Source: Flavobacterium sp. MK4S-17
GTDB lineage: Bacteria; Bacteroidota; Bacteroidia; Flavobacteriales; Flavobacteriaceae
Direction of reading: 5' to 3'
Assembly: GCF_009848495.1 (NCBI RefSeq)
Contig: NZ_WWEP01000034.1
Span: forward strand, 62,001-126,000
DNA length: 64,000 nucleotides
Within the stretch, counting starts at the first letter, position 1, and every line of letters begins with the position of its first letter. A program made the position numbers and the translations under genes. Below, one piece after another: positions 1 to 64,000 of this stretch. The notes under the pieces were generated by a model. It was not told where the DNA came from and made no database searches. It saw only the letters and a program-made list of their open reading frames with translations.

Positions 1-1381
1 TGTAAACAGGTATTCCCTGTCCTTCAAACATTTCGGGCTTAAGCTCATTTTCAAAAGGATAATTATCGCCTGTACCCTCATTTATGTGTGCAGAAGGAAT
101 CATAATATCCCCCTTATTGCCTTCAAGTATACCGGCTTTACCCATAATAGAAACCGATTCTACATTAACAAATGTTTTTGTACCGCTTTCCTTGTAAGGC
201 TTCAAGAGCTCATCAATTGTTTCATAAGCCTGCTCCCCAAAAGCATAGTCCATTACAATAATAACAGGTTTGTTATCATCCTTAAGGTTTGCTGTAGGAA
301 AGGCACTTTTTGCAAAATCAATTTTTGCCGAATCAAAAATCTGCACATCAATATTGGTACCTGATGTATCAGGCATGGCAATCATGCCGTTTTTAAGTGC
401 ATATTCCTCAACCTTGTTGCGTATTTCGTTATTACCTGACTTGCTTAGGTCTTCATAAATAATAAAATCTGCTTTATCTTTATATTTTGCTTTATGCACA
501 TAGGGTGCATATATCGAGTTCATTACACTGTGCATATTGGCACTTATAATGTGTATTGGCCTTTGCAGTAAGCCGTTTTGTTTTAAAACAGCCTTTATAT
601 TATCAGCCCAAATTTCACCGTGAATATGGTGCCCGAGCCTCTCCCTTAATATAGGGCTAAAGGTAATGGCTCTTTTTGGCCCACCAAGTGCTTCTTCAAT
701 GGCCAGTTTGCCCAGCCAGTAAATTACATGCAGGAACCTGTCCGGCGCTTCCTGTGTGGCAAAAGCATCATAAATATCGGTTACCTCGGCAAATGTGCGC
801 CCTAAGATATTAGATACGTGCGAAATTGCCTTTTCCCTCTCAACAAGGTTCAGCTTTTTGCCTTGCAGTATAACCTGCTCAAGCTTTATCCAGTCGCGGG
901 TAAGTTCACCGCTGTCATCCACCAGCACCCTGTTTTTAATTTTATGCGATTCAATAAAAATAAAGGTAAGGTGGGTAAGTATATCATAAATATCCGAGCG
1001 GCCACGGGTAATTTCAACATTCATCTGCTCCTCATCAATACGGTAGCAGTTACGCCTTCTTTTAGGTGGTATTATAGCCTTAAAATGCGATTTTGAATAT
1101 CCCTCGTCTGACGTAAGGTTTATAAAACGGCACTCTTCAATACCGATGGGCAAACGTTCAATAACATATAAAAGCCCGTTAAGTTCGGCTTTTTCTTCGG
1201 CTATAGAGCCGTATATTTCCGGGCGTAGTGACAGTAGTGCCTCCCTTAGCGTTTCTCCCGAAACACCCATTGGCTTGTAAAAGCCCCTGTTAAACAGGTG
1301 CCTCATTGTTATGTATAAACGCTCAATGGCAGCAGACGATTCCTGTGCCCTTGTGCGTGTTATATTTTTAATTCTCTGCAT
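1..1381 (-). CDS. DUF6909-like conserved hypothetical protein (3' part beyond left edge)
   Basis: The reverse strand is open from an ATG at 1381 to the window edge, giving 460 codons with no stop, so the C-terminus is missing. The protein starts MQRIKNITRTRAQ. The N-terminal two thirds is mixed alpha/beta with no motif I can name. The last visible stretch reads SVSIMGKAGILEGNKGDIMI followed by PSAHINEGTGDN, which resembles the base- and phosphate-binding segment of nucleoside phosphorylases. I infer, weakly, a nucleoside phosphorylase-like C-terminal domain. I recall a family of this kind in Bacteroidota as DUF6909, with no known function. It is codirectional with the GH3 gene 68 nt upstream and could be cotranscribed with it. 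The plus-strand frames here are shadows. Confidence 0.6.
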   Translation of the reverse strand, partial: MQRIKNITRTRAQESSAAIERLYITMRHLFNRGFYKPMGVSGETLREALLSLRPEIYGSIAEEKAELNGLLYVIERLPIGIEECRFINLTSDEGYSKSHFKAIIPPKRRRNCYRIDEEQMNVEITRGRSDIYDILTHLTFIFIESHKIKNRVLVDDSGELTRDWIKLEQVILQGKKLNLVEREKAISHVSNILGRTFAEVTDIYDAFATQEAPDRFLHVIYWLGKLAIEEALGGPKRAITFSPILRERLGHHIHGEIWADNIKAVLKQNGLLQRPIHIISANMHSVMNSIYAPYVHKAKYKDKADFIIYEDLSKSGNNEIRNKVEEYALKNGMIAMPDTSGTNIDVQIFDSAKIDFAKSAFPTANLKDDNKPVIIVMDYAFGEQAYETIDELLKPYKESGTKTFVNVESVSIMGKAGILEGNKGDIMIPSAHINEGTGDNYPFENELKPEMFEGQGIPVY

Positions 1382-1449
1382 TTTTCTTCTTTTCTTTTAC
1401 TCCCCGCAAATGTAGGATTTATTTTTTTAGTTAAATATAGTTAAGTCTT

Positions 1450-2973
1450 TTACGATTTTATCAGGTTTTCCTTTTCAAGTATTTCCGCTATCTTCCTGTC
1501 ATTGCTAAGGCGTGGCAGTTTGTTTTGCCCGCCCAGTTTACCGATTGATTTCATATATCCCGCAAAGCCATTTTTTACCACAGGGGTTAACACAGCGGTG
1601 CGCAGAATGTTACCTGCAATTAGGTCGTCATAATATACATTCTGGGTACGCATGGCTTTATCCAGCCTTAATGCAAAATCAGTAATGTTTTCCGGTGCTT
1701 TGTCAAACTCTATAAACCACTCATGGTAAGGCAGCCCATTGGCCGGGTTAATCTGTGGTGCTACCGTAAATTCATTCACTACTACCCCTGTACCTTCCAC
1801 TGCTTCCTTTAGTGCAAGTTCCACTTCCTTGCCAATTACATGCTCGCCAAATGCCGATATATAATGCTTTATCCTGCCCGAAACTATAACCCTGTATGGG
1901 CTTAACGATGTAAACTGTACCGTATCGCCTATATTGTAGGCCCACAGCCCTGCATTTGTAGAAATAATAAGTGCATAATTTACGCCCAGTTCCACTTCGC
2001 CAATAGTGTACCTTTTGGGGTTTTCAGCAAAAAATTCATCTGCTTTTATAAATTCATAGAATATGCCTGCATCCAGCAGCAACAGCATCCCCTTTTCCTT
2101 TTGCGAATCCTGGTAGGCAAAAAAGCCTTCTGAAGCAGGAAAAAGCTCAATACTGTCAACTTTGCGCCCAATCAGGCTTTCAAATTTAGCCCTATATGGC
2201 TCATAATTTACTCCGCCATAAATAAACAGGCTGAAATTTTTAAAGATGTCGCCAATTAGCTTTCCTTCTTTTTGCTGTAATTTCTCAAAATACATCTGTA
2301 CCCATGAGGGTATGCCTGAAATTACAGTCATATCTTCCTTATAGGTTTCCTCAACTATAGCATCAACTTTGGTTTCCCAATCATCAATAGTATTAGTTTC
2401 CCAGCTTGGCATGCGGTTGCGCTGCAGGTAACCCGGAACATAATGCGCCACTATACCTGACAAACGCCCGAATTTCACCCCGTTTTTCTCGTCAAGCTCA
2501 GGGCTGCCCTGCAGGAATATCATTTTGCCGTCAACAAATCCGGCATTTCCTGTTTCGTGTATATAGCTTAATATGGCATTTCGTGCCGCCTTTATGTGGT
2601 AGGGCATTGAGTCCTGCGTAAGCGGTATATATTTAGCCCCGGAAGTAGTGCCTGATGTTTTTGCAAAATACAACGGCTTGCCGGGCCATAAAATATCCTC
2701 CTGCCCCTTAACTACCTTTTCAATATAGGGACGGAGTTCTTCGTAATCCCTTACGGGTACTTTCTCTGCAAAATCAGCAAAGGTTTTAATCCCATCAAAA
2801 CCGTGGTCTTTCCCAAAGGCGGTGGCAGAAGCCCTCTCTACAAGTGAGCGGAAAACCTTTTGTTGGGTTTCTACAGGGTTTTTAGCCCACTTTTGGGTTT
2901 TGTTATAAATTATTGCGGCAAATAATTTTGCTACTAATGCTTTTAATGACATTAAACGTTTATTATTTTTCAA
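1450..2973 (-). CDS. GH3 family acyl-adenylate/acyl-amido synthetase-like protein
   Basis: This 507-residue protein belongs to the GH3 superfamily, named from plant auxin-responsive acyl-acid amido synthetases of the adenylating ANL class. The ATP-binding loop is visible near residues 105-117 (KTSGTTSGAKYIP), and later segments (ELFPASEGFFAY, GLWAYNIGDTVQF, SGRIKHYISAFGEH) match the family's conserved core. Length is normal for bacterial members. The substrate in bacteria is unknown; activation of a carboxylic acid with ATP is inferred from the fold. It is the last gene of an overlapping group: its ATG lies within the 3' end of the SdpI gene (11 bp shared), so translational coupling is likely. 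Confidence 0.88.
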   Translation of the reverse strand: MKNNKRLMSLKALVAKLFAAIIYNKTQKWAKNPVETQQKVFRSLVERASATAFGKDHGFDGIKTFADFAEKVPVRDYEELRPYIEKVVKGQEDILWPGKPLYFAKTSGTTSGAKYIPLTQDSMPYHIKAARNAILSYIHETGNAGFVDGKMIFLQGSPELDEKNGVKFGRLSGIVAHYVPGYLQRNRMPSWETNTIDDWETKVDAIVEETYKEDMTVISGIPSWVQMYFEKLQQKEGKLIGDIFKNFSLFIYGGVNYEPYRAKFESLIGRKVDSIELFPASEGFFAYQDSQKEKGMLLLLDAGIFYEFIKADEFFAENPKRYTIGEVELGVNYALIISTNAGLWAYNIGDTVQFTSLSPYRVIVSGRIKHYISAFGEHVIGKEVELALKEAVEGTGVVVNEFTVAPQINPANGLPYHEWFIEFDKAPENITDFALRLDKAMRTQNVYYDDLIAGNILRTAVLTPVVKNGFAGYMKSIGKLGGQNKLPRLSNDRKIAEILEKENLIKS

Positions 2974-3310
2974 ATTTATTTTTTAGTGCTCTTTCTGTAG
3001 ATACGATCAGGTAAATACAGGAAATTACCAGTAGTGCAAGGCCTGTAGCCACCATAAAAGCATAGCTTGTATCAAGCATTGTAAGTATTGCGCCAATAAT
3101 GCTAAGGGCTATTCCCGCCCAACACATTTTACGTGTTGAATACTGCTGCGCAAAATCCCATCTTTCCTGGGAGCTTTTTGATGCTTTAGTCCTGTATCCG
3201 TATAAATCGTTTATTTTTTTTGGCGGCCACCTGTATTGTATAAAAGATGCTGCCAATAATAGCAATCCGGATAACAGCGGCAGGTTAACAAGATATTCCA
3301 TGCTATTCAA
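2963..3310 (-). CDS. SdpI family membrane protein
   Basis: A small 115-residue integral membrane protein. Three hydrophobic segments are visible (about residues 8-23, 62-77 and 85-106). The motif between helices 1 and 2, NDLYGYRTKASKSSQERWDF, is the conserved SdpI/YhfL-type signature (YGYRT...S...W..A). In Bacillus SdpI is the immunity protein against the SdpC toxin; single SdpI-domain proteins in Bacteroidota have no tested role, and no SdpC-like toxin lies nearby. It overlaps the M23 peptidase upstream by 8 bp and the GH3 gene downstream by 11 bp, so the three are probably one transcript. Confidence 0.8.
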   Translation of the reverse strand: MNSMEYLVNLPLLSGLLLLAASFIQYRWPPKKINDLYGYRTKASKSSQERWDFAQQYSTRKMCWAGIALSIIGAILTMLDTSYAFMVATGLALLVISCIYLIVSTERALKNKFEK

Positions 3311-4172
3311 AATCTATGTATTGCGTTGGGTTTATAGGATAACCGTCTTTCCAAAGCTCAAAGTGCAGGTGTATGCCGGTGCTTTGCGTTCCTGTGGTTC
3401 CGGCCATGGCTATAACCTCCCCCGATTTTACAACATCTCCCTGTGACTTGGTTAAGGATGCAGCATGTTTATAAACCGATATAATACCATCGCTGTGGCG
3501 CACTATAATAACATTCCCGTTTGTTGGTGTCCAGTCGGCAAATAAAACTGTACCGGCTGCTATGGTTTTAATTGGCGTGTCCTTTGCCACGGCAACATCA
3601 ACCGCATAATGTTTTTCCCTGGGGTTATACTGCTCTGTAATATGGCCCTTTACCGGGGCAAAAAGCACAAGGCTTACTTTGGGCTGCGCTTTTTCCAAAA
3701 GGTTATATTTATCCTCAAGCGCAACCTCCTCCCTCAATTTTAAATCCGCTTCCGAAGGGCTCAAATCCACCGACGAAGCATCCTGTTGCTGCCCAGCATA
3801 AATACTGTCCCTGCTAAGCCTTGTGGTTTCCAGGTCGCCTGTAAGTACTTTTTTTATTGAGGCAAGGTACGCCTGGTTTGCTTCCAGTTCCCTCTGTAAA
3901 GAGTCAGACTTTATTGCGTTATCTGTAGCTTCCCTTTTTAACTTTGTGGAAGCATAGCCGGGTATATATTCCCGCAAGGGTGTAAATGCTATAATATAGG
4001 TAGTAAGGGCAATCATGACTATACTTACCGTGGTAAGGCCCACAAAAACATTCATAAGGTTAAGCCTGAGTGAAAAAATCTCATCAAAAGTATCTTCGTT
4101 CAATATAACAAGGCGGTTCTTGTTAAACAGCTTCTTTTTGATAACCTGCCTTTTAAGCCTTTTCTTTGACAT
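3303..4172 (-). CDS. M23 family membrane-anchored peptidoglycan peptidase
   Basis: This 289-residue protein is probably a cell-wall endopeptidase or an activator of one. A basic cytoplasmic N-terminus (MSKKRLKRQVIKKK) is followed by one transmembrane helix near residues 40-62, a periplasmic linker likely to form a short coiled coil, and a C-terminal M23/LytM domain. Zinc ligands of the LytM type are present: HYAVD near residues 188-192 and HLHFE near 268-272, so catalysis is plausible rather than lost as in EnvC/NlpD-type proteins. A TATATTTG element (minus strand, 4190-4197) lies upstream as a probable -7 box. It heads the M23-SdpI-GH3 overlapping group and is divergent from tatA. Confidence 0.9.
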   Translation of the reverse strand: MSKKRLKRQVIKKKLFNKNRLVILNEDTFDEIFSLRLNLMNVFVGLTTVSIVMIALTTYIIAFTPLREYIPGYASTKLKREATDNAIKSDSLQRELEANQAYLASIKKVLTGDLETTRLSRDSIYAGQQQDASSVDLSPSEADLKLREEVALEDKYNLLEKAQPKVSLVLFAPVKGHITEQYNPREKHYAVDVAVAKDTPIKTIAAGTVLFADWTPTNGNVIIVRHSDGIISVYKHAASLTKSQGDVVKSGEVIAMAGTTGTQSTGIHLHFELWKDGYPINPTQYIDFE

Positions 4173-4375
4173 TGTAAATGTTTAGTTGACAAATATACTA
4201 ATACTGCCATTATTATACTACCGTGTTACCTGTGCCCGACAGTTTAAATAGTATGCAATAATTTTTATTTAACGCAAACCATATACAAATAATTGCCGTA
4301 AATAATGCATGGTAATTTAATTTATAGTTACCTTTGCTTTCTGAAACTTATTTTACTAATTTAAATACAATCGTT

Positions 4376-4564
4376 ATGTTTCAAAAATTCGGTACCTTCG
4401 AAATAATTTTGATTGTTGTTGTTATTTTACTTCTTTTCGGAGGTAAAAAGATTCCTGAAATGATGAAAGGCCTTGGCTCCGGGATTAAGGAATTTAAAAA
4501 TGCCGCAAAGGATGACAACACCGCTACTTCAAAAAAGCAGACACAGGAAGATAATAAATTATAA
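4376..4564 (+). CDS. tatA: Sec-independent protein translocase subunit TatA
   Basis: This 62-residue protein is TatA, the pore-forming component of the twin-arginine translocase that exports folded proteins. It shows the family plan: a short periplasmic N-terminus, one hydrophobic helix ([12 protein letters not shown]), the FGGKKIPEM hinge, an amphipathic helix ([15 protein letters not shown]) and a short charged tail. I chose the internal ATG at 4376 because an upstream start at 4334 would fall inside a TACCTTTG -7 promoter element (4329-4336) and would add 14 non-conserved residues. tatC is not in the window. A strong terminator follows at once. Confidence 0.93.
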
Positions 4565-4578
4565 TAGTGTATTATGTA

Positions 4579-4605
4579 AAGCCTCTGTTATACAGAGGCT
4601 TTTTT
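4579..4605 (+). terminator. Rho-independent terminator of tatA
   Basis: A hairpin AGCCTCTG / CAGAGGCT with a short TTATA-type loop is followed by a run of T. It sits 15 nt after the tatA stop codon. Confidence 0.85.
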
Positions 4606-4654
4606 ATTACTAACCGATTATCATGCTGATATTACTAACCGATTATCATGCTGA
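4606..4654. repeat. Two tandem copies of a 25-bp unit at the 3' end of tex
   Basis: The 24-bp sequence beginning ATTACTAACCGATTATCATG occurs at 4606-4629 and again at 4631-4654, period 25. The second copy encodes the last residues of Tex (MIIG and the stop codon); the first is a non-coding duplicate directly after the stop. This looks like a recent slippage duplication with no obvious role. Confidence 0.9.
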
Positions 4655-6758
4655 GCCCTATCCTTTTACGGGCTTCGTCAACCTCAACCACCTTTACGGT
4701 AACATGCTGGTGCATTTTTACCACTTCGTTTACATCGCTTACAAAGCCTTCCTTTAACTGCGATATATGAACCAGCCCGCTTTCCTTAATGCCTATATCC
4801 ACAAAGCAGCCAAAATTGGTAATGTTATTTACTATGCCCGGCAAAACCATACCTGCCCTTAAATCGGACATTGACTTTACATTAGGGTCAAATTCAAAAA
4901 CCTTTGCCGACTTCCTTGGGTCAATACCCGGTTTTTCAAGTTCTTTCAGTATATCCTGCAGTGCAAGTCTGCCTACATCAGGAGTAACATAGTCATCAAT
5001 GTTTATCTTGGCTATGGCCTCTTTATTGGAAATAAGCCCTGCGGGTTTTAGCCCAAGGCTTTTTGCCATTTTTTCAATTACAGGATAGGCTTCCGGGTGC
5101 ACCGCGGTGTTATCCAAAGGGTTTACGGCATTGGGTATGCGTATAAAAGCAGCCGCCTGCTGGTAGGCCTTCTCCCCCAGTCTTGGTACATTTTTCAATT
5201 GCTTACGGTCTTCAAAAGGGCCGTTTTCACTGCGGTAGGAAATAATATTCTCTGCCAGCTTCTCCCCTATTCCTGATACATACCCCAGCAGGGATTTGCT
5301 TGCCGTATTAATATTTACACCAACAGAGTTTACGCAACGCATAACCACTGTGTCCAGTTCATCCTTTAGCATATTCTGGTCAACATCATGCTGGTACTGC
5401 CCTACCCCTATTGCCCTGGGTTCAATTTTTACCAGCTCAGCCAAAGGGTCGCTAAGCCTGCGACCTATTGATACCGTGCCACGCACCGTAACATCATAAT
5501 TAGCGAATTCCTCCCTGGCAATTTTTGATGCCGAATATACCGAAGCCCCTGCCTCGCTTACTACAAATACCTGTACCGGCTTATCAAAAGCTATCTTTTT
5601 TATAAAGGCTTCGGTTTCCCGGCTGGCAGTACCGTTGCCTATGGAAATAGCCTCTATTTTATAGGCATTTACCATAGAACGTATTTTTTTCATGGCTATA
5701 CCCTGCTCGTTTTGCGGCGGGTGCGGAAAAATGGTTTCATTATATAGCAGGTCGCCTTTTTCATCAAGGCAAACAATTTTACAGCCGGTTCGGTAACCGG
5801 GGTCAATAGCAAGTATTCGTTTTTCGCCCAGCGGAGGGGCAAGCAATAACTGCTGCAGGTTTGCTGCAAATACCTGTATGGCCACAGCATCAGCTTTGGC
5901 TTTGGCTTCCTGCAAAACCTCGTTGGAAAGGGCAGGGTAAAGCAGCCTTTTATAGCTGTCATCAATCGCTTTTTTAAGGTGTATTGCAGTTTCCCTGTTA
6001 TTTTTTATAACCGAATTTTCTATAAAATCAATCGCTTCATCTGCATCAATCTCAACTTTTATTTTAATTATGCCCTCGTTTTCGGCACGCAGCATGGCCA
6101 AAAGGCGGTGGGAAGGAGCCTTGGTTAAGTTTTCGCTCCAGTCCAGGTACTGCTCAAATTTTTTTGCCTTTTCCGGGTCTGCGGCTTTTACTGCTTTGGT
6201 AGTAATGGCCGCTTTGCGGCCAAAAATTTTCCGCAGCGTTTTACGGATGTATGCATTTTCATTTATCCATTCAGCTACTATATCGCGTGCGCCCTGCAAA
6301 GCCTCATCCTCATTGGCTACCTTATCATTCAGGTATTTGGATGCTATAAAATCAATATCATCGGCATTTTGAGCCATTATTATTTTCGCCAGTGGCTCCA
6401 GCCCGTTTTCGCGTGCGGTGTCGGCCTTTGTTTTCCTGCGTTTTTTAAAGGGCAGGTAAAGGTCTTCCAGTTCATTAAGGCTAAAGCTGCGGTTTATTTT
6501 TTCCTCCAGCTCAGGCGACAGCGCATTTTGTTCCTCTATGCTTTTTATAATGGCTTCCTTACGTTTTACAATAGCCTCATAAGCCTGTGCAAGTTTTGCA
6601 ATCTGCTCTATAACTACCTCATCCAGATTGCCGGTGCGGTCTTTACGGTAGCGCGCTATGAAAGGTATGGTACAATCTTCATTAAGAAGTTGAAGAGTAT
6701 TATCGATACTTTTAACTGACGCCGAAACCTGTTCGGCTATATATTGGGTTTGAGTCAT
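4635..6758 (-). CDS. tex: Tex, RNA-binding transcriptional accessory protein
   Basis: This 707-residue protein is a full-length Tex homologue, a nucleic-acid-binding protein related to eukaryotic Spt6. In order I see the Tex N-terminal helical region (SLNELEDLYLPFKKRRKTKA near residue 93), a YqgF/RNase H-like domain (LAIDPGYRTGCKIVCL near 317), helix-hairpin-helix repeats (VSGIGEKLAENIISYR, LKNVPRLGEKAY) and a C-terminal S1 RNA-binding domain (PGIVNNITNFGCFVDIGI). A TATCTTTG -7-like box lies at 6778-6785 on the minus strand. The gene appears monocistronic. Its 3' end is duplicated in tandem. Confidence 0.95.
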   Translation of the reverse strand: MTQTQYIAEQVSASVKSIDNTLQLLNEDCTIPFIARYRKDRTGNLDEVVIEQIAKLAQAYEAIVKRKEAIIKSIEEQNALSPELEEKINRSFSLNELEDLYLPFKKRRKTKADTARENGLEPLAKIIMAQNADDIDFIASKYLNDKVANEDEALQGARDIVAEWINENAYIRKTLRKIFGRKAAITTKAVKAADPEKAKKFEQYLDWSENLTKAPSHRLLAMLRAENEGIIKIKVEIDADEAIDFIENSVIKNNRETAIHLKKAIDDSYKRLLYPALSNEVLQEAKAKADAVAIQVFAANLQQLLLAPPLGEKRILAIDPGYRTGCKIVCLDEKGDLLYNETIFPHPPQNEQGIAMKKIRSMVNAYKIEAISIGNGTASRETEAFIKKIAFDKPVQVFVVSEAGASVYSASKIAREEFANYDVTVRGTVSIGRRLSDPLAELVKIEPRAIGVGQYQHDVDQNMLKDELDTVVMRCVNSVGVNINTASKSLLGYVSGIGEKLAENIISYRSENGPFEDRKQLKNVPRLGEKAYQQAAAFIRIPNAVNPLDNTAVHPEAYPVIEKMAKSLGLKPAGLISNKEAIAKINIDDYVTPDVGRLALQDILKELEKPGIDPRKSAKVFEFDPNVKSMSDLRAGMVLPGIVNNITNFGCFVDIGIKESGLVHISQLKEGFVSDVNEVVKMHQHVTVKVVEVDEARKRIGLSMIIG

Positions 6759-6844
6759 GCTTTGTAATTATAGTTTACAAAGATAATGGGATATTTTGGT
6801 ACGGATATTAGAAAAATATTTTCTTTGTAAGTAAATTAATAATC

Positions 6845-7351
6845 ATGACCAGGCAGAAAATACTTACTCAGCTCACACAATATCACGATGCAATAGATTA
6901 TTTTGACTACAGTCACGTTATTGAATGGGCGCTTAACCTTGTTGAGCAAGGCAATATTCATGACGATATACTAATGCTTGCCTCATTTTCTGAACCTATT
7001 AACAAGTTTGAAATTAAACCCTATATTAACAGGGCCTTAAAAGCAGTAGGGTTAAATGAAAAAACTAACATTGATAACGGCGAAACCATTTTGGGTTGGT
7101 TATATGTTAATGAAATTTTAGAAAACAGGTCTATTAGAAAAAATCTTTCATTTTTAGAAAGTTTATATCTTACAAGTGGTTACGAAGTTAAATTCAATGC
7201 TTTTTATAGCTTATCATATGCATGGATGGATTTTGACTACGGACAAAGTTATAGTTACGAATATCGCGAAGTAACTATAGATACTATTGAGGATTTTATA
7301 AAAAAAGAGGCTAAACTTTACATTGAAAACTATATTAATCCCATATTATAA
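6845..7351 (+). CDS. Hypothetical protein, orphan
   Basis: A 168-residue acidic soluble protein with no signal peptide or transmembrane segment. It is rich in aromatic residues in its C-terminal half (FNAFYSLSYAWMDFDYG, YSYEYREV). I do not recognise a family. Codon use is AT-richer than in the neighbouring tex gene, and it stands alone between tex (divergent) and an XRE regulator (convergent), with its own terminator. The size and composition resemble small immunity-type or SMI1-like cytosolic proteins, but no motif supports that. Confidence 0.65.
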   Translation: MTRQKILTQLTQYHDAIDYFDYSHVIEWALNLVEQGNIHDDILMLASFSEPINKFEIKPYINRALKAVGLNEKTNIDNGETILGWLYVNEILENRSIRKNLSFLESLYLTSGYEVKFNAFYSLSYAWMDFDYGQSYSYEYREVTIDTIEDFIKKEAKLYIENYINPIL

Positions 7352-7370
7352 AAACTGATGTGAAGCTAAA

Positions 7371-7398
7371 AATCCGCTCTTTCAAGCGGATTTTTTAT
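7371..7398. terminator. Bidirectional terminator between convergent genes
   Basis: The stem AATCCGCT / AGCGGATT (7371-7378 and 7385-7392) is followed by TTTTTT on the plus strand. On the minus strand it is followed by a weaker T-rich stretch, so it mainly serves the plus-strand orphan gene. Confidence 0.75.
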
Positions 7399-7964
7399 TA
7401 CTTCACAATCCTGAATAGTACAGGATAAAAGTTTTTAATGGTGCCTTTATTGATGCGTATGGCTGTAATTATAGGGTAAATAAAATTAAGGATGCTTATA
7501 CCCAACAGTCCCAACAGCATTTCATTAAACGGAATACTATAATGCATTATCTTGCCAAATACTGCCACAAGCAATATTCCGTAGGTTAGTATGGTATAAA
7601 TTATTTGGAAATTAATAATGTTGCGGCCCTGCTGCTGTACCAAAAGTATTTTATCCCTCTTATTAAGCCATAGTATTAGTGGTAATATAATGTTACCTAA
7701 CGGCACTACGCAAAAGCTTATAACTGAAAGATGCAGGAACATAAGGTAGCTTTTGTCTTCGGTTTTTCCATAATTAAGTATATCCTCTATATTTATACCT
7801 AATGCAGTACAAATACCATTTAACGAATTACCTCGTGGTTCGGTTTCATCCTTTTCTATGCGTTGCAGGGTACGCAGGTTTATGCCTGCGGTTTCAGCTA
7901 CTGCCTCCTGTGTAAGCCCTTTTTGTTTCCTGATTTCCATAATTTTTTTACCAATAGTCTCCAT
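7398..7964 (-). CDS. XRE-type HTH regulator fused to a DUF4870-like membrane domain
   Basis: This 188-residue protein has an XRE/Cro helix-turn-helix at residues 5-60 (IRKQKGLTQEAVAETAGINL). The C-terminal half holds about four hydrophobic segments and the element QQGRNIINFQIIYTI, which is characteristic of DUF4870-type membrane domains. It is therefore a membrane-tethered DNA-binding protein, probably a local regulator that senses a membrane or ligand state. No target operator is visible. The same architecture is common in Flavobacteriia. It ends against a terminator shared with the convergent orphan gene. Confidence 0.82.
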   Translation of the reverse strand: METIGKKIMEIRKQKGLTQEAVAETAGINLRTLQRIEKDETEPRGNSLNGICTALGINIEDILNYGKTEDKSYLMFLHLSVISFCVVPLGNIILPLILWLNKRDKILLVQQQGRNIINFQIIYTILTYGILLVAVFGKIMHYSIPFNEMLLGLLGISILNFIYPIITAIRINKGTIKNFYPVLFRIVK

Positions 7965-8148
7965 ACTTTTTTGTTTTAAGATTATAGGTACAAAATTACC
8001 CCTGCTGTACAGCTTATGATAGCGGTTTTGCTACGGCATTTTTACGGCATTTGTGCCTAAGTACTTTAAATAAAGGTATTTCAGGTAAAAAATTTAATCC
8101 TGCATAATTAATCGGAATCATTGGTAAAGTAAATCCTCAATAAAGATA

Positions 8149-8577
8149 TCAGCATGGTATCTTATCCACCCTGTTTTGGTGGCGGCCGCCTTCAAATTCG
8201 GTATTTAAAAAAATATCTACCATATCAACCGCCTGCTGTATAGCCGTAAAACGGGCGGGGATGCTTATAATATTAGCATTATTATGCTGGCGCGCCAGCG
8301 CCGAAATTTCTTTTGTCCAGCAAAGCGCTGCTCGCACTTTCTGGTGCTTGTTAACAGTAATGGCAACACCGTTGCCGCTTCCGCATATTACAATACCAAA
8401 ATCGGCGTTTCCGGTTTCAATATCCTTCGCCACAGGGTGAGCAAAATCAGGGTAGTCCACACTGTCAAAAGTGTCGGTTCCGTGATTGATAACCTCATGT
8501 CCTTTGTCCTCAAGGTATTTAACTATTGCTTTTTTATAATCCGGGCCTGCGTGGTCGTTGCCTATAGAAATTTTCAT
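8149..8577 (-). CDS. rpiB: Ribose-5-phosphate isomerase B
   Basis: This 142-residue protein interconverts ribose 5-phosphate and ribulose 5-phosphate in the pentose phosphate pathway. It starts MKISIGNDHAGPDYKK, the typical RpiB N-terminus, so I place the start at 8577 rather than at the ATG ten codons upstream. The conserved active-site segment CGSGNGVAI, with the catalytic Cys of RpiB/LacAB enzymes, and the SVDYPDFAHP segment are present. A TACCTTTG -7 element lies at 8605-8612 on the minus strand. Upstream of it begins the long AT-rich gap discussed as a possible origin. Confidence 0.94.
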   Translation of the reverse strand: MKISIGNDHAGPDYKKAIVKYLEDKGHEVINHGTDTFDSVDYPDFAHPVAKDIETGNADFGIVICGSGNGVAITVNKHQKVRAALCWTKEISALARQHNNANIISIPARFTAIQQAVDMVDIFLNTEFEGGRHQNRVDKIPC

Positions 8578-8612
8578 GATAGTAATGTTATGTTGTTGTG
8601 CCGGCAAAGGTA

Positions 8613-9203
8613 ATGCAAAAGCAGCAAAAATGATTCTGCCTTGTGCGTGATGTTATTGCCTTATTTCCAGTTTTTTACCTATTAATGGCTTTATAATATA
8701 GCAATATAAATGTTAAAATACAGCAATGTTTATAAATTTTAAACTGTGTTAAAAATAAAGGGTTTACAAATTGACACTTATTGTTAATAATTACGCAACT
8801 AAAAAGTAAAATTTTTTGATGGAGGTAACAATTTTTTTACATACAGAAACAGGAATGAAATATGCAACAATTTTTTTGTTGAATTTGTTTTGAATTTATG
8901 AAACCTTTAACAAGGGTTATTAACAACTATTAACATTACTATTTATCAAATAAACCACTGCAATTTGCATAATTAACCAATGTTAATAACCTATACATTA
9001 AATACCTGATATAACTCAAAAACAAATGTTTACATTTATTTAACATTGTTAACTACATTGTATAAAATTGTATAAACAGAGATATGAAATTTATCTTTAA
9101 AAGTTATCCGCATTATTAACACGCCATAATCATCATCATAAATTTAAATTTTTAAAAAATCTTCTTTTTATGTTTTTAACAATGTTGAAAAACTTTATGG
9201 TGC
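8613..9203. other. AT-rich intergenic region, candidate replication origin
   Basis: This gap has no plausible gene. It is very AT-rich and contains four exact copies of the 9-mer TTATTAACA or its complement (8782-8790, 8917-8925, 8981-8989, 9113-9121). Near-copies occur at 8927-8935 (CTATTAACA), 9047-9055 (TGTTAACTA) and 9173-9181 (TTTTTAACA), plus TTATCCGCA at 9104-9112, one base from the consensus DnaA box TTATCCACA, and TGTTGAAAA at 9183-9191. Poly-A/T tracts suited to unwinding flank them. Repeated DnaA-box-like 9-mers in an AT-rich gap are typical of oriC. This is inference; dnaA itself is not in the window. Confidence 0.45.
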
Positions 9204-9443
9204 TTAAACAATTTTGAGGTTATTTTCCTCCTGGAAATTACGTAGTATTTCCTGTACTGTTTCCAGGTCATTTTGGTGTACTTTCAGTTTTATGCCTCCC
9301 AGTGCCAGCGAGTACATAGGAGCTACCGATGTTATAGTTTCGTTTTCAAAGTAAAAACGCAGCCCCGTGCCTTCCAGCAGGTGCTTTAAAATTGTTATTT
9401 CATGCGGGTAATTAAATACGGCAGCAGTAACAAATTTTTCCAT
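9204..9443 (-). CDS. DUF2007 domain protein (putative signal-transducing protein)
   Basis: A 79-residue protein of the DUF2007 family, small ferredoxin-like alpha/beta proteins. The pattern is VTAAVFNYPHEITILKHLLE (moving between copies of a ligand-type hairpin), then LALGGIKLKVHQNDLETVQE. Function is unknown; related proteins resemble PII-type or GlnB-like folds, hence the name putative signal transducer. A TAAATTTG -7-like element lies upstream on the minus strand at 9472-9479. It is divergent from rnr. Confidence 0.85.
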   Translation of the reverse strand: MEKFVTAAVFNYPHEITILKHLLEGTGLRFYFENETITSVAPMYSLALGGIKLKVHQNDLETVQEILRNFQEENNLKIV

Positions 9444-9593
9444 GTTTATACGCTTATAGTCATAAAGATAGCAAATTTACAGATGATGCAGTGTGTAAAG
9501 TTTATGTAAGAAAAGTTATTATTTATTTAAAATACAGATTTATTCAAGGAGTTATTCGTAATTTTCAGCGATATTATATTGAAAAATAGATTT

Positions 9594-11786
9594 ATGAGTA
9601 AAAGAAACGGGAAACCGAAAGCGAAGAAAGACAAAGATTTTTCTAAAAAAATATTCAAGATACTTTCCAAAGACCCAAATAAATCCTTTAATTATAAGCA
9701 GATAGCGGCAGCATTAGAACTTACTGATACACAAAGCCGTAACGAAATAATTAAGGAACTGAAATACCTTGCCTCAAAGGAAAAGATTGAAGAAACAGAC
9801 AGGGGTAAATACAGGGTTATAGCCAAAGCAGATTATGTGGAAGGTACTATTGATATGACCAGCCGTAAAACAGCTTATTTTGTTTCGAATGAGTTGGAGG
9901 ATGATATTTTTATACCTACCGGAAATCTTAATAAGGCCCTGGATGGCGATAAGGTTAAAATATATATATATAACCGCAGGAGGGGGAGAAGGCCCGAAGG
10001 TGAAGTTGTTGAAATACTGGAAAGGGCTAAAACAGATTTTGTTGGCGTGATAGATATACAAAAGAATTTTGCTTTTGTATCTACAGCCAACCCTAAAATG
10101 TATACCGATATTTTTATCCCTAAGGATAAAATGGGCAATGCCCAGAACGGCGATGTGGTACTGGTTAAAATTGAAGACTGGCCGGCCAAAGCTGACAGCC
10201 CTTTTGGTGAAGTGCTGCGGGTGCTGGGCAGGCCCGGCGAGCATGATACCGAAATGCACGCCATACTCGCCGAATATGGACTTCCATATGATTTCCCGGT
10301 GGATGTTGAAGTATTTGCACAAAAGCTGGATACAAGCATTCAGGAAGATGAAATTGCAAGGCGCAGGGATATGAGGGATGTACTTACATTTACCATTGAC
10401 CCCCGCGACGCTAAAGATTTTGACGATGCCTTATCTTTCAAGAAGCTGGAAAACGGCCATTATGAAATAGGGATACATATTGCCGATGTTTCGCATTATG
10501 TGCAGGAGGGCACCATACTGGATGAGGAAGCCTATAACAGGGCAACTTCCGTTTACTTGGTGGACAGGGTAGTGCCTATGCTTCCTGAAGTGCTTTCCAA
10601 TTTTGCCTGTTCGCTAAGGCCACAGGAGGAAAAATATACTTTTTCGGCTGTATTTGAGCTGAATGACAAAGCAGATGTGGTAAACAAATGGTTTGGCCGC
10701 ACCGTTATTTATTCTGACCAGCGTTTTGCTTATGAGGAAGCGCAGCATATTATAGAATCAAAAGGTAATTCAATACCTGCTGAAATATCATTAACAGGCA
10801 ATGAATATACTGTGGGCAATGAACTGAAGGATGCAGTATTAAAATTAGATGAACTGGCAAAAATAATGCGCCGTAAAAGGCTTGCCAACGGTGCAATTTT
10901 TTTTGATAAGGTAGAGGTAAAATTTGTACTTAATGAGCAGGCAGAACCTGTGGGCGTGTATTTTAAGGAAGCGAAAGATTCCAACCACCTTATAGAAGAA
11001 TTTATGCTTCTTGCCAACCGTAAGGTGGCAGAGTTTATAGGTAAGCAAAATAAAACCTTTGTGTATCGTATACATGAGGAACCGGATATGGATAAACTTA
11101 TGAACCTGCAATCTGTAATATCCAAATTTGGCTACAGCCTTAATTTCAGGAATAAGGACAGTATATCAAAATCCCTTAATAATCTTATGAATGAGGTGCA
11201 TGGCAAGAAAGAGCAAAACCTTGTTGATACGCTTACTATCCGCAGTATGAGCAAAGCACGCTACTCTACCCAGAATATAGGGCATTACGGGCTTGCTTTT
11301 GATTATTATTCTCACTTTACATCGCCTATCAGGCGTTATCCCGATGTAATGGCCCACCGCTTGCTGCAGCATTATCTTGATGGAGGAAAATCTGCCGACG
11401 AAGAAACGTATGAAGAAAAATGCGCCCATTCATCGGATATGGAATATATGGCAGCACAGGCTGAAAGGGACAGTATAAAATATATGCAGGTTAAATATAT
11501 GATTGACCATCAGGATGAGGAATTCCTTGGGGTGATTTCCGGTGTTACTGAATGGGGTATATATGTGGAAATAGTTTCCAACAAATGCGAAGGTATGTGC
11601 CGAATCAGGGAAATTAAAGATGATTACTACACGTTTGATGAAAAGCAATATGCCCTTGTAGGCGAGGTAACGCACAATATATTACAGCTTGGAGACGAAG
11701 TATATGTAAAGGTTAAAAATGCCGACCTGGTTAAAAAACAGCTTGATTTTACCTTTTTAGGCAAAGCCGATAATAAAGAACAATAG
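9594..11786 (+). CDS. rnr: Ribonuclease R
   Basis: This protein of about 730 residues is RNase R, a 3'-5' processive exoribonuclease that degrades structured RNA. I see an N-terminal winged-helix/OB region (KIFKILSKDPNKSFNYKQIA), cold-shock domains, the RNB catalytic domain with TIDPRDAKDFDDALSF, which carries the metal-binding aspartates, and a C-terminal S1 domain (GVISGVTEWGIYVEI). I prefer the ATG at 9594 (MSKRNGKPKAKK) over an in-frame TTG five codons upstream. Strand polarity switches here: it is divergent from DUF2007 and rpiB. Confidence 0.95.
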   Translation: MSKRNGKPKAKKDKDFSKKIFKILSKDPNKSFNYKQIAAALELTDTQSRNEIIKELKYLASKEKIEETDRGKYRVIAKADYVEGTIDMTSRKTAYFVSNELEDDIFIPTGNLNKALDGDKVKIYIYNRRRGRRPEGEVVEILERAKTDFVGVIDIQKNFAFVSTANPKMYTDIFIPKDKMGNAQNGDVVLVKIEDWPAKADSPFGEVLRVLGRPGEHDTEMHAILAEYGLPYDFPVDVEVFAQKLDTSIQEDEIARRRDMRDVLTFTIDPRDAKDFDDALSFKKLENGHYEIGIHIADVSHYVQEGTILDEEAYNRATSVYLVDRVVPMLPEVLSNFACSLRPQEEKYTFSAVFELNDKADVVNKWFGRTVIYSDQRFAYEEAQHIIESKGNSIPAEISLTGNEYTVGNELKDAVLKLDELAKIMRRKRLANGAIFFDKVEVKFVLNEQAEPVGVYFKEAKDSNHLIEEFMLLANRKVAEFIGKQNKTFVYRIHEEPDMDKLMNLQSVISKFGYSLNFRNKDSISKSLNNLMNEVHGKKEQNLVDTLTIRSMSKARYSTQNIGHYGLAFDYYSHFTSPIRRYPDVMAHRLLQHYLDGGKSADEETYEEKCAHSSDMEYMAAQAERDSIKYMQVKYMIDHQDEEFLGVISGVTEWGIYVEIVSNKCEGMCRIREIKDDYYTFDEKQYALVGEVTHNILQLGDEVYVKVKNADLVKKQLDFTFLGKADNKEQ

Positions 11787-11831
11787 TATTTAGTTAATGG
11801 TATAATTATTTAAAACTAAAATCAGAGTATT

Positions 11832-12506
11832 ATGAAGAAAGTTTTTTTTATAGCTTTTGTGCTATTATGCCAGCTGTCCATTGCACAGGATGTTACCCAA
11901 AAACTTGGTGATTTCAGGGCTGTAAGGGTTTTTGACCAGATTGAGGTACTGATAGTAAAATCTAATGAAAACAGGATAGAAATAAAAGGTTCAAGGGCTC
12001 AGGATGTTGAAGTAGTACAAAAAAGCGATGAGCTTAAAATAAGGATGAAGTTTACCAAGCTTCTTCAGGGTGAAGATGTTAGCGTTACACTGTACTGCAA
12101 TAAAGACCTTGAAAGGGTAGAGGCAAGTGAAGGTGCTTATGTATCTTCTGAAGATACTTTTAAGGCAGTAGCTTTTGAAATTAATGCCAAGGAAGCAGCA
12201 CATATTAAACTTAACCTACAGGCAGGCAGGCTTAAATCAAAGGTATCTTCCGGTGCCGAAGTTATAGTAAATGGTAAAGCTGATAACCATACTGCAAAAG
12301 TTAATTCGGGTGGCTCATTAAAGGCTCAGGAGCTTGTTACAACACAAACCGAAATTAATATTAGTGCCGGTGGTGAAGCCAGTGTTTATGCAACTGAATT
12401 TGCAGATGCTAAAACTACTGCCGGGGGTACTATAAACATTTATGGCAATCCTGAACAGGTAAATAAAAAAACTGTAATAGGTGGTAATATAAACATAATC
12501 AAATAG
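11832..12506 (+). CDS. Head GIN domain-containing (DUF2807) exported protein
   Basis: A 224-residue exported protein with a signal peptide (MKKVFFIAFVLLCQLSIAQ). The rest is a right-handed beta-helix-like DUF2807 or head GIN domain: repeated short strands of the type EINAKEAAHIKLNL, KVSSGAEVIVNGKADNH, EINISAGGEASVYA, ending with a GN-rich repeat (GGTINIYGNPEQV, GGNINIIK). Members are extracytoplasmic with no established function. It lies 45 nt downstream of rnr in the same direction. Confidence 0.87.
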   Translation: MKKVFFIAFVLLCQLSIAQDVTQKLGDFRAVRVFDQIEVLIVKSNENRIEIKGSRAQDVEVVQKSDELKIRMKFTKLLQGEDVSVTLYCNKDLERVEASEGAYVSSEDTFKAVAFEINAKEAAHIKLNLQAGRLKSKVSSGAEVIVNGKADNHTAKVNSGGSLKAQELVTTQTEINISAGGEASVYATEFADAKTTAGGTINIYGNPEQVNKKTVIGGNINIIK

Positions 12507-12560
12507 CCTTTTTTATAATAAAAATATAAATGATAACTTGCAATTTCTTAACAGGAATTG

Positions 12561-13244
12561 ATGATTGACGATATTTTTGCAGCTGTACCCATAGGTTTTA
12601 TACTTAGTATAATGCCTGGTGCAGTTTTTTTTGTACTGTTGGAAACCAGTGTTATAAAAGGTTTTAAGGCTGCCCTTGCTTTTGACCTTGGCGCCATTTT
12701 ATCGGATATTATATTTATACTTATTGCCTATTTCAGCAGTTACCAATTGCTTGAAAAAATTAAGGATGAGCCGGCATTGTTTATATTTGGTGGTATAATA
12801 ATGCTTATGTATGGCATTATATCCTTATTTAAGCTTAGCCGTACCACAAAAAATGAAATTGTTGATGATGCCTCTAAAGATATTATCCGTAAAGATTATT
12901 TAAGCCTTTTTATTAAAGGTTTCCTGCTTAATTTTATAAATATAGGTGTATTGGGCTTTTGGCTGGCAATAGTAATTACATGGGGGCCGCAGCTTGATTT
13001 GGAACCTTCCAGGATATTTATATTTTTTACCGCTATTATTGTTACCTACATATTGCTGGATATCTGTAAAATAATGCTGGCTAAGCAGTTAAGAAGCAAA
13101 CTGACGGTAAGGAATATAATGAAAATAAAAAAGGGTATAAGTATCATCCTTATAATTTTCGGTATAGCGTTACTTATACAGGGCTGGTTTCCAAAAGAAG
13201 GAAAGCTTGTACAATCGGCTATTGAAAAACTTGAAAATGAATAA
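12561..13244 (+). CDS. LysE family translocator
   Basis: A membrane protein of about 227 residues with six predicted helices. The N-terminal segment PIGFILSIMPGAVFFVLLET matches the LysE/RhtB exporter signature (P-x-P-G-P-x-type loop). LysE-family proteins export amino acids or similar small molecules; the substrate here cannot be read. The ATG at 12561 is preferred to a TTG one codon upstream. It is followed by a strong terminator. Confidence 0.85.
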   Translation: MIDDIFAAVPIGFILSIMPGAVFFVLLETSVIKGFKAALAFDLGAILSDIIFILIAYFSSYQLLEKIKDEPALFIFGGIIMLMYGIISLFKLSRTTKNEIVDDASKDIIRKDYLSLFIKGFLLNFINIGVLGFWLAIVITWGPQLDLEPSRIFIFFTAIIVTYILLDICKIMLAKQLRSKLTVRNIMKIKKGISIILIIFGIALLIQGWFPKEGKLVQSAIEKLENE

Positions 13245-13270
13245 CTAAGTATAAAAGATAAAAATAAAAA

Positions 13271-13299
13271 AGCACCTTATTAAAGGTGCTTTTTTTTAT
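13271..13299 (+). terminator. Rho-independent terminator after the LysE gene
   Basis: The stem AGCACCTT / AAGGTGCT (13271-13290) is followed by eight T. It lies directly against the 3' end of the opposing tRNA gene. Confidence 0.9.
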
Positions 13300-13300
13300 G

Positions 13301-13371
13301 AGGCATCGAGCGGATTCGAACCGCTGTACGAGGTTTTGCAGACCTCTGCCTAGCCACTCGGCCACGATGCC
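13301..13371 (-). tRNA. tRNA-Cys (anticodon GCA)
   Basis: Read on the minus strand, the sequence folds as a 71-nt tRNA. The acceptor stem pairs GGCATCG with CGATGCC, the anticodon arm is GAGGTCTGCAAAACCTC with anticodon GCA, and the T arm is AGCGGTTCGAATCCGCT. The discriminator base is U, as expected for tRNA-Cys. CCA is not encoded. It is a single isolated tRNA gene. Confidence 0.97.
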
Positions 13372-13388
13372 CTGTTAAGTTAGGTTGG

Positions 13389-13418
13389 CAAATTTACATA
13401 TATTTTGCAGTAACGCAA
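13389..13418 (-). promoter_or_regulatory. Bacteroidota-type promoter of tRNA-Cys
   Basis: On the minus strand there is a -33 TTG (13416-13418) separated by 19 nt from TAAATTTG (13389-13396). This matches the TTG-N19-TAnnTTTG consensus of the Bacteroidota primary sigma factor. The -7 box ends 17 nt before the tRNA 5' end. Confidence 0.8.
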
Positions 13419-13495
13419 GAAAATTATTTGCAAAATTATTATTTCATATCATTCTCTTCATATTTTTGTTAGCGTTTTTTTAACTTTAATTTAAC

Positions 13496-15445
13496 ATGAG
13501 AAAGATAAAGCATTTAAAGCCAATATTAAATTTCATTATAGCAGGTTTAATAATAACCACATTTAGCAGGCTGGTACTTTTGTTTATTTTTCAGGACAGG
13601 ATAAATGATACAGATAACTACTGGCATATATTTCCTATTGGGTTAAGGTTTGATATTATACTTTTATGCTATCTATCTTTTTTGCCTTTCCTGCTGTTTA
13701 CTTTCCTGCCCGACAGGTTTATTAAGTGCATTACACCTTTTACAAATTTTTACTTTATCCTTTTACTCTCACTATTGCTATTAATGGAGCTTTCCAGCCC
13801 TGATTTTATCAGGCAGTATGATACAAGGCCCAACCGTTTGTTTCTTGATTACCTTATTTACCCTAAAGAAGTAGCAGGAACTTTATTTAAAAGTTATCTA
13901 CCTTCTATAATTGCTACTATAGTTATAATGGCGGGCTTTATAGCTATGCTTGTAAAATTCAGGAAAAAGCTATTCAGGCCATTCCCGGTATATTATAAAA
14001 CAAGGCTTTTAATGTTTCCTGTAGCCGGCTTTTTATTATTTTTTGGTGCCAGGTCAAGCCTTGTATCCAAAAGGCCTATAAACGCCAGTAATGCTGTTTT
14101 TTCATACGACCAGCTAACTAATTGTATAGGGTTAAACTCGTTATATACTGTTGCATTTGCTGCCTATTCCTTAAAGCATGAGGACAATGCAGCTAAAATG
14201 TATGGCAAAATGGATACGGAAGAGGCTTATGCCAGGGTAAAAAAATATATGACAGCCCTGCCGCAGGACTTTACCAATCCTGAACTGCCGCTGCTTCATA
14301 TACAAAAACCAGATAGCATAGCCGATAAGAAATATAATATTGTAATTTTTTTACAGGAAAGCCTTGGTGCGGAATATGTAGGCTGCCTTGGCGGTTATCC
14401 TTTAACCCCTGAACTTGATACACTTGCAAAACAGGGGTTGCTTTTTACAAACCTGTATTGTACCGGTACGCGGAGTGTGAGGGGTATAGAGGCTGTGGTA
14501 ACAGGTTTCCTGCCTTCACCTTCAGAAAGTGTTGTTAAGCTCAGTAAATCGCAATCAGGATTTTTTACACTGGCAGATTTAATGAAAAGCAAAGGCTATG
14601 AAACCAGCTTTATATATGGGGGTATGTCTAATTTTGATAATATGGCATCCTTTTTTAACGGTAACGGTTTCAGCAATATCATAGATGAAGAGGATTTTGA
14701 AGAGGACGGCAAAAAATATGCCCTTAAAGGCACATGGGGTTACAGTGATGAGGACCTTGCCGTTAAAGCCAATGATTACTTTAAAAAACAGGGGGATAAA
14801 CCTTTCTTTTCTTTAATGTTTTCAACCTCAAACCATGAACCTTTCGAATTTCCCGATAACAGGATAAAGCTATATGAGCAGCCAAAAAAAACAGTTAAGA
14901 ATGCCATGAAATATGCAGATTTTTCTATTGGTAAGTTTTTTGACCTTGCACGTAAGGAAGCATATTTTAAAAATACTATTTTCCTTGTTATAGCCGACCA
15001 TAATACAAGAACTTACGGTAAAAACCTTGTGCCAATAAATAAGTTCCATATACCTGCGCTTGTAATAGGCCCGGGAATACCAAAGGGTGAAAAATATACC
15101 GGGCTGTGCAGCCAGATTGATATTCCGCCTACTTTGCTGGAGTTAGCGGATGTTGTAGCTGAAACCCCTATGCCGGGCCGTAATTTGTTTGATAAAAGAA
15201 AAAACTTAAAAGGGCGCGCCATAATGCAGTTTCACAACACCAATGCGTTCAGGGTAGGGGATAAGGTAGTTATCATGCAGCCCAATAAAAAGCCGCAGCA
15301 GTTCAGGATGAAAAATGATACTGTTTTAGTACCCGAAGCGGTTAACAAAGAACTGGCTAAAGATGCACTTGCCCATGTAATAGCAGCATCAGATTTATAT
15401 AAAAAAGGAAAATACAGGCTGGATAATAAAAAAAGGAAGCAGTAA
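13496..15445 (+). CDS. LTA synthase family / sulfatase-fold phosphoglycerol transferase-like membrane protein
   Basis: This 649-residue protein has about five N-terminal transmembrane helices (residues 10-180) and a periplasmic alkaline-phosphatase/sulfatase-fold domain. NIVIFLQESLGAEYVGCLGG carries the metal-binding Glu, and YCTGTRSVRGIEA carries the catalytic Thr of LtaS-type enzymes. Later segments FSTSNHEPFEFP and IADHN provide further metal ligands. LtaS enzymes transfer phosphoglycerol; Gram-negative relatives modify periplasmic glucans or other glycans, so the acceptor is unknown here. A TATTTTTG element lies at 13461-13468 upstream. The stop codon lies inside its own terminator. Confidence 0.88.
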   Translation: MRKIKHLKPILNFIIAGLIITTFSRLVLLFIFQDRINDTDNYWHIFPIGLRFDIILLCYLSFLPFLLFTFLPDRFIKCITPFTNFYFILLLSLLLLMELSSPDFIRQYDTRPNRLFLDYLIYPKEVAGTLFKSYLPSIIATIVIMAGFIAMLVKFRKKLFRPFPVYYKTRLLMFPVAGFLLFFGARSSLVSKRPINASNAVFSYDQLTNCIGLNSLYTVAFAAYSLKHEDNAAKMYGKMDTEEAYARVKKYMTALPQDFTNPELPLLHIQKPDSIADKKYNIVIFLQESLGAEYVGCLGGYPLTPELDTLAKQGLLFTNLYCTGTRSVRGIEAVVTGFLPSPSESVVKLSKSQSGFFTLADLMKSKGYETSFIYGGMSNFDNMASFFNGNGFSNIIDEEDFEEDGKKYALKGTWGYSDEDLAVKANDYFKKQGDKPFFSLMFSTSNHEPFEFPDNRIKLYEQPKKTVKNAMKYADFSIGKFFDLARKEAYFKNTIFLVIADHNTRTYGKNLVPINKFHIPALVIGPGIPKGEKYTGLCSQIDIPPTLLELADVVAETPMPGRNLFDKRKNLKGRAIMQFHNTNAFRVGDKVVIMQPNKKPQQFRMKNDTVLVPEAVNKELAKDALAHVIAASDLYKKGKYRLDNKKRKQ

Positions 15446-15461
15446 CGCTTCCTTTTTTTAT
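15433..15461. terminator. Bidirectional terminator between the sulfatase gene and folB
   Basis: The stem AAGGAAGC / GCTTCCTT (15433-15440 and 15447-15454) is followed by T on the plus strand and preceded by A, which serves folB in reverse. It overlaps the sulfatase stop codon and lies next to the folB stop. Confidence 0.85.
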
Positions 15462-15817
15462 GTCCTGTATTCTTCAATCTGTACAGTTACAGCCTCTACA
15501 TCGCCACCAATTGGCGGATTAAGCTTTGATACGGCAACCTGTATGCGCGATACGGCAGGTATCTCATCAAATATCCTTTTAATAATGCGCTCGGCCACAT
15601 GCTCCAAAAGTTTGGCACGTATAGCCATTTCACCGGTTACAATACTGTTTAAATGCACATAATCAACAGTATCGGCAAGTTCATCACTATGTCTTGCTTT
15701 TCTCAGGTCGGTTTTTATTTCAAGGTCAACACTATAATCAGATCCTATCTTTGCTTCTTCTTCAAGGCAGCCGTGATAGGAAAAAGTACGTATGTTTTTT
15801 AATTTTATAATTCCCAT
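15458..15817 (-). CDS. folB: Dihydroneopterin aldolase
   Basis: This 119-residue protein is FolB, which converts 7,8-dihydroneopterin to 6-hydroxymethyl-dihydropterin in folate synthesis. It starts MGIIKLKNIRTFSYHGCLEE, matching the conserved F-x-Y/A-x-HG start of the family. It also carries TVDYVHLNSIV, LLEHVAERI and the C-terminal KLNPPIGGDVEAV, where P-P-I-x-G is the substrate-binding motif. It is monocistronic and divergent from glnS. Confidence 0.94.
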   Translation of the reverse strand: MGIIKLKNIRTFSYHGCLEEEAKIGSDYSVDLEIKTDLRKARHSDELADTVDYVHLNSIVTGEMAIRAKLLEHVAERIIKRIFDEIPAVSRIQVAVSKLNPPIGGDVEAVTVQIEEYRT

Positions 15818-15946
15818 AATGGTTGTTTGGATATTACTGTAAAATTAAGCAATAAATACGTTTTAGCCTGTTTTAATTAATATGAAATGGCATAATTTAA
15901 TCTGCAACTTTTTAAATACCTTTGCACTTCATTTATTTACAGTAAT

Positions 15947-17632
15947 ATGTCTAACGAAGAGCGATCACTCAATTTCATTGAACTTATTATAGAAGAAGAC
16001 CTGGCAAAAGGAATGCCTAAGGAAGCATTGCGCTTCCGTTTCCCGCCGGAGCCTAACGGTTACCTGCATATTGGGCATGCCAGTTCCATATGCCTTAATT
16101 TTGGGCTTGGGCTAAGGTATAATGCACCTGTAAACCTGCGTTTTGATGATACCAACCCTGCCAAGGAAGAACAGGAATATGTAGATGCCATTAAGCGCGA
16201 TGTGGAATGGCTGGGCTTTCAATGGGATAAAGAACTGTATGCATCAGATTATTTCCAGGAATTATATGAATGGGCTATTGATTTTATAAAAAGGGGGCTT
16301 GCCTATGTTGACAGTCAGTCATCTGAAGAAATGGCAAAGCAGAAAGGAACCCCGACACAACCGGGAACCAACAGCCCTTACAGGGACAGGCCTGTTGAGG
16401 AAAACCTGGAGCTATTTGAAAAAATGAAGAATGGCGGGTTTCCGGAAGGAAGCCATGTACTGCGCGCAAAAATTAATATGGCATCATCCAACATGCTGAT
16501 GCGCGACCCTATTATGTACAGGGTTTTACATAAACACCACCACCGTACCGGTGATAATTGGCATATATACCCAATGTATGACTGGGCACATGGCGAAAGC
16601 GATTACCTGGAGCAGGTTTCACACTCTTTATGTACCCTGGAGTTTGCCATGCACAGGGAATTGTATGACTGGTTTTTAGACCAGATATATGACAGCAGCC
16701 TTGTGCGCCCTAAACAGCGTGAATTTGCACGCAGGAACCTTAGCCATACTGTAGTAAGTAAAAGGAAGTTACTGCAATTGGTTCAGGAAGGGTATGTTTC
16801 AGGTTGGGATGACCCCCGAATGTCAACCATATCAGGTTTAAGGCGCAGGGGTTATACACCTGCATCAATCAGGAATTTTGCCGACACAATTGGTATTGCT
16901 AAAAGGACAAACCTAATTGATGTTTCACTTCTTGAATTTTGTGTAAGGGAAGACCTGAATAAAACCGCCCCGCGGGTTATGGCAGTGCTTGACCCTGTGA
17001 AATTGGTTATTGACAATTATCCTGAAGGTAAAGTTGAATGGCTTGATGCTGAAAATAATCCTGAAGATGAAGCGGCAGGTTTCAGGAAAGTGCCTTTTTC
17101 CAAAGAGTTATACATTGAAAGGGATGATTTTATGGAAAATGCCAACAGCAAATACTTCCGTTTAACTTTAGGTAAGGAAGTGCGCCTTAAAAATGCTTAC
17201 ATTATTAAAGGTGAGAGTGTTGTAAAGGACGCTGAAGGCAACATTACCGAAATTCATTGTACTTATGATGCTGACAGCCGCAGCGGAAGCGGCACCGAAG
17301 CAAGTATGCGTAAAATAAAAGGAACAATACACTGGGTATCTATTGAGCATGCCTTAGAAGCAGAAATTAGGGTGTATGACAGGCTGTTTACACATGAAAA
17401 CCCTGACGGCGATAAGGATGTTGATTTTAAACAATATATCAATCCCGATTCATTGCAAATAATCAATGGATACCTTGAGCCAAGCCTTAAAGATGCAATA
17501 GCAGGGGAGAGGTTCCAGTTCCAGAGGCTGGGATATTTTTGTGTTGACCCTGACTCAACAGCCGGAAAACTTGTTTTTAATAAAACGGTTGGGCTGCGCG
17601 ATACCTGGGCAAAGATTGAAAGTAAAGAATAG
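15947..17632 (+). CDS. glnS: Glutamine-tRNA ligase
   Basis: This 561-residue class I aminoacyl-tRNA synthetase charges tRNA-Gln. The HIGH motif appears in [20 protein letters not shown] (near residues 31-50), the KMSKS equivalent is [11 protein letters not shown], and the [13 protein letters not shown] and [10 protein letters not shown] segments are GlnRS hallmarks. The C-terminal beta-barrel anticodon domain is complete. A TACCTTTG -7 element is at 15917-15924. The presence of GlnRS together with gltX shows direct glutaminylation in this organism. Confidence 0.97.
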
Positions 17633-17652
17633 CAGTATAAATTTTAATAATG

Positions 17653-17680
17653 AAACCCCGGTATTATACCGGGGTTTTTC
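17653..17680 (+). terminator. Rho-independent terminator of glnS
   Basis: The perfect stem AAACCCCGGTA / TACCGGGGTTT with a 3-nt loop is followed by TTTT, 20 nt after the glnS stop. Confidence 0.92.
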
Positions 17681-17936
17681 TATTATTGAGTTTACTGATA
17701 TTATATATGTTTTCTATAATTCCAGGCTATTAATAATGGCTTGCATACAGGCTTTATATTATAATATTTTTTTGTAGGAATAAGTCAGCAGGGTTAATGG
17801 TTAAAAAATACATTAAATCAGCTTAAATTAGCTTTCACATACTTTAGCATCTATTAACTACACCTTAACATCTTACAAATGTTAAAACTGCTACCTTTAT
17901 ATAAGAAATAATATTAATAATTTAAATTTAAAGATT
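17681..17936. other. Intergenic region upstream of the YtxH cassette
   Basis: AT-rich, with no credible gene. TACCTTTA shortly before the YtxH start resembles a -7 box with a changed last base. I see no hairpin or repeat of note. Confidence 0.5.
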
Positions 17937-18272
17937 ATGGCTGGTAAAACAGGAACTATAGCAGCTGTACTTGCAGGTGCAGCAGTTGGTGCAGTAATAG
18001 GTATTTTATTTGCTCCGGACGAAGGAACTAAAACAAGAAGAAAAATAAGGGAAGGCTACGATTCTAAAAAAGATGAGCTTAAAGATAAAATAAGCGAACT
18101 TACCGAACAGGTAAAAAGCAGGTTTGGCAATGCTAAAGCTGACCTTGAATCAGGATTAGACCATCTTGTAGCCAACGTTGAGGAAAAAAAAGATGATATT
18201 ATAGCAACACTGGAAAGAAAGCTTGAAGAATTAAAATCATCTTCTGCTAAATCAGCATCAGCTAATAAATAA
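17937..18272 (+). CDS. YtxH domain-containing protein
   Basis: This 111-residue protein has a Gly/Ala-rich hydrophobic helix at residues 6-27 (AAVLAGAAVGAVIGILFAPD) followed by the basic YtxH motif EGTKTRRKIREG. A long charged amphipathic helix or coiled coil follows, ending in a Ser/Ala/Lys-rich tail. YtxH proteins are general-stress-associated envelope proteins of unknown mechanism. It is the first gene of a three-gene cassette with 7-nt and 3-nt gaps, a frequent arrangement in Flavobacteriia. Confidence 0.88.
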   Translation: MAGKTGTIAAVLAGAAVGAVIGILFAPDEGTKTRRKIREGYDSKKDELKDKISELTEQVKSRFGNAKADLESGLDHLVANVEEKKDDIIATLERKLEELKSSSAKSASANK

Positions 18273-18279
18273 AATTTAT

Positions 18280-18633
18280 ATGGCATTTGAAGAAGTAAAA
18301 GAAAATGTGGATGAGCTTAAAAAGCAGGCTCAGGAACTTTTAGATACCAACATAAGGTATTATAAGCTTTGGGGGTTTAAGATATTTGCCAAAACCACGG
18401 CTTTAATGCTTAAAATGGTTTTACTGGCCATGATGCTGGTTATAGTTACCATTTTCTTTTCTATTGCCGCAGCTTTAGGTATTGGCTATGCGCTTGATAA
18501 CTTTGTGTATGGTTTTTTAATAGTAGGGGCTATTTACCTTTTAATTGCCATAATAGTTTATTATGCGCAGGATAAAATTGTGGAAGGGCCGCTGCTGGCT
18601 AAATTTTCAAGGATTTTTTTAAAAAAGTATTAG
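18280..18633 (+). CDS. Phage-holin-family-like two-helix membrane protein
   Basis: A 117-residue protein with an N-terminal amphipathic helix (EEVKENVDELKKQAQELLDT) and a hydrophobic helical hairpin at about residues 48-100. The pattern matches the group annotated as phage holin family protein or DUF1469-like in Bacteroidota, but there is no phage context here. A structural or scaffolding envelope role is more likely than lysis. It lies 7 nt after the YtxH gene. Confidence 0.75.
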   Translation: MAFEEVKENVDELKKQAQELLDTNIRYYKLWGFKIFAKTTALMLKMVLLAMMLVIVTIFFSIAAALGIGYALDNFVYGFLIVGAIYLLIAIIVYYAQDKIVEGPLLAKFSRIFLKKY

Positions 18634-18636
18634 GAC

Positions 18637-18873
18637 ATGAATTATAAAGAATATTCAACCTTCGACCAGATAAATAAAGACCTTGAAATAATGAAGGTTG
18701 AAAAAGACCTTGCCTACCAAAAGTTTTTAAGGGAACTGGATGAAACCAAAGAAAGCCTTGAAATGAAAAACCTTTTAGGCAAAACACCAAAAAAGATTTT
18801 AGGCATGCTTGGCATGCTTTCGGGCCCAATAAAAAGTGTAGTGCTTACCTATCTTTTTAAAAAGATATTTTAA
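18637..18873 (+). CDS. DUF6327 family small protein
   Basis: A 78-residue protein beginning MNYKEYSTFDQINKDLEIMK, with a charged helical first half and a hydrophobic, basic C-terminus (GPIKSVVLTYLFKKIF). It matches the DUF6327 group seen next to YtxH and holin-like genes in Flavobacteriia. Function is unknown. It begins 3 nt after the previous stop, so the three genes are surely one transcript, which ends at the following terminator. Confidence 0.75.
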   Translation: MNYKEYSTFDQINKDLEIMKVEKDLAYQKFLRELDETKESLEMKNLLGKTPKKILGMLGMLSGPIKSVVLTYLFKKIF

Positions 18874-18879
18874 ATAAAA

Positions 18880-18906
18880 AAGCTGCCAACCGGCAGCTTT
18901 TTTATT
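18880..18906. terminator. Bidirectional terminator between DUF6327 and SPFH genes
   Basis: The stem AAGCTGCC / GGCAGCTT (18880-18899) with an AACC loop is flanked by A-run and T-run, so it can serve both convergent genes. Confidence 0.9.
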
Positions 18907-19921
18907 ATTCGCTTTTATCTTTTTTATCGTCATTCTCATCTTCATTATCAGGCTTGTTTTCGGTTCTTGGAATTTCAATTTCAGTAACCTTTTTATAGCC
19001 ATCATTTTTTCTGCTTGCTTTTTTCATGGCTTCGCCTACCTGGTTAGAGGCAGTAAACGAAGCTACCATATTATTAAGCATTTCGCTTCCTGCCTGTGGT
19101 GAATTGGGAAGCAGTATCAGGTTAGAATTGGTATCAGAGCCTATGGCCTGTAAAGTATCATAATGCTGTGTTACAACTATAAGTGCTGAAGCCTCCTGGG
19201 AATTTATACCAACCCTGTTCAGTACATCCACGCTTTCTACAAGGCCGCGTGCAATCTCGCGCCTTTGGTCGGCAATACCCTGTCCCTGCAGCCTTTTGCT
19301 TTCAGCTTCTGCTTTAGCTTTAGCTACAATCCTAATCCTTTGTGCTTCAGCTTCATATTCCGCAGCCGATTTCTCCCTGTCGGCAGCATTAATACGGTTC
19401 ATAGCATTTTTTACCTGTATATCAGGGTCAATATCAGTAATTAGGGTATTTATTATATCATAACCATAAGTGGTCATGGCATCGTTAAGCTCTCTTTTAA
19501 CAGCTATGGCTATATCGTCTTTGCGCTCAAAAACATCATCAAGCTTAAGCTTAGGTACTTCGGCGCGTACAACATCAAATACATACGATGTTATCTGGTC
19601 GTGCGGATATTCCAGCTTATAAAAAGCCTCGAATACTTTTTCCTGTATTACCTTAAACTGAACCGAAACCTTCATTTTTACAAATACGTTTTCTTTGGTT
19701 TTGGTTTCAATTATAACATCAAGCTGTTGTATTTTAAGGTTTACACGTCCGGCAATCCTGTCTATAATAGGTATTTTTAAATGCAGGCCTGCATGGCGTA
19801 TGCTTTGAAATTTACCAAAACGTTCTACAATAACAGCCGTTTGCTGCTTAACGGTAAAAAAGGATGAAAGAAAAATAATAAGTGCAAAAAACAGCAGCAC
19901 ATACAAGAAAATGTTTTCCAT
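18905..19921 (-). CDS. SPFH/band 7 family protein (stomatin-like)
   Basis: This 338-residue protein has an N-terminal membrane anchor (residues 3-22), then an SPFH domain starting TVKQQTAVIVERFGKFQ and continuing LHLKIPIIDRI, IQQLDVIIETKTKENVFV and DQITSYVFDVVRAEVPK. A coiled-coil region rich in Ala and Glu (KSAAEYEAEAQRIRIVAKAK) follows, then a charged tail. It resembles QmcA/stomatin proteins, which form ring-like membrane scaffolds. No NfeD partner lies next to it. It appears monocistronic, with its 3' end at a shared terminator. Confidence 0.9.
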   Translation of the reverse strand: MENIFLYVLLFFALIIFLSSFFTVKQQTAVIVERFGKFQSIRHAGLHLKIPIIDRIAGRVNLKIQQLDVIIETKTKENVFVKMKVSVQFKVIQEKVFEAFYKLEYPHDQITSYVFDVVRAEVPKLKLDDVFERKDDIAIAVKRELNDAMTTYGYDIINTLITDIDPDIQVKNAMNRINAADREKSAAEYEAEAQRIRIVAKAKAEAESKRLQGQGIADQRREIARGLVESVDVLNRVGINSQEASALIVVTQHYDTLQAIGSDTNSNLILLPNSPQAGSEMLNNMVASFTASNQVGEAMKKASRKNDGYKKVTEIEIPRTENKPDNEDENDDKKDKSE

Positions 19922-19964
19922 AATTATATAAATTTATATTGGTTAAGATACGATTATTAACGGA

Positions 19965-19992
19965 TAAAAAATGCCTCCTTTATATTGGAGGC
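19965..19992 (-). terminator. Terminator of gltX
   Basis: On the minus strand the stem GCCTCC / GGAGGC (19973-19992) is followed by a T-run (19965-19971), just after the gltX stop codon. Confidence 0.85.
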
Positions 19993-19997
19993 TTTTT

Positions 19998-21509
19998 TTA
20001 TAAAATTGTTACAGCTTTTTTAATCCTGTTTACTGTTTCCTCTTTACCTATCAATGCCATTATATCAAAAAGGTGGGGGCCTTTTAAAGAGCCTACAAGG
20101 CTTAAACGTAAAGGCTGCATTACTTTACCCATACCAATGCCTTTTTCTTCAATCCATGCTTTTAATGTTGTTTCAAGGTTTTCGGATGTAAAATCCAGTG
20201 TATTATATAAAACATCGCTGGCTTCAGTTAAAAGTGCACCTGTATCTTCTTTCCAGTTTTTGGCCGCTTTTTCATCATAACTTTCGGGCGCAGTAAAAAA
20301 GAAATCGGATAAATCCCATAGTTCACTCACAAAATTAGCACGCTCCTTTACCAGCCTTACTACTTCAGCTACAAATCCTGCAGGTTTATTTATACCTTTT
20401 TCTAAAAGCGTATGGCTAAACTGCGTGGCTATTTCTGCATTATCCTGCCTTTGCAGGTACTGGTGGTTAAACCATTTATTTTTTTCAGGGTCAAATTTTG
20501 CCCCCGCCTTATGTACCTTTTCCAGTTCAAACAACTGTACCAGTTCATCCAGTGTAAAAAGTTCCTGGTCGGTGCCCGGGTTCCATCCTAAAAGTGCAAG
20601 GAAGTTAACCACAGCTTCCGGAAGGTAACCTTTTTCCCTGTAACCGGAAGATATTTCACCGGATTTAGGGTCTTTCCATTCCAAAGGGAATACTGGGAAG
20701 CCCAGTTTATCACCATCCCTTTTGGATAACTTACCATTACCTACAGGTTTTAGTATTAACGGCAGGTGGGCAAATTCAGGCGCTTCCCAACCAAAAGCCC
20801 TGTATAACAAAACGTGTAGTGGGAGGGAAGGCAGCCATTCCTCGCCACGTATCACGTGGGATGTTTCCATAAGATGGTCATCCACTATATTGGCTAGGTG
20901 GTAGGTAGGCATACCATCACTTTTAAATAATACCTTATCATCAAGCAGGTTAGTTTCAAACTTTACATCGCCGCGTATAATATCTTTTAGGAAAAGTGTT
21001 TCGCCAACAGGTATTTTAAAGCGTATAACAAAATCTTCTCCCGCTTCAATCCTCTTTTGTGTTTCTTCATTAGTAAGGCGTAGGGAATTATCCATTTTAT
21101 CCCTGTTGGAATGGTTGTATATAAAAGTTTTACCCTGTGCTTCTTCCTCTTTGCGTAGCTCATCCAGTTTCTCGGCAGTATCAAAGGCATAATAAGCCCA
21201 ACCGCTGTCAATTAACTGCTGCGCATAGTGCTTATATATATCTTTACGCTCACTTTGCCTGTAAGGCCCGTAATTACCTTCTTTTCCAATGCCCTCATCA
21301 AAAGGGATACCACACCAGTTTAATGCTTCCACTATATATTCTTCGGCTCCCGGCACATAACGGTTTTGGTCGGTATCTTCTATCCTTAAATAAAAAACAC
21401 CATTATTTTTTTTGGCAAACAGGAAATTAAACAGGGCTGTCCTGACACCACCAATATGCAGTGGCCCTGTGGGGCTTGGTGCAAAACGCACACGGACTTG
21501 TTTTGGCAT
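19998..21509 (-). CDS. gltX: Glutamate-tRNA ligase
   Basis: This class I synthetase of about 503 residues charges tRNA-Glu. The start [15 protein letters not shown] at 21509 is preferred because the family begins there and a TACCTTTG -7 element (21529-21536, minus) lies 20 nt upstream, inside a longer in-frame extension. HIGH appears in [17 protein letters not shown] and KMSKS in [13 protein letters not shown]. The C-terminal anticodon-binding domain is complete. It stands alone with its own terminator. Confidence 0.96.
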
Positions 21510-21703
21510 TGTTGATAATTTTTTGCTGCAAAGGTACAATTATAGTAAAACCTGAATCCAGTATTTGGCATAGTTATTTCTGTTTATAAGGGTAGTTTAT
21601 TAATTATCAGTGTAAATAGTTTACAATTTTAAACATGATATAAACCTGTATTTGGCGTTTACAGTTATAATATAAATTGTAATTTTATCGGTTATTAACA
21701 ATT

Positions 21704-24700
21704 GTGAGTATTTTGAATTCAAAAAACATTATATATCAAAAGCTTGAAAGCTTTACAAAGAAGTATTACACCAATGAGCTTATAAGGGGCAGTATATTTT
21801 TTTTAGGGCTGGGCCTGCTGTACTTTATATTTACACTGCTCGTGGAATATTTCCTTTGGCTTCCGTCAGTAGGAAGGACTTTGCTTTTCTGGATTTTTAT
21901 TGCTGTAGAGGTTTTCCTGTTGCTTAGGTTTATACTCTTCCCGTTGTTTAAACTTTTCAAGCTGCAAAAAGGTATTGACTATAACCAGGCTTCTTCTATT
22001 ATTGGCAGCCATTTTGCCGAGGTTAGCGATAAGCTTACCAATTTCCTTCAGTTATCAGGTCAGTCGCACCAGTCGGAATTATTAGCAGCATCAATAGAGC
22101 AGAAGGCAAACAGCCTTGAGCCTGTACCTTTTGCCAATGCAATTAATTTAAAGCGAAATTTAAAATATATACCTTATGCTATTGTCCCTATACTGCTGAT
22201 TATAGTTTTTATGGCAAGTGGCAATTCTCAGGTTATTACACAAAGTTTCAGCAGGGTGGTTAATTACAACAAGCATTACACCCCGCCGGCACCATTTGAG
22301 TTTGTAGTGCTTAATAATTCGCTTACAGCGCAACAAGGCAGTGATTTTATATTGCAGGTTAAAACACAAGGAAATATTACTCCTGAAAATGCCATGATTA
22401 GTATAGGCAATGAAAATTATTATCTTGAAAATGTTAAGCCCGGTATTTTTGAATACAGGTTTGAAAAGCCAAATCAAGATATTGATTTTACTTTAAAGGC
22501 GAATGACGTGGACTCACAGCCGTACACGCTTTCTGTTGTTGCGGTGCCTACCATTGCCAATTTTGAAATAGCCTTAACTTATCCCGCATATGTTGGTAAA
22601 GCTCCTGAATTTATACGTGGAACAGGTAACGCTGTAGTGCCCGAGGGTACAAAAATAACATGGAAGATTAATGCTGTTGCCACTTCTAAAATGGAATGGA
22701 GTAGTAATGGCAATACCACAGTTTTTAATAAAAATGACAATACTTTCAGTTTAACTAAAAGTATTATGCAAAATACAGATTATCAAATATTTACTTCAAA
22801 TGATAATGTTAAACGGTATGAAAAGCTGCAGTACCAGATTAATACTATAAAAGACCAGTACCCCACAATCAGTGTGGGCTCAGCACCCGACAGCCTGAAA
22901 TTAAAACAGGATATATTGGTTGGCCAGGTTTCAGATGATTACGGGCTTACCAAACTGCAACTGGTTTATTATCCACAGGATAATCCCGATGCAGTAGCCA
23001 AATATAACCTTAATGTAAAAAAGCAGGCTTATGACAGGTTTTTTTACACTTTCCCTGAGGGTTTGCAATTAAAGCCTGGCATTGCTTATGAATATTACTT
23101 TGAAGTGTTTGATAACGATGCTGTGCATAACTACAAAAGCACACGCTCCTCAGTATTTTCCCACAGGGAGCTTACTGCTGATGAAAAGCAGGAAAATATA
23201 TTACAGGAACAAAACAGTACTATAAACAGCCTTGAGAAGTCCATTAAAAATCAGGATAAGCAAATTAGCGAACTTGATAAACTCCAGCGCATGGGTAAGG
23301 AAAAGACCCAAATGGATTTTAAAGACCAGAAAAAGGTTCAGGATTTTATAAACAGGCAGAAAAGGCAGGATGAGATGATGAAAGAGTTTTCCAAAAAAAT
23401 GAAGGAAAACCTTGAAGAGTTTAATCCGGAGAAAAAAGATGAGTTTAAGGAGGAACTGATGAAGCGCCTTGAAAAGAATGAAAAAGAAGCTGAAAACAAT
23501 CAAAAGCTGCTGGATGAACTGAAGGACCTTACCAATAAGTTGAAAGAGGAAGAGTTGTTTGATAAGGTTGACAAGTTTAAACAAAACACCAAGAATAATG
23601 TAAAGAACCTTGAGCAGTTGGTTGAACTGACCAAGCGTTTTTATGTAGAGAAAAAAGCGGAGCAGCTTGCAGACAAGTTGAATAAACTGGGTGATAAGCA
23701 GGAAAAACTTTCAGACAGTAAAGATAATACTGCCCAAAAGCAGGAGGAAATAGATAAGGAATTTGATAAACTACAGGAAGAGTTAAGGGAGCTTGAAAAG
23801 CAAAATGAGGAACTGAAGAAGCCTATGGACATACCTTCTGATAAGCAGGAAGAGAAAAGTATAGAGCAGGATATGCAGCAGGCTAAGGAGGAATTGCAGA
23901 AACAAAACTCCGGCAAGGCCAAGCCAAAGCAAAAGTCTGCCGGCCAGAAAATGAAACAAATGGGTGGCAACATGATGCAGATGATGGCTAATGGTGATAT
24001 GGAAATGCTTGAGGAAGATATAAAAATGCTGCGCCAGATTTTGGATAATCTTTTAGCCTATTCATTTTCCCAGGAAGATGTAATGAATCAGTTTAGAGGT
24101 TCAAGTACAAGAAATGCATCTTTTGCAAAGCATCTTAAAAAGCAGCAGGATTTAAAACAGCAGTTCCGCCATGTTGATGACAGCCTGTTTGCCATGTCGC
24201 TCCGTAACCCCAAGATTACCGAAGAAATAACAAAAGAGGTAGGTAATGTGCATTATTACATTGACAAATCCTTAGCCGATCTTGCTGAAAATCTTGTTTC
24301 CAGGGGAGTTTCCAACCAGCAATATGCTATAACATCATCTAATAAACTGGCCGATATGCTTAGCGACCTGCTAAATGGAATGCAGATGCAAATGCAGGCA
24401 TCCGGAATGGGCAAGCCAAAACCAGGGCAAGGCCAGGGGCAGGAAATGCAGCTGCAGGATATTATACAGAAGCAGCAGGGACTTTCTGAAAAGATGAAAG
24501 AGGGTATGAAAGGTAAAGATGGCGAACCCAAGCCTGGCAAGGACGGCAGCAAGAAGGAAGGTGAGCAACAGGGCCAGGACGGAATGGGAGGAGAAGGCGA
24601 TGCAGAAAAACTTCTGGAAATATACAAGGAGCAACAGCAGTTGCGGGAGGCTCTACAAAAGGCATTACAAAAAGAAGGAATGGGTGGCAATGGGCAGAAT

Positions 24701-25006
24701 GCTCTCCGCCAAATGAAAGAAATTGAAAAGCAAATACTGAATAAAGGCTTTAAGAACGAAACCATGCAGCGCATGCTGAATTTAAAGCATGAGTTGCTTA
24801 AGCTTGATAAGGCCATACAACAGCAGGGCGAAGAAAACAAAAGGCAGTCTAAAACCAATAGTAAAGAGTTCAATTCTAATACAAAACAGATTCCTGAAGC
24901 TTTGAAAGAATATATGAATAGTGTTGAAATATTAAACAGACAAAGCTTACCTTTGCGCCCTAATTTTAACCAAAGGGTACAAACCTATTTTAGAAAGGAT
25001 GATTAG
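21704..25006 (+). CDS. DUF4175 family large coiled-coil membrane protein
   Basis: This 1100-residue protein starts at a GTG. It has hydrophobic segments near residues 28-85 and 150-168, an extracytoplasmic beta-rich region at 190-480 and a very long charged coiled coil from about 495 onward, rich in Lys, Glu and Gln with Met/Gln/Gly low-complexity patches (NGDMEMLEEDIKML, GMGKPKPGQGQGQE). It matches DUF4175, a large envelope protein widespread in Bacteroidota, whose function is unknown. It overlaps ybeY by 8 bp and so heads a tightly packed cluster. Confidence 0.85.
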   Translation: MSILNSKNIIYQKLESFTKKYYTNELIRGSIFFLGLGLLYFIFTLLVEYFLWLPSVGRTLLFWIFIAVEVFLLLRFILFPLFKLFKLQKGIDYNQASSIIGSHFAEVSDKLTNFLQLSGQSHQSELLAASIEQKANSLEPVPFANAINLKRNLKYIPYAIVPILLIIVFMASGNSQVITQSFSRVVNYNKHYTPPAPFEFVVLNNSLTAQQGSDFILQVKTQGNITPENAMISIGNENYYLENVKPGIFEYRFEKPNQDIDFTLKANDVDSQPYTLSVVAVPTIANFEIALTYPAYVGKAPEFIRGTGNAVVPEGTKITWKINAVATSKMEWSSNGNTTVFNKNDNTFSLTKSIMQNTDYQIFTSNDNVKRYEKLQYQINTIKDQYPTISVGSAPDSLKLKQDILVGQVSDDYGLTKLQLVYYPQDNPDAVAKYNLNVKKQAYDRFFYTFPEGLQLKPGIAYEYYFEVFDNDAVHNYKSTRSSVFSHRELTADEKQENILQEQNSTINSLEKSIKNQDKQISELDKLQRMGKEKTQMDFKDQKKVQDFINRQKRQDEMMKEFSKKMKENLEEFNPEKKDEFKEELMKRLEKNEKEAENNQKLLDELKDLTNKLKEEELFDKVDKFKQNTKNNVKNLEQLVELTKRFYVEKKAEQLADKLNKLGDKQEKLSDSKDNTAQKQEEIDKEFDKLQEELRELEKQNEELKKPMDIPSDKQEEKSIEQDMQQAKEELQKQNSGKAKPKQKSAGQKMKQMGGNMMQMMANGDMEMLEEDIKMLRQILDNLLAYSFSQEDVMNQFRGSSTRNASFAKHLKKQQDLKQQFRHVDDSLFAMSLRNPKITEEITKEVGNVHYYIDKSLADLAENLVSRGVSNQQYAITSSNKLADMLSDLLNGMQMQMQASGMGKPKPGQGQGQEMQLQDIIQKQQGLSEKMKEGMKGKDGEPKPGKDGSKKEGEQQGQDGMGGEGDAEKLLEIYKEQQQLREALQKALQKEGMGGNGQNALRQMKEIEKQILNKGFKNETMQRMLNLKHELLKLDKAIQQQGEENKRQSKTNSKEFNSNTKQIPEALKEYMNSVEILNRQSLPLRPNFNQRVQTYFRKDD

Positions 25007-25418
25007 TTTTAATTATGAAACAGACTTTTCAATAGAAAATGAAGCTGTTTATGAAGATTGGATAGCGCGCGTAATAGAATCGGAAGGTAAAACGGAAGGC
25101 GAGATAAACTATATATTTTGTGATGATGAATATTTGTTGCAAAAGAACATAGAGTTTTTAAACCATGATACGCTAACGGATATTATTAGCTTTGATTATA
25201 CTATGGGAAACCTTATCAGTGGAGATGTATTTATTTCTATTGAGAGGGTTAAAGAAAATGCGTCTGAATATAATGTGGCTTTTGAAAATGAATTAAAGCG
25301 CGTTATGGTTCATGGTGTTTTGCATTATTGTGGTTATAAAGATAAGTCAGAAAAAGACGAAGCTTTAATGCGTACAAAAGAAGAAGAAAAAATTGAACTG
25401 TTCCACGTGGAACAGTAG
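24999..25418 (+). CDS. ybeY: Endoribonuclease YbeY
   Basis: This 139-residue protein is YbeY, a metal-dependent RNase needed for 16S rRNA 3'-end maturation and ribosome quality control. The family core LNHDTLTDIISFDY and VMVHGVLHYCGYKDKS are clear. The first two zinc histidines are present (HGVLH), while the third ligand, His in E. coli, is Asp here (GYKD), as I recall for other Bacteroidota. The last codons read LFHVEQ and are formed by a parS-like palindrome. It overlaps DUF4175 upstream; mnmG starts 49 nt downstream. Confidence 0.93.
   Translation: MISFNYETDFSIENEAVYEDWIARVIESEGKTEGEINYIFCDDEYLLQKNIEFLNHDTLTDIISFDYTMGNLISGDVFISIERVKENASEYNVAFENELKRVMVHGVLHYCGYKDKSEKDEALMRTKEEEKIELFHVEQ
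25399..25414. promoter_or_regulatory. parS-like centromere site 1
   Basis: TGTTCCACGTGGAACA is a perfect 16-bp palindrome, extended to 18 bp by flanking C and G. It matches the bacterial parS consensus bound by ParB/Spo0J. It lies in the last codons of ybeY. Confidence 0.85.
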
Positions 25419-25438
25419 TTTTAAAATTTAATAAATGG

Positions 25439-25454
25439 TGTTCCACGTGGAACA
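25439..25454. promoter_or_regulatory. parS-like centromere site 2
   Basis: An identical copy of TGTTCCACGTGGAACA begins exactly 40 bp after site 1, in the ybeY-mnmG gap, 13 nt before the mnmG start. Confidence 0.87.
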
Positions 25455-25467
25455 TCTGATATAAAGT

Positions 25468-27339
25468 ATGTTTAACGAAGTATATGATGTGATAGTTGTT
25501 GGAGCCGGCCATGCAGGAAGCGAGGCTGCGGCTGCGGCTGCTAATATGGGTTCGAAAACACTTCTGGTTACAATGAGCCTGCAAAATATTGCCCAAATGT
25601 CGTGCAATCCCGCAATGGGAGGCATCGCAAAAGGACAAATTGTTAGGGAAATAGATGCTTTAGGAGGATACAGCGGAATTGTTTCTGACAAAACAGCCAT
25701 ACAGTTCAGGATGCTGAATAAATCTAAAGGGCCCGCTATGTGGAGCCCGCGTTGCCAAAGCGACAGGATGCGTTTTGCAGAGGAGTGGCGATTAATGCTT
25801 GAAAGTACGCCCAATCTTGATTTTTACCAGGAAATGGTATCGGGAATTGTTATTGAAAATGGTAAGGCAACAGGAGTTAAAACTTCACTCGGCGTAGTAA
25901 TAAAAGCAAAATCGGTTGTGCTGACCAATGGTACTTTTCTTAATGGCTTAATACACATTGGTGAGAAACAATTTGGAGGCGGAAGGGCAGGTGAGGGTGC
26001 TGCTTACGGTATTACCGAGGATTTGGTTAAGGCAGGTTTCGAATCAGGAAGAATGAAAACGGGAACTCCTCCCAGGGTTGACGGACGCTCTTTGGATTAT
26101 TCTAAAATGATAGAGCAGCCCGGTGATGAAAACCCGGATAAGTTTTCTTATTCAGATATTACACAACCCTTGAAACAGCAAAGGTCATGCTTTATGACTT
26201 ATACTTCAGATAAGGTACATGAGCTGCTTCGTGAAGGATTTGACCGTTCTCCTATGTTTAATGGCCGTATAAAAAGCCTTGGCCCCAGGTATTGCCCATC
26301 TATAGAGGATAAAATTAACCGATTTGCCGATAAAGACAGGCACCAGCTATTTGTAGAGCCGGAGGGCTGGAATACTGTTGAGGTATATGTAAACGGATTT
26401 TCCACTTCTTTACCGGAAGATGTACAGTTCAGGGCACTCCGTTCTGTTGCAGGTTTTGAGAATGTAAAGTTCTTCCGCCCCGGTTATGCTATAGAATATG
26501 ATTATTTCCCCCCAACACAGTTAAAGCATACACTTGAAACTAAATTGGTGGATAATTTATATTTTGCCGGCCAGATAAATGGTACAACAGGATATGAAGA
26601 GGCTGCGGCCCAGGGTTTGATGGCGGGAATAAATGCCCACTTAAAAGTGCATGAAAAGGAACCGTTTATACTTAAACGTAATGAAGCCTATATTGGGGTT
26701 CTTATTGACGATTTGATTACCAAAGGGACTGAAGAACCTTACAGGATGTTTACTTCAAGGGCAGAATACAGGACATTGCTAAGGCAGGATAATGCAGATT
26801 TCAGGCTTACACCGCTTTCCTTTGATATTGGCCTTGCTAAGGAAGACAGGCTAAAAAGAATGGAAAAGAAGCGTGATGAAAGCGATGCATTTGTAAACTT
26901 TTTTAAAGAAACAAGTGTAACAGTAGCAGAAGCAAACCCAATACTGGAAGAAAAAGGATCATCACCCATATCGCAGCCTGATAAAATGTTCAAAGTGTTT
27001 TCAAGACCACAGATAGATTTGGATGATATCCTTAAATTTGAAAAGGTTAAGGAATATATAGCTGAGCATAATCTTGACCGTGAAGTAATAGAGCAGGCGG
27101 AAATTCAGGTTAAATATTCCGGCTATATAGAAAAGGAAAAGAATAATGCTGATAAGCTAAACCGCCTTGAAGATGTAAAAATCCCTGAAAACTTTGATTA
27201 TGACAGGATAAAATCACTTTCCTTTGAAGCAAGGGAAAAAATGAAAAAGATACGCCCGGTTACTATATCACAGGCATCGCGCATTAGCGGTGTATCACCA
27301 AGTGATGTTTCGGTACTTTTAATACACATGGGACGATGA
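25468..27339 (+). CDS. mnmG: tRNA uridine-5-carboxymethylaminomethyl(34) synthesis enzyme MnmG
   Basis: This 623-residue FAD protein (also called GidA) works with MnmE to modify the wobble uridine of certain tRNAs. The dinucleotide-binding motif VVGAGHAGSEAAAAAANMG is at residues 11-29, CNPAMGGIAKG and KTGTPPRVDGRS are MnmG signatures, and the C-terminal helical domain that binds MnmE ends normally. MnmE is not nearby. The gene is flanked on both sides by parS-like palindromes and shares 4 bp with the following lipoprotein gene. Confidence 0.97.
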   Translation: MFNEVYDVIVVGAGHAGSEAAAAAANMGSKTLLVTMSLQNIAQMSCNPAMGGIAKGQIVREIDALGGYSGIVSDKTAIQFRMLNKSKGPAMWSPRCQSDRMRFAEEWRLMLESTPNLDFYQEMVSGIVIENGKATGVKTSLGVVIKAKSVVLTNGTFLNGLIHIGEKQFGGGRAGEGAAYGITEDLVKAGFESGRMKTGTPPRVDGRSLDYSKMIEQPGDENPDKFSYSDITQPLKQQRSCFMTYTSDKVHELLREGFDRSPMFNGRIKSLGPRYCPSIEDKINRFADKDRHQLFVEPEGWNTVEVYVNGFSTSLPEDVQFRALRSVAGFENVKFFRPGYAIEYDYFPPTQLKHTLETKLVDNLYFAGQINGTTGYEEAAAQGLMAGINAHLKVHEKEPFILKRNEAYIGVLIDDLITKGTEEPYRMFTSRAEYRTLLRQDNADFRLTPLSFDIGLAKEDRLKRMEKKRDESDAFVNFFKETSVTVAEANPILEEKGSSPISQPDKMFKVFSRPQIDLDDILKFEKVKEYIAEHNLDREVIEQAEIQVKYSGYIEKEKNNADKLNRLEDVKIPENFDYDRIKSLSFEAREKMKKIRPVTISQASRISGVSPSDVSVLLIHMGR

Positions 27340-27857
27340 AAGTGTTTCACGTGGAACGAATTAATAAAGCCCTTATTTTTAAAGGACTTTTACTGTTTTT
27401 GTGCATGAATTTATTTTCAGCATGTATTACGCCCCGCCATACAGTACAAATTAATGATTATATACTGTTACCAAATGGTAAGGAAATATTAGGGAAGGAA
27501 AAAGGGCTTACAGCTTTTGTTTTTGAAAATAATCCACGCAAAATACCATTTCATCAATTTGTTGGTGATAAATATAACCTGCCAAACTATACTGATATTG
27601 AATACTGGGTAACGCTGGATAATATGCGCTTTAAAGTATTTGTTTATGAAAATGCTGAAATAAATAAATATTTTAATACTTCAGAATTTATGATAAGTAA
27701 TATTGAACCCGATATGAATATAATAGGCTCCAAGGCACCATTTATAGCTTTATCAGTGATCAATACATATAACGAAGACTGCCTTGATGAAAAATCACTC
27801 TTTAGGAATATTACCCTAAAATATTTAAAACAATTAAAGGACGAATACATTAACTGA
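27336..27857 (+). CDS. Putative lipoprotein of unknown function
   Basis: A 173-residue protein with a hydrophobic signal and lipobox (LLFLCMNLFSAC, Cys near residue 30), so it is probably an outer-membrane or periplasmic lipoprotein. I recognise no domain in the remainder. The start is uncertain: the first ATG overlaps the mnmG stop by 4 bp and its first codons read KVFHVER because a parS-like site is embedded there, so a later start close to the signal peptide is possible. It ends overlapping the methyltransferase start by 1 bp. Confidence 0.68.
   Translation: MKVFHVERINKALIFKGLLLFLCMNLFSACITPRHTVQINDYILLPNGKEILGKEKGLTAFVFENNPRKIPFHQFVGDKYNLPNYTDIEYWVTLDNMRFKVFVYENAEINKYFNTSEFMISNIEPDMNIIGSKAPFIALSVINTYNEDCLDEKSLFRNITLKYLKQLKDEYIN
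27343..27358. promoter_or_regulatory. parS-like centromere site 3
   Basis: TGTTTCACGTGGAACG differs from a full parS consensus form only at the last base. It lies just after the mnmG stop, within the first codons of the lipoprotein gene. Confidence 0.75.
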
Positions 27858-28705
27858 TGGATTTTACCAATGCGCCTGTTTATATTAATGTAAAAGATTA
27901 CTCGGTTTCAGGTGAAGAATTTATGCTTTTGCTGGATGATGAATTACAGCTTTTAAAAACACATCCACAACCGGATTTAAATATACTTGGCAAATATTAT
28001 GAAAGTGAGGATTATATTTCGCATACTGACGGAAAGCGTTCCTTATTTGAAAAACTGTATCATGCCGTAAAACAAAAAGCTTTACGGGATAAAGTAAAAC
28101 TGCTTAATGGGTTTAAGCCACAAAAAGGAAAGCTGCTTGATATTGGTGCCGGTACGGGTGATTTTTTAGTTGCTGCCAAAAGTGCTGGCTGGGTTTGCCA
28201 GGGGATTGAGCCCAATGAAAAAGCCAAATCAATTGCTATTAATAAAGGGATTACATTTATTGAAGCAATAAAAGATGTTGAAAATCAGTCTTTTGACGTT
28301 GTGACCATGTGGCACGTATTAGAGCATGTACCTGATGTTGAGCAACATATAGCCGAATTAAAGCGTATTTTAAAACCTGACGGGATTGTGGTGGTTGCTG
28401 TACCAAACTTTAAATCCTATGATGCGGGCTATTACGGCAGCTATTGGGCAGCTTATGATGTGCCCCGTCACCTATGGCATTTTTCTAAAACAGCAATAAG
28501 AAAGCTATTTGCAGTACAGGGAATGGAAGTAATAAAAATTGCTCCCATGAAATTTGACAGTTTTTATGTGAGCCTTTTATCAGAAAAATATAAAACAGGC
28601 AGAATGAATTTTTTTAAAGGGTTTTTAATTGGCATGCGGTCAAATAATAAAGCCAGGCGCAATTTTGAATATTCATCCCACATTTATATCATTAAAAACA
28701 GCTAA
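27857..28705 (+). CDS. Class I SAM-dependent methyltransferase
   Basis: This 282-residue protein carries motif I of class I methyltransferases (KLLDIGAGTGDFLVAAK, near residues 92-108), FDVVTMWHVLEHVPD and LKRILKPDGIVVVAVPNF. The substrate is not readable; the sequence resembles the UbiE/UbiG-like group found in glycan and lipid pathways. It is the last gene of the DUF4175-ybeY-mnmG-lipoprotein cluster, with stop and start codons overlapping. Confidence 0.88.
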   Translation: MDFTNAPVYINVKDYSVSGEEFMLLLDDELQLLKTHPQPDLNILGKYYESEDYISHTDGKRSLFEKLYHAVKQKALRDKVKLLNGFKPQKGKLLDIGAGTGDFLVAAKSAGWVCQGIEPNEKAKSIAINKGITFIEAIKDVENQSFDVVTMWHVLEHVPDVEQHIAELKRILKPDGIVVVAVPNFKSYDAGYYGSYWAAYDVPRHLWHFSKTAIRKLFAVQGMEVIKIAPMKFDSFYVSLLSEKYKTGRMNFFKGFLIGMRSNNKARRNFEYSSHIYIIKNS

Positions 28706-28738
28706 AAATTAAAATAAAGCTTTTTCTGCCATTATTTT

Positions 28739-28770
28739 CTTTTAAGCAGGCTCTTGGCTTGGCTTAAAAG
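28739..28770. repeat. Inverted repeat after the methyltransferase gene
   Basis: CTTTTAAGC (28739-28747) and GCTTAAAAG (28762-28770) form a 9-bp stem with a 14-nt loop. No T-run follows, so this may be a stabilising hairpin rather than a terminator. Confidence 0.55.
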
Positions 28771-28786
28771 TAATAATTCGTTTTAC

Positions 28787-28811
28787 GGCTTAATTTTAAG
28801 CCTATTTTAAT
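28787..28811 (+). terminator. Possible terminator of the mnmG cluster
   Basis: GGCTTA / TAAGCC with an ATTT loop (28787-28802) is followed by TATTTTAATTT. It is a weak hairpin with an interrupted T-tract. The rest of the gap to the ompH-like gene is AT-rich with nothing else visible. Confidence 0.5.
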
Positions 28812-28945
28812 TTGTTTTATTTATTAATTTTTTCCAGACTATAACTAAAAATTATAATAACAGATTTGGCAGTAAATTGCTTATTGTGAAGTTTAATAAC
28901 AATTGTTACTTTTATCGAAATTTTAAAATAACCTAATTCTATACA

Positions 28946-29530
28946 ATGAAAAAATCTTTATTGATAATCGGTTTGGCCGTTACATTATTTTCATGCAACC
29001 AGGAACAATCTGCTACCGGATTTAAAACAGCCTATATTGATACTGTAAAATTAATGGAGGGCTACGAAGAGCTTAAAGACCTTGACGATAAGCGAAAAGT
29101 AAAAACCGAAGAAATGGGTAGGGAACTTGACGAAAGCGCACAGCAGTTAAGGCTTGATTATGCAAGCGCCCAAAACGAAGCAAAATCGAAAGGGCCGCAG
29201 TGGGCTCAGCTAAAGGCACAGGAGCTTCAAAAAAGGGAAAGGGAACTGGGCATGAGGCAGGAATCCATGATTAAGGAACTTCAGGACGAGTTTGGCGTAA
29301 AAAGGGATACCATATTGAACCAGATGAGAAGGCATATAAAAGACTATGGCAAGAAGAATGGCTATGATTACATTTATGGTACAGGCGATGCTGCCAGCGT
29401 TTTGTATGCAAAGGAATCTTATGATATTACAAAGGAAATACTTAAGGAGCTGAACAGCAATTATTCAGGATCGGCAAAAACTGAAACTACCGAAGCCAAA
29501 GAAGTAAAAGATACTGCTGCAGCCAAATAA
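28946..29530 (+). CDS. OmpH/Skp family periplasmic chaperone-like lipoprotein
   Basis: This 194-residue protein has a signal peptide with a lipobox (LAVTLFSC, Cys near residue 18) and a long helical OmpH/Skp region (LMEGYEELKDLDDKRKVKTE, EMGRELDESAQQLRLDYASA). Skp-type proteins hold outer membrane proteins during transit. Unlike classical Skp it is lipidated and has an Ala/Lys/Glu-rich tail. YIYGTGDAASVLYAKESYDI is a typical C-terminal feature of the Bacteroidota members. It is monocistronic with its own terminator. Confidence 0.88.
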   Translation: MKKSLLIIGLAVTLFSCNQEQSATGFKTAYIDTVKLMEGYEELKDLDDKRKVKTEEMGRELDESAQQLRLDYASAQNEAKSKGPQWAQLKAQELQKRERELGMRQESMIKELQDEFGVKRDTILNQMRRHIKDYGKKNGYDYIYGTGDAASVLYAKESYDITKEILKELNSNYSGSAKTETTEAKEVKDTAAAK

Positions 29531-29551
29531 AACAGCCGTTGGAACTATAAA

Positions 29552-29582
29552 AAAGCCCTGCAATTGCAGGGCTTTTTTTTAT
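29552..29582. terminator. Terminator after the OmpH-like gene
   Basis: The perfect stem AAAGCCCTGC / GCAGGGCTTT with an AATT loop (29552-29575) is followed by eight T. The flanking A-run makes it usable for the opposing DoxX gene. Confidence 0.9.
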
Positions 29583-29959
29583 AACCAGTTGAGTAATAAA
29601 ACAGCAGGTATAAAATAAATAGCTATAGTGCGGGCACCGTCATAATCCTTAGCAATGCGCTGGCCCAAAAGCAGCAGCAGTAATGTTATAGCAGATAAAA
29701 CAGCAGCTATAAAAGCAAATTCGGTGCCGTCATTTACAAGTATTTCTATAATACCTATAACAGAGAATGCACCTGCCAGTACCTCCAGCACCAGCACTGT
29801 AAAAAGTGCCTGTGGCACCTGGTTGCTTATAAAGGTTTGCGAAAAGTGCCCTTTTAGCCACTCAAGGTTTCCTTTCCAGTCAATTACTTTGTCATAACCT
29901 GATTGTATAAAGGTTATGGCAAAAAAAAGCAGTGTAATAATTATTGCCGATGAAGTCAT
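29579..29959 (-). CDS. DoxX-like family membrane protein
   Basis: A 126-residue protein with four hydrophobic segments and the DoxX-like pattern AITFIQSGYDKVIDWKGN, where the conserved S-G-x-x-K follows helix 1. DoxX-family proteins are small quinone- or redox-associated membrane proteins of loosely defined role. It follows holB by 4 nt on the same strand and is probably cotranscribed. Confidence 0.8.
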   Translation of the reverse strand: MTSSAIIITLLFFAITFIQSGYDKVIDWKGNLEWLKGHFSQTFISNQVPQALFTVLVLEVLAGAFSVIGIIEILVNDGTEFAFIAAVLSAITLLLLLLGQRIAKDYDGARTIAIYFIPAVLLLNWL

Positions 29960-29963
29960 AACT

Positions 29964-31112
29964 TTATTTTTTATGAATTAAACGTGTCAGTTTTATCGAA
30001 AGGTCAGTAAGTATTATTTTAGCATTACCATTACGTTCAATATGGTATATTGCGTCTGAAAGTTCTTTAAAAATATCATTTATATTATTACCATTTACAA
30101 AAGGAGCAAAATTTTCCAGCTTAAAATTGGCAACAGTAGGTTCAAGATAAACCAGTTCTTTAGCGTTATAATTAAGTAACATAGCCTGGCGGAACATGGT
30201 GATACAAAAATCAAGGAATTGTTTTTGTGCTTCGCGGCCTATACCGGCTATTTGCTCACTCCATGCTATTAAGTCCTGTATTGCCGCAGCATTGCCTTTT
30301 GCCCTGAATGCTGCGCGAACCCATTGCACAAACCACGCTTCAAAAGGCAGGTCGTCATCCGTTTTTTTCAGGAGGTGCAAGGCCTTGTTATAATTGCCCT
30401 GTGCCTGGTGTGCTGTTTTTAAGGCAGTTGCTGCATCGGTATTTTCACGTGAAACTAAGGCATCTGCAATTACCTGCTCGCTTAGCGGGCCAAAATGCAA
30501 AACCTGGCAGCGTGATAATATAGTCTGTAAAATATCATCATCACTTTCTGCAATCAGCAAAAAAATAGTTTTTTGGGGAGGCTCTTCCAAAAGTTTAAGC
30601 AACTTATTAGCCGTTGCAGTATTCATCCTGTCAGCCATCCAGATTATCATAACCTTATGGCCGCCTTCATAAGCCTTTAAAGATAACGCCTTAACTATTT
30701 CATGCGCTTCGTCAACACCTATCTGCCCCTGTTTGTTTTGTATATCAATCTTTTTATACCAGTCAAACAGGCTGCCATAGGGAGTCTCTGTTATAAATTC
30801 CCTCCAGTATTTCAGGAAATTAGTACTAACCGGATGGTTTTTTACTTCAGTATTGGCTGCTACCGGGAATACAAAATGCAGGTCAGGGTGCGAAAAATTC
30901 TGGAATTTTAAATTGCAGGCTGTATTGCCTGCTTCATTTTCTCCATTGGTGTTACCGCAAAGTATATACTGGGCATAAGCAATGGCCATGGGCAGCGTGC
31001 CAGATCCTTCAGGGCCAACAAAAAGCTGTGCGTGCGGAATGCGTCCTGCGTCGGCACTGGTTGTTAAATGGTTTTTAATATGTTCCTGCCCTAAAATTTC
31101 AGAAAAATGCAT
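29964..31112 (-). CDS. holB: DNA polymerase III subunit delta' (clamp loader)
   Basis: This AAA+ protein of about 382 residues is a clamp-loader delta' subunit. Typical segments are ILGQEHIKNHLTTSADAGRI at the N-terminus, IGVDEAHEIVKALSLKAYEG, ANKLLKLLEEPP and ILSRCQVLHF, which contains the SRC motif. The Walker A-like loop reads GPEGSGT, without the usual Lys, fitting a subunit that does not hydrolyse ATP. The ATG at 31112 is chosen over a TTG two codons upstream. A TATATTTG box at 31116-31123 lies only 3 nt before it, so the mRNA may be leaderless. A parS-like site lies inside the gene. Confidence 0.9.
   Translation of the reverse strand: MHFSEILGQEHIKNHLTTSADAGRIPHAQLFVGPEGSGTLPMAIAYAQYILCGNTNGENEAGNTACNLKFQNFSHPDLHFVFPVAANTEVKNHPVSTNFLKYWREFITETPYGSLFDWYKKIDIQNKQGQIGVDEAHEIVKALSLKAYEGGHKVMIIWMADRMNTATANKLLKLLEEPPQKTIFLLIAESDDDILQTILSRCQVLHFGPLSEQVIADALVSRENTDAATALKTAHQAQGNYNKALHLLKKTDDDLPFEAWFVQWVRAAFRAKGNAAAIQDLIAWSEQIAGIGREAQKQFLDFCITMFRQAMLLNYNAKELVYLEPTVANFKLENFAPFVNGNNINDIFKELSDAIYHIERNGNAKIILTDLSIKLTRLIHKK
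30441..30456. promoter_or_regulatory. Weaker parS-like site 4 inside holB
   Basis: ATTTTCACGTGAAACT contains the perfect 12-bp palindrome TTTCACGTGAAA (30443-30454), the core of the parS consensus, with divergent outer bases. It lies within holB codons. Confidence 0.5.
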
Positions 31113-31255
31113 AGGCAAATATAACAGAAATTAAACGATGTGGTGTAATTGGCATAGCCTGCTTAAGGGTTAATTTTCAACAGTCATTTAATAAAGTATT
31201 AACTAAAAAATATATATTTGCTTTTCCTGAATAAAAACAGCTAAAATTCACACTC

Positions 31256-32443
31256 ATGAGAACACTTTCCGACATTGATTTTAAAGGTAAAAAAGCAATT
31301 ATCCGTGTAGATTTCAACGTGCCGCTTGATGATAATTTCAACATAACTGATACTACCCGTATTGAAGCCGCTAAGCCTACTATTGATAAAATACTGAAAG
31401 ATGGCGGTAGTGTTATTTTAATGAGCCATTTAGGAAGGCCGAAAGGTAAAGAGGAAAAATATTCCCTAAAGCATATTGTGAAAAAAACGTCTGAAATATT
31501 GGGGGTAGATGTGGAATTTGTTAATGACAGTATTGGCAGCGACGTTGAGAAAGCAGCTAAGGAGCTAAAGCCGGGTGAGGTTTTACTGTTGGAAAACCTG
31601 CGTTTTTATAAAGAAGAGGAAGCGGGAGACGAGGATTTTGCTAAAAAGCTGGCAGCTTTGGGCGATGTTTATGTTAATGATGCCTTTGGTACAGCACACC
31701 GTGCACATGCCTCGACAACTATAATTGCAAAATTTTTTCCCGAAAATAAAGTTTTTGGAACGCTTCTTGCAAAGGAGATAGACAGCATTAACAAAGTATT
31801 AGGAAACAGTGAAAAGCCTGTAACGGCAATTTTGGGGGGCAGCAAAGTGTCTTCTAAAATTACAGTTATAGAGAATATACTGGATAAGGTTGACCACCTG
31901 ATAATTGGAGGGGGTATGACCTTTACATTTATTAAGGCTATGGGCGGAAAGATTGGTGATTCTATTTGTGAGGATGACAAACAGGCCCTTGCCCTTGAAA
32001 TACTGGATAAGGCAAAAGCCAATAATGTACAGGTGCATTTACCTGTAGATGTGGTTGCTGCCGATGGTTTTAAAAATGATGCAAATACAAAAGTTGTTGA
32101 TGTAAAACAAATTCCGAACGGTTGGCAGGGGCTTGATGCAGGCCCGGAGTCATTGGAAAACTTTAAAAAAGTTATTCTTGCGTCCAAAACAATTTTATGG
32201 AATGGCCCTTTAGGTGTATTTGAAATGGAAAATTTTGCCAAAGGTACTATTGCATTGGGCGGATATATTGCCGAAGCTACCCAAAACGGCGCGTTCTCTC
32301 TTGTGGGCGGGGGCGATTCGGTAGCGGCAGTAAAACAATTTGGTCTAGAGCCAAAAATGAGCTATGTTTCTACAGGTGGCGGTGCCATGCTGGAAATGCT
32401 TGAAGGTAAAACCCTTCCCGGCATTGCTGCCATTCAGGAATAG
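31256..32443 (+). CDS. pgk: Phosphoglycerate kinase
   Basis: This 395-residue glycolytic enzyme transfers phosphate between 1,3-bisphosphoglycerate and ADP. The family signature [14 protein letters not shown] is at residues 13-26, followed by [24 protein letters not shown], the [12 protein letters not shown] substrate loop and the nucleotide-binding [13 protein letters not shown]. Length is normal. A TATATTTG -7 element is at 31213-31220. It is divergent from holB and appears monocistronic. Confidence 0.98.
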
Positions 32444-32537
32444 GGATGTTAAAATTTATACTATTAATCACTAAATAAAGTTACTATACATTGTTACTTT
32501 GCAATACGTTGTAATTTAACCGGTTAAAACGGAAATT

Positions 32538-34280
32538 ATGAATAAAAAAAGAACATTGTCCTTACTATTTTCAATTTTTACAATTGCTGCATTTGCACAG
32601 GAAAGTGCCGATAGTGCTGTTGCAGCACCTCAGGTTAAACTCTCTTATCTGGATTCAGTCAAATCCTCTTTTGTACGCTACAGCAACCTTGCCTGTATAG
32701 ACAGCCTTTGGATGAATGAGCTGGCTAACCAGGATTTATTTGAGGCAATGCAGGAGGATATTGAGAAAATAAATCCTGATGAAGAAGTGGACTATAGCCT
32801 TTCAACGCCGCTTTTGCAGGAAAGGCTTGCCAAAATGGATGCAAAATCACCGTTTCATATTGAATACAGCAAAGGGCTGGAAAACATTATAAAATCATAT
32901 CTGAAAAACAGGCCGAGGTCTTACGAAAGGCTTATGGCTATTTCAGAATATTATTTTCCAATGTTTGAGGAATACCTTGCCAAGTATAACGTGCCAATGG
33001 AGATAAAATATCTTGCGGTAATAGAATCGGCACTTAACCCACGCGCCAAAAGCAGGGTAGGGGCAACAGGGCTATGGCAGTTTATGTATCCTACAGGCAA
33101 ACAATTTAACCTTGAGGTAAATTCTTATGTTGATGAGCGTTGCGACCCTATTAAGGCTACCGAGGCGGCATGCCAGTATCTATCAAGCCTTTATAATATT
33201 TTTGGTGACTGGGATTTAGTGTTGGCGTCCTATAACGCAGGGCCGGGTAATGTTACCAAAGCCATACGCCGTTCTAACGGTTACCAGAACTACTGGAATA
33301 TAAGGAACAAACTACCAAGGGAAACCCAGGGTTATGTACCTGCTTTCCTGGCTACTATGTATATTTATGAATATGCCAAAGAACACGGAATCAATGGCAG
33401 GAAAGCACCGCTTACATATTTTGAAACCGACACGGTTATGGTAAAAAGGCAAATGTCCTTTAACCAGATTGCCAGCCTTTTGGATGTTCCGGTAGAGCAA
33501 TTACAATTCCTTAACCCTATTTATAAATTGGATGTAGTGCCTTATACTACTGAAAAGCCACACTATTTAAGGCTTCCTAAAGATAAAATAGGCTTGTTCA
33601 CTTCAAATGAAAATGCTATTTATGCCTACATAGATTATGAAAGCAATCAGCGTGAAAAGCCACATTTTGTAAATCAAAGGCAGGAGGTTGTATCTGCTTC
33701 CGGCGATACCAAAACAATCACCAAAACCAAGACGTATGTTGTTAGGAGCGGGGATAATTTAGGTGAAATATCCAATAAATACGGAGTTTCGGTTGCAGAA
33801 CTTAAAAGGTGGAACAGGCTTAGGGGCAATATGATTAAAGTAGGGCAAAGGCTAAAAATAGTTACAAGCACCGTAGTTGAAGTTCCCGCTAAGGAAGAAG
33901 CTATAGCTGCCAAAGAACCGAAAAAGGAAACTCCTAAAAAAGATGCAGCCAAAGAAAAAGATACTGTTACCGATAGTAAAACGGCTTTGGCGCAGGCAGA
34001 TGAAAAGGAAAAACCGGAAGCTGGAGAAAATGAGGCAGGACAAAATAGTACTGAAGAAGAAGAAGAAGCGGCTGTGGTGGCAACTATTATTAAAGAGCCT
34101 AAAAAATCAAGGCCGACTTATGAGGAGGAACGCCTTTATATAGTGCAAAAGGGAGATTCTCTATTCAGTATAGCAAGGAAACACCCCGGTGTAACTGTTG
34201 AAAACCTTAAAAGCTGGAACAAAATAAAGGATGAGAGCATCCAGCCGGGCATGAAGCTTAAGGTAAAAGCTATTAATTAA
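32538..34280 (+). CDS. LysM-containing lytic transglycosylase (MltD-like)
   Basis: This 580-residue exported protein has a signal peptide (MKKRTLSLLFSIFTIAAFA-like start) and a long helical N-terminal region. The SLT domain includes AVIESALNPRAKSRVGATGL, with the catalytic Glu near residue 164, then WQFMYPTGKQF and ASYNAGPGNV. Two LysM repeats follow (TYVVRSGDNLGEISNKYGVS near 403 and LYIVQKGDSLFSIARKH near 534), joined by a Lys/Glu-rich linker. It cleaves peptidoglycan and probably turns over or remodels the wall. It is followed 15 nt later by the DUF4837 gene. Confidence 0.93.
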   Translation: MNKKRTLSLLFSIFTIAAFAQESADSAVAAPQVKLSYLDSVKSSFVRYSNLACIDSLWMNELANQDLFEAMQEDIEKINPDEEVDYSLSTPLLQERLAKMDAKSPFHIEYSKGLENIIKSYLKNRPRSYERLMAISEYYFPMFEEYLAKYNVPMEIKYLAVIESALNPRAKSRVGATGLWQFMYPTGKQFNLEVNSYVDERCDPIKATEAACQYLSSLYNIFGDWDLVLASYNAGPGNVTKAIRRSNGYQNYWNIRNKLPRETQGYVPAFLATMYIYEYAKEHGINGRKAPLTYFETDTVMVKRQMSFNQIASLLDVPVEQLQFLNPIYKLDVVPYTTEKPHYLRLPKDKIGLFTSNENAIYAYIDYESNQREKPHFVNQRQEVVSASGDTKTITKTKTYVVRSGDNLGEISNKYGVSVAELKRWNRLRGNMIKVGQRLKIVTSTVVEVPAKEEAIAAKEPKKETPKKDAAKEKDTVTDSKTALAQADEKEKPEAGENEAGQNSTEEEEEAAVVATIIKEPKKSRPTYEEERLYIVQKGDSLFSIARKHPGVTVENLKSWNKIKDESIQPGMKLKVKAIN

Positions 34281-34295
34281 TATTAAATCCTGTAT

Positions 34296-35273
34296 ATGGG
34301 AAGAATAAAACAAATAATAAGTTTTGTTTTTGTTCTTTGTTTATTTGCCTGCGGGCGCAATAAACATCAGGATGAAATGTCTTCCAATGGAAATATAAAT
34401 GAGGTTTCCATTTTTATAAGCGACGTTTTATGGAATGGCGAGGTGGGCGACAGCCTGCGTAAAAAACTGGCTGCACCTGTTGAGGGGCTGCCACAGGAGG
34501 AGCCATTGTTTACACTTAACCAGTACCATGAGCAGACTTTTGACGGAAGCCTGAAAAGGGGAAGGAATATTATTGTTATCGACCAGAAAGCAAAAAGGGA
34601 ATATTCCTTTACGCGCAATAACTACTGCGCTCCACAAAATGTGGTAACCATTACCGGAAAGAGTATTGATGATATGCTGGAGCTTATTAATATGCATGCC
34701 GATGAGGTTATAAGAAAATTTAAGCAGACCGAAATAGAGGAAAACCAGCAACGTAACGAAAAGCTGGGGCTTTTGCCACAAACCCGCTTTAACGGGCAGT
34801 ATGGTATCGAGATAAAAATACCTTCAACTTATGGTTATGCTGTTGAAAACGACAGTTTTTTATGGCTTAAAAAGGATATACCCAGCGGCAACACCAACAT
34901 ATTAATATACAGGGTGCCTTATACTGTTATTGAAAGAAACAAGACCATTTTAAGCAATATTATTGCCATGCGCGACTCTATAGGCAGCGCCTATATACAC
35001 GGGCAGGAGCAGGGAACTTATATGGTAACGGAAGAAGCCTACTCTCCATACCTGTTTATGACAAGCTTTAAAGACAGGAGGGCTTTTGAAATGCGCGGAA
35101 ACTGGGAAATGGAAAATGATTTTATGAACGGCCCATTTATCAATTATGCCATTCGGGACGATGCCAACAGCAGCTACCTGATTATTGAAGGCTTTATATA
35201 CAGCCCATCCTCACCTAAAAGGGATTTAGTAATAGAACTGGAATCTATTATTAAATCAATCCGCTTTATATGA
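34296..35273 (+). CDS. DUF4837 family lipoprotein
   Basis: This 325-residue protein has a lipobox (FVLCLFAC, Cys near residue 19) and belongs to DUF4837, a Bacteroidota family of unknown function. Typical segments are VWNGEVGDSLRKKLAAP-like near residue 50, PLFTLNQYHEQTF and GIEIKIPSTYGYAVENDSFL. It sits between the MltD-like gene (15 nt) and a GNAT gene (4-bp overlap), so the three are likely one operon concerned with the envelope. Confidence 0.87.
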   Translation: MGRIKQIISFVFVLCLFACGRNKHQDEMSSNGNINEVSIFISDVLWNGEVGDSLRKKLAAPVEGLPQEEPLFTLNQYHEQTFDGSLKRGRNIIVIDQKAKREYSFTRNNYCAPQNVVTITGKSIDDMLELINMHADEVIRKFKQTEIEENQQRNEKLGLLPQTRFNGQYGIEIKIPSTYGYAVENDSFLWLKKDIPSGNTNILIYRVPYTVIERNKTILSNIIAMRDSIGSAYIHGQEQGTYMVTEEAYSPYLFMTSFKDRRAFEMRGNWEMENDFMNGPFINYAIRDDANSSYLIIEGFIYSPSSPKRDLVIELESIIKSIRFI

Positions 35274-35719
35274 ACCCGGAATTTAAAATAAAGCGTTTTA
35301 ACGAGCTTTCCTTGCAGGAACTATACAAAGTATTGCAATTGCGTTCGGAAGTGTTTGTAGTGGAACAAAATTGCGTTTACCAGGATGTTGACGGTAAAGA
35401 TGAAAAAGCCTTACACCTTTTAGGGATTTATGATAATGAAATTTTTGGCTACAGCCGCCTTTTTGCACCAGGCTATTATTTTGATGATGCCTCTATAGGC
35501 AGGGTAGCCATAGCTATGAAATTTAGAAACAGGAAGTGGGGGCACAGCCTTATACAGGCTGCAATACAAGGCATTTATAGTAATTTTGGCAAAGTCCCTA
35601 TTACCATATCTGCACAGTTGTATTTAAAAAACTTTTACGAAAGCCACGGTTTTGTACAGCAGGGCGAAGTATATCCTGAAGATGGAATACCGCATATACA
35701 GATGCATAAAACCCCCTAA
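35270..35719 (+). CDS. GNAT family N-acetyltransferase (ElaA-like)
   Basis: A 149-residue acetyltransferase of the ElaA type. The ElaA signature LQLRSEVFVVEQNCVYQDVD is at residues 22-41 and the acetyl-CoA-binding segment RVAIAMKFRNRKWGHSLIQA near 83-102. FYESHGFVQQGEVYPEDGIP matches the C-terminal conserved stretch. The substrate is unknown. Its ATG overlaps the DUF4837 stop by 4 bp. Confidence 0.9.
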   Translation: MNPEFKIKRFNELSLQELYKVLQLRSEVFVVEQNCVYQDVDGKDEKALHLLGIYDNEIFGYSRLFAPGYYFDDASIGRVAIAMKFRNRKWGHSLIQAAIQGIYSNFGKVPITISAQLYLKNFYESHGFVQQGEVYPEDGIPHIQMHKTP

Positions 35720-35737
35720 ACCCCAGATTATATTACC

Positions 35738-36571
35738 TTAATCAGCTTTTGTTTTGGTTATTACAAGCTCTACACGCCTGTCATAATCCGAGCCTTTACC
35801 CAGGGGTTGTGTATTACCATAACCTTTATAAGTCATGCGTTTGGCGTTTATTTTTTTCAACACAAGGTACTTGTAAACAGTATATGCCCTGTTTTTTGAA
35901 AGTTCCCGTTTTTTAGTGTCCTTATCTATTGCTTCTTTCTGGAAGGAAGGCGTGCAGCACACATGGCCCTGTATTTCAAACTCAAGGTTTTTATAGCGGT
36001 GTAAAAGGCGTGCAATTTTGTCCAGTTCCATCCTCGATTTATAGGTAAGCTTGCTGCTCCCGCGCTCAAAAAGTATATTTTCAAGATAAATGCGGTCGCC
36101 CACCACATGGTCTTTTTTAAGCTGGTTGTACATGCCCGGCTCCATGGGCGGAGGCGGAACCGGCCTGAAATTTACAACTACGTCAACACGCCTGTTTTTG
36201 GAACGGGCTTCCGATATATTATCAATATCTTCTTCCAGCAAAATACGGCCTTTGCCCTCTATGGTAACTATAATTTTATTCTTTATGCCTTTATCTACCA
36301 AAAAGGATTTAATGGTATTTGCCCTGTTATTTGAAAGTTTAAAGTTATATTCATCTTTTCCCCTGTCATCACAATAGCCGAATATCTGTATGGCTTCAAT
36401 TCGGGTAGTATCTATTGCCTGTACAAAGGTTAGAAGATTACTGCCCTGCTTTTCATCAAGATTGTATTTGTCATATTCAAAATAAATGGAATATACCGTT
36501 TCTTCCTGCGCATACAGTGTTACTATATTGGCTGTAAGGAGAAAGAATACAATATGCAGGAGCTTTTTCAT
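35738..36571 (-). CDS. Exported protein with two OmpA-like domains
   Basis: This 277-residue protein has a signal peptide (MKKLLHIVFFLLTANIVTLYA) and two OmpA-like peptidoglycan-binding domains in tandem. The first contains YFEYDKYNLDEKQ and SNNRANTIKSFLV (residues 28-130), the second ILFERGSSKLTYKSRMELDK, FEIQGHVCCTP, SKNRAYTVYKYLV and YGNTQPLGKGSDYDRRVELV (165-274). No beta-barrel or lipobox is evident, so it is likely periplasmic. It is codirectional with kup, 16 nt upstream. Confidence 0.88.
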   Translation of the reverse strand: MKKLLHIVFFLLTANIVTLYAQEETVYSIYFEYDKYNLDEKQGSNLLTFVQAIDTTRIEAIQIFGYCDDRGKDEYNFKLSNNRANTIKSFLVDKGIKNKIIVTIEGKGRILLEEDIDNISEARSKNRRVDVVVNFRPVPPPPMEPGMYNQLKKDHVVGDRIYLENILFERGSSKLTYKSRMELDKIARLLHRYKNLEFEIQGHVCCTPSFQKEAIDKDTKKRELSKNRAYTVYKYLVLKKINAKRMTYKGYGNTQPLGKGSDYDRRVELVITKTKAD

Positions 36572-36587
36572 TAAATGCTTTTTTCGG

Positions 36588-38561
36588 TTAATCTTCTATG
36601 CGGGTAAGGTTTAAATCTTCCGGCGGATGGATAACTATCGGGAATTTCTCAACTTTAACCGAACTGCTGTCCAGCCCGAAAGCCCTGCCTTCGGAAAGGC
36701 TTACTTTTTTGAGTACAAAATAGAGGTCGAGGATAATCCTTTCATACCAAGGCAATTCGTTTTCATAAGAAAGGAATTTTTCTATGATAACAAACTTAAA
36801 GTCGCCGATTACATTATTACGGTTTAATGATTCGTAACGGCTGGTTATATCTACCTCGCCATGTGCCACCATATCCTTTACCACTTTTTTAAACATAAGG
36901 TTAATTCGGGGTGCTACCCTAAAGCCAAGGTAAAAATCTATACGTATAACATCATCTTTCATTATTTCCCTAACGCGGTATTCCATCCTGTAAGGCTCAT
37001 CTACCACATTTACATGAACAAACCAGTAAATATCGGCGCGTTTTGGCCTTTTTTGAAGTATAGAGTAAATAATTTTAGACTCCACTTCATCTGCAAATTG
37101 TGCATTTGTCATATACACCAGGTGGGTTGCATATTTGGGTATCGAGGTATCATTACTCAATTCCGAAAGCACAGTTTTGTAATTATCAATTTTTGCAAAC
37201 TCGGTATATTCGCTGCGTATTTGTTTTGCGGTATACCAAACAGTCATTATAGCCCCTAAAACACCGGTTATAAGTACAGATACATAACCACCGTTATGAA
37301 ACTTATCTATATTAGCCATAAAAAACGCACCTTCTATAACCAGGTAAACCGTAATTACCGTAAATATAATAACTGGATGATAGCGCCTTGTTGCCATAAA
37401 CATACCCAGGAGTGAAGTTGTCATAAGCATACATATTACTATAGCAAGACCATAGGCAGCTTCCATTGCGCTGGATTCCCTGAAATATAAAACTATAGAG
37501 GTACATCCCAGGAACAGCATCCAGTTTACGGAAGGGATATATAACTGCCCTTTAAGTTCGGTAGGGTATTTAACGGAAACTTTTGGCCAGAAGTTAAGCC
37601 TCATTGCCTCGCTTATCATAGTAAATGAACCGCTGATTAATGCCTGTGAAGCAATTATTGCGGCTGAAGTGGCCACTGCAATTCCTATGGGCAGAAACCA
37701 TTCAGGCATTATTAAATAAAATGGATTGGCGGGGTCAGCAACATTGCCGCTTATGTCTGTTAACGTACCACCCGAGTGCCCTAAAAGGTAGGCGCCCTGC
37801 CCAAAATAGTTAAGCACTAATGCACTTTTTACAAAAATCCAGCTTACCCTTATGTTTGCCCTGCCACAGTGGCCCATATCGCTGTATAAGGCTTCTGCAC
37901 CGGTTGTACATAAAAATACAAAACCCAATACATAAAAGCCTTCGGAGTGCATTTCCAAAAGGTAGGTTATATAATACGGGTTCAGGGCTTTAAGTATTGA
38001 AAAGTTTGATGATATTTGTATTATGCCCAGTACGGCGAGCATGCCAAACCATATCAGCATCATGGGGCCAAAAAAACGCCCCAGGAATTTAGTACCGAAA
38101 CGTTGAATGGAAAACAGGACAAAAAGAATGGCGACTACTATGCTGACAGTATCCAGGTTTTCGTTGTAAACCCTTAAACCCTCTATAGCAGAAGATACAG
38201 AAATGGGGGGTGTTATAAAACCATCAGCCATAAGGCAGCTTCCGCCTATGATTGCCGGAACAATCATCCATTTCTTTTTAAAGCGCTTTAACAGGGCATA
38301 AAGTGAAAATATACCTCCTTCGCCTTTGTTATCGGCTTTTAGGGTTATAAGCACATATTTAATGGTGGTTTGCAGTGTCAGTGTCCAAAAAATACAGGAA
38401 AGCGCACCCAGTATTATTTCTTCCCTTATGGTTTCGGTTTTACCTAAAATAGCCCTCATTACATAAAGCGGTGAGGTACCTATATCCCCGTAAATAATGC
38501 CCAAAGTAACAATAAGCCCTCCTAAGGTTACTTTGTTAAGGTGCTTGTGACTATTGCCCAC
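36588..38561 (-). CDS. kup: KUP family potassium uptake transporter
   Basis: This 657-residue protein has about twelve transmembrane helices in its first 430 residues and a cytoplasmic C-terminal domain. The start GGLIVTLGIIYGDIGTSPLY is the unmistakable KUP signature, followed by GEGGIFSLYALLKR and ALYSDMGHCGRANI. KUP proteins import K+ with protons. A TACATTTG -7-like box lies at 38581-38588. It probably heads a two-gene transcript with the OmpA-like gene. Confidence 0.96.
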   Translation of the reverse strand: MGNSHKHLNKVTLGGLIVTLGIIYGDIGTSPLYVMRAILGKTETIREEIILGALSCIFWTLTLQTTIKYVLITLKADNKGEGGIFSLYALLKRFKKKWMIVPAIIGGSCLMADGFITPPISVSSAIEGLRVYNENLDTVSIVVAILFVLFSIQRFGTKFLGRFFGPMMLIWFGMLAVLGIIQISSNFSILKALNPYYITYLLEMHSEGFYVLGFVFLCTTGAEALYSDMGHCGRANIRVSWIFVKSALVLNYFGQGAYLLGHSGGTLTDISGNVADPANPFYLIMPEWFLPIGIAVATSAAIIASQALISGSFTMISEAMRLNFWPKVSVKYPTELKGQLYIPSVNWMLFLGCTSIVLYFRESSAMEAAYGLAIVICMLMTTSLLGMFMATRRYHPVIIFTVITVYLVIEGAFFMANIDKFHNGGYVSVLITGVLGAIMTVWYTAKQIRSEYTEFAKIDNYKTVLSELSNDTSIPKYATHLVYMTNAQFADEVESKIIYSILQKRPKRADIYWFVHVNVVDEPYRMEYRVREIMKDDVIRIDFYLGFRVAPRINLMFKKVVKDMVAHGEVDITSRYESLNRNNVIGDFKFVIIEKFLSYENELPWYERIILDLYFVLKKVSLSEGRAFGLDSSSVKVEKFPIVIHPPEDLNLTRIED

Positions 38562-38636
38562 GATAATTTAAATTAAACTGCAAATGTATATGATTTTACA
38601 AAAAAAGCATGTAACGCCTTAATATTTAACCATAAA

Positions 38637-38666
38637 AAAGCCCTGCTTGTAGTGTTGCAGGGCTTT
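38637..38666 (-). terminator. Terminator of the S41 protease gene
   Basis: The stem AAAGCCCTGC / GCAGGGCTTT with a 10-nt loop (38637-38666), followed on the minus strand by a T-run, lies just after the S41 stop codon. Confidence 0.85.
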
Positions 38667-38673
38667 CATTAAA

Positions 38674-40311
38674 TTATTTTAAAAGTATTTTATTGTACTG
38701 TGCAGTATTATTTAAAATAGCTGCCGCCTTTTGTATTTCTGGGTTGCTTGTGGCATAGTACTTATACAATCCTTCCTTATACTGGTAGCGTTTAATAAGC
38801 TCATCTGTAATAAGCTGTTTAATTTCCTGCTTGTGCGCTATAAGCTCTTTTTCCTCGCTTTTTTGCAGGGCGGTTAAAAGCTGTTTGTATTCTGCAGCAA
38901 TGCTTTCATCCACCTTTTCTTTTTTAGCTACTTCAAGGGTTGCTTTCAGTGCCTTTTCAGTTTCAGTATCAAATTCAAAGTTTTCTTTTTTAAGGAACTG
39001 CTTAAAGGCTTCATAATCAGTATCGGTAAGCTGGGGTATTGCCGTTCCCAGGTTGGGGTTTTTATAATAATAATTGGTGACATAATTAAATATGCCGTCA
39101 TTCCTTACCAGCGCATCGGCTATGGCACTTTGTTTGGACTCCTCAAGCTCAATATCTGGAAAAATACCGCCCCCGTCATAAACAGTCCTGCCTTTGCGGG
39201 TTTTAAAGGCGTTATAATCTTTTTTATCAATACGGATGGCTTTTCCATCAGCATCTTTATGCGCATAATCCAAAGCCTGTATGCCACGCCCTGACGGAGT
39301 GTAGTATCGGGAAATGGTAACTTTTACCTGTGTGCCATAAGTTAGGTCTATAGGGCGTTGCACAAGCCCCTTGCCGAAACTCCTGCTGCCTACAATAACA
39401 GCCCTGTCTAAATCCTGCAGTGCCCCCGAAACAATTTCGGAAGCCGAGGCACTTTTACCGTCAACAAGTATGGCAAGCGGTATTTCGGTATCTACAGGGG
39501 CCTTTTGTGTCCTGTAGGTATTGTTATATTTTTCGTTTTTAGACTTTGTGGTAACTATAACCTCATTTTGCGGTACAAACAGGTTGCATATATTTACGGC
39601 TTCATTAAGAAGGCCGCCGGGATTACCGCGCAGGTCCAGTATAATATTTTTAGCACCCTGCTCTTTTAATTTTAAAAGAGCATCCTTTGTTTCGGCAGAA
39701 GCCTTAGAGTTAAACTGAGACAATACTATGTACCCTGTTTCCTTACTTACCATACTGAAAAAAGGTACTGCCTTTACGTCAACCTCAGTAAGTACCAGCT
39801 CAGTAGAGTAGGTTTTACCCTGCCTTATATATTTAATGGCTATTTTGGTGTTTTTGGAACCTTTAAGCAATTCGCCTGCATCTTCTTTAAACTCCGAAAG
39901 GTTTATATCGCCTATCTGTATTATTTCGTCCCCTGCTTTAAGCCCCGCTTTATCGGCAGGGTAATCTTTATATGGTTCTTTTATTATAAGCTTTCCGTCC
40001 TTGCGGGTAATTATTGCCCCAACTCCGGTATATTCGCCGGTGTTGTTTATTTTAAACTTTGCCACATCCTGTTCGTTAAAATAAACGGTATAGGGGTCAA
40101 GGTCGGCAAGCATGCTTTTTATGGCTTTGTCCATTAACTCCCCCGGGTTGGTTTCGTCAACATAATTTACGTTCACGGTTTTAAACAATGTGGTAAATAT
40201 TTCAATCTGCTTTGCAATTTCAAAAAAATCGCTTTTAAAGCTTGTGCCTATAAGCAAAAAGCAAATTGCCACTGCCGGGATAACATATTTTTTCTTTAAT
40301 CTGGTAAACAT
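38674..40311 (-). CDS. S41 family carboxy-terminal processing protease
   Basis: A periplasmic serine protease of about 545 residues, of the CtpA/Prc type. An N-terminal signal anchor (VIPAVAICFLLIGTSF) is followed by a PDZ domain (TGVGAIITRKDGKLIIKEPY, PADKAGLKAGDEI) and the S41 core. The catalytic Ser is in DGKSASASEIVSGALQD and the Lys in GSRSFGKGLVQRP. A helical C-terminal extension follows. The ATG at 40311 is as likely as the one at 40314. It lies 112 nt downstream of rnpA on the same strand, a pairing seen in other Flavobacteriia. Confidence 0.92.
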   Translation of the reverse strand: MFTRLKKKYVIPAVAICFLLIGTSFKSDFFEIAKQIEIFTTLFKTVNVNYVDETNPGELMDKAIKSMLADLDPYTVYFNEQDVAKFKINNTGEYTGVGAIITRKDGKLIIKEPYKDYPADKAGLKAGDEIIQIGDINLSEFKEDAGELLKGSKNTKIAIKYIRQGKTYSTELVLTEVDVKAVPFFSMVSKETGYIVLSQFNSKASAETKDALLKLKEQGAKNIILDLRGNPGGLLNEAVNICNLFVPQNEVIVTTKSKNEKYNNTYRTQKAPVDTEIPLAILVDGKSASASEIVSGALQDLDRAVIVGSRSFGKGLVQRPIDLTYGTQVKVTISRYYTPSGRGIQALDYAHKDADGKAIRIDKKDYNAFKTRKGRTVYDGGGIFPDIELEESKQSAIADALVRNDGIFNYVTNYYYKNPNLGTAIPQLTDTDYEAFKQFLKKENFEFDTETEKALKATLEVAKKEKVDESIAAEYKQLLTALQKSEEKELIAHKQEIKQLITDELIKRYQYKEGLYKYYATSNPEIQKAAAILNNTAQYNKILLK

Positions 40312-40425
40312 CATTTAATCAGTTTCTTTGTTTAGAGTGTATCCTGCGCCATGAAGAATACTTTACGAAAATAATGATAAAAACGTAAAGAAGCATAGTA
40401 ATATTATAACTGATTGCAATAGAGG

Positions 40426-40809
40426 TTATAAACCTTCCTGCTCCAGGAATTTTTGAAAAAGCGCAACGGTTTTTATATTAACTTCCTGAAAAGAAAGCCT
40501 GTCCCTGCTTTGGTAAAAAAACATAAACGCATAAGGGGTTACAAGCTTATCGGTAAGCAGGTGTTTGTTAATCCGGTAGGATTCACGCAGAAGTCGCTTA
40601 AAGTAATTTCGGTCAACCGCATTTTTAAAATGCTTTTTAGAAACCGAAACCCCCATTTTTATAATAGTATCACTGTTATCTGCAAGCGGTACATATACAA
40701 GGCGCAAAGGGTATTTTGAAACCGATTTACCTTCAGCAAACATACGGCTGATGGTATTCCTGCTTTTCAGCTTTTCACTTTTTGGATATGTATAGCGGCG
40801 GTTTTCCAT
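40426..40809 (-). CDS. rnpA: Ribonuclease P protein component
   Basis: This 127-residue basic protein is the protein subunit of RNase P, which matures tRNA 5' ends. The RNP motif appears as AVDRNYFKRLLRESYR, close to the canonical RNxxKRxxRE, and the start YPKSEKLKSRNTISRMFAEG is typical. rpmH, the usual neighbour, is absent. A TACCTTTG -7 element lies at 40816-40823 on the minus strand, very near the start codon. Confidence 0.93.
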   Translation of the reverse strand: MENRRYTYPKSEKLKSRNTISRMFAEGKSVSKYPLRLVYVPLADNSDTIIKMGVSVSKKHFKNAVDRNYFKRLLRESYRINKHLLTDKLVTPYAFMFFYQSRDRLSFQEVNIKTVALFQKFLEQEGL

Positions 40810-40901
40810 TTACGGCAAAGGTACATTTTTTTAAAAACTGGATAAAGCTGCATTATTGTCAGATTATTTTCTTAATATTGGTGTTTAAATAGCTTATAAA
40901 A

Positions 40902-41582
40902 ATGGTATCACAAAGATTAGGTAAATATATAGAAGCAAAAAATATTAGCTATTATGCCTTTGAAAACAGCCTTGAAGCAAGCAGGGGCAGTATTTCCAAA
41001 GCGGTAAAAGAGGGTAAAAGCATTGGTTCCAACATGCTGGAAAAAATTCTTTTGCATTACCCTGACCTTAACCCGGAATGGCTGCTGACCGGAAGCGGGG
41101 AAATGCTTATAAGTAATACAAAAATAAAAAGTTACGGGCTAAAAACAGATTATGGCATAGAGAACCAGCAGATACCCCTTTATGATATTGAAGCTTTTGC
41201 AGGGCTGGTACCGCTTTTGGGCAATAACGAAGCTACCCGCCCTATTGATTATATTTCTATTCCCAACCTGCCAAAATGCGATGGTGCCGTTTATATTACA
41301 GGTGATAGTATGTATCCATTACTAAAGAGTGGCGATATTGTACTATACAAACAGGTGCAGGATGTAACTAATAATATTTTTTGGGGGGAAATGTACCTTT
41401 TAGGTGTAGATATGGGTGATGAAGAATATGTTACTGTAAAATATGTACATAAAGGCAGCCGTTATGATACAATAACATTGGTCAGCGAAAATAAATACTA
41501 CCAGGATAAGGAAATTGAAATAGGCAGGATAAGGGCTTTGGCCATAGTTAAAGCAAGCGTGAGGATGAACGCAATGAAATAG
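40902..41582 (+). CDS. S24/LexA-like repressor with N-terminal HTH
   Basis: This 226-residue protein has an N-terminal HTH region (residues 1-60; WLLTGSGEML is typical of phage-CI-like regulators). The C-terminal S24 peptidase domain has the catalytic Ser in YITGDSMYPLLKSGDIVLYK and a candidate Lys in VTVKYVHKG. Such proteins are repressors inactivated by RecA-stimulated self-cleavage, or stand-alone regulators in Flavobacteriia. No Ala-Gly or Cys-Gly cleavage site is certain; AFAGLVPLL near residue 99 is a candidate. No phage genes surround it. Confidence 0.85.
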   Translation: MVSQRLGKYIEAKNISYYAFENSLEASRGSISKAVKEGKSIGSNMLEKILLHYPDLNPEWLLTGSGEMLISNTKIKSYGLKTDYGIENQQIPLYDIEAFAGLVPLLGNNEATRPIDYISIPNLPKCDGAVYITGDSMYPLLKSGDIVLYKQVQDVTNNIFWGEMYLLGVDMGDEEYVTVKYVHKGSRYDTITLVSENKYYQDKEIEIGRIRALAIVKASVRMNAMK

Positions 41583-41605
41583 GCCTGCCAATAAATTGAC
41601 AGGCC
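41582..41605 (+). terminator. Hairpin at the 3' end of the S24 regulator gene
   Basis: GGCCTGCCAAT / ATTGACAGGCC pair with a single C-A mismatch to give a strong stem that overlaps the stop codon. No T-run follows, so termination is uncertain. Confidence 0.55.
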
Positions 41606-41880
41606 GGTAACTAAGAAATCCCGTTTCAGTATTTAGTTTATTTCCCCTTTATTTCTTTTTGATAGAACAAAGTTATTACCTGATTAGAAAAAGGTTTATT
41701 AAAGCTTTTACAATCTTTTGTTAAAGTAGATTTTCCACAGTATAATTCTACAGTTTTTCCACACATCCACATTGGTTAAATTGCTATTCGATTTCATTTA
41801 ATGTATTTAAATGCCTGATAATTAAAAGTTTAATTTTATTATAATTTATTTTTATCTGTTGGCATTGAACTTGTTGTTTA
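41606..41880. other. Gene-free AT-rich region with DnaA-box-like 9-mers
   Basis: No credible gene. TTTTCCACA occurs twice, at 41731-41739 and 41755-41763, and an ATCCACA half-match at 41765-41771. Both 9-mers fit the relaxed DnaA box TTWTNCACA. The remainder is AT-rich. Confidence 0.5.
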
Positions 41881-42006
41881 TATAATACAAATCTAACCCA
41901 GCTAAAGAGAAGACTTTTTAGCGCCACTATATATACTTAAACAGATTTTTCATTCTATTTTTATCTGTTTAAAAACCTCTGATAAATTTATCAGAGGTTT
42001 TTTTAT
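41881..42006 (+). ncRNA. Candidate small RNA ending in a strong terminator
   Basis: Three hairpins follow one another: GCTAAA / TTTAGC (41901-41922), TTAAACAGAT / ATCTGTTTAA (41937-41972) and a perfect 28-bp palindrome (41973-42000, arms starting AAACCTCTGATAAA) followed by seven T. The terminator lies 390 nt beyond the S24 gene, so it probably ends an independent transcript. A TTGGCA-N16-TATAAT pair (41859-41886) could be the promoter, although it is not the usual Bacteroidota form. The start is a guess. The last hairpin could instead be a second terminator for the opposing M1 peptidase gene. Confidence 0.4.
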
Positions 42007-42010
42007 AAAA

Positions 42011-42030
42011 AAACCGCCAGTTGGCGGTTT
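42011..42030 (-). terminator. Terminator of the M1 peptidase gene
   Basis: The stem AAACCGCCA / TGGCGGTTT with a GT loop is followed on the minus strand by a T-run, 22 nt after the peptidase stop. Confidence 0.88.
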
Positions 42031-42051
42031 AAAAATTGATTAAGGAGATAA

Positions 42052-43941
42052 TTATTGTGCCTGGTAAACATTATTTTCCTTGTTTACGTCTGCCATAAGT
42101 TCTGAAGGGTCTATAACCATAACCTTAACAGCAGATTTAGGCTTGTCTATAGTAAACTCATAAGTTGTATGTGCCCAGTCCCATGATTTTAAAACATTTC
42201 TTTTAAGGTTGGGGTACGGATTACTTTTTTGATACCACATCATTTGCAGCGGTATGTAAAAACTTTCCTGCGTACCGTCTTCATAAACCGCTATTATATC
42301 TATAGGCATAGGCATGCGGCCCAGGCGCTCCAGTGTAATGGTAGCCTTTCCGTTTTCTTCTTTAATTTCCTTTATGCTATAATCAATAGTATTGGTAGTT
42401 TGTGCCCAGTCCATAAGGTACCAGTCAAGCTCGGCACCGGTAACTTTTTCCGCTGAACGCTTTATATCATTCGGTGTAGGATGCGTAAACTTAAAGTCAT
42501 GGTAAAAACGCTTTAGTGTTTCCATCAATTTTTCCTGCCCGATTACATAGCCTAATTGCGCCAGGAATATCTCTCCTTTACTGTAGGCGGATATTCCGTA
42601 CAGCATATTTTGGTCATATCTGTCGGCATGGGTGGTAAGCGGCTGTTCCTTTCCTGTTTTTACCATATAAAAATAGTTGGCATAAGCGTCAACAAAAGGG
42701 TGCACCTGTTCTTCTTTTTTATCATTAGGCATTACAGCTTCCATAGCAAGGTCAGATATAAAAGAAGTAAAGCCCTCGTCCATCCATTCGTGTTTTGATT
42801 CGTTGCTTGCTAAAATATGCTGAAACCAAGAGTGCGCAAACTCATGGGCAGTAACACCTACAAGGCTGCCATAGCTGCGGTTGCCTGTTATAAGTGTACA
42901 CATAGCATATTCCATGCCGCCGTCGCCGCCCTGTATAACAGAATATTGCCTGTAAGGGTAAGGCCCTATATACTTATTGTAAAACTCCAGCAGCTCAACA
43001 GTTTTAGGCTGTAGTTTTTTCCAGTTTTCGTTATATTTTTTATTGTCTTTGTAAAAGAAGTGGAGCTCAACATTGTTTGGCCCCATAACCATATCATGTA
43101 TATAATCCTTATCGGCACCCCATGCAAAATCATGTACCATTGGTGCTTTAAAATGCCAGGTAAGCGTTTTTGTTTTTCTGGGATATTTTACCTTAACGCC
43201 TTCATCCTGATATCCTTTGCCGATTTCATTTTTATTTTGCAGATAGCCTGTGCTTCCTATTGTATAATCCTTGTCAATTGTAATCTTTACATCAAAATTG
43301 CCCCACACGCCATGAAACTCACGCCCTATATAAGGGTCGGCATGCCATCCTTCAAAATCATACTCAGCCATTTTAGGGTACCACTGCGTCATGGAAAGTG
43401 CTACACCTTCTTCCGAGTTCCTGCCTGAACGGCGTACCTGTAACGGCACCTGCCCTTCAAAGTCAAGCGTAAATGTGGTAGATTGCCCCGGCAGTAATGG
43501 CTTGGCAAGGCTTACTTCAAGTACAGTACCTACGGTGTTATTGTTTACACTTGCACCATCCTGTTTTATATTACTGATATTCAGGTAGCCAATTTCATCC
43601 GGTTTGAGCGTGCTGATACGACTTTCTGTAATAGTATTGTTGCCGTTCTTAAAGCTTTTTACCATGCGCTTGTCAGGGTCGGCTATGGTTTTCAGGCGGG
43701 CATCCATCTCGCTGCCCGGCTGGAAAGCATTATTATATAAATGGTAAAACACCCTTTTTAAGGTATCCGGCGAGTTATTGGTATAAACCAGCTCCTGTTT
43801 ACCGGTATAGCGGTAGTTTTTTACATCCATCGCCACTTCCATTTTATAATCAGCGTGTTGCTGCCAATAACCAGGATTGGGTTTATTTTGGGCAAAAAGC
43901 AAGGTGGTGGATAAAACGGCAATAAAAAATAATTTCTTCAT
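42052..43941 (-). CDS. M1 family metallopeptidase
   Basis: An exported aminopeptidase-like zinc protease of about 629 residues. I start it at the signal peptide MKKLFFIAVLSTTLLFAQ at 43941, ten codons inside the longest frame. The zinc motif HEFAHSWFQH, with the downstream Glu in EWMDEGF, is intact (near residue 370), and the exopeptidase-type motif appears as GGDGGMEYAM. Length and the C-terminal domain fit Bacteroidota M1 peptidases that digest peptides in the periplasm or at the surface. Confidence 0.93.
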   Translation of the reverse strand: MKKLFFIAVLSTTLLFAQNKPNPGYWQQHADYKMEVAMDVKNYRYTGKQELVYTNNSPDTLKRVFYHLYNNAFQPGSEMDARLKTIADPDKRMVKSFKNGNNTITESRISTLKPDEIGYLNISNIKQDGASVNNNTVGTVLEVSLAKPLLPGQSTTFTLDFEGQVPLQVRRSGRNSEEGVALSMTQWYPKMAEYDFEGWHADPYIGREFHGVWGNFDVKITIDKDYTIGSTGYLQNKNEIGKGYQDEGVKVKYPRKTKTLTWHFKAPMVHDFAWGADKDYIHDMVMGPNNVELHFFYKDNKKYNENWKKLQPKTVELLEFYNKYIGPYPYRQYSVIQGGDGGMEYAMCTLITGNRSYGSLVGVTAHEFAHSWFQHILASNESKHEWMDEGFTSFISDLAMEAVMPNDKKEEQVHPFVDAYANYFYMVKTGKEQPLTTHADRYDQNMLYGISAYSKGEIFLAQLGYVIGQEKLMETLKRFYHDFKFTHPTPNDIKRSAEKVTGAELDWYLMDWAQTTNTIDYSIKEIKEENGKATITLERLGRMPMPIDIIAVYEDGTQESFYIPLQMMWYQKSNPYPNLKRNVLKSWDWAHTTYEFTIDKPKSAVKVMVIDPSELMADVNKENNVYQAQ

Positions 43942-43974
43942 GCTATAAAAATAATAATTTTTAAATGGCAAATA

Positions 43975-44013
43975 AAAACCCGCATACCCTACTTTGTAAA
44001 GGCTGCGGGTTTT
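43975..44013 (-). terminator. Terminator of the S8 peptidase gene
   Basis: The stem AAAACCCGCA (43975-43984) / TGCGGGTTTT (44004-44013) is followed on the minus strand by a T-run. It lies about 20 nt after the S8 stop codon. Confidence 0.85.
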
Positions 44014-44034
44014 ATATATGCTTAAAGGCTGATT

Positions 44035-45648
44035 TTATTTAGCCCTCGACATTTTGTCGGCCATTATTATGGCATTATAGGCATTTACAATTTTACCTGT
44101 GCGCGATAATTCGCTAAAAGGCTTAAGTTCTTTATTGTTGCCACCTGCCGCTACATCAATCATTATAGGAAGGCCGGAAAGCATAATTATTTGTTTTACT
44201 TCCGAAGCTTTCAGGTTAGGATAGTAAGAACGGATAAGTGCAGCCACACCGGCAGCATTAGGCGAAGCCATTGACGTACCCTGTAGGAACTCATACTCAT
44301 TATCTGGAGTTGTGGCATATATCTCAACTCCCGGGCTAAAGATGTCTACATCGCTTTTTCCGTAGTTGGAAAAACTGGCAATCATATCAGGCCCTATTTC
44401 ATAATTAAGTGCGCCAATAGTTAAAAAGTTGTCTGATATTTCAGTCATGCTTAGTTGGTTGTCATTAGGATAACGAGGCATAACTTTATCGTCAGTATTA
44501 AGGTTAAATCCTTCGTTACCGGCTGCACATACAATCAGTACGTCTTTTTCGGCAGCATATTTTATTGCGTCATAAACCCAATCACTGTGTGTAGAGAAAT
44601 ATTTACCGAAACTTCCGTTTATAACTTTAGCACCATTATCAACAGCATAACGTATTCCCAGCGCCACATCTTTATCATACTCATCACCGTCCGGCACTGC
44701 GCGAACAGGCATAATCCAAACATTATTGCTGGCAACGCCGTCACCGCCAATACCATTATTCCTGCCCTGCGCTATTATACCTGCTACGTGTGTACCATGT
44801 TTTGCACCTTCTTTAACAGGCCCTGTAACATTGTTGTTACCATAACTCTTGTCATTTATATCCTCAGGATTATCGCCTACAATTTCACGGCCGTTAAATT
44901 TAAGGTTAAGGTGGTAATTAAGCTTGCTGTCATAGTGTTCTTTAGCTCGTTGAAGCTCGCTGTCCAGTTCTTCTTTAGAAATGGCACCCAATATTTGTAT
45001 AAAATTATTTTTAACAGCATTCAGGTTAGGGTCTGCTGTAGTAAGGCCTTTAAGGTCTTCTACAGTATAATTATCTTTTTTAAGCTGCTCTTTAAGGGCT
45101 TTGTCAGCATTCATAAGGAACTCAATACGGCGTTTTCCTGCCATAGCCTGGCCGTACTCTTCATCATATTCAGCTTTGGCTCTTTTATATACATCCGAAC
45201 CGTCATCGCCTTTTTTAAGTATGCGCACAAACTCCATGTTTTCATGTTCGGCATCACCTAAAAAATTCCATCCATGCACATCATCAATATAGCCATTGTT
45301 ATCATCGTCTATACCGTTTCCGGCAATTTCCTTGCTGTTAGTCCATATAACACCTTGCAGGTCCGGGTGCTCAATATCTACACCTGAATCTACCACACCA
45401 ACAATCACTTTAGTGCTTTTGCGGTCTTTTAAAAGCTCATAAGCCCTGTCAACACTCATACCCGGAATGGTATCCCTCAACAGGTCAAGGTGGCTCCAGC
45501 GCTCAAGCTGGTTTTCAGTAAGTTCTGCTTTTTTAGCCGTTAACGGCTTGGTAATGGCAAGAGGTTCTGCCTTTATACTTTTTGTGGCGCTGCAACCGGC
45601 AAGGAAAAGTGCCAGTGCGGCCGACAGGTAAATTGATCTGAATTTCAT
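44035..45648 (-). CDS. S8 family (subtilisin-like) serine peptidase, lipoprotein
   Basis: This 537-residue protein has a lipobox (ALALFLAGC, Cys near residue 19). The catalytic triad of subtilases is complete: Asp in GVVDSGVDIEHPDLQG, His in GAKHGTHVAGIIAQG and Ser in LQGTSMASPNAAGVAAL. A charged helical insertion of about 110 residues separates the Asp and His motifs, a feature of the Bacteroidota group. It is probably a surface or periplasmic protease anchored by lipid. It stands alone between terminators. Confidence 0.93.
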   Translation of the reverse strand: MKFRSIYLSAALALFLAGCSATKSIKAEPLAITKPLTAKKAELTENQLERWSHLDLLRDTIPGMSVDRAYELLKDRKSTKVIVGVVDSGVDIEHPDLQGVIWTNSKEIAGNGIDDDNNGYIDDVHGWNFLGDAEHENMEFVRILKKGDDGSDVYKRAKAEYDEEYGQAMAGKRRIEFLMNADKALKEQLKKDNYTVEDLKGLTTADPNLNAVKNNFIQILGAISKEELDSELQRAKEHYDSKLNYHLNLKFNGREIVGDNPEDINDKSYGNNNVTGPVKEGAKHGTHVAGIIAQGRNNGIGGDGVASNNVWIMPVRAVPDGDEYDKDVALGIRYAVDNGAKVINGSFGKYFSTHSDWVYDAIKYAAEKDVLIVCAAGNEGFNLNTDDKVMPRYPNDNQLSMTEISDNFLTIGALNYEIGPDMIASFSNYGKSDVDIFSPGVEIYATTPDNEYEFLQGTSMASPNAAGVAALIRSYYPNLKASEVKQIIMLSGLPIMIDVAAGGNNKELKPFSELSRTGKIVNAYNAIIMADKMSRAK

Positions 45649-45720
45649 TGTAAAATATTTATTTTATAAAAAATAGGTCTAAAATTATTCGATTTGTTAC
45701 ATAAATCAGAAATATTAACA

Positions 45721-46581
45721 TTACGTTAGTAAATCATTGCACGTATAAACATCTTTAAGCCTTACGCCTTTCTCAGTATGCTGAACGGTTATAATCTCAT
45801 TATGCGCATCATGCTCAAGGAAAAGGTAATAGCCCTTGTCGGCTGCCATATTCATAAACTTTTCTTTTTCATCAAGTGTCAGCAAAGGGCGGGTGTCATA
45901 GCCCATAACATACGGCAGCGGTATATGCCCTGCTGTTGGTAAAAGGTCGGCCATGAATACAATGGTTTTACCCTTATAATTAATATGCGGAATCATTTGC
46001 TTTTCAGTATGCCCGTCAGCAAAAAAAATTCCGAAGCCCAATTCGCTTTGCTCAAGGAAATCATTTTCGGGTCGTGTAATAAAATGCAGTTGCCCGCTTT
46101 CCTGCATAGGCATAATATTTTCAGTCAGGAACGAAGCCTTTTCACGGGCATTTGGCTTGGTAGCCCATTCCCAGTGGCGTTCGTTTGTCCAGTATTTTGC
46201 ATTTTTAAACGCTACCTCATAACCCGTGCGGTTTTTATTCCATTGAACACTGCCGCCACAATGGTCAAAATGCAGGTGTGTCATAAAAACATCGGTTATA
46301 TCATCGCGGTGAAAGCCATATTTTGCAAGCGACTTATCAATAGAATGATCGCCCCAAAGGGAATAATACCCAAAAAATTTATCGGACTGTTTAGTTCCCA
46401 TTCCAGTATCTATAAGTATAAGCCTGTTGCCGTCCTCAATTAGCAGGCACCTTGCGGCTATGTCAATTAGATTATTATTGTCGGCCGGATTGGTTCTGTT
46501 CCAAATGGTTTTGGGCACTACACCAAACATGGCACCGCCGTCAAGCTTAAAGTTACCGGCTTCAATAGGGTATAATTTCAT
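45721..46581 (-). CDS. MBL-fold metallo-hydrolase
   Basis: This protein of about 286 residues has the metallo-beta-lactamase zinc motif THLHFDHCGG near residue 108, LILIDTGMGTK upstream, FFADGHTEKQM and LEHDAH downstream. These segments resemble the AHL-lactonase/quinoprotein-like group, but the substrate is unknown. The start MKLYPIEAGNF at 46581 fits the family better than one nine codons earlier. It is divergent from sufA. Confidence 0.88.
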   Translation of the reverse strand: MKLYPIEAGNFKLDGGAMFGVVPKTIWNRTNPADNNNLIDIAARCLLIEDGNRLILIDTGMGTKQSDKFFGYYSLWGDHSIDKSLAKYGFHRDDITDVFMTHLHFDHCGGSVQWNKNRTGYEVAFKNAKYWTNERHWEWATKPNAREKASFLTENIMPMQESGQLHFITRPENDFLEQSELGFGIFFADGHTEKQMIPHINYKGKTIVFMADLLPTAGHIPLPYVMGYDTRPLLTLDEKEKFMNMAADKGYYLFLEHDAHNEIITVQHTEKGVRLKDVYTCNDLLT

Positions 46582-46695
46582 CTTTTTGAAATTTAAAAGA
46601 GGTGCCAAGGTATAAAATTTAGGGCATATATAATAATATAAGGGCTGGCATAAGTATTGCTTATATAGGTATAATGCAAATAAAGATGCCTTTTA

Positions 46696-46725
46696 TTGCA
46701 ATCTCTAAAATTGTGGGTATCTTTG
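46696..46725 (+). promoter_or_regulatory. Promoter of the suf operon
   Basis: TTG (46696-46698), a 19-nt spacer and TATCTTTG (46718-46725) match the Bacteroidota consensus exactly. AATTTAGATTTAAAG follows at 46731-46745 and resembles the boxes at the heme promoters. Confidence 0.82.
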
Positions 46726-46755
46726 CAGTAAATTTAGATTTAAAGATAATTCATT

Positions 46756-47085
46756 ATGATAAAAGTGTCTGATACAGCGAGAAAGAAAATCGTTAACCTC
46801 ATGGAGGATGACGGTTTTGATGCTGCTACCGATTATGTGAGGGTAGGGGTAAAGAGCGGAGGTTGTTCAGGCTTGTCATACGAACTGAAATTTGACAAAG
46901 CGCTGGGCGAAAACGATAAATTATTTGAAGATAATAATATAAAAATTGCGGTTGATAAAAAAAGCTTTTTATACCTGGTGGGTACTACGCTGGAATATTC
47001 CGGCGGGCTTAACGGCAAAGGCTTTGTGTTTAACAACCCTAATGCCAGCAGGACATGCGGCTGCGGGGAAAGTTTTTCGCTATAA
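46756..47085 (+). CDS. sufA: A-type iron-sulfur carrier protein (SufA/ErpA/IscA family)
   Basis: This 109-residue protein delivers Fe-S clusters to apoproteins. The three conserved cysteines are present: SGGCSGLSY near residue 37 and RTCGCGESF at the C-terminus. The first residues (MIKVSDTARKKIVNLM) are typical. It heads the suf gene set and has a good promoter. SufA, IscA and ErpA cannot be separated by eye; position next to sufBCD favours SufA. Confidence 0.93.
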   Translation: MIKVSDTARKKIVNLMEDDGFDAATDYVRVGVKSGGCSGLSYELKFDKALGENDKLFEDNNIKIAVDKKSFLYLVGTTLEYSGGLNGKGFVFNNPNASRTCGCGESFSL

Positions 47086-47128
47086 ATTGAATGATTGTTG
47101 ATTTAAAAATTAAAAGATTTTTACAACC

Positions 47129-47503
47129 ATGACGAAAAACTTTACAGAATTTGAAGTTTACCAAAAAGCGATTTTGCTTGCAAAAGAAGTTTTTAGCTTA
47201 ATGGAAAGTTCAAAATTTGAAAGAGAGTATGGTTTTAAAGATCAGATTAAAAGAGCGGTAGTTTCTATAAGTAACAATATTGCAGAAGGCTCTGAGTACA
47301 ATAACAACAAGCAGTTTGTACGCTTTCTTAGTCATGCTAAAGGGAGTTGTGCGGAAGTAAGGAGTATGCTGTTGCTTGCTGTAGCACTAGATTTATGCAG
47401 TGACGATGATACAAAAAAAGCAACAATGTTAAGTTTAGAAATATCAAAGAATTTATCAAAATTTATAGAGTATTTAAAATCTAAGATTGAGAGAGATTTT
47501 TAA
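47129..47503 (+). CDS. Four-helix-bundle protein (S23/IVP family)
   Basis: This 124-residue helical protein matches the family first found in 23S rRNA intervening sequences. Signature segments are FEVYQKAILLAKEVFSLME, FKDQIKRAVVSISNNIAEGS and FLSHAKGSCAEVRSML. Function is unknown. Its location between sufA and sufB is unusual: it is 43 nt after sufA and 33 nt before sufB on the same strand, so it is cotranscribed with the suf genes. AT-rich flanks suggest an insertion. Confidence 0.9.
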   Translation: MTKNFTEFEVYQKAILLAKEVFSLMESSKFEREYGFKDQIKRAVVSISNNIAEGSEYNNNKQFVRFLSHAKGSCAEVRSMLLLAVALDLCSDDDTKKATMLSLEISKNLSKFIEYLKSKIERDF

Positions 47504-47536
47504 ATCTAAAATTTTAAAATCTTTAAATAAAAAGGG

Positions 47537-48985
47537 ATGAGTAAATATACAGAAGAAGAATTAAAAGTCGAACTTGAGAATAAAGAATACGCGTACGGCT
47601 TTTATACAGATATAGAATCAGATACCTTCCCGGTAGGGCTTAACGAGGACATTATCCGTGCGCTTTCTGCAAAAAAGGAAGAGCCGGAATGGATGACGGA
47701 ATGGCGCCTTGAAGCTTTCAGGGCATGGGAACAGATGGTTGAGCCGGAATGGGCTAATATTCATTATGCAAAACCTGATTTTCAGGCTATTTCCTATTAC
47801 TCTGCACCAAAAAAGAAACCGAAATATAACAGCCTTGATGAGGTTGACCCGGAACTTTTAGATACATTTAAAAAGCTGGGCATATCATTAGACGAGCAAA
47901 AAAAACTTGCGGGTGTTGCGGTTGATATTGTGATGGATTCTGTTTCGGTTGCAACAACCTTTAAAAAAACACTTGCTGAAAAAGGCATTATTTTCTGCTC
48001 TATATCCGAAGCGATTAAAGAGCACCCGGAACTGGTGCGTAAATACCTGGGTACTGTAGTGCCGCAAAAAGACAACTTTTATGCTGCCCTTAATTCTGCA
48101 GTGTTTAGTGACGGCTCCTTTTGCTATATCCCTAAAGGGGTGCGCTGCCCTATGGAGTTAAGTACTTATTTCCGTATCAACCAGGCAGGAACAGGACAGT
48201 TTGAACGTACACTGGTGGTAGCGGACGAAGGCAGCTATGTAAGCTACCTTGAAGGCTGTACGGCACCAAGCCGCGATGAGCACCAGCTGCATGCCGCAGT
48301 AGTAGAGCTTATAGCTCTTGATGATGCCGAAATTAAATACAGCACAGTGCAAAACTGGTTCCCCGGCAATAAAGAGGGTAAAGGCGGCGTGTATAACTTT
48401 GTAACCAAACGCGGACTTTGCGAAAAGAATGCTAAAATATCATGGACGCAAGTGGAAACCGGCTCTGCCATTACATGGAAGTATCCAAGCTGTGTGTTGA
48501 AAGGAGATAATTCGGTTGGGGAATTTTATTCCATTGCTGTAACCAATAATTTCCAACAGGCAGATACAGGTACTAAAATGATACACTTGGGAAAAAATAC
48601 TAAAAGTACCATTATCTCTAAAGGTATATCGGCAGGGAAATCCCAAAACAGCTACCGCGGACTCGTTCAAATAGGCGGCCGCGCAGAAAATGCACGTAAT
48701 TTCAGCCAGTGCGATTCGCTGCTTATGGGCAATAACTGTGGAGCACACACATTTCCTTACATAGAATCTAAAAATACCACGGCTAAAATAGAACACGAGG
48801 CAACCACAAGCAAAATTGGCGAAGACCAAGTGTTTTACTGCAACCAGCGCGGCATACCCACCGAAAAGGCCATTGCATTAATTGTAAACGGCTTTAGTAA
48901 GGAAGTATTGAATAAACTGCCTATGGAGTTTGCCGTTGAAGCGCAGAAGCTATTGGAAATAAGCCTTGAGGGAAGCGTAGGATAA
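47537..48985 (+). CDS. sufB: Fe-S cluster scaffold subunit SufB
   Basis: This 482-residue protein is SufB, which with SufC and SufD forms the scaffold on which Fe-S clusters are built. Typical segments are [58 protein letters not shown] and the C-terminal [17 protein letters not shown]. Length is normal for the family. SufC follows 25 nt later. Confidence 0.97.
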
Positions 48986-49010
48986 TCTTGAATTTAATAT
49001 AAGCATAAAC

Positions 49011-49757
49011 ATGTTATCAATAAAAAATCTGCACGCAAGTGTTGAAGATAAAGAAATTTTAAAAGGTATAAACCTCGAAGTGAAAGCAGGTGAGGTACAC
49101 GCCATAATGGGACCAAACGGTTCGGGTAAAAGTACACTTTCCTCGGTAATTGCGGGGAAAGAAGACTATGAGGTTACTGATGGGGAAATAGTGCTTGAAG
49201 GTGAAGATATTGGCGAACTGGCACCAGAGGAAAGGGCACATAAAGGTGTTTTCCTTTCTTTTCAGTATCCTGTTGAGATACCGGGCGTTTCTGTAACCAA
49301 CTTTATGAAGACGGTCATTAACGAAAGCCGTAAGGCTAAAGGACTTGAAGAAATGCCGGCCAATGAAATGCTGAAATTAATACGTGAAAAAAGCGAATTG
49401 CTGGAAATTGACCGTAAATTCCTTTCACGGTCATTAAACGAAGGCTTTTCGGGTGGTGAAAAGAAACGTAACGAGATTTTCCAGATGGCAATGCTGGAAC
49501 CAAAACTTGCCATTCTTGATGAAACGGATTCAGGGCTTGATATTGACGCCTTACGTATTGTTGCAAATGGTGTAAACAAGCTTCGCAGTAAAGACAATGC
49601 TGTTATTGTTATTACACATTACCAAAGGCTGCTGGATTATATTGTGCCGGATTATGTACACGTGCTTTACAATGGAAAAATTGTAAAATCCGGTGGCAAG
49701 GAACTCGCCTATGAACTTGAAGAAAAAGGCTACGACTGGATCAAAGCGCAAAATTAA
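49011..49757 (+). CDS. sufC: Fe-S assembly ATPase SufC
   Basis: This 248-residue ABC-type ATPase powers the SufBCD scaffold. Walker A is GPNGSGKST (near residue 35), the signature SGGEKKRNEIFQMAM and Walker B LAILDETDSGLDIDAL. A long HAIMGPN...VIAGKEDYEVTDGEIV stretch is typical of SufC. The gap to sufD is 87 nt and holds an inverted repeat. Confidence 0.97.
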   Translation: MLSIKNLHASVEDKEILKGINLEVKAGEVHAIMGPNGSGKSTLSSVIAGKEDYEVTDGEIVLEGEDIGELAPEERAHKGVFLSFQYPVEIPGVSVTNFMKTVINESRKAKGLEEMPANEMLKLIREKSELLEIDRKFLSRSLNEGFSGGEKKRNEIFQMAMLEPKLAILDETDSGLDIDALRIVANGVNKLRSKDNAVIVITHYQRLLDYIVPDYVHVLYNGKIVKSGGKELAYELEEKGYDWIKAQN

Positions 49758-49782
49758 CAGAGTTAGAAAGTTAAAAGTTGCT

Positions 49783-49816
49783 AAGTTTTAAAGTCTTTAT
49801 ACGGGCTTTAAAACTT
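49783..49816 (+). repeat. Inverted repeat between sufC and sufD
   Basis: AAGTTTTAAAG (49783-49793) and CTTTAAAACTT (49806-49816) form a perfect 11-bp stem with a 12-nt loop. No T-run follows, so it may protect or process the transcript rather than end it. Confidence 0.7.
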
Positions 49817-49844
49817 CCAACATTCAAACTTTAAAAACCATACA

Positions 49845-51161
49845 ATGGATCTTAAAGAAAAATTATTATCTTCTTTCATGGCTTTTGAAGAGCGTGTTGA
49901 TGTTCATTCAGACCTGCACGATGTACGCACACAGGCCATAAAGAATTTTGAAAATAAAGGCTTCCCCACCAAAAAAGAAGAAGCCTGGAAATATACATCG
50001 TTAAACAGCGTACTGAAAAATGATTTCAGTGTGTTTCCAAAACACGATAACGCCCTGGGTTATGCCGATGTAAAAAAATACTTCCTTCATGAAATAGATA
50101 CTTATAAAATAGTATTTATTGATGGAAAATTCAGTTCTTTCCTGTCTTCCACAACACATGACGGGCTTGATGTATGCCTCATGTCGGCAGCACTTACAAA
50201 GCCTAAGTACAAAGCTGTTATTGACCAGTACTTTAATAGAATAGCCAACAGGGATGATAGCCTTACCTCCTTAAACACCGCCTTTGCATTTGAGGGAGCT
50301 TACATTAATATTCCTAATAATAAGGTAGCCGATAAGCCGGTTGAGATTATACACCTTTCTACAGGAAATGAGGCAGCACTCATGGTACAGCCGCGCAGCC
50401 TTATAATTGTTGGTAAAAATGCACAGGTACAGATTATTGAACGACACCAAAGCCTAAACAGCAACCCTGTACTTACCAATTCTGTTACCGAGATATTTAC
50501 CGATGAGCGGGCAATGGCCGACTATTACAAGATACAGAACGATTCGCACAATGCAAACCTTATAGATAATACATATATAGCCCAGAAAAGGGATAGTATA
50601 GCTTCTGTACATACTTTTTCCTTTGGGGGCAATATAACCAGGAATAACCTTAATTTCTATCATCAGGGGGAGCATGTGGAAAGTACACTTAAGGGGATAA
50701 CGATTATTGACGATAAGCAGCTTGTTGACCATCATACACTGGTAAACCATGCCGAGCCTAATTGCGTGAGCCACCAGAATTACAAGGGTATTTTTAACGG
50801 AAGTTCTACCGGAGTGTTTAACGGAAAGATTTATGTTGAAAAGGAAGCGCAGAAAACAGATGCCTTCCAGAATAATAATAATATAATACTTAGTGAAAAG
50901 GCTACGGTTAATGCTAAACCCCAGCTTGAAATTTTTGCTGATGATGTAAAATGCTCTCACGGCTGTACAATTGGGCAGCTTGACGAAAGTGCAATGTTTT
51001 ACATGCAGTCGCGCGGCATCCCGCAAAAAGAGGCTAAAGCATTATTAATGTATGCGTTTTCTAATGAAGCGATTGAAAGTATTAAAATACCTGAACTTAA
51101 AAACAGGATAACAAAAATTATAGCTGCTAAATTGGGTGTAAACATCGGTTTTGACTTATAA
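49845..51161 (+). CDS. sufD: Fe-S cluster scaffold subunit SufD
   Basis: This 438-residue protein partners SufB in the SufBC2D complex. Conserved features are NKGFPTKKEEAWKYTSLNSV-like at the N-terminus, VDHHTLVNHAEPNCVSHQNY-type residues near residue 290 and DDVKCSHGCTIGQLDESAMF with RGIPQKEAKALLMYAF at the C-terminus. It is the last gene before a strong terminator, so the sufS and sufE genes 7 kb further on are transcribed separately. Confidence 0.95.
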   Translation: MDLKEKLLSSFMAFEERVDVHSDLHDVRTQAIKNFENKGFPTKKEEAWKYTSLNSVLKNDFSVFPKHDNALGYADVKKYFLHEIDTYKIVFIDGKFSSFLSSTTHDGLDVCLMSAALTKPKYKAVIDQYFNRIANRDDSLTSLNTAFAFEGAYINIPNNKVADKPVEIIHLSTGNEAALMVQPRSLIIVGKNAQVQIIERHQSLNSNPVLTNSVTEIFTDERAMADYYKIQNDSHNANLIDNTYIAQKRDSIASVHTFSFGGNITRNNLNFYHQGEHVESTLKGITIIDDKQLVDHHTLVNHAEPNCVSHQNYKGIFNGSSTGVFNGKIYVEKEAQKTDAFQNNNNIILSEKATVNAKPQLEIFADDVKCSHGCTIGQLDESAMFYMQSRGIPQKEAKALLMYAFSNEAIESIKIPELKNRITKIIAAKLGVNIGFDL

Positions 51162-51183
51162 TATCCTAATATAAATAAAAGAA

Positions 51184-51216
51184 AAAAGCAGGCTTATTAA
51201 GCCTGCTTTTTTCTTT
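51184..51216 (+). terminator. Terminator of the sufA-sufD operon
   Basis: The near-perfect palindrome AAAAGCAGGCTTA / TAAGCCTGCTTTT (51184-51210) is followed by TTCTTTT, 22 nt after sufD. Confidence 0.9.
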
Positions 51217-51217
51217 T

Positions 51218-51289
51218 ATTTAGAATTAATAAAAATAATTTGCATATTTCGAAGGGTAACTATAGCTTTGCAATTTAGAATTAATCTAA
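51218..51289 (+). promoter_or_regulatory. Heme receptor promoter with paired operator boxes
   Basis: TTG (51240-51242), a 20-nt spacer and TAGCTTTG (51263-51270) form a promoter 31 nt before the receptor start. The 13-mer ATTTAGAATTAAT occurs twice, at 51218-51230 just upstream of the -33 element and at 51273-51285 just after the -7 element. The second copy extends into the palindrome TTAGAATTAATCTAA (51275-51289). This placement suits repression by an iron- or heme-responsive regulator such as Fur, which is inference. Confidence 0.7.
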
Positions 51290-51301
51290 CTAACAATTGT
51301 A

Positions 51302-53449
51302 ATGCGGGTTATTACCAAATCGCTTTTATATACTTTTTTATTCACTACTGTAGCACTATCGGCACAGGACACCGAAAATGACACCATAAAAACCAATCTG
51401 GAAGAGGTAGTTATAACGGGCCAGTTTGAACCGCAATCCATAAAAAAATCAGTTTTTAACGTTCGCGTTATTACGAGCGAAGACATTCAGCGCAGGGCGG
51501 CTAATAACCTTGCCGATGTATTAAACCAGTATTTAAATATTACGGTTAGGCCTAATGGCAGCGATGGCCGTTCTACAGTTTCTATGTTTGGGCTTGATGC
51601 CCAGTATTTTAAAATACTTTTAGATAACATACCCCTTGTAAGCGATACCGGACTTGGAAATAATATTGACCTTACACAGATTAATCTTGATGATGTTGAG
51701 CGTATAGAGATAATTGAAGGCTCCATGGGGGTTACACATGGTGCCAATGCAGTTACCGGGATACTAAATATCATAACCAAAAAAACCACTAAAAATAAAT
51801 GGGAAATATCGGCAACTGCCCAAGAGGAAACTGTAGGTAAGGAGTTTGCATTTTTTGATAAAGGCAGGCACATACAATCCTTCAAAGTTTCCCATGGTAC
51901 TGATAACTGGTATGCATCAGTAGGGGCCAACCGCAATGACTTTGCCGGGTTTTATGACAACATGAAAGGCAAAGAATATAAAGAAAATGATGGTTTGCGC
52001 GGCTTTAGCTGGCTGCCTAAGCAACAGTTTGCCACAAATGCCATAATTGGTTACAATAAGGGTATTTTCAGGTTGTTTTACAAATTTGATTATTATAACG
52101 AAAATATTGATTTTTATAACCCTATTGTAACGCCTGTTGACAATTATCCTTTCCCCGATACTTATAAATCGGAGGATAAGCGCATAATTACCGACAGGTA
52201 CTACCACCATTTGAATTCATACGGGCATCTTTTTTCTAAGCTGGTATATAATGTTTCTGCATCGTATCAAAAGCAACGCAGGGATGAAGAAAAATATACT
52301 TACCAGATATTATCAGACACCGAAACTAACAATGACAGGCAAACGTACCAGTCTAAAGAAATTATTTACTCTACAGGTAACGTTACAAACTTTTTCAATA
52401 CACAAAGGTTCGACCTTCAGGTAGGGTATGAAGCTGTGCATGAAAAAGGGTTTGCCTCGGCCAATTCAGGCACATTCAGGAATGAGGATGCCAATGCACA
52501 GGATGTAAACCAAACCCTTGAAAATTATGATGTTTATGCCTCGGCAGAAATTAAATGTACCGAAAGGTTTTCCATACGCCCGGGTTTCCGTTATTCGTTC
52601 CAGTCTAAATTCAGCGACCAGAATGCAATATCCGCAGGTTTCCGCTATCTGTTTAATTATGGGCTGGAGGCAAGGGCATCAGTGGGTAAATCCTACCGAA
52701 CACCTAATTTTGATGAACTCTACACTTATTTTGTTGACAGCAACCATGACCTTAGGGGTAATGCCAGCCTAGTTCCCGAAACCAGCTTATCCTATGAGGC
52801 AAGTATAAAAAAATCAACCTTTTTTGACTCGGGGCTTAATCTTAGTAATAATCTCATTATTAGCTATATGGATGTGGACGACCGCATAAGCCAGGTGCTT
52901 GCTGCTACAGAGCCTAACCTGCAATACAGGTACCAGAATATTGATAAATATAAAATGTGGAATATTTCAACAAGCCACCAGCTTGCCTATAAAAATATAG
53001 AAGCAAAGGTAGGTGCTGCTTTGGTGGGTATTTCCCAAAAAATAGACTTGGCCGCTTCCAACGTGGTTTCCGATGACAGGTTTTTATACTCTTTCCAGCT
53101 AAATTCCAATATATCCTATAATGTACCATCATGGAATACTGTATTTTCTTTATACTATAAATATAACGGCCGCTTCCAGCAGTTCAGGGAGGAGCCGCTT
53201 GATAGTGGTGATGTAGGCTTTTTCCTCACGGAAATTGAAGCTTACAGCATGATGGACGCCTCAGTAAGAAAATCATTCTTTAAAAACAGGTTTGATGTTA
53301 CATTGGGCTCCAGGAATTTATTTAATGTTAAAAACCTGCAAACCTCAGGTGCAGGCGCTTCAGGAGTACACAGCGCCGGCACATCGGCACTTCTTTTAGC
53401 CTATGGCAGGTCCTACTTTTTAAAACTTACATATAACCTCAATATTTAA
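51302..53449 (+). CDS. TonB-dependent receptor, probably for heme (HmuR-like)
   Basis: This 715-residue outer membrane protein has a signal peptide (LLYTFLFTTVALSAQ), a plug domain (LEEVVITGQFEPQSIKKSVF, ILNIITKK) and a C-terminal 22-strand barrel ending in an aromatic residue pattern (FLKLTYNLNI). SRNLFNVKNLQ is a typical barrel motif. It lacks the SusC-type N-terminal carboxypeptidase-like domain. Linkage with HmuY and HmuSTUV supports heme as substrate. HmuY follows 11 nt later. Confidence 0.88.
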   Translation: MRVITKSLLYTFLFTTVALSAQDTENDTIKTNLEEVVITGQFEPQSIKKSVFNVRVITSEDIQRRAANNLADVLNQYLNITVRPNGSDGRSTVSMFGLDAQYFKILLDNIPLVSDTGLGNNIDLTQINLDDVERIEIIEGSMGVTHGANAVTGILNIITKKTTKNKWEISATAQEETVGKEFAFFDKGRHIQSFKVSHGTDNWYASVGANRNDFAGFYDNMKGKEYKENDGLRGFSWLPKQQFATNAIIGYNKGIFRLFYKFDYYNENIDFYNPIVTPVDNYPFPDTYKSEDKRIITDRYYHHLNSYGHLFSKLVYNVSASYQKQRRDEEKYTYQILSDTETNNDRQTYQSKEIIYSTGNVTNFFNTQRFDLQVGYEAVHEKGFASANSGTFRNEDANAQDVNQTLENYDVYASAEIKCTERFSIRPGFRYSFQSKFSDQNAISAGFRYLFNYGLEARASVGKSYRTPNFDELYTYFVDSNHDLRGNASLVPETSLSYEASIKKSTFFDSGLNLSNNLIISYMDVDDRISQVLAATEPNLQYRYQNIDKYKMWNISTSHQLAYKNIEAKVGAALVGISQKIDLAASNVVSDDRFLYSFQLNSNISYNVPSWNTVFSLYYKYNGRFQQFREEPLDSGDVGFFLTEIEAYSMMDASVRKSFFKNRFDVTLGSRNLFNVKNLQTSGAGASGVHSAGTSALLLAYGRSYFLKLTYNLNI

Positions 53450-53460
53450 TTAATACAGAT

Positions 53461-54879
53461 ATGAAAAAACTATCAGTTTTATTTCTTTCATTCGCCGCAC
53501 TTGTTTTTACAGGATGCAGCGAAGATGATGAAAAATCTTCAGGATCTTCCAATTCTGTCTCATTTGCAAACCCTTCACTTTATATAGCTGAGGGAAGCTC
53601 GCAGGTGCAGTTATTATTTTCTAAGGCAGTAAAAGGCGGAGGTACTATTACACTTAATTATACAACCACCAATGTAGCTTATGGAACCGATTTTACTACA
53701 ATACCCGGAGCTGAAGGCAATGCAATTGAAATACCTTTTGAAGCCGGTGCAACCGAGGTAACTTTTACATTTAATAAATTACTTCCTGCCGGCGATGGCG
53801 AAACTAAAAATGTGAAATTTTCTATTACAGATGTTTCGGTTAATGCAGCTATAACAGGTAATTCCTCAATACAGGTAAACCTTAATGAAGCACCGTCGCT
53901 TGGTGCGGCTATTGCTGCTGAGGTAGGAGGTGCAAATCAGCCAAACCAGGTTTATGTTGACCTTACAAGCGGTATGATGAGAATGGCTGAAAGGGTATCA
54001 TGGGATTTAGGCTTTTACAGCGGAGACCAGTTTAGGGTTGCTTTAAACAGCTCTTTAAGAATGTCTGCAAAGCAATTAAACACTACTGATATAAACGCGG
54101 TAGTTGCCCCGGATGAGAGCATGTTGATTGGCCAGGGCAATGGAGATGCCAGCCAGATAGACCACCCTGCCGGTGATATTAGCCAGACAGCTATTGCAGA
54201 GGTTTCTGATAACGATGCTGATAACAAGGTTTACCTTATTAATTTAGGTAATGGCCCTTCAGCATCAACACCATCTTCAGGCACCGAAGGTTCTTCTGCG
54301 GGCCCGCACAGGGGCTGGAAAAAAATCAGGATACTTAAAAGCGGCAGCGATTACAAGCTTCAGTATGCAGATATTAATGCTACAACCCACCAGGAAGTTA
54401 TCCTTTCTAAAAACAATGCTTATAACTTTGTTTTCTTCAGTTTTACAGCAAATTCAACTGTACAGGTAGAACCTCAGGCAAACCAGTGGGATATTAATTT
54501 CACAACATTTACCAATGTTATAGAAATGCCGGGTGCGGCAATACCTTACTATTATCCTGATTTTATTGTAACAAATACTAAGGGAGGTGCAAGGTCTTAC
54601 ATGGTGCTGACAGAGGATTTTACATATGATAATTTCACACTTGCCAATGTAGATGACTCAAAATTTACAAACGACCAGCGTAATATAGGCTCTAACTGGA
54701 GGAGCACAAGTGTTATGGGCCCAGGCGGTATTCCTGTATCGCAGTTTGTATTGAAAACAGACCGTTTCTTTATAGTTAAAGACCCTATGGGTAATATATA
54801 TAAGCTAAGAATGACGGGAGGAGCCAGCGAAAGCGGCGAGCGTGGCTTCCCTAAATTCCAGTATGCATTACTACAATAA
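53461..54879 (+). CDS. HmuY family heme-binding lipoprotein with N-terminal Calx-beta-like domain
   Basis: This 472-residue protein has a lipobox (LVFTGC, Cys near residue 19). After a Ser-rich linker comes a domain of about 100 residues (VSFANPSLYIAEGSSQVQLL, TVAYGTDF-like, AGATEVTFTFN) resembling a Calx-beta or DUF4843-type repeat. From residue 160 on it is HmuY-like (VYVDLTSGMMRMAERVSWDL, GFYSGDQFRVALNSSLRMSA, NQWDINFTTFTNV). HmuY binds heme on the cell surface and passes it to the TonB receptor. Its operon ends at the following terminator. Confidence 0.87.
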   Translation: MKKLSVLFLSFAALVFTGCSEDDEKSSGSSNSVSFANPSLYIAEGSSQVQLLFSKAVKGGGTITLNYTTTNVAYGTDFTTIPGAEGNAIEIPFEAGATEVTFTFNKLLPAGDGETKNVKFSITDVSVNAAITGNSSIQVNLNEAPSLGAAIAAEVGGANQPNQVYVDLTSGMMRMAERVSWDLGFYSGDQFRVALNSSLRMSAKQLNTTDINAVVAPDESMLIGQGNGDASQIDHPAGDISQTAIAEVSDNDADNKVYLINLGNGPSASTPSSGTEGSSAGPHRGWKKIRILKSGSDYKLQYADINATTHQEVILSKNNAYNFVFFSFTANSTVQVEPQANQWDINFTTFTNVIEMPGAAIPYYYPDFIVTNTKGGARSYMVLTEDFTYDNFTLANVDDSKFTNDQRNIGSNWRSTSVMGPGGIPVSQFVLKTDRFFIVKDPMGNIYKLRMTGGASESGERGFPKFQYALLQ

Positions 54880-54924
54880 TATGATTTTTAGGATGCCGTA
54901 AGTTAGTTTTTGTTTTATTCAATA

Positions 54925-54958
54925 AATCCCGGTAGAGCATAACCTACCGGGATTTTTT
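54925..54958 (+). terminator. Terminator of the receptor-HmuY operon
   Basis: The stem AATCCCGGTAG / CTACCGGGATT (54925-54954, 8-nt loop) is followed by TTTTT. Confidence 0.9.
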
Positions 54959-54978
54959 ATTCAGTTATACAATAAAAA

Positions 54979-55000
54979 AAGCCGCTAATCCAAGCGGCTT
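54979..55000 (-). terminator. Terminator of the heme uptake operon hmuTUVS
   Basis: The stem AAGCCGCT / AGCGGCTT with a 6-nt loop is followed on the minus strand by a long T-run. It faces the HmuY terminator. Confidence 0.88.
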
Positions 55001-55021
55001 CTAATTTACTATGTTTTAAAC

Positions 55022-56059
55022 TTAAAGGGAAGCAACTAAATCTCTCCACCCTTCAAGCTCAGGTATTCCCGGTTTCCTTTTACCAAAAAACTGTACAATA
55101 ATTTCTCCCATTTCATTAAATACTTCAATAGCTGTAACCATTCCGTCTTCTGTAGGCTTGCGCACAATCCAGGTTTGGGCAATTTTATCCATATCAAGGT
55201 GAAGGTTAAAATCAGGGTCAAGCACATTAAACCAGTTATTGTGCCACATGGTTTTCCTTACAGTGCCTGTATGAATCTGGATATTACCCCTGTTGCCAAC
55301 AAACACCATAATAGGCAGTTTTTGTTCGGCAGCATTTTCAAGCATTGTAACAATAGCATCTTTTTCTATTTTCTTAGTGTATTCACCCTCGGGGGCAAGG
55401 CGTAATGCCTGTGTGCGGGTAACACCGAATTTTTTCAGCATACCGAAAAATTCGTGAGTGTCTTTAAGGTTAACCCATGCCTCCTGAAAGCCTTTAACAT
55501 CAATATCGCTGTCTGGTTTCTCATCAATGTTTAAAGGGACTGCAACCGTAGTTTCCTCAGTTGCCTGGTTGTCCGATTTATATTTTGCAACCAGCTCGTC
55601 AAAAGCAGTTTCATTACTGTCTTTCGTCAGGTATATTTTATGGATTGCCAAACCGTCCTTGCCAAAAAACTGAAGGCTTTTCCTGTCGCCATGTTCACCC
55701 TTTTCTGCTACGGCAAAAGCTTTGTCCCAGTGCATTAAAAATATCCGGAGGTCAATATCCTCACCTACAAAAAGAGAAGCAAATGGGCTGCTGAAATCAG
55801 GGTTTAAATAAACACCTTTACGCTCATGCACGCACTCATCATTACGTGTTAATGCCATAACCCTGCCCAGTTTCTCTACTTCCTGTAAAATTTCTGCAAA
55901 TTCAGGCCTAAGGCGCGTTACAGTATCTCCGGCCTGTGTGGCCAAAAGTTCTGCTTCGCTCACACCAAGCTGGTCTGCGGCATTGCGTATGCGTATATGG
56001 GGATTTTCAGCTTTAAGGGCATCCCATTGTTCTTTAAGGTTTTTAGTGATAGTATTCAT
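55022..56059 (-). CDS. hmuS: Hemin-degrading factor (HmuS/HemS/ChuS family)
   Basis: This protein of about 345 residues is a cytoplasmic heme-handling protein made of two similar halves. I start it at MNTITKNLKEQWDAL (56059), ten nt after the hmuV stop, because the longer frame would overlap hmuV with seven non-conserved codons. NPHIRIRNAADQLGVSEAEL is typical of the N-terminus. LKDTHEFFGMLKKFGVTRTQ carries the His that binds heme in HemS and ChuS. It frees iron from imported heme or delivers the heme. It is the last gene of the operon. Confidence 0.9.
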   Translation of the reverse strand: MNTITKNLKEQWDALKAENPHIRIRNAADQLGVSEAELLATQAGDTVTRLRPEFAEILQEVEKLGRVMALTRNDECVHERKGVYLNPDFSSPFASLFVGEDIDLRIFLMHWDKAFAVAEKGEHGDRKSLQFFGKDGLAIHKIYLTKDSNETAFDELVAKYKSDNQATEETTVAVPLNIDEKPDSDIDVKGFQEAWVNLKDTHEFFGMLKKFGVTRTQALRLAPEGEYTKKIEKDAIVTMLENAAEQKLPIMVFVGNRGNIQIHTGTVRKTMWHNNWFNVLDPDFNLHLDMDKIAQTWIVRKPTEDGMVTAIEVFNEMGEIIVQFFGKRKPGIPELEGWRDLVASL

Positions 56060-56069
56060 AATGCTAAAT

Positions 56070-56846
56070 TTATGTTCCAAAAATTATTAAAGGGTTTTTA
56101 TTTACAGGATTGGGGCATATAGTGCATGGAAAGTTGTATGCCTTGCTAATGGTTTCTTTTGTAAAAACCTTGTCAGGCACATCGTGCGCCACTATTTTAC
56201 CTTTTTTAAGCAGCATTACCTTATCGGCAAATTGGGCTGCAAGGTTAAGGTCATGAAGTACCATTACAGCAGTGTTACCCCTTCCGGTAAAGTTTTTTAT
56301 AGTATGCAGTATTCGGTGCTGGTGCAGTACGTCCAAGTTATTTAGCGGCTCGTCAAGAAATATAAGCTTATGTGCAATGTCATTATCAAGCTGTGCCAAA
56401 ACCCGGGCAAGGTGCACGCGTTGTTTTTCACCGCCCGAAAGCAGGTTATAGTCGCGGTTTTCAAGCAGGGCAACATCCGTTTCCTGCATTGCCTTTGCCA
56501 CCGCCTCACGGTCTTCCTTATGGGGTGCAGACTGAAAATAAGGATATCTTCCCATCATTACCACATCTTTAACCGTAAGCGGTATATCATGGCTGTTGCT
56601 TTGCGAAAACTTAGCCTTGTGGTGTGCCAGTTGCCTGCTGTCCCATTCTTCAAAAGTTTTATTTTTAAAGTAAATGGGCTCCTCATCTTTTCCTATTTCA
56701 TTGGCAAGCATACTCAGCAGGGTTGATTTCCCCGCGCCATTAGGCCCTACAATAACAAGCAGTTCGCCATAATTAACAGAAACGTCTATGTTTTCCAGTA
56801 TGGCAAACTTGCGGTGCGAATAGGATATTTTATGGGCTTCTAACAT
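56070..56846 (-). CDS. hmuV: Heme ABC transporter ATP-binding protein
   Basis: This 258-residue ABC ATPase has Walker A GPNGAGKST (near residue 36), the signature LLSGGEKQRVHLARVLAQ and Walker B LIFLDEPLNNLD, followed by LHDLNLAAQFADKVMLLKKG. The sequence matches HmuV/BtuD-type ATPases of iron, heme and cobalamin importers. It follows hmuU by 4 nt and is followed by hmuS. Confidence 0.93.
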   Translation of the reverse strand: MLEAHKISYSHRKFAILENIDVSVNYGELLVIVGPNGAGKSTLLSMLANEIGKDEEPIYFKNKTFEEWDSRQLAHHKAKFSQSNSHDIPLTVKDVVMMGRYPYFQSAPHKEDREAVAKAMQETDVALLENRDYNLLSGGEKQRVHLARVLAQLDNDIAHKLIFLDEPLNNLDVLHQHRILHTIKNFTGRGNTAVMVLHDLNLAAQFADKVMLLKKGKIVAHDVPDKVFTKETISKAYNFPCTICPNPVNKNPLIIFGT

Positions 56847-56850
56847 TTCC

Positions 56851-57885
56851 TTACATTGATTTTCTGCTCCGTATCAGGATTATTATAAATATGGGCGCAC
56901 CCATAAATGCTGTTAATATACCGATTGGCACTTCCGAAGGGGGCGCAATAGTACGGCTCACTGTGTCGGCGGCAAGTAATAAGACACTTCCCAAAATAGC
57001 CGACATAGGTAAAATTACATTGTAGTTGGATTTAAATATAAGCCTTAATATATAGGGTACTATAAGCCCAACAAAGCCTATATTGCCTGCAAAAGCTACC
57101 GATGTACCTACCATAAGGGCAGTAAACAGTACAATTTGTTTTTTTATACGTTCTACAGGTATACCTAAGTGGCGCGCATCCCTTTCACCAAGCATCATTG
57201 CATTTAGGGCTTTACCGCGGTTTATCAGGAACATATAGGATACAATTACTATAGTGGCCAGTATGGCATTTTTTGTCCACGTGGCACCGCTAAGGCTGCC
57301 AAGGTTCCAGAAGGTAAGGTCGCGCAACTGCTCTTCTTTTGATATGTAAATTAAAAAGCCGGTTATTGCAAAGCCAAGCGCAGTAATAGCCACACCGGAA
57401 AGGAGCATTATAACCACGTTGGTTTTACCGTTGCTGGTAGATATCCTGTACACCATTATCATTGTTATCAGCGCGCCTATAAAAGCCATGATGCTTAATA
57501 AGGAATAATGGAATGCCTCCGGGATATATTGTTTAAATGAGCTGCCCAAAACTATGGTAAGTGCTGCAAATAAAGAGGCTCCCGAAGTTATACCTATCAG
57601 GTCCGGCGTTGCCAGTGGGTTTTTAAACATGCCCTGCAGGCAGGTTCCCGAAACGGCAAGCGCACTGCCAATAAGTATTGCCATGCTAATGCGGGGCAGC
57701 CTTAAATCCATAAGTACAAAACGGTCGCTTTCCGAAATTGTGCCGTCTGCGGCCCATATACCTTTAATGGTTTCGGCAAGGGAGTGTTTTTCAAAAACAT
57801 ATACACCCATATACAGCGAAACCACTGCCAGCACAGCCAACAGCAGTAAACTGAATAACAGGTATATTGAAAGTTTATTTTGCAT
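56851..57885 (-). CDS. hmuU: Heme ABC transporter permease
   Basis: This 344-residue FecCD-type permease has about ten transmembrane helices. LRLPRISMAILIGSALAVSG, MFKNPLATPDLIGITSGASL and GFVGLIVPYILRLIFKSNYN are FecCD-family signatures. It pairs with HmuV and HmuT to carry heme across the inner membrane. It overlaps hmuT by 11 bp. Confidence 0.93.
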   Translation of the reverse strand: MQNKLSIYLLFSLLLLAVLAVVSLYMGVYVFEKHSLAETIKGIWAADGTISESDRFVLMDLRLPRISMAILIGSALAVSGTCLQGMFKNPLATPDLIGITSGASLFAALTIVLGSSFKQYIPEAFHYSLLSIMAFIGALITMIMVYRISTSNGKTNVVIMLLSGVAITALGFAITGFLIYISKEEQLRDLTFWNLGSLSGATWTKNAILATIVIVSYMFLINRGKALNAMMLGERDARHLGIPVERIKKQIVLFTALMVGTSVAFAGNIGFVGLIVPYILRLIFKSNYNVILPMSAILGSVLLLAADTVSRTIAPPSEVPIGILTAFMGAPIFIIILIRSRKSM

Positions 57886-58762
57886 TTTCCATTAGCTTTC
57901 CGTTAAGCTCTTCCACTGCCTGTCCTAAGCGTGGGCCAAAGCTTGAAAGCAAACCACCGTCCATTGAAATTATTTTTTTGTTTTTGCCTGCATTGGTTTT
58001 ATCCATGCCCGGTATCTGCCATACGCCCTGCGGGCCTCCTAGGCTGCCAATACCTGAATCAAACATCAGGATAACATCAGGATTGCTTTGTATAAGCGCT
58101 TCAGGTGTTAGCGGCTTATAATCTTCAAAGCCTTTAACTGCATTTTCGGCACCTGCAAGGGTTATTACCTTATCCACCGGTGTGCCTGTACCGGAAACCA
58201 TAAGTTGGTTAGCACCCCTTGCGTATATAAATAATACTTTAGGTTTTTTGTCCAGTGGTTTTACGTTACTAGCAAGCGCATCATCAATTTTTGCCTGTAT
58301 TGGCTCATATTCTGCATTAAAAACAGATGCAACATCCTTAATAAGTTGTTTTGTGCCTTCAACAGAAATTTCCTGTGTGAAAATATGGTGTTTTACCCCC
58401 GATTGTTTAATTTTTTCCTCTAGTTCCGGGCTTATGTCTTTATCCGTCCCTAAAATAAGCGTAGGCTGTAATGCCATTATAGATTCTATTGAGATACTGC
58501 GTATGTGCCCTAAATCTTTAGCGGTTTCTTTAATGTTTTCAGGGTAGGTACTGGTAACATCTACACCCACAATTTCATCCTGATGGCCTGTTGCGCTCAC
58601 TATCTCGGTAATTGCACTGTTCAGGGAAACTATTCTTTGTTTTTCAACAGCTGTAGAGTCGGCAGCGGTTACAGCGCCCTCATTTTTTTCAGTTTCTTTT
58701 TTGCATGAGGCAGTTGCTAAAACTACAATTGCAATAGCTAAAAACTTATGTATTTGTTTCAT
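57875..58762 (-). CDS. hmuT: Heme ABC transporter substrate-binding lipoprotein
   Basis: This 295-residue protein has a lipobox (VVLATASC, Cys near residue 20) and a class III binding-protein fold with two lobes joined by a helix. RIVSLNSAITEIVSATGHQD is the N-terminal signature of HmuT/BtuF-like proteins, and KVLFIYARGANQLMVSGTGT is typical of hemin-binding members. It brings heme to HmuUV. It heads the operon; a TAAATTTG -7 box lies at 58799-58806 on the minus strand, flanked by operator-like boxes. Confidence 0.92.
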   Translation of the reverse strand: MKQIHKFLAIAIVVLATASCKKETEKNEGAVTAADSTAVEKQRIVSLNSAITEIVSATGHQDEIVGVDVTSTYPENIKETAKDLGHIRSISIESIMALQPTLILGTDKDISPELEEKIKQSGVKHHIFTQEISVEGTKQLIKDVASVFNAEYEPIQAKIDDALASNVKPLDKKPKVLFIYARGANQLMVSGTGTPVDKVITLAGAENAVKGFEDYKPLTPEALIQSNPDVILMFDSGIGSLGGPQGVWQIPGMDKTNAGKNKKIISMDGGLLSSFGPRLGQAVEELNGKLMENAK

Positions 58763-58780
58763 TTGACTTTGTTTGTTTTT

Positions 58781-58823
58781 AATTAATCTAAATTAGGGCA
58801 AATTTATTGTTTTTATTTAGAAT
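58781..58823. promoter_or_regulatory. hmuT promoter with flanking operator-like boxes
   Basis: On the minus strand, TAAATTTG (58799-58806) is a -7 box. It lies between AATTAATCTAAATTAGG (plus-strand text, 58781-58797) and ATTTAGAAT (58815-58823). Their TTTAGATTAATT and ATTCTAAAT cores match those at the receptor promoter, suggesting shared regulation. No good -33 TTG was found. Confidence 0.5.
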
Positions 58824-58977
58824 GAAAAAAAATAACTTTAAAAATCCATCTTATTGCTCAATCTTAAATCTATACCAATTATTCTTTTATTACGGAAACA
58901 AGCCGTAACTTTGCGGTTAATGCAGTTGGCAATAAATTGCTTGCTGCTTGCTGATAACGATTAACTTAAGATTAGAA

Positions 58978-60192
58978 ATGTTAGATATAAATGCCATACG
59001 GGCAGACTTCCCTATACTGAACCAGGCGGTTAACGGAAAACCTCTGGTATACTTTGATAATGCAGCCACATCCCAAAAGCCGCAGGTGGTAATTGATGCC
59101 ATTGCGGAATATTATAAACAAATAAATTCCAACATCCACAGGGGGGTGCATGCCCTGAGCCAGATGGCTACGGACGCTTATGAAACCTCCCGCCAAAAAA
59201 TACAGCAGCATATAAATGCAAAACACAGCCATGAAGTCCTGTTTACTACAGGCACAACACACGGTATTAACCTTGTGGCAAATGGTTTTTCGGCTTTTAT
59301 AAAGCAGGGAGATGAGGTTATGGTTTCGGCTATGGAGCATCACTCCAATATTGTGCCGTGGCAAATGCTTTGCGAAAGGGTGGGTGCAAAGCTTGTTGTT
59401 ATCCCTATGGACGATAAGGGGGAGCTTATACTGGAAGAGTATGAAAGGCTGCTTTCCGGCAAGACCAGAATAGTTGCAGTAAACCATATATCAAACTCAT
59501 TAGGTACAATAAACCCCATAAAATATATTATAACCAAAGCTCATGAACATGGCGCAGCCGTATTTATAGACGGTGCGCAGGCAGCGCCGCACCTTAAGCC
59601 TGATGTGCAGGCTCTTGATTGTGATTTTTATGCCTTTTCAGGGCATAAAGCCTGTGGGCCAACCGGAAGTGGCGTGCTTTATGGTAAGGAAGAATGGTTA
59701 AATAAACTACCGCCTTATCAGGGTGGCGGTGAAATGATTAAGGAAGTGCGCTTTGAGAAAAGTACTTATGCAGACCTACCCCATAAATTTGAAGCAGGAA
59801 CACCCAATATTGAAGGTGGTATAGTGCTGGGTACAGCTATAGATTATCTTAATGCTGCAGGGCTTAACCATATAATGGCCTATGAGCAGGAATTACTGCA
59901 ATATGGCACACAAAAGCTGCTTGAAATAGAAGGGCTTAAAATTATAGGCACAGCAGCCCGGAAAGCCCCGGTTATTTCATTTAACGTAGGGGATATACAT
60001 CCGTATGATATTGGAGCCATTGTAGATAAAATGGGCATAGCCGTGAGGACGGGACATCATTGCACGCAACCTGTAATGGACTTTTTTAATGTGCCGGGAA
60101 CGGTGCGTGCTTCATTTTCATTTTATAACACTAAAGAGGAAATAGATGCCCTGGCTGAGGCTGTTAAAAAAGCACAGCGTATGCTTTCCTGA
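58978..60192 (+). CDS. sufS: Cysteine desulfurase SufS
   Basis: This PLP enzyme of about 404 residues releases sulfur from cysteine for Fe-S assembly. I start it at MLDINAIRADFPIL (58978), ten codons inside the longest frame. YFDNAATSQKP, GTTHGINLVA, the PLP-binding Lys in AFSGHKACGPTGSGVLYG and the catalytic Cys in RTGHHCTQPVMDFF are all present. A TAACTTTG box at 58906-58913 suggests its own promoter, divergent from hmuT. Confidence 0.95.
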   Translation: MLDINAIRADFPILNQAVNGKPLVYFDNAATSQKPQVVIDAIAEYYKQINSNIHRGVHALSQMATDAYETSRQKIQQHINAKHSHEVLFTTGTTHGINLVANGFSAFIKQGDEVMVSAMEHHSNIVPWQMLCERVGAKLVVIPMDDKGELILEEYERLLSGKTRIVAVNHISNSLGTINPIKYIITKAHEHGAAVFIDGAQAAPHLKPDVQALDCDFYAFSGHKACGPTGSGVLYGKEEWLNKLPPYQGGGEMIKEVRFEKSTYADLPHKFEAGTPNIEGGIVLGTAIDYLNAAGLNHIMAYEQELLQYGTQKLLEIEGLKIIGTAARKAPVISFNVGDIHPYDIGAIVDKMGIAVRTGHHCTQPVMDFFNVPGTVRASFSFYNTKEEIDALAEAVKKAQRMLS

Positions 60193-60241
60193 TAAATTCA
60201 GTTAAAAAACACTAACTTTATAGTGCTATAAGGAATTTAAA

Positions 60242-60697
60242 ATGAAAAACGTTGTAACGGTATTATTCGCTTTGCTCCTGTTATCGGGCTGCGCATCTAC
60301 GGCACTTAAAAAGCAGGGCGATAAAATTTTCTTTGAATATGAAGCCTTAACCCGGGGTGCCTACAAAAAAGTAATTGTTAAGCACGATACTATTATAACT
60401 ATTAATGAGAAGGCTCTGGACAAGGAAAGGGTTATAGATAAATTTGTAAACAAAAAACCTAAAAAAAGGAACTGGAATAAGATACTGGCGGAGCTTGAAA
60501 AGGTAAACCTTAATAAATTAAGCACACTTAAACCACCAAGCACCCGCAGCCATCATGATGGTGCATTAATTGCCAATTTAAAAGTAATAAAGCAGGATAC
60601 TACTTACCAAAGCAGCAGTTTTGACCACGGCAATCCGCCTATGGAAATCAAAGGGCTGGTAAACAGGATTATTGAAGTGTCGGATTTAGAAAAATAA
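60242..60697 (+). CDS. Small lipoprotein of unknown function
   Basis: A 151-residue protein with a signal peptide and lipobox (LFALLLLSGC, Cys near residue 18). The rest is basic with repeated Lys, and I recognise no domain. It lies 49 nt after sufS and 1 nt before sufE on the same strand, so it is cotranscribed with Fe-S genes although it is exported. Similar small lipoproteins occur in this position in related genomes as far as I recall, but no function is known. Confidence 0.7.
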   Translation: MKNVVTVLFALLLLSGCASTALKKQGDKIFFEYEALTRGAYKKVIVKHDTIITINEKALDKERVIDKFVNKKPKKRNWNKILAELEKVNLNKLSTLKPPSTRSHHDGALIANLKVIKQDTTYQSSSFDHGNPPMEIKGLVNRIIEVSDLEK

Positions 60698-60698
60698 A

Positions 60699-61118
60699 AT
60701 GGATATAAAAAATATACAGGAAGAGATAATAGACGAGTTCTCCATGTTTGATGACTGGGATGAACGCTACCAGTATGTTATTGACCTTGGTAAGTCATTA
60801 CCGCTTGTTGATGAACAGTATAAAACAGATGATAATATAATTAAAGGCTGCCAAAGCAGGGTTTGGCTGCATGCTGAGCAAAAGGATGGTAATGTTGTTT
60901 TTACTGCTGACAGCGATGCAATTCTTACCAAAGGAATAATAGCAATACTGATACGGGTATTTTCGAACCAAAGGCCGGCAGACATACTTGAAGCCGATAC
61001 GGCGTTTATTGACGAGATAGGGCTTAAGGAACATTTATCGCCTACCCGTGCCAATGGACTGGTTTCTATGATTAAACAGATAAAAATGTATGCCCTGGCA
61101 TTCCAGGCAAAAAATTAA
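60699..61118 (+). CDS. sufE: Cysteine desulfuration protein SufE
   Basis: This 139-residue protein takes sulfur from SufS and passes it to the SufBCD scaffold. The active Cys lies in IIKGCQSRVWLHAEQKDG (near residue 51), and GLKEHLSPTRANGLVSMI is the C-terminal signature. Length is normal. It is followed 5 nt later by the DUF59 gene. Confidence 0.94.
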   Translation: MDIKNIQEEIIDEFSMFDDWDERYQYVIDLGKSLPLVDEQYKTDDNIIKGCQSRVWLHAEQKDGNVVFTADSDAILTKGIIAILIRVFSNQRPADILEADTAFIDEIGLKEHLSPTRANGLVSMIKQIKMYALAFQAKN

Positions 61119-61123
61119 ATGAT

Positions 61124-61453
61124 ATGGAAGAAGAAGTTATTATTGACACGGCCCAGCTTGGGGAAGAAATTGTAAAGGTGCTTAAAACTATATATGACCC
61201 TGAAATTCCGGTTGATATATATGAGTTAGGCCTTATTTATGATGTTATGGTTAACACTGACCATGAGGTTAAAATACTTATGACTTTAACTTCGCCTAAC
61301 TGCCCGGTAGCTGAAAGCCTGCCACAGGAGGTTGAAGAAAAGATAACCAAAATAGCGAATGTAAAAGCTGCTGAGGTAGAAATAACATTTGACCCGCCGT
61401 GGAGCCGCGACCTAATGAGTGAGGAAGCAAAGCTTGAGCTTGGGATGCTTTAA
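61124..61453 (+). CDS. SufT-like DUF59 (MIP18 family) Fe-S assembly protein
   Basis: A 109-residue MIP18/DUF59 protein. Key segments are TIYDPEIPVDIYELGLIYDV, LTSPNCPVAESLPQEVEEKI and EITFDPPWSRDLMSEEAKLE, including the conserved Cys and DPPW motif. Such proteins, called SufT in some lineages, help deliver Fe-S clusters. Position in the sufS-sufE set supports this. The name sufT is plausible but not certain. Confidence 0.9.
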   Translation: MEEEVIIDTAQLGEEIVKVLKTIYDPEIPVDIYELGLIYDVMVNTDHEVKILMTLTSPNCPVAESLPQEVEEKITKIANVKAAEVEITFDPPWSRDLMSEEAKLELGML

Positions 61454-61471
61454 TAGGTAATTAGTATTGAA

Positions 61472-61996
61472 TTGATGGAGAATATGGAAGAGCAGGAAAT
61501 TGTAAACCGTGTTGCCAACAGCATACTTCAGGTTTTTGACCTTGAGGATTATTACCCTGAAGGAGAGCGGGTTTCAGTAGATATATCCCAATGGCTTTGG
61601 GAAGGTTTTGTGTTGCGTGAAAAAGACTTTAGGGAATCGCTTAAAAATCATGACTGGCAACAATATACAGATAAATATGTAGCTTTATACTGCAGTACCG
61701 ATGCTATTGTACCTGCCTGGGCTTACATGCTTGTTACTGTTTATTTACAGCCTTACGCGAAATACACTTTACAGGGAACTGTAGAAGAACTTAATACACA
61801 ATTATATTCCGGTATTTTAAATAAAATTGACTATGCGGAATTTACAGGCAAGCCTGTAATAATAAAAGGCTGCTCTAAAAAACCAGTGCCCCAGCAGGCT
61901 TATGCACTGGCAGTACAAAAGCTGATGCCAGTGGCTAAAAGCCTTATGTTTGGTGAAGCCTGCTCCTCGGTGCCTTTATATAAAAAGAAGATTTAA
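61472..61996 (+). CDS. DUF2480 family protein
   Basis: A 174-residue cytosolic protein of DUF2480, typical of Bacteroidota and often next to suf genes. Segments VDISQWLWEGFVLREKDFRE and CSTDAIVPAWAYMLVTVYLQ are characteristic. The function is unknown; the CSKKPVPQQAY-type stretch holds a Cys that could matter. It follows the DUF59 gene by 18 nt. Confidence 0.88.
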   Translation: MMENMEEQEIVNRVANSILQVFDLEDYYPEGERVSVDISQWLWEGFVLREKDFRESLKNHDWQQYTDKYVALYCSTDAIVPAWAYMLVTVYLQPYAKYTLQGTVEELNTQLYSGILNKIDYAEFTGKPVIIKGCSKKPVPQQAYALAVQKLMPVAKSLMFGEACSSVPLYKKKI

Positions 61997-62042
61997 TGTG
62001 GCATTTTATCCTGGATAATTATATTTGCAAAAACACAGTTAT

Positions 62043-62921
62043 ATGAAGAAAACATTACTTATTGTATTGTGCCTTACAGGTTTTTTAGCTGCGGCACAAA
62101 ACCCTGCAGCAGCAGATAATGATACCATAGGCCCATGGACTAAAAAAGGAAATGCCTCCGTTTTATTTAACCAGTCAACTTTTGATAACTGGCTTGCCGG
62201 TGGTGAAAATAATATTTCGGGTAACCTGGGGCTAAACTATGATATTAACTATAAAAAAGACGACTGGACGTGGGATAATAAGTTTATAGCATCTTATGGC
62301 TTGGTGAAAACCAAAACCAGTGCCTTTGCCAAAAAAACGGATGACAGGCTGGAAATAAACTCGGTTTTAGGAAAACGTGCAACAGAAAGGTGGTATTATT
62401 CGGCATTCCTTAATTTTAAGACACAGTTTACAAAAGGTTATGTGTACAGCCGTGATGAAGAAGGGGCTGAAATAAGGGATGAATACACAAACTTCCTTTC
62501 ACCGGGATACCTGCTTGTAGGGCCGGGTGTACTGTGGAAAAAAGATGATAATCTTAAATTTAACCTCTCGCCCGCCACCTCAAAATTTACTTTTGTTGAC
62601 AAGGGTTTTACACTGCCAGATGAAGCTTATTTTGGCGTAGAGGAAGGAAAGTCATTAAGATATGAACTCGGTTTTAATGCTTCAGCATATTACAAGCTTG
62701 ATATTATTGCCAATGTAACCTTTGAAAATATACTGAATCTGTATTCAAATTATCTTGAAGATGCACAAAATGTTGACCTTGACTACCAGTTAAATGTTGT
62801 TATGAAAATAAACCGTTACCTTACAACTAATTTATCATTCCAAACCATATATGATGATAACGCCTTTAAAGGCTTTCAGGTTAGGCAGGTATTTGGTGTA
62901 GCGGTTAATTATGGTTTTTAA
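62043..62921 (+). CDS. DUF3078 family exported protein
   Basis: A protein of about 292 residues with a signal peptide (MKKTLLIVLCLTGFLAAAQ). The rest is a beta-rich domain of DUF3078, probably an outer membrane barrel. Typical are NQSTFDNWLAGGENNISGNL near residue 40, LGKRATERWYYSAFLNFKTQ and the C-terminal QVRQVFGVAVNYGF. I start it at 62043; a TATATTTG -7 box at 62020-62027 gives a leader of about 10 nt. Function is unknown. Confidence 0.87.
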   Translation: MKKTLLIVLCLTGFLAAAQNPAAADNDTIGPWTKKGNASVLFNQSTFDNWLAGGENNISGNLGLNYDINYKKDDWTWDNKFIASYGLVKTKTSAFAKKTDDRLEINSVLGKRATERWYYSAFLNFKTQFTKGYVYSRDEEGAEIRDEYTNFLSPGYLLVGPGVLWKKDDNLKFNLSPATSKFTFVDKGFTLPDEAYFGVEEGKSLRYELGFNASAYYKLDIIANVTFENILNLYSNYLEDAQNVDLDYQLNVVMKINRYLTTNLSFQTIYDDNAFKGFQVRQVFGVAVNYGF

Positions 62922-62951
62922 ACCTTGTTAGAAATACAGATAAAGAATAAA

Positions 62952-62976
62952 GAAGCCTGCATTTGCAGGCTTCTTT
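62952..62976. terminator. Bidirectional terminator between DUF3078 and hflX
   Basis: The stem GAAGCCTGC / GCAGGCTTC with an ATTT loop is flanked by A- and T-rich tracts. It lies directly against the hflX stop codon. Confidence 0.85.
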
Positions 62977-64000
62977 ATTCTTTATCCTCACTAAGGTTAT
63001 CTTTATAATCAGGATATAAAAAATTGTTATAAGGAAAACGTGTTATGTGTATTTCCCTTACTGCCTCATATACTTTTTCCCTGAACTCTTCCATATTTTC
63101 CTTATTTATGGCAGAAATGAAAAGGGCATTTTTTTCTCCCACATTTGCCATCCAGGTAGCTTTCCATTCCTCAAGCGTATTATGCCTTGGTGTTTTTTCG
63201 GTTACAAGGTCATCACTATCAATGGTAAGGGGTTTGTAGGCATCAATTTTATTAAATACCATTATAGTAGGTTTATTCATGCTGTCAATATCTTGGAGTA
63301 TATTGTTAACCGAATGTATATGGTCTTCAAAATCAGGATGTGAAATATCTACCACATGCAATAAAAGGTCTGCTTCACGCACTTCATCAAGCGTACTTTT
63401 AAAAGACTCGATAAGTTGTGTGGGCAGCTTTCGTATAAACCCAACCGTATCTGACAATAAAAAGGGCAGGTTTTTTATAACCACTTTCCTAACGGTAGTG
63501 TCAAGTGTTGCAAAAAGCTTGTTTTCTACAAAAACCTCACTTTTGCTTATAACATTCATCAATGTCGATTTTCCAACATTGGTATAACCTACCAGTGCTA
63601 CCCTTACCATCGCCCCACGATTGCTGCGCTGTACCGACATTTGGCGGTCAATGGTTTTTATCTTCTCCTTTAGCAGGGCAATACGGTCGCGCACAATACG
63701 CCTGTCGGTTTCAATTTCTGTTTCACCCGGCCCGCGCATACCTATACCACCACGCTGGCGTTCAAGGTGCGTCCACATGCCTGAAAGCCTTGGTAATAAA
63801 TACTGGCACTGCGCCAGTTCTACCTGCGTGCGTGCATAAGAAGTTTCTGCCCTCTGGGCAAAAATATCAAGGATGAGGTTAGTCCTGTCCAGCACTTTGC
63901 ATTCCAGTATGCGGTTCAGGTTTTTTTGTTGTGCGGGCGAAAGCTCATCATCAAAAATCACGGTTTTTACATCGTGCTCATTAATGTAAAGTTGAATTTC
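62975..64000 (-). CDS. hflX: GTPase HflX (N-terminal part beyond right edge)
   Basis: The reverse strand is open to the window edge, so the start of the gene is missing; 341 codons are visible. VIFDDELSPAQQKNLNRILE and the glycine-rich GMRGPGETEIETDRRIV are the HflX N-terminal signatures. The G domain shows G1 in GYTNVGKSTLMN, SDTVGFIRKLP for G3 and FNKIDAY for G4. HflX splits stalled or hibernating ribosomes. The plus-strand frames here are shadows. Confidence 0.94.
   Translation of the reverse strand, partial: EIQLYINEHDVKTVIFDDELSPAQQKNLNRILECKVLDRTNLILDIFAQRAETSYARTQVELAQCQYLLPRLSGMWTHLERQRGGIGMRGPGETEIETDRRIVRDRIALLKEKIKTIDRQMSVQRSNRGAMVRVALVGYTNVGKSTLMNVISKSEVFVENKLFATLDTTVRKVVIKNLPFLLSDTVGFIRKLPTQLIESFKSTLDEVREADLLLHVVDISHPDFEDHIHSVNNILQDIDSMNKPTIMVFNKIDAYKPLTIDSDDLVTEKTPRHNTLEEWKATWMANVGEKNALFISAINKENMEEFREKVYEAVREIHITRFPYNNFLYPDYKDNLSEDKE

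Follow-up and report, generated by a model that had tools for sequence, protein, structure and literature searches.

A conserved gene-free interval between rpiB and a DUF2007 gene as the probable chromosomal replication origin of Flavobacterium

Does the gap between rpiB and a DUF2007 gene in Flavobacterium sp. MK4S-17 hold the origin of chromosome replication? This question was raised by the first-pass annotation of the window, the whole stretch of 64,000 nucleotides that was analysed, in which the gap had been read as a candidate oriC. The four exact copies of the 9-mer TTATTAACA, the near copies and the TTATCCGCA on which this reading was built were all present at the sites given. The gap was also gene-free and A/T-rich (24% GC) as described, but it extends from 8578 to 9203 and measures 626 bp rather than 590 bp. 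The distance of about 16 kb to parS was correct; the last box is separated by 16.3 kb from two exact sites, at 25399 and 25439. Coding polarity had been described as largely leftward on the left and rightward on the right. The first half of this description held for rpiB and most left-side genes, but the DUF2007 gene, the first on the right, is leftward too, and rnr is the first rightward gene. The dnaA gene of this genome is located on a different contig (C14). Judged by the sequence comparisons described below, the interval 8578-9203 is very probably the chromosomal oriC of Flavobacterium, where initiation itself would take place. Its kind, an oriC, is already known; it is set apart by its box code, its location and its relocation. 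The following features were recognised, with gene names assigned by reading the translations.

8578-9203, no strand: probable oriC region, gene-free and A/T-rich, 626 bp, 24% GC; equivalent interval in 15 of 20 relatives
8782-8790, minus strand: presumed DnaA box TTATTAACA, from the motif count and the box enrichment in the genus
8917-8925, plus strand: presumed DnaA box TTATTAACA, from the same two kinds of evidence
8927-8935, plus strand: presumed DnaA box CTATTAACA, a near copy; C at position 1 is likewise enriched
8981-8989, minus strand: presumed DnaA box TTATTAACA, from motif count and genus box enrichment
9043-9196, plus strand: core of 154 bp (profile R1), without gaps across 16 genomes; a single match each in 137 of 150 genus genomes
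9104-9112, plus strand: TTATCCGCA, the upstream box of a tandem pair; TTAT alone is invariant across 16 genomes
9113-9121, plus strand: TTATTAACA, downstream half of the tandem pair; ATTAACA is invariant in 16 of 16
9125-9142, plus strand: triplet-phased array CAT AAT CAT CAT CAT AAA, the middle A at each third base; candidate single-strand DnaA-binding array with a putative function
9140-9171, no strand: candidate DNA unwinding element, an A/T-rich run, by composition only
9183-9191, minus strand: conserved box-like site TTTTCAACA, to the right of the A/T run and directed towards it; the 16 genomes have TTTTCAACA or TTGTCAACA
8149-8577, minus strand: rpiB, left neighbour, by translation
9204-9443, minus strand: DUF2007 gene, right neighbour, by translation
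9615-11786, plus strand: rnr (RNase R), first rightward gene to the right of the gap, by translation
21501-21703, no strand: gltX/DUF4175 interval, occupied by the putative oriC in some relocated relatives (e.g. G009, G011); three TTATNAACA sites here
25399-25414, no strand: parS-like site TGTTCCACGTGGAACA, exact match
25439-25454, no strand: parS-like site TGTTCCACGTGGAACA, exact match

Further near copies in the gap are TTATAAACA at 8727 and TTTTTAACA at 8747 and 9173. In simulated gaps the mean number of TTATTAACA was 0.11-0.20, and four copies were reached in 0 of 2000 gaps under each of two composition models. Four copies of some 9-mer were found in 15-18% of the simulated gaps, and the repeat of TTATTAACA alone is therefore not conclusive. 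The 64-kb window contains 5 copies versus 2.2 expected, a number reached by 9 of 100 shuffles. In the entire genome (2.95 Mb, 38 contigs) 106 matches were present, and the gap was the sole 1-kb stretch with three or more of them among the matches listed (100 of 106).

An interval equivalent to the gap was found in 15 of 20 relatives of the same genus, with lengths of 626-1265 bp and GC contents of 19-30%. The five relatives left out were G009, G011, G018 and G022, which have a short spacer beside rpiB, and G020, in which rpiB lies outside the stretch. As G001 gave no DUF2007 match, its interval was taken to near rnr; the interval of G016 was trimmed to its last 720 bp for the alignment. TATTAACA occurred in all 16 gaps, the window included, with 56 copies versus 4.3 expected. 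Positions 9043-9196 of the window correspond to 154 gap-free columns in all 16 genomes, with a mean column identity of 79%. A sequence-only profile (R1) was made from these core columns and applied with a match threshold of E <= 0.001. Exactly one match, as expected of a single copy per chromosome, was obtained in each of 137 of the 150 genus genomes, including 120 of the 124 near-complete ones. No core match was obtained in the other 13 of the 150, four of which were near-complete.

Within the family, R1 matched 176 of 299 genomes, one of these with two matches, and among six genomes from other families of the order it matched one (G030, in which the core is also beside rpiB). A phylum sample gave matches in 15 of 198 genomes, 14 of the 15 within the family. 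The only match of this sample outside the family, G473:C25:60995-61084 (E 3.4e-4), may be due to chance or to a distant origin. A core-pattern scan of named genomes yielded mostly Flavobacterium and other Flavobacteriaceae among the 80 matches listed, together with a few looser labels (Flavobacteriales, Bacteroidetes, [Flexibacter] and two bins named Chryseobacterium gleum). At the 28 best-scoring loci from other genera of the family, the core lay beside rpiB or rnr in 27, and this location is therefore probably the ancestral place of the core.

The spelling of the boxes was determined by counting TTAT-NN-ACA forms, observed versus expected. TTATNAACA occurred 50 times in the 16 gaps (6.3 expected), 86 times (9.1 expected) in 24 held-out loci, which stood outside the alignment yet had been found with its profile, and 27 times (2.1 expected) in five relocated loci. 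The E. coli form TTATNCACA was found 0 times in the 16 gaps and once each in the 24 loci and the five relocated loci. T at position 6 was also enriched (39 versus 6.2 expected); C and G were not. The genus thus has a DnaA-box array above chance that is conserved in relatives, with a changed box, and lacks the position-6 C of the canonical box TTATCCACA or TTWTNCACA. In 28 loci from other genera of the family both forms were enriched, with 59 TTATNAACA versus 8.6 expected and 13 TTATNCACA versus 3.5 expected. The first-pass annotation had named box conservation in related genomes as a check on its reading, and the gap alignment, the profile matches and these counts agree in showing that the boxes are kept.

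The consensus of the E. coli DnaA box is given as TTWTNCACA in the excerpted part of PMC5835720. The genus box shares with it TTAT at positions 1-4, the variable position 5 and ACA at positions 7-9, whereas position 6 is A (or T). The DnaA of this genome was compared with E. coli DnaA domain IV (1J1V) at the base-contacting residues listed in the excerpt of PMC5043019; residue numbers were counted along 1J1V from the 432-435 motif of that paper. R399, R432, D433 and H434 are kept, while P423 and T435 are replaced by alanine. According to the same excerpt, alanine at 435 is present in some Epsilon- and Deltaproteobacteria, and the role of 423 is doubted. Both alanines were found in 26 of 26 DnaAs of the genus, and among 30 DnaAs from other genera and families of the order alanine was present at 435 in 27 and at 423 in 25. 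A one-to-one coupling of P423A/T435A to the box was rejected, as the alanines are widespread in the order, yet the loci from other genera of the family keep TTATNCACA. Since the same alanines occur elsewhere in the order, a link between them and the changed box spelling can be put forward only as a hypothesis. The box and DnaA changes open the way to a direct test of DnaA-box recognition. In the part of PMC10225481 available as an excerpt, TTATCCACA is the default search box of Ori-Finder; a search for it would miss or under-count the boxes of the genus. Besides its normal dnaA, G007 has a second DnaA-like AAA+ match of 155 bits at G007:C26:25927-26415 (L352), in an open frame of 574 aa.

Cumulative GC skew was another check named in advance. 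In the window the skew changes sign near the gap, and 2.5 kb separate the last box from the cumulative minimum at 6624. The check was run in relatives, and the sign changed at the element in complete genomes. In the complete genome G010, for which 20 sampled stretches plus L047 were read, the 9 stretches between 1,043,000 and 2.44 Mb all had positive skew, and 9 of the remaining 11 had negative skew. It passed from -0.092 to +0.084 between 1,035,642 and 1,043,000, and the core is located at 1,040,030-1,040,182. Ten further complete genomes had values of -0.047 to -0.134 in the 20 kb left of the core and +0.040 to +0.148 in the 20 kb right of it (10 of 10), signs that include a contribution of gene orientation. 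Together with the conserved boxes and the nearby parS cluster, the sign change at the element in complete relatives supports the oriC reading.

An origin beside mnmG and parS, with the rpiB gap as a mere nearby DnaA-binding or regulatory region, is very unlikely. The oriC has been placed at mnmG with Ori-Finder in Mariniflexile and Algorimicrobium (PMC11278836 and PMC12843772, as excerpted), and the skew of the window is by itself too weak to decide over a distance of 16 kb. However, the ten complete genomes have mnmG on the rnr side of the core, at a distance of 15-19 kb. When the 15 kb that adjoin the core on this side were divided into 5-kb bins, the sign in 27 of the 30 bins was that of a fork moving away from the core; two bins had the opposite sign and one was about zero. 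In G010 the stretch from mnmG (1,022-1,024 kb) to the core has mostly negative skew. Moreover, four relatives with the core at gltX or ybeY have only a spacer of 40-340 bp beside rpiB.

The element is thus best taken as the probable oriC itself, and its position was followed through the 137 genomes with a match. The core was beside rpiB or rnr in 123, undecidable in three (G059, G115 and G163) and elsewhere in 11 (G009, G011, G018, G020, G022, G056, G073, G087, G091, G095 and G137), a count made by eye from position tables in which eight of the 11 relocated hits scored below 45 bits. Ten of the relocated cores share a contig with rpiB but are separated from it by more than 11 kb; in the eleventh genome, G018, core and rpiB are on different contigs. 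The distance to mnmG is 0.6-4 kb for ten of the 11, and in G056 core and mnmG are on different contigs. The core is between gltX and the DUF4175 gene in G009 and G011 and upstream of ybeY-mnmG in G018 and G022. In G073, G091 and G137 it is between gltX and ybeY, and the order rpiB, rnr, ..., gltX, ybeY, mnmG is kept; DUF4175 gave no match at the relocated loci of these three genomes. The separation of gltX and ybeY in G091 is 34 kb. Our data place the Flavobacterium origin at rpiB/rnr in the majority of the genomes examined; a position near mnmG is confined to the minority with a relocated core.

Cumulative skew was also read around the relocated cores of four complete genomes. In G073 (100 kb read) the minimum was at 1,435,156 and the core at 1,434,738-1,434,875, with 281 bp between the minimum and the closer core end. 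In G091 (likewise 100 kb) the minimum was at 1,960,485 and the core at 1,960,797-1,960,935, the corresponding distance being 312 bp. G022 (80 kb read) gave a flat curve with the minimum at 974,513, 25 kb off the core at 999,682. The curve of G137 (60 kb read, at a contig start) was flat as well, with the minimum at 3,617, 13 kb off the core at 16,958; both of these genomes are ambiguous. The flat part of G137 comprises the first 17 kb of the contig (L301), from rpiB to the relocated core, and it looks as if the genes there had switched replichore recently and the composition were lagging.

A dense box array would fit titration of DnaA as well as initiation, and three more boxes are present in the gltX/DUF4175 gap. 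Nevertheless, it is highly improbable that the interval is a DnaA titration or timing site, like datA of E. coli, that happens to be near the origin: there is one match per genome, the 154-bp spacing beside the A/T run is fixed, and the element coincides with the skew change even in two relocated genomes. The reading of the interval as ordinary regulatory DNA for rpiB and DUF2007, in A/T-rich low-complexity sequence, can be practically dismissed, for although chance repeats of some 9-mer are common in the simulated gaps, the 154-bp core is conserved, the boxes are enriched in further genomes, and some relatives carry the whole element away from rpiB/DUF2007 with its boxes, triplet array and skew change (minimum at the core in 2 of 4).

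For the rpiB-DUF2007 interval as the likely oriC, the position of dnaA was also considered. Location next to dnaA/dnaN is a frequent trait of bacterial origins, neither universal nor defining. The interval is not adjacent to these genes; the distance from dnaA to the core was 0.93-1.29 Mb in six complete relatives, and G010 has its dnaA at 415, with the core at 1,040,030. In 26 dnaA loci no box was found at a conserved place in the gap upstream of dnaA. A copy of TATTAACA is found between -494 and -500 in 11 of the 26, but it was not counted as independent support because it lies inside the reading frame of the neighbouring gene here and four of the 26 loci had less than 500 bp upstream. An oriC distant from dnaA agrees with Ori-Finder and DoriC predictions for Bacteroidota, being described as common in Bacteroidetes in the excerpt of PMC4755523 and reported for Elizabethkingia in that of PMC8994065. 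The interval differs from the Ori-Finder predictions for the two genomes of other genera of the family in which oriC was placed at mnmG (see above; both sources as excerpted). This suggests that an oriC named from mnmG alone can miss by 15-19 kb in the genus. No description of the interval as oriC was found among the titles and abstract starts listed from the open literature, and DoriC may already list it. If correct, the assignment gives a large genus an exact, conserved and searchable origin.

In a tree of 28 DnaA proteins, which included eight of the 11 relocated genomes, the relocated eight were split from the other 20 with a branch support of 93/88, a value short of what the tool itself regards as a firm branch. 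A single relocation event would perhaps be enough, as far as one single-gene DnaA tree can indicate without being a proof. The gltX/DUF4175 gap of the window contains three TTATNAACA, at 21510 (minus), 21581 (minus) and 21692 (plus). Two TTATNAACA with similar spacing were present in this gap of the close relative G144 and one box, TTATAAACA, in that of G110, and no TTATNAACA was found there in eight other complete genomes examined. On these counts it is possible that this slot was a pre-existing DnaA site.

The observations can be combined in a joint reading, to which we give somewhat less than even weight. Flavobacterium would have shifted its box code to TTATNAACA (position 6 from C to A), matched to a DnaA with alanines at 423 and 435, and its triplet array would have a strand polarity opposite to that of canonical DnaA-trios. 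The oriC would have left rpiB/rnr as a unit, perhaps once, for a slot near parS at a distance of about 15 kb, and the genes in between would have kept their order. If this were true, the genus would be a natural experiment in origin relocation, and the relocated genomes allow one to ask how origins move between two slots and how fast strand composition follows.

The most conserved point of the 16-genome alignment is the tandem box pair at 9104-9121, which has no spacer. On its 3' side follow a few bases, an A-phased stretch with phased A at alignment columns 84, 87, 90, 93 and 96, the A/T run and a box facing back (TTTTCAACA or TTGTCAACA). Composition and alignment both point to an A/T-rich unwinding element beside the boxes. 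According to the excerpted part of PMC8287927, DnaA-trios consist of at least three 3'-NAN-5' trios no more than 16 bp from a box. The window has five 3'-NAN-5' trios and is the only one of the 16 genomes that agrees with this definition. The mean of the 16 genomes was 2.19, below the 3.07 of shuffled sequences, and 200 of 200 shuffles reached the observed mean; membership in the canonical DnaA-trios was therefore dropped.

On the same strand, 15 of the 16 genomes had NAN runs of 5-7, and among 27 family loci 24 had runs of at least 5. Of the 28 family loci, L157 had been dropped as it had no box, and the 27 include three low scorers in which the box picked is probably not homologous. The same-strand run was reached by 0 of 200 pooled shuffles, with single-row frequencies of 0.002-0.51 in the 16, but it was the best of four strand and side combinations tried, on rows related by descent. 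Because of this relatedness and these single-row frequencies, the run is reported as an observation only, and a trio role of the phased same-strand array is possible but doubtful.

The core resembles the basal unwinding system of B. subtilis, as excerpted from PMC8287927, in its tandem boxes, the upstream one of which is 13 bp from a triplet-phased array followed by an A/T run. It differs in strand polarity: the phased adenines shared by the group occupy the strand opposite to that of canonical DnaA-trios. With DnaA-dependent origins of the E. coli and B. subtilis type it has in common 9-bp boxes on both strands, a tandem pair by an A/T-rich run, a skew change and one match per genome, whereas it is far from dnaA, has TTATNAACA boxes and is beside rpiB/rnr.

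By analogy with these systems, initiation might proceed as follows. Domain IV of DnaA would bind the boxes, and the tandem pair at 9104-9121 would load a DnaA filament onto the triplet array at 9125-9142. The filament would melt the A/T run at 9140-9171, where the helicase would be loaded, and two forks would depart, leftward through rpiB and rightward through rnr. As in ParABS systems generally, segregation of the new origins would be aided by ParB at the parS sites, which lie 16 kb to the right. All 7 genus genomes searched had two or three parS-like sites each. A third such site in the window, with one mismatch to the degenerate pattern, is located at 27343-27358, directly after mnmG.
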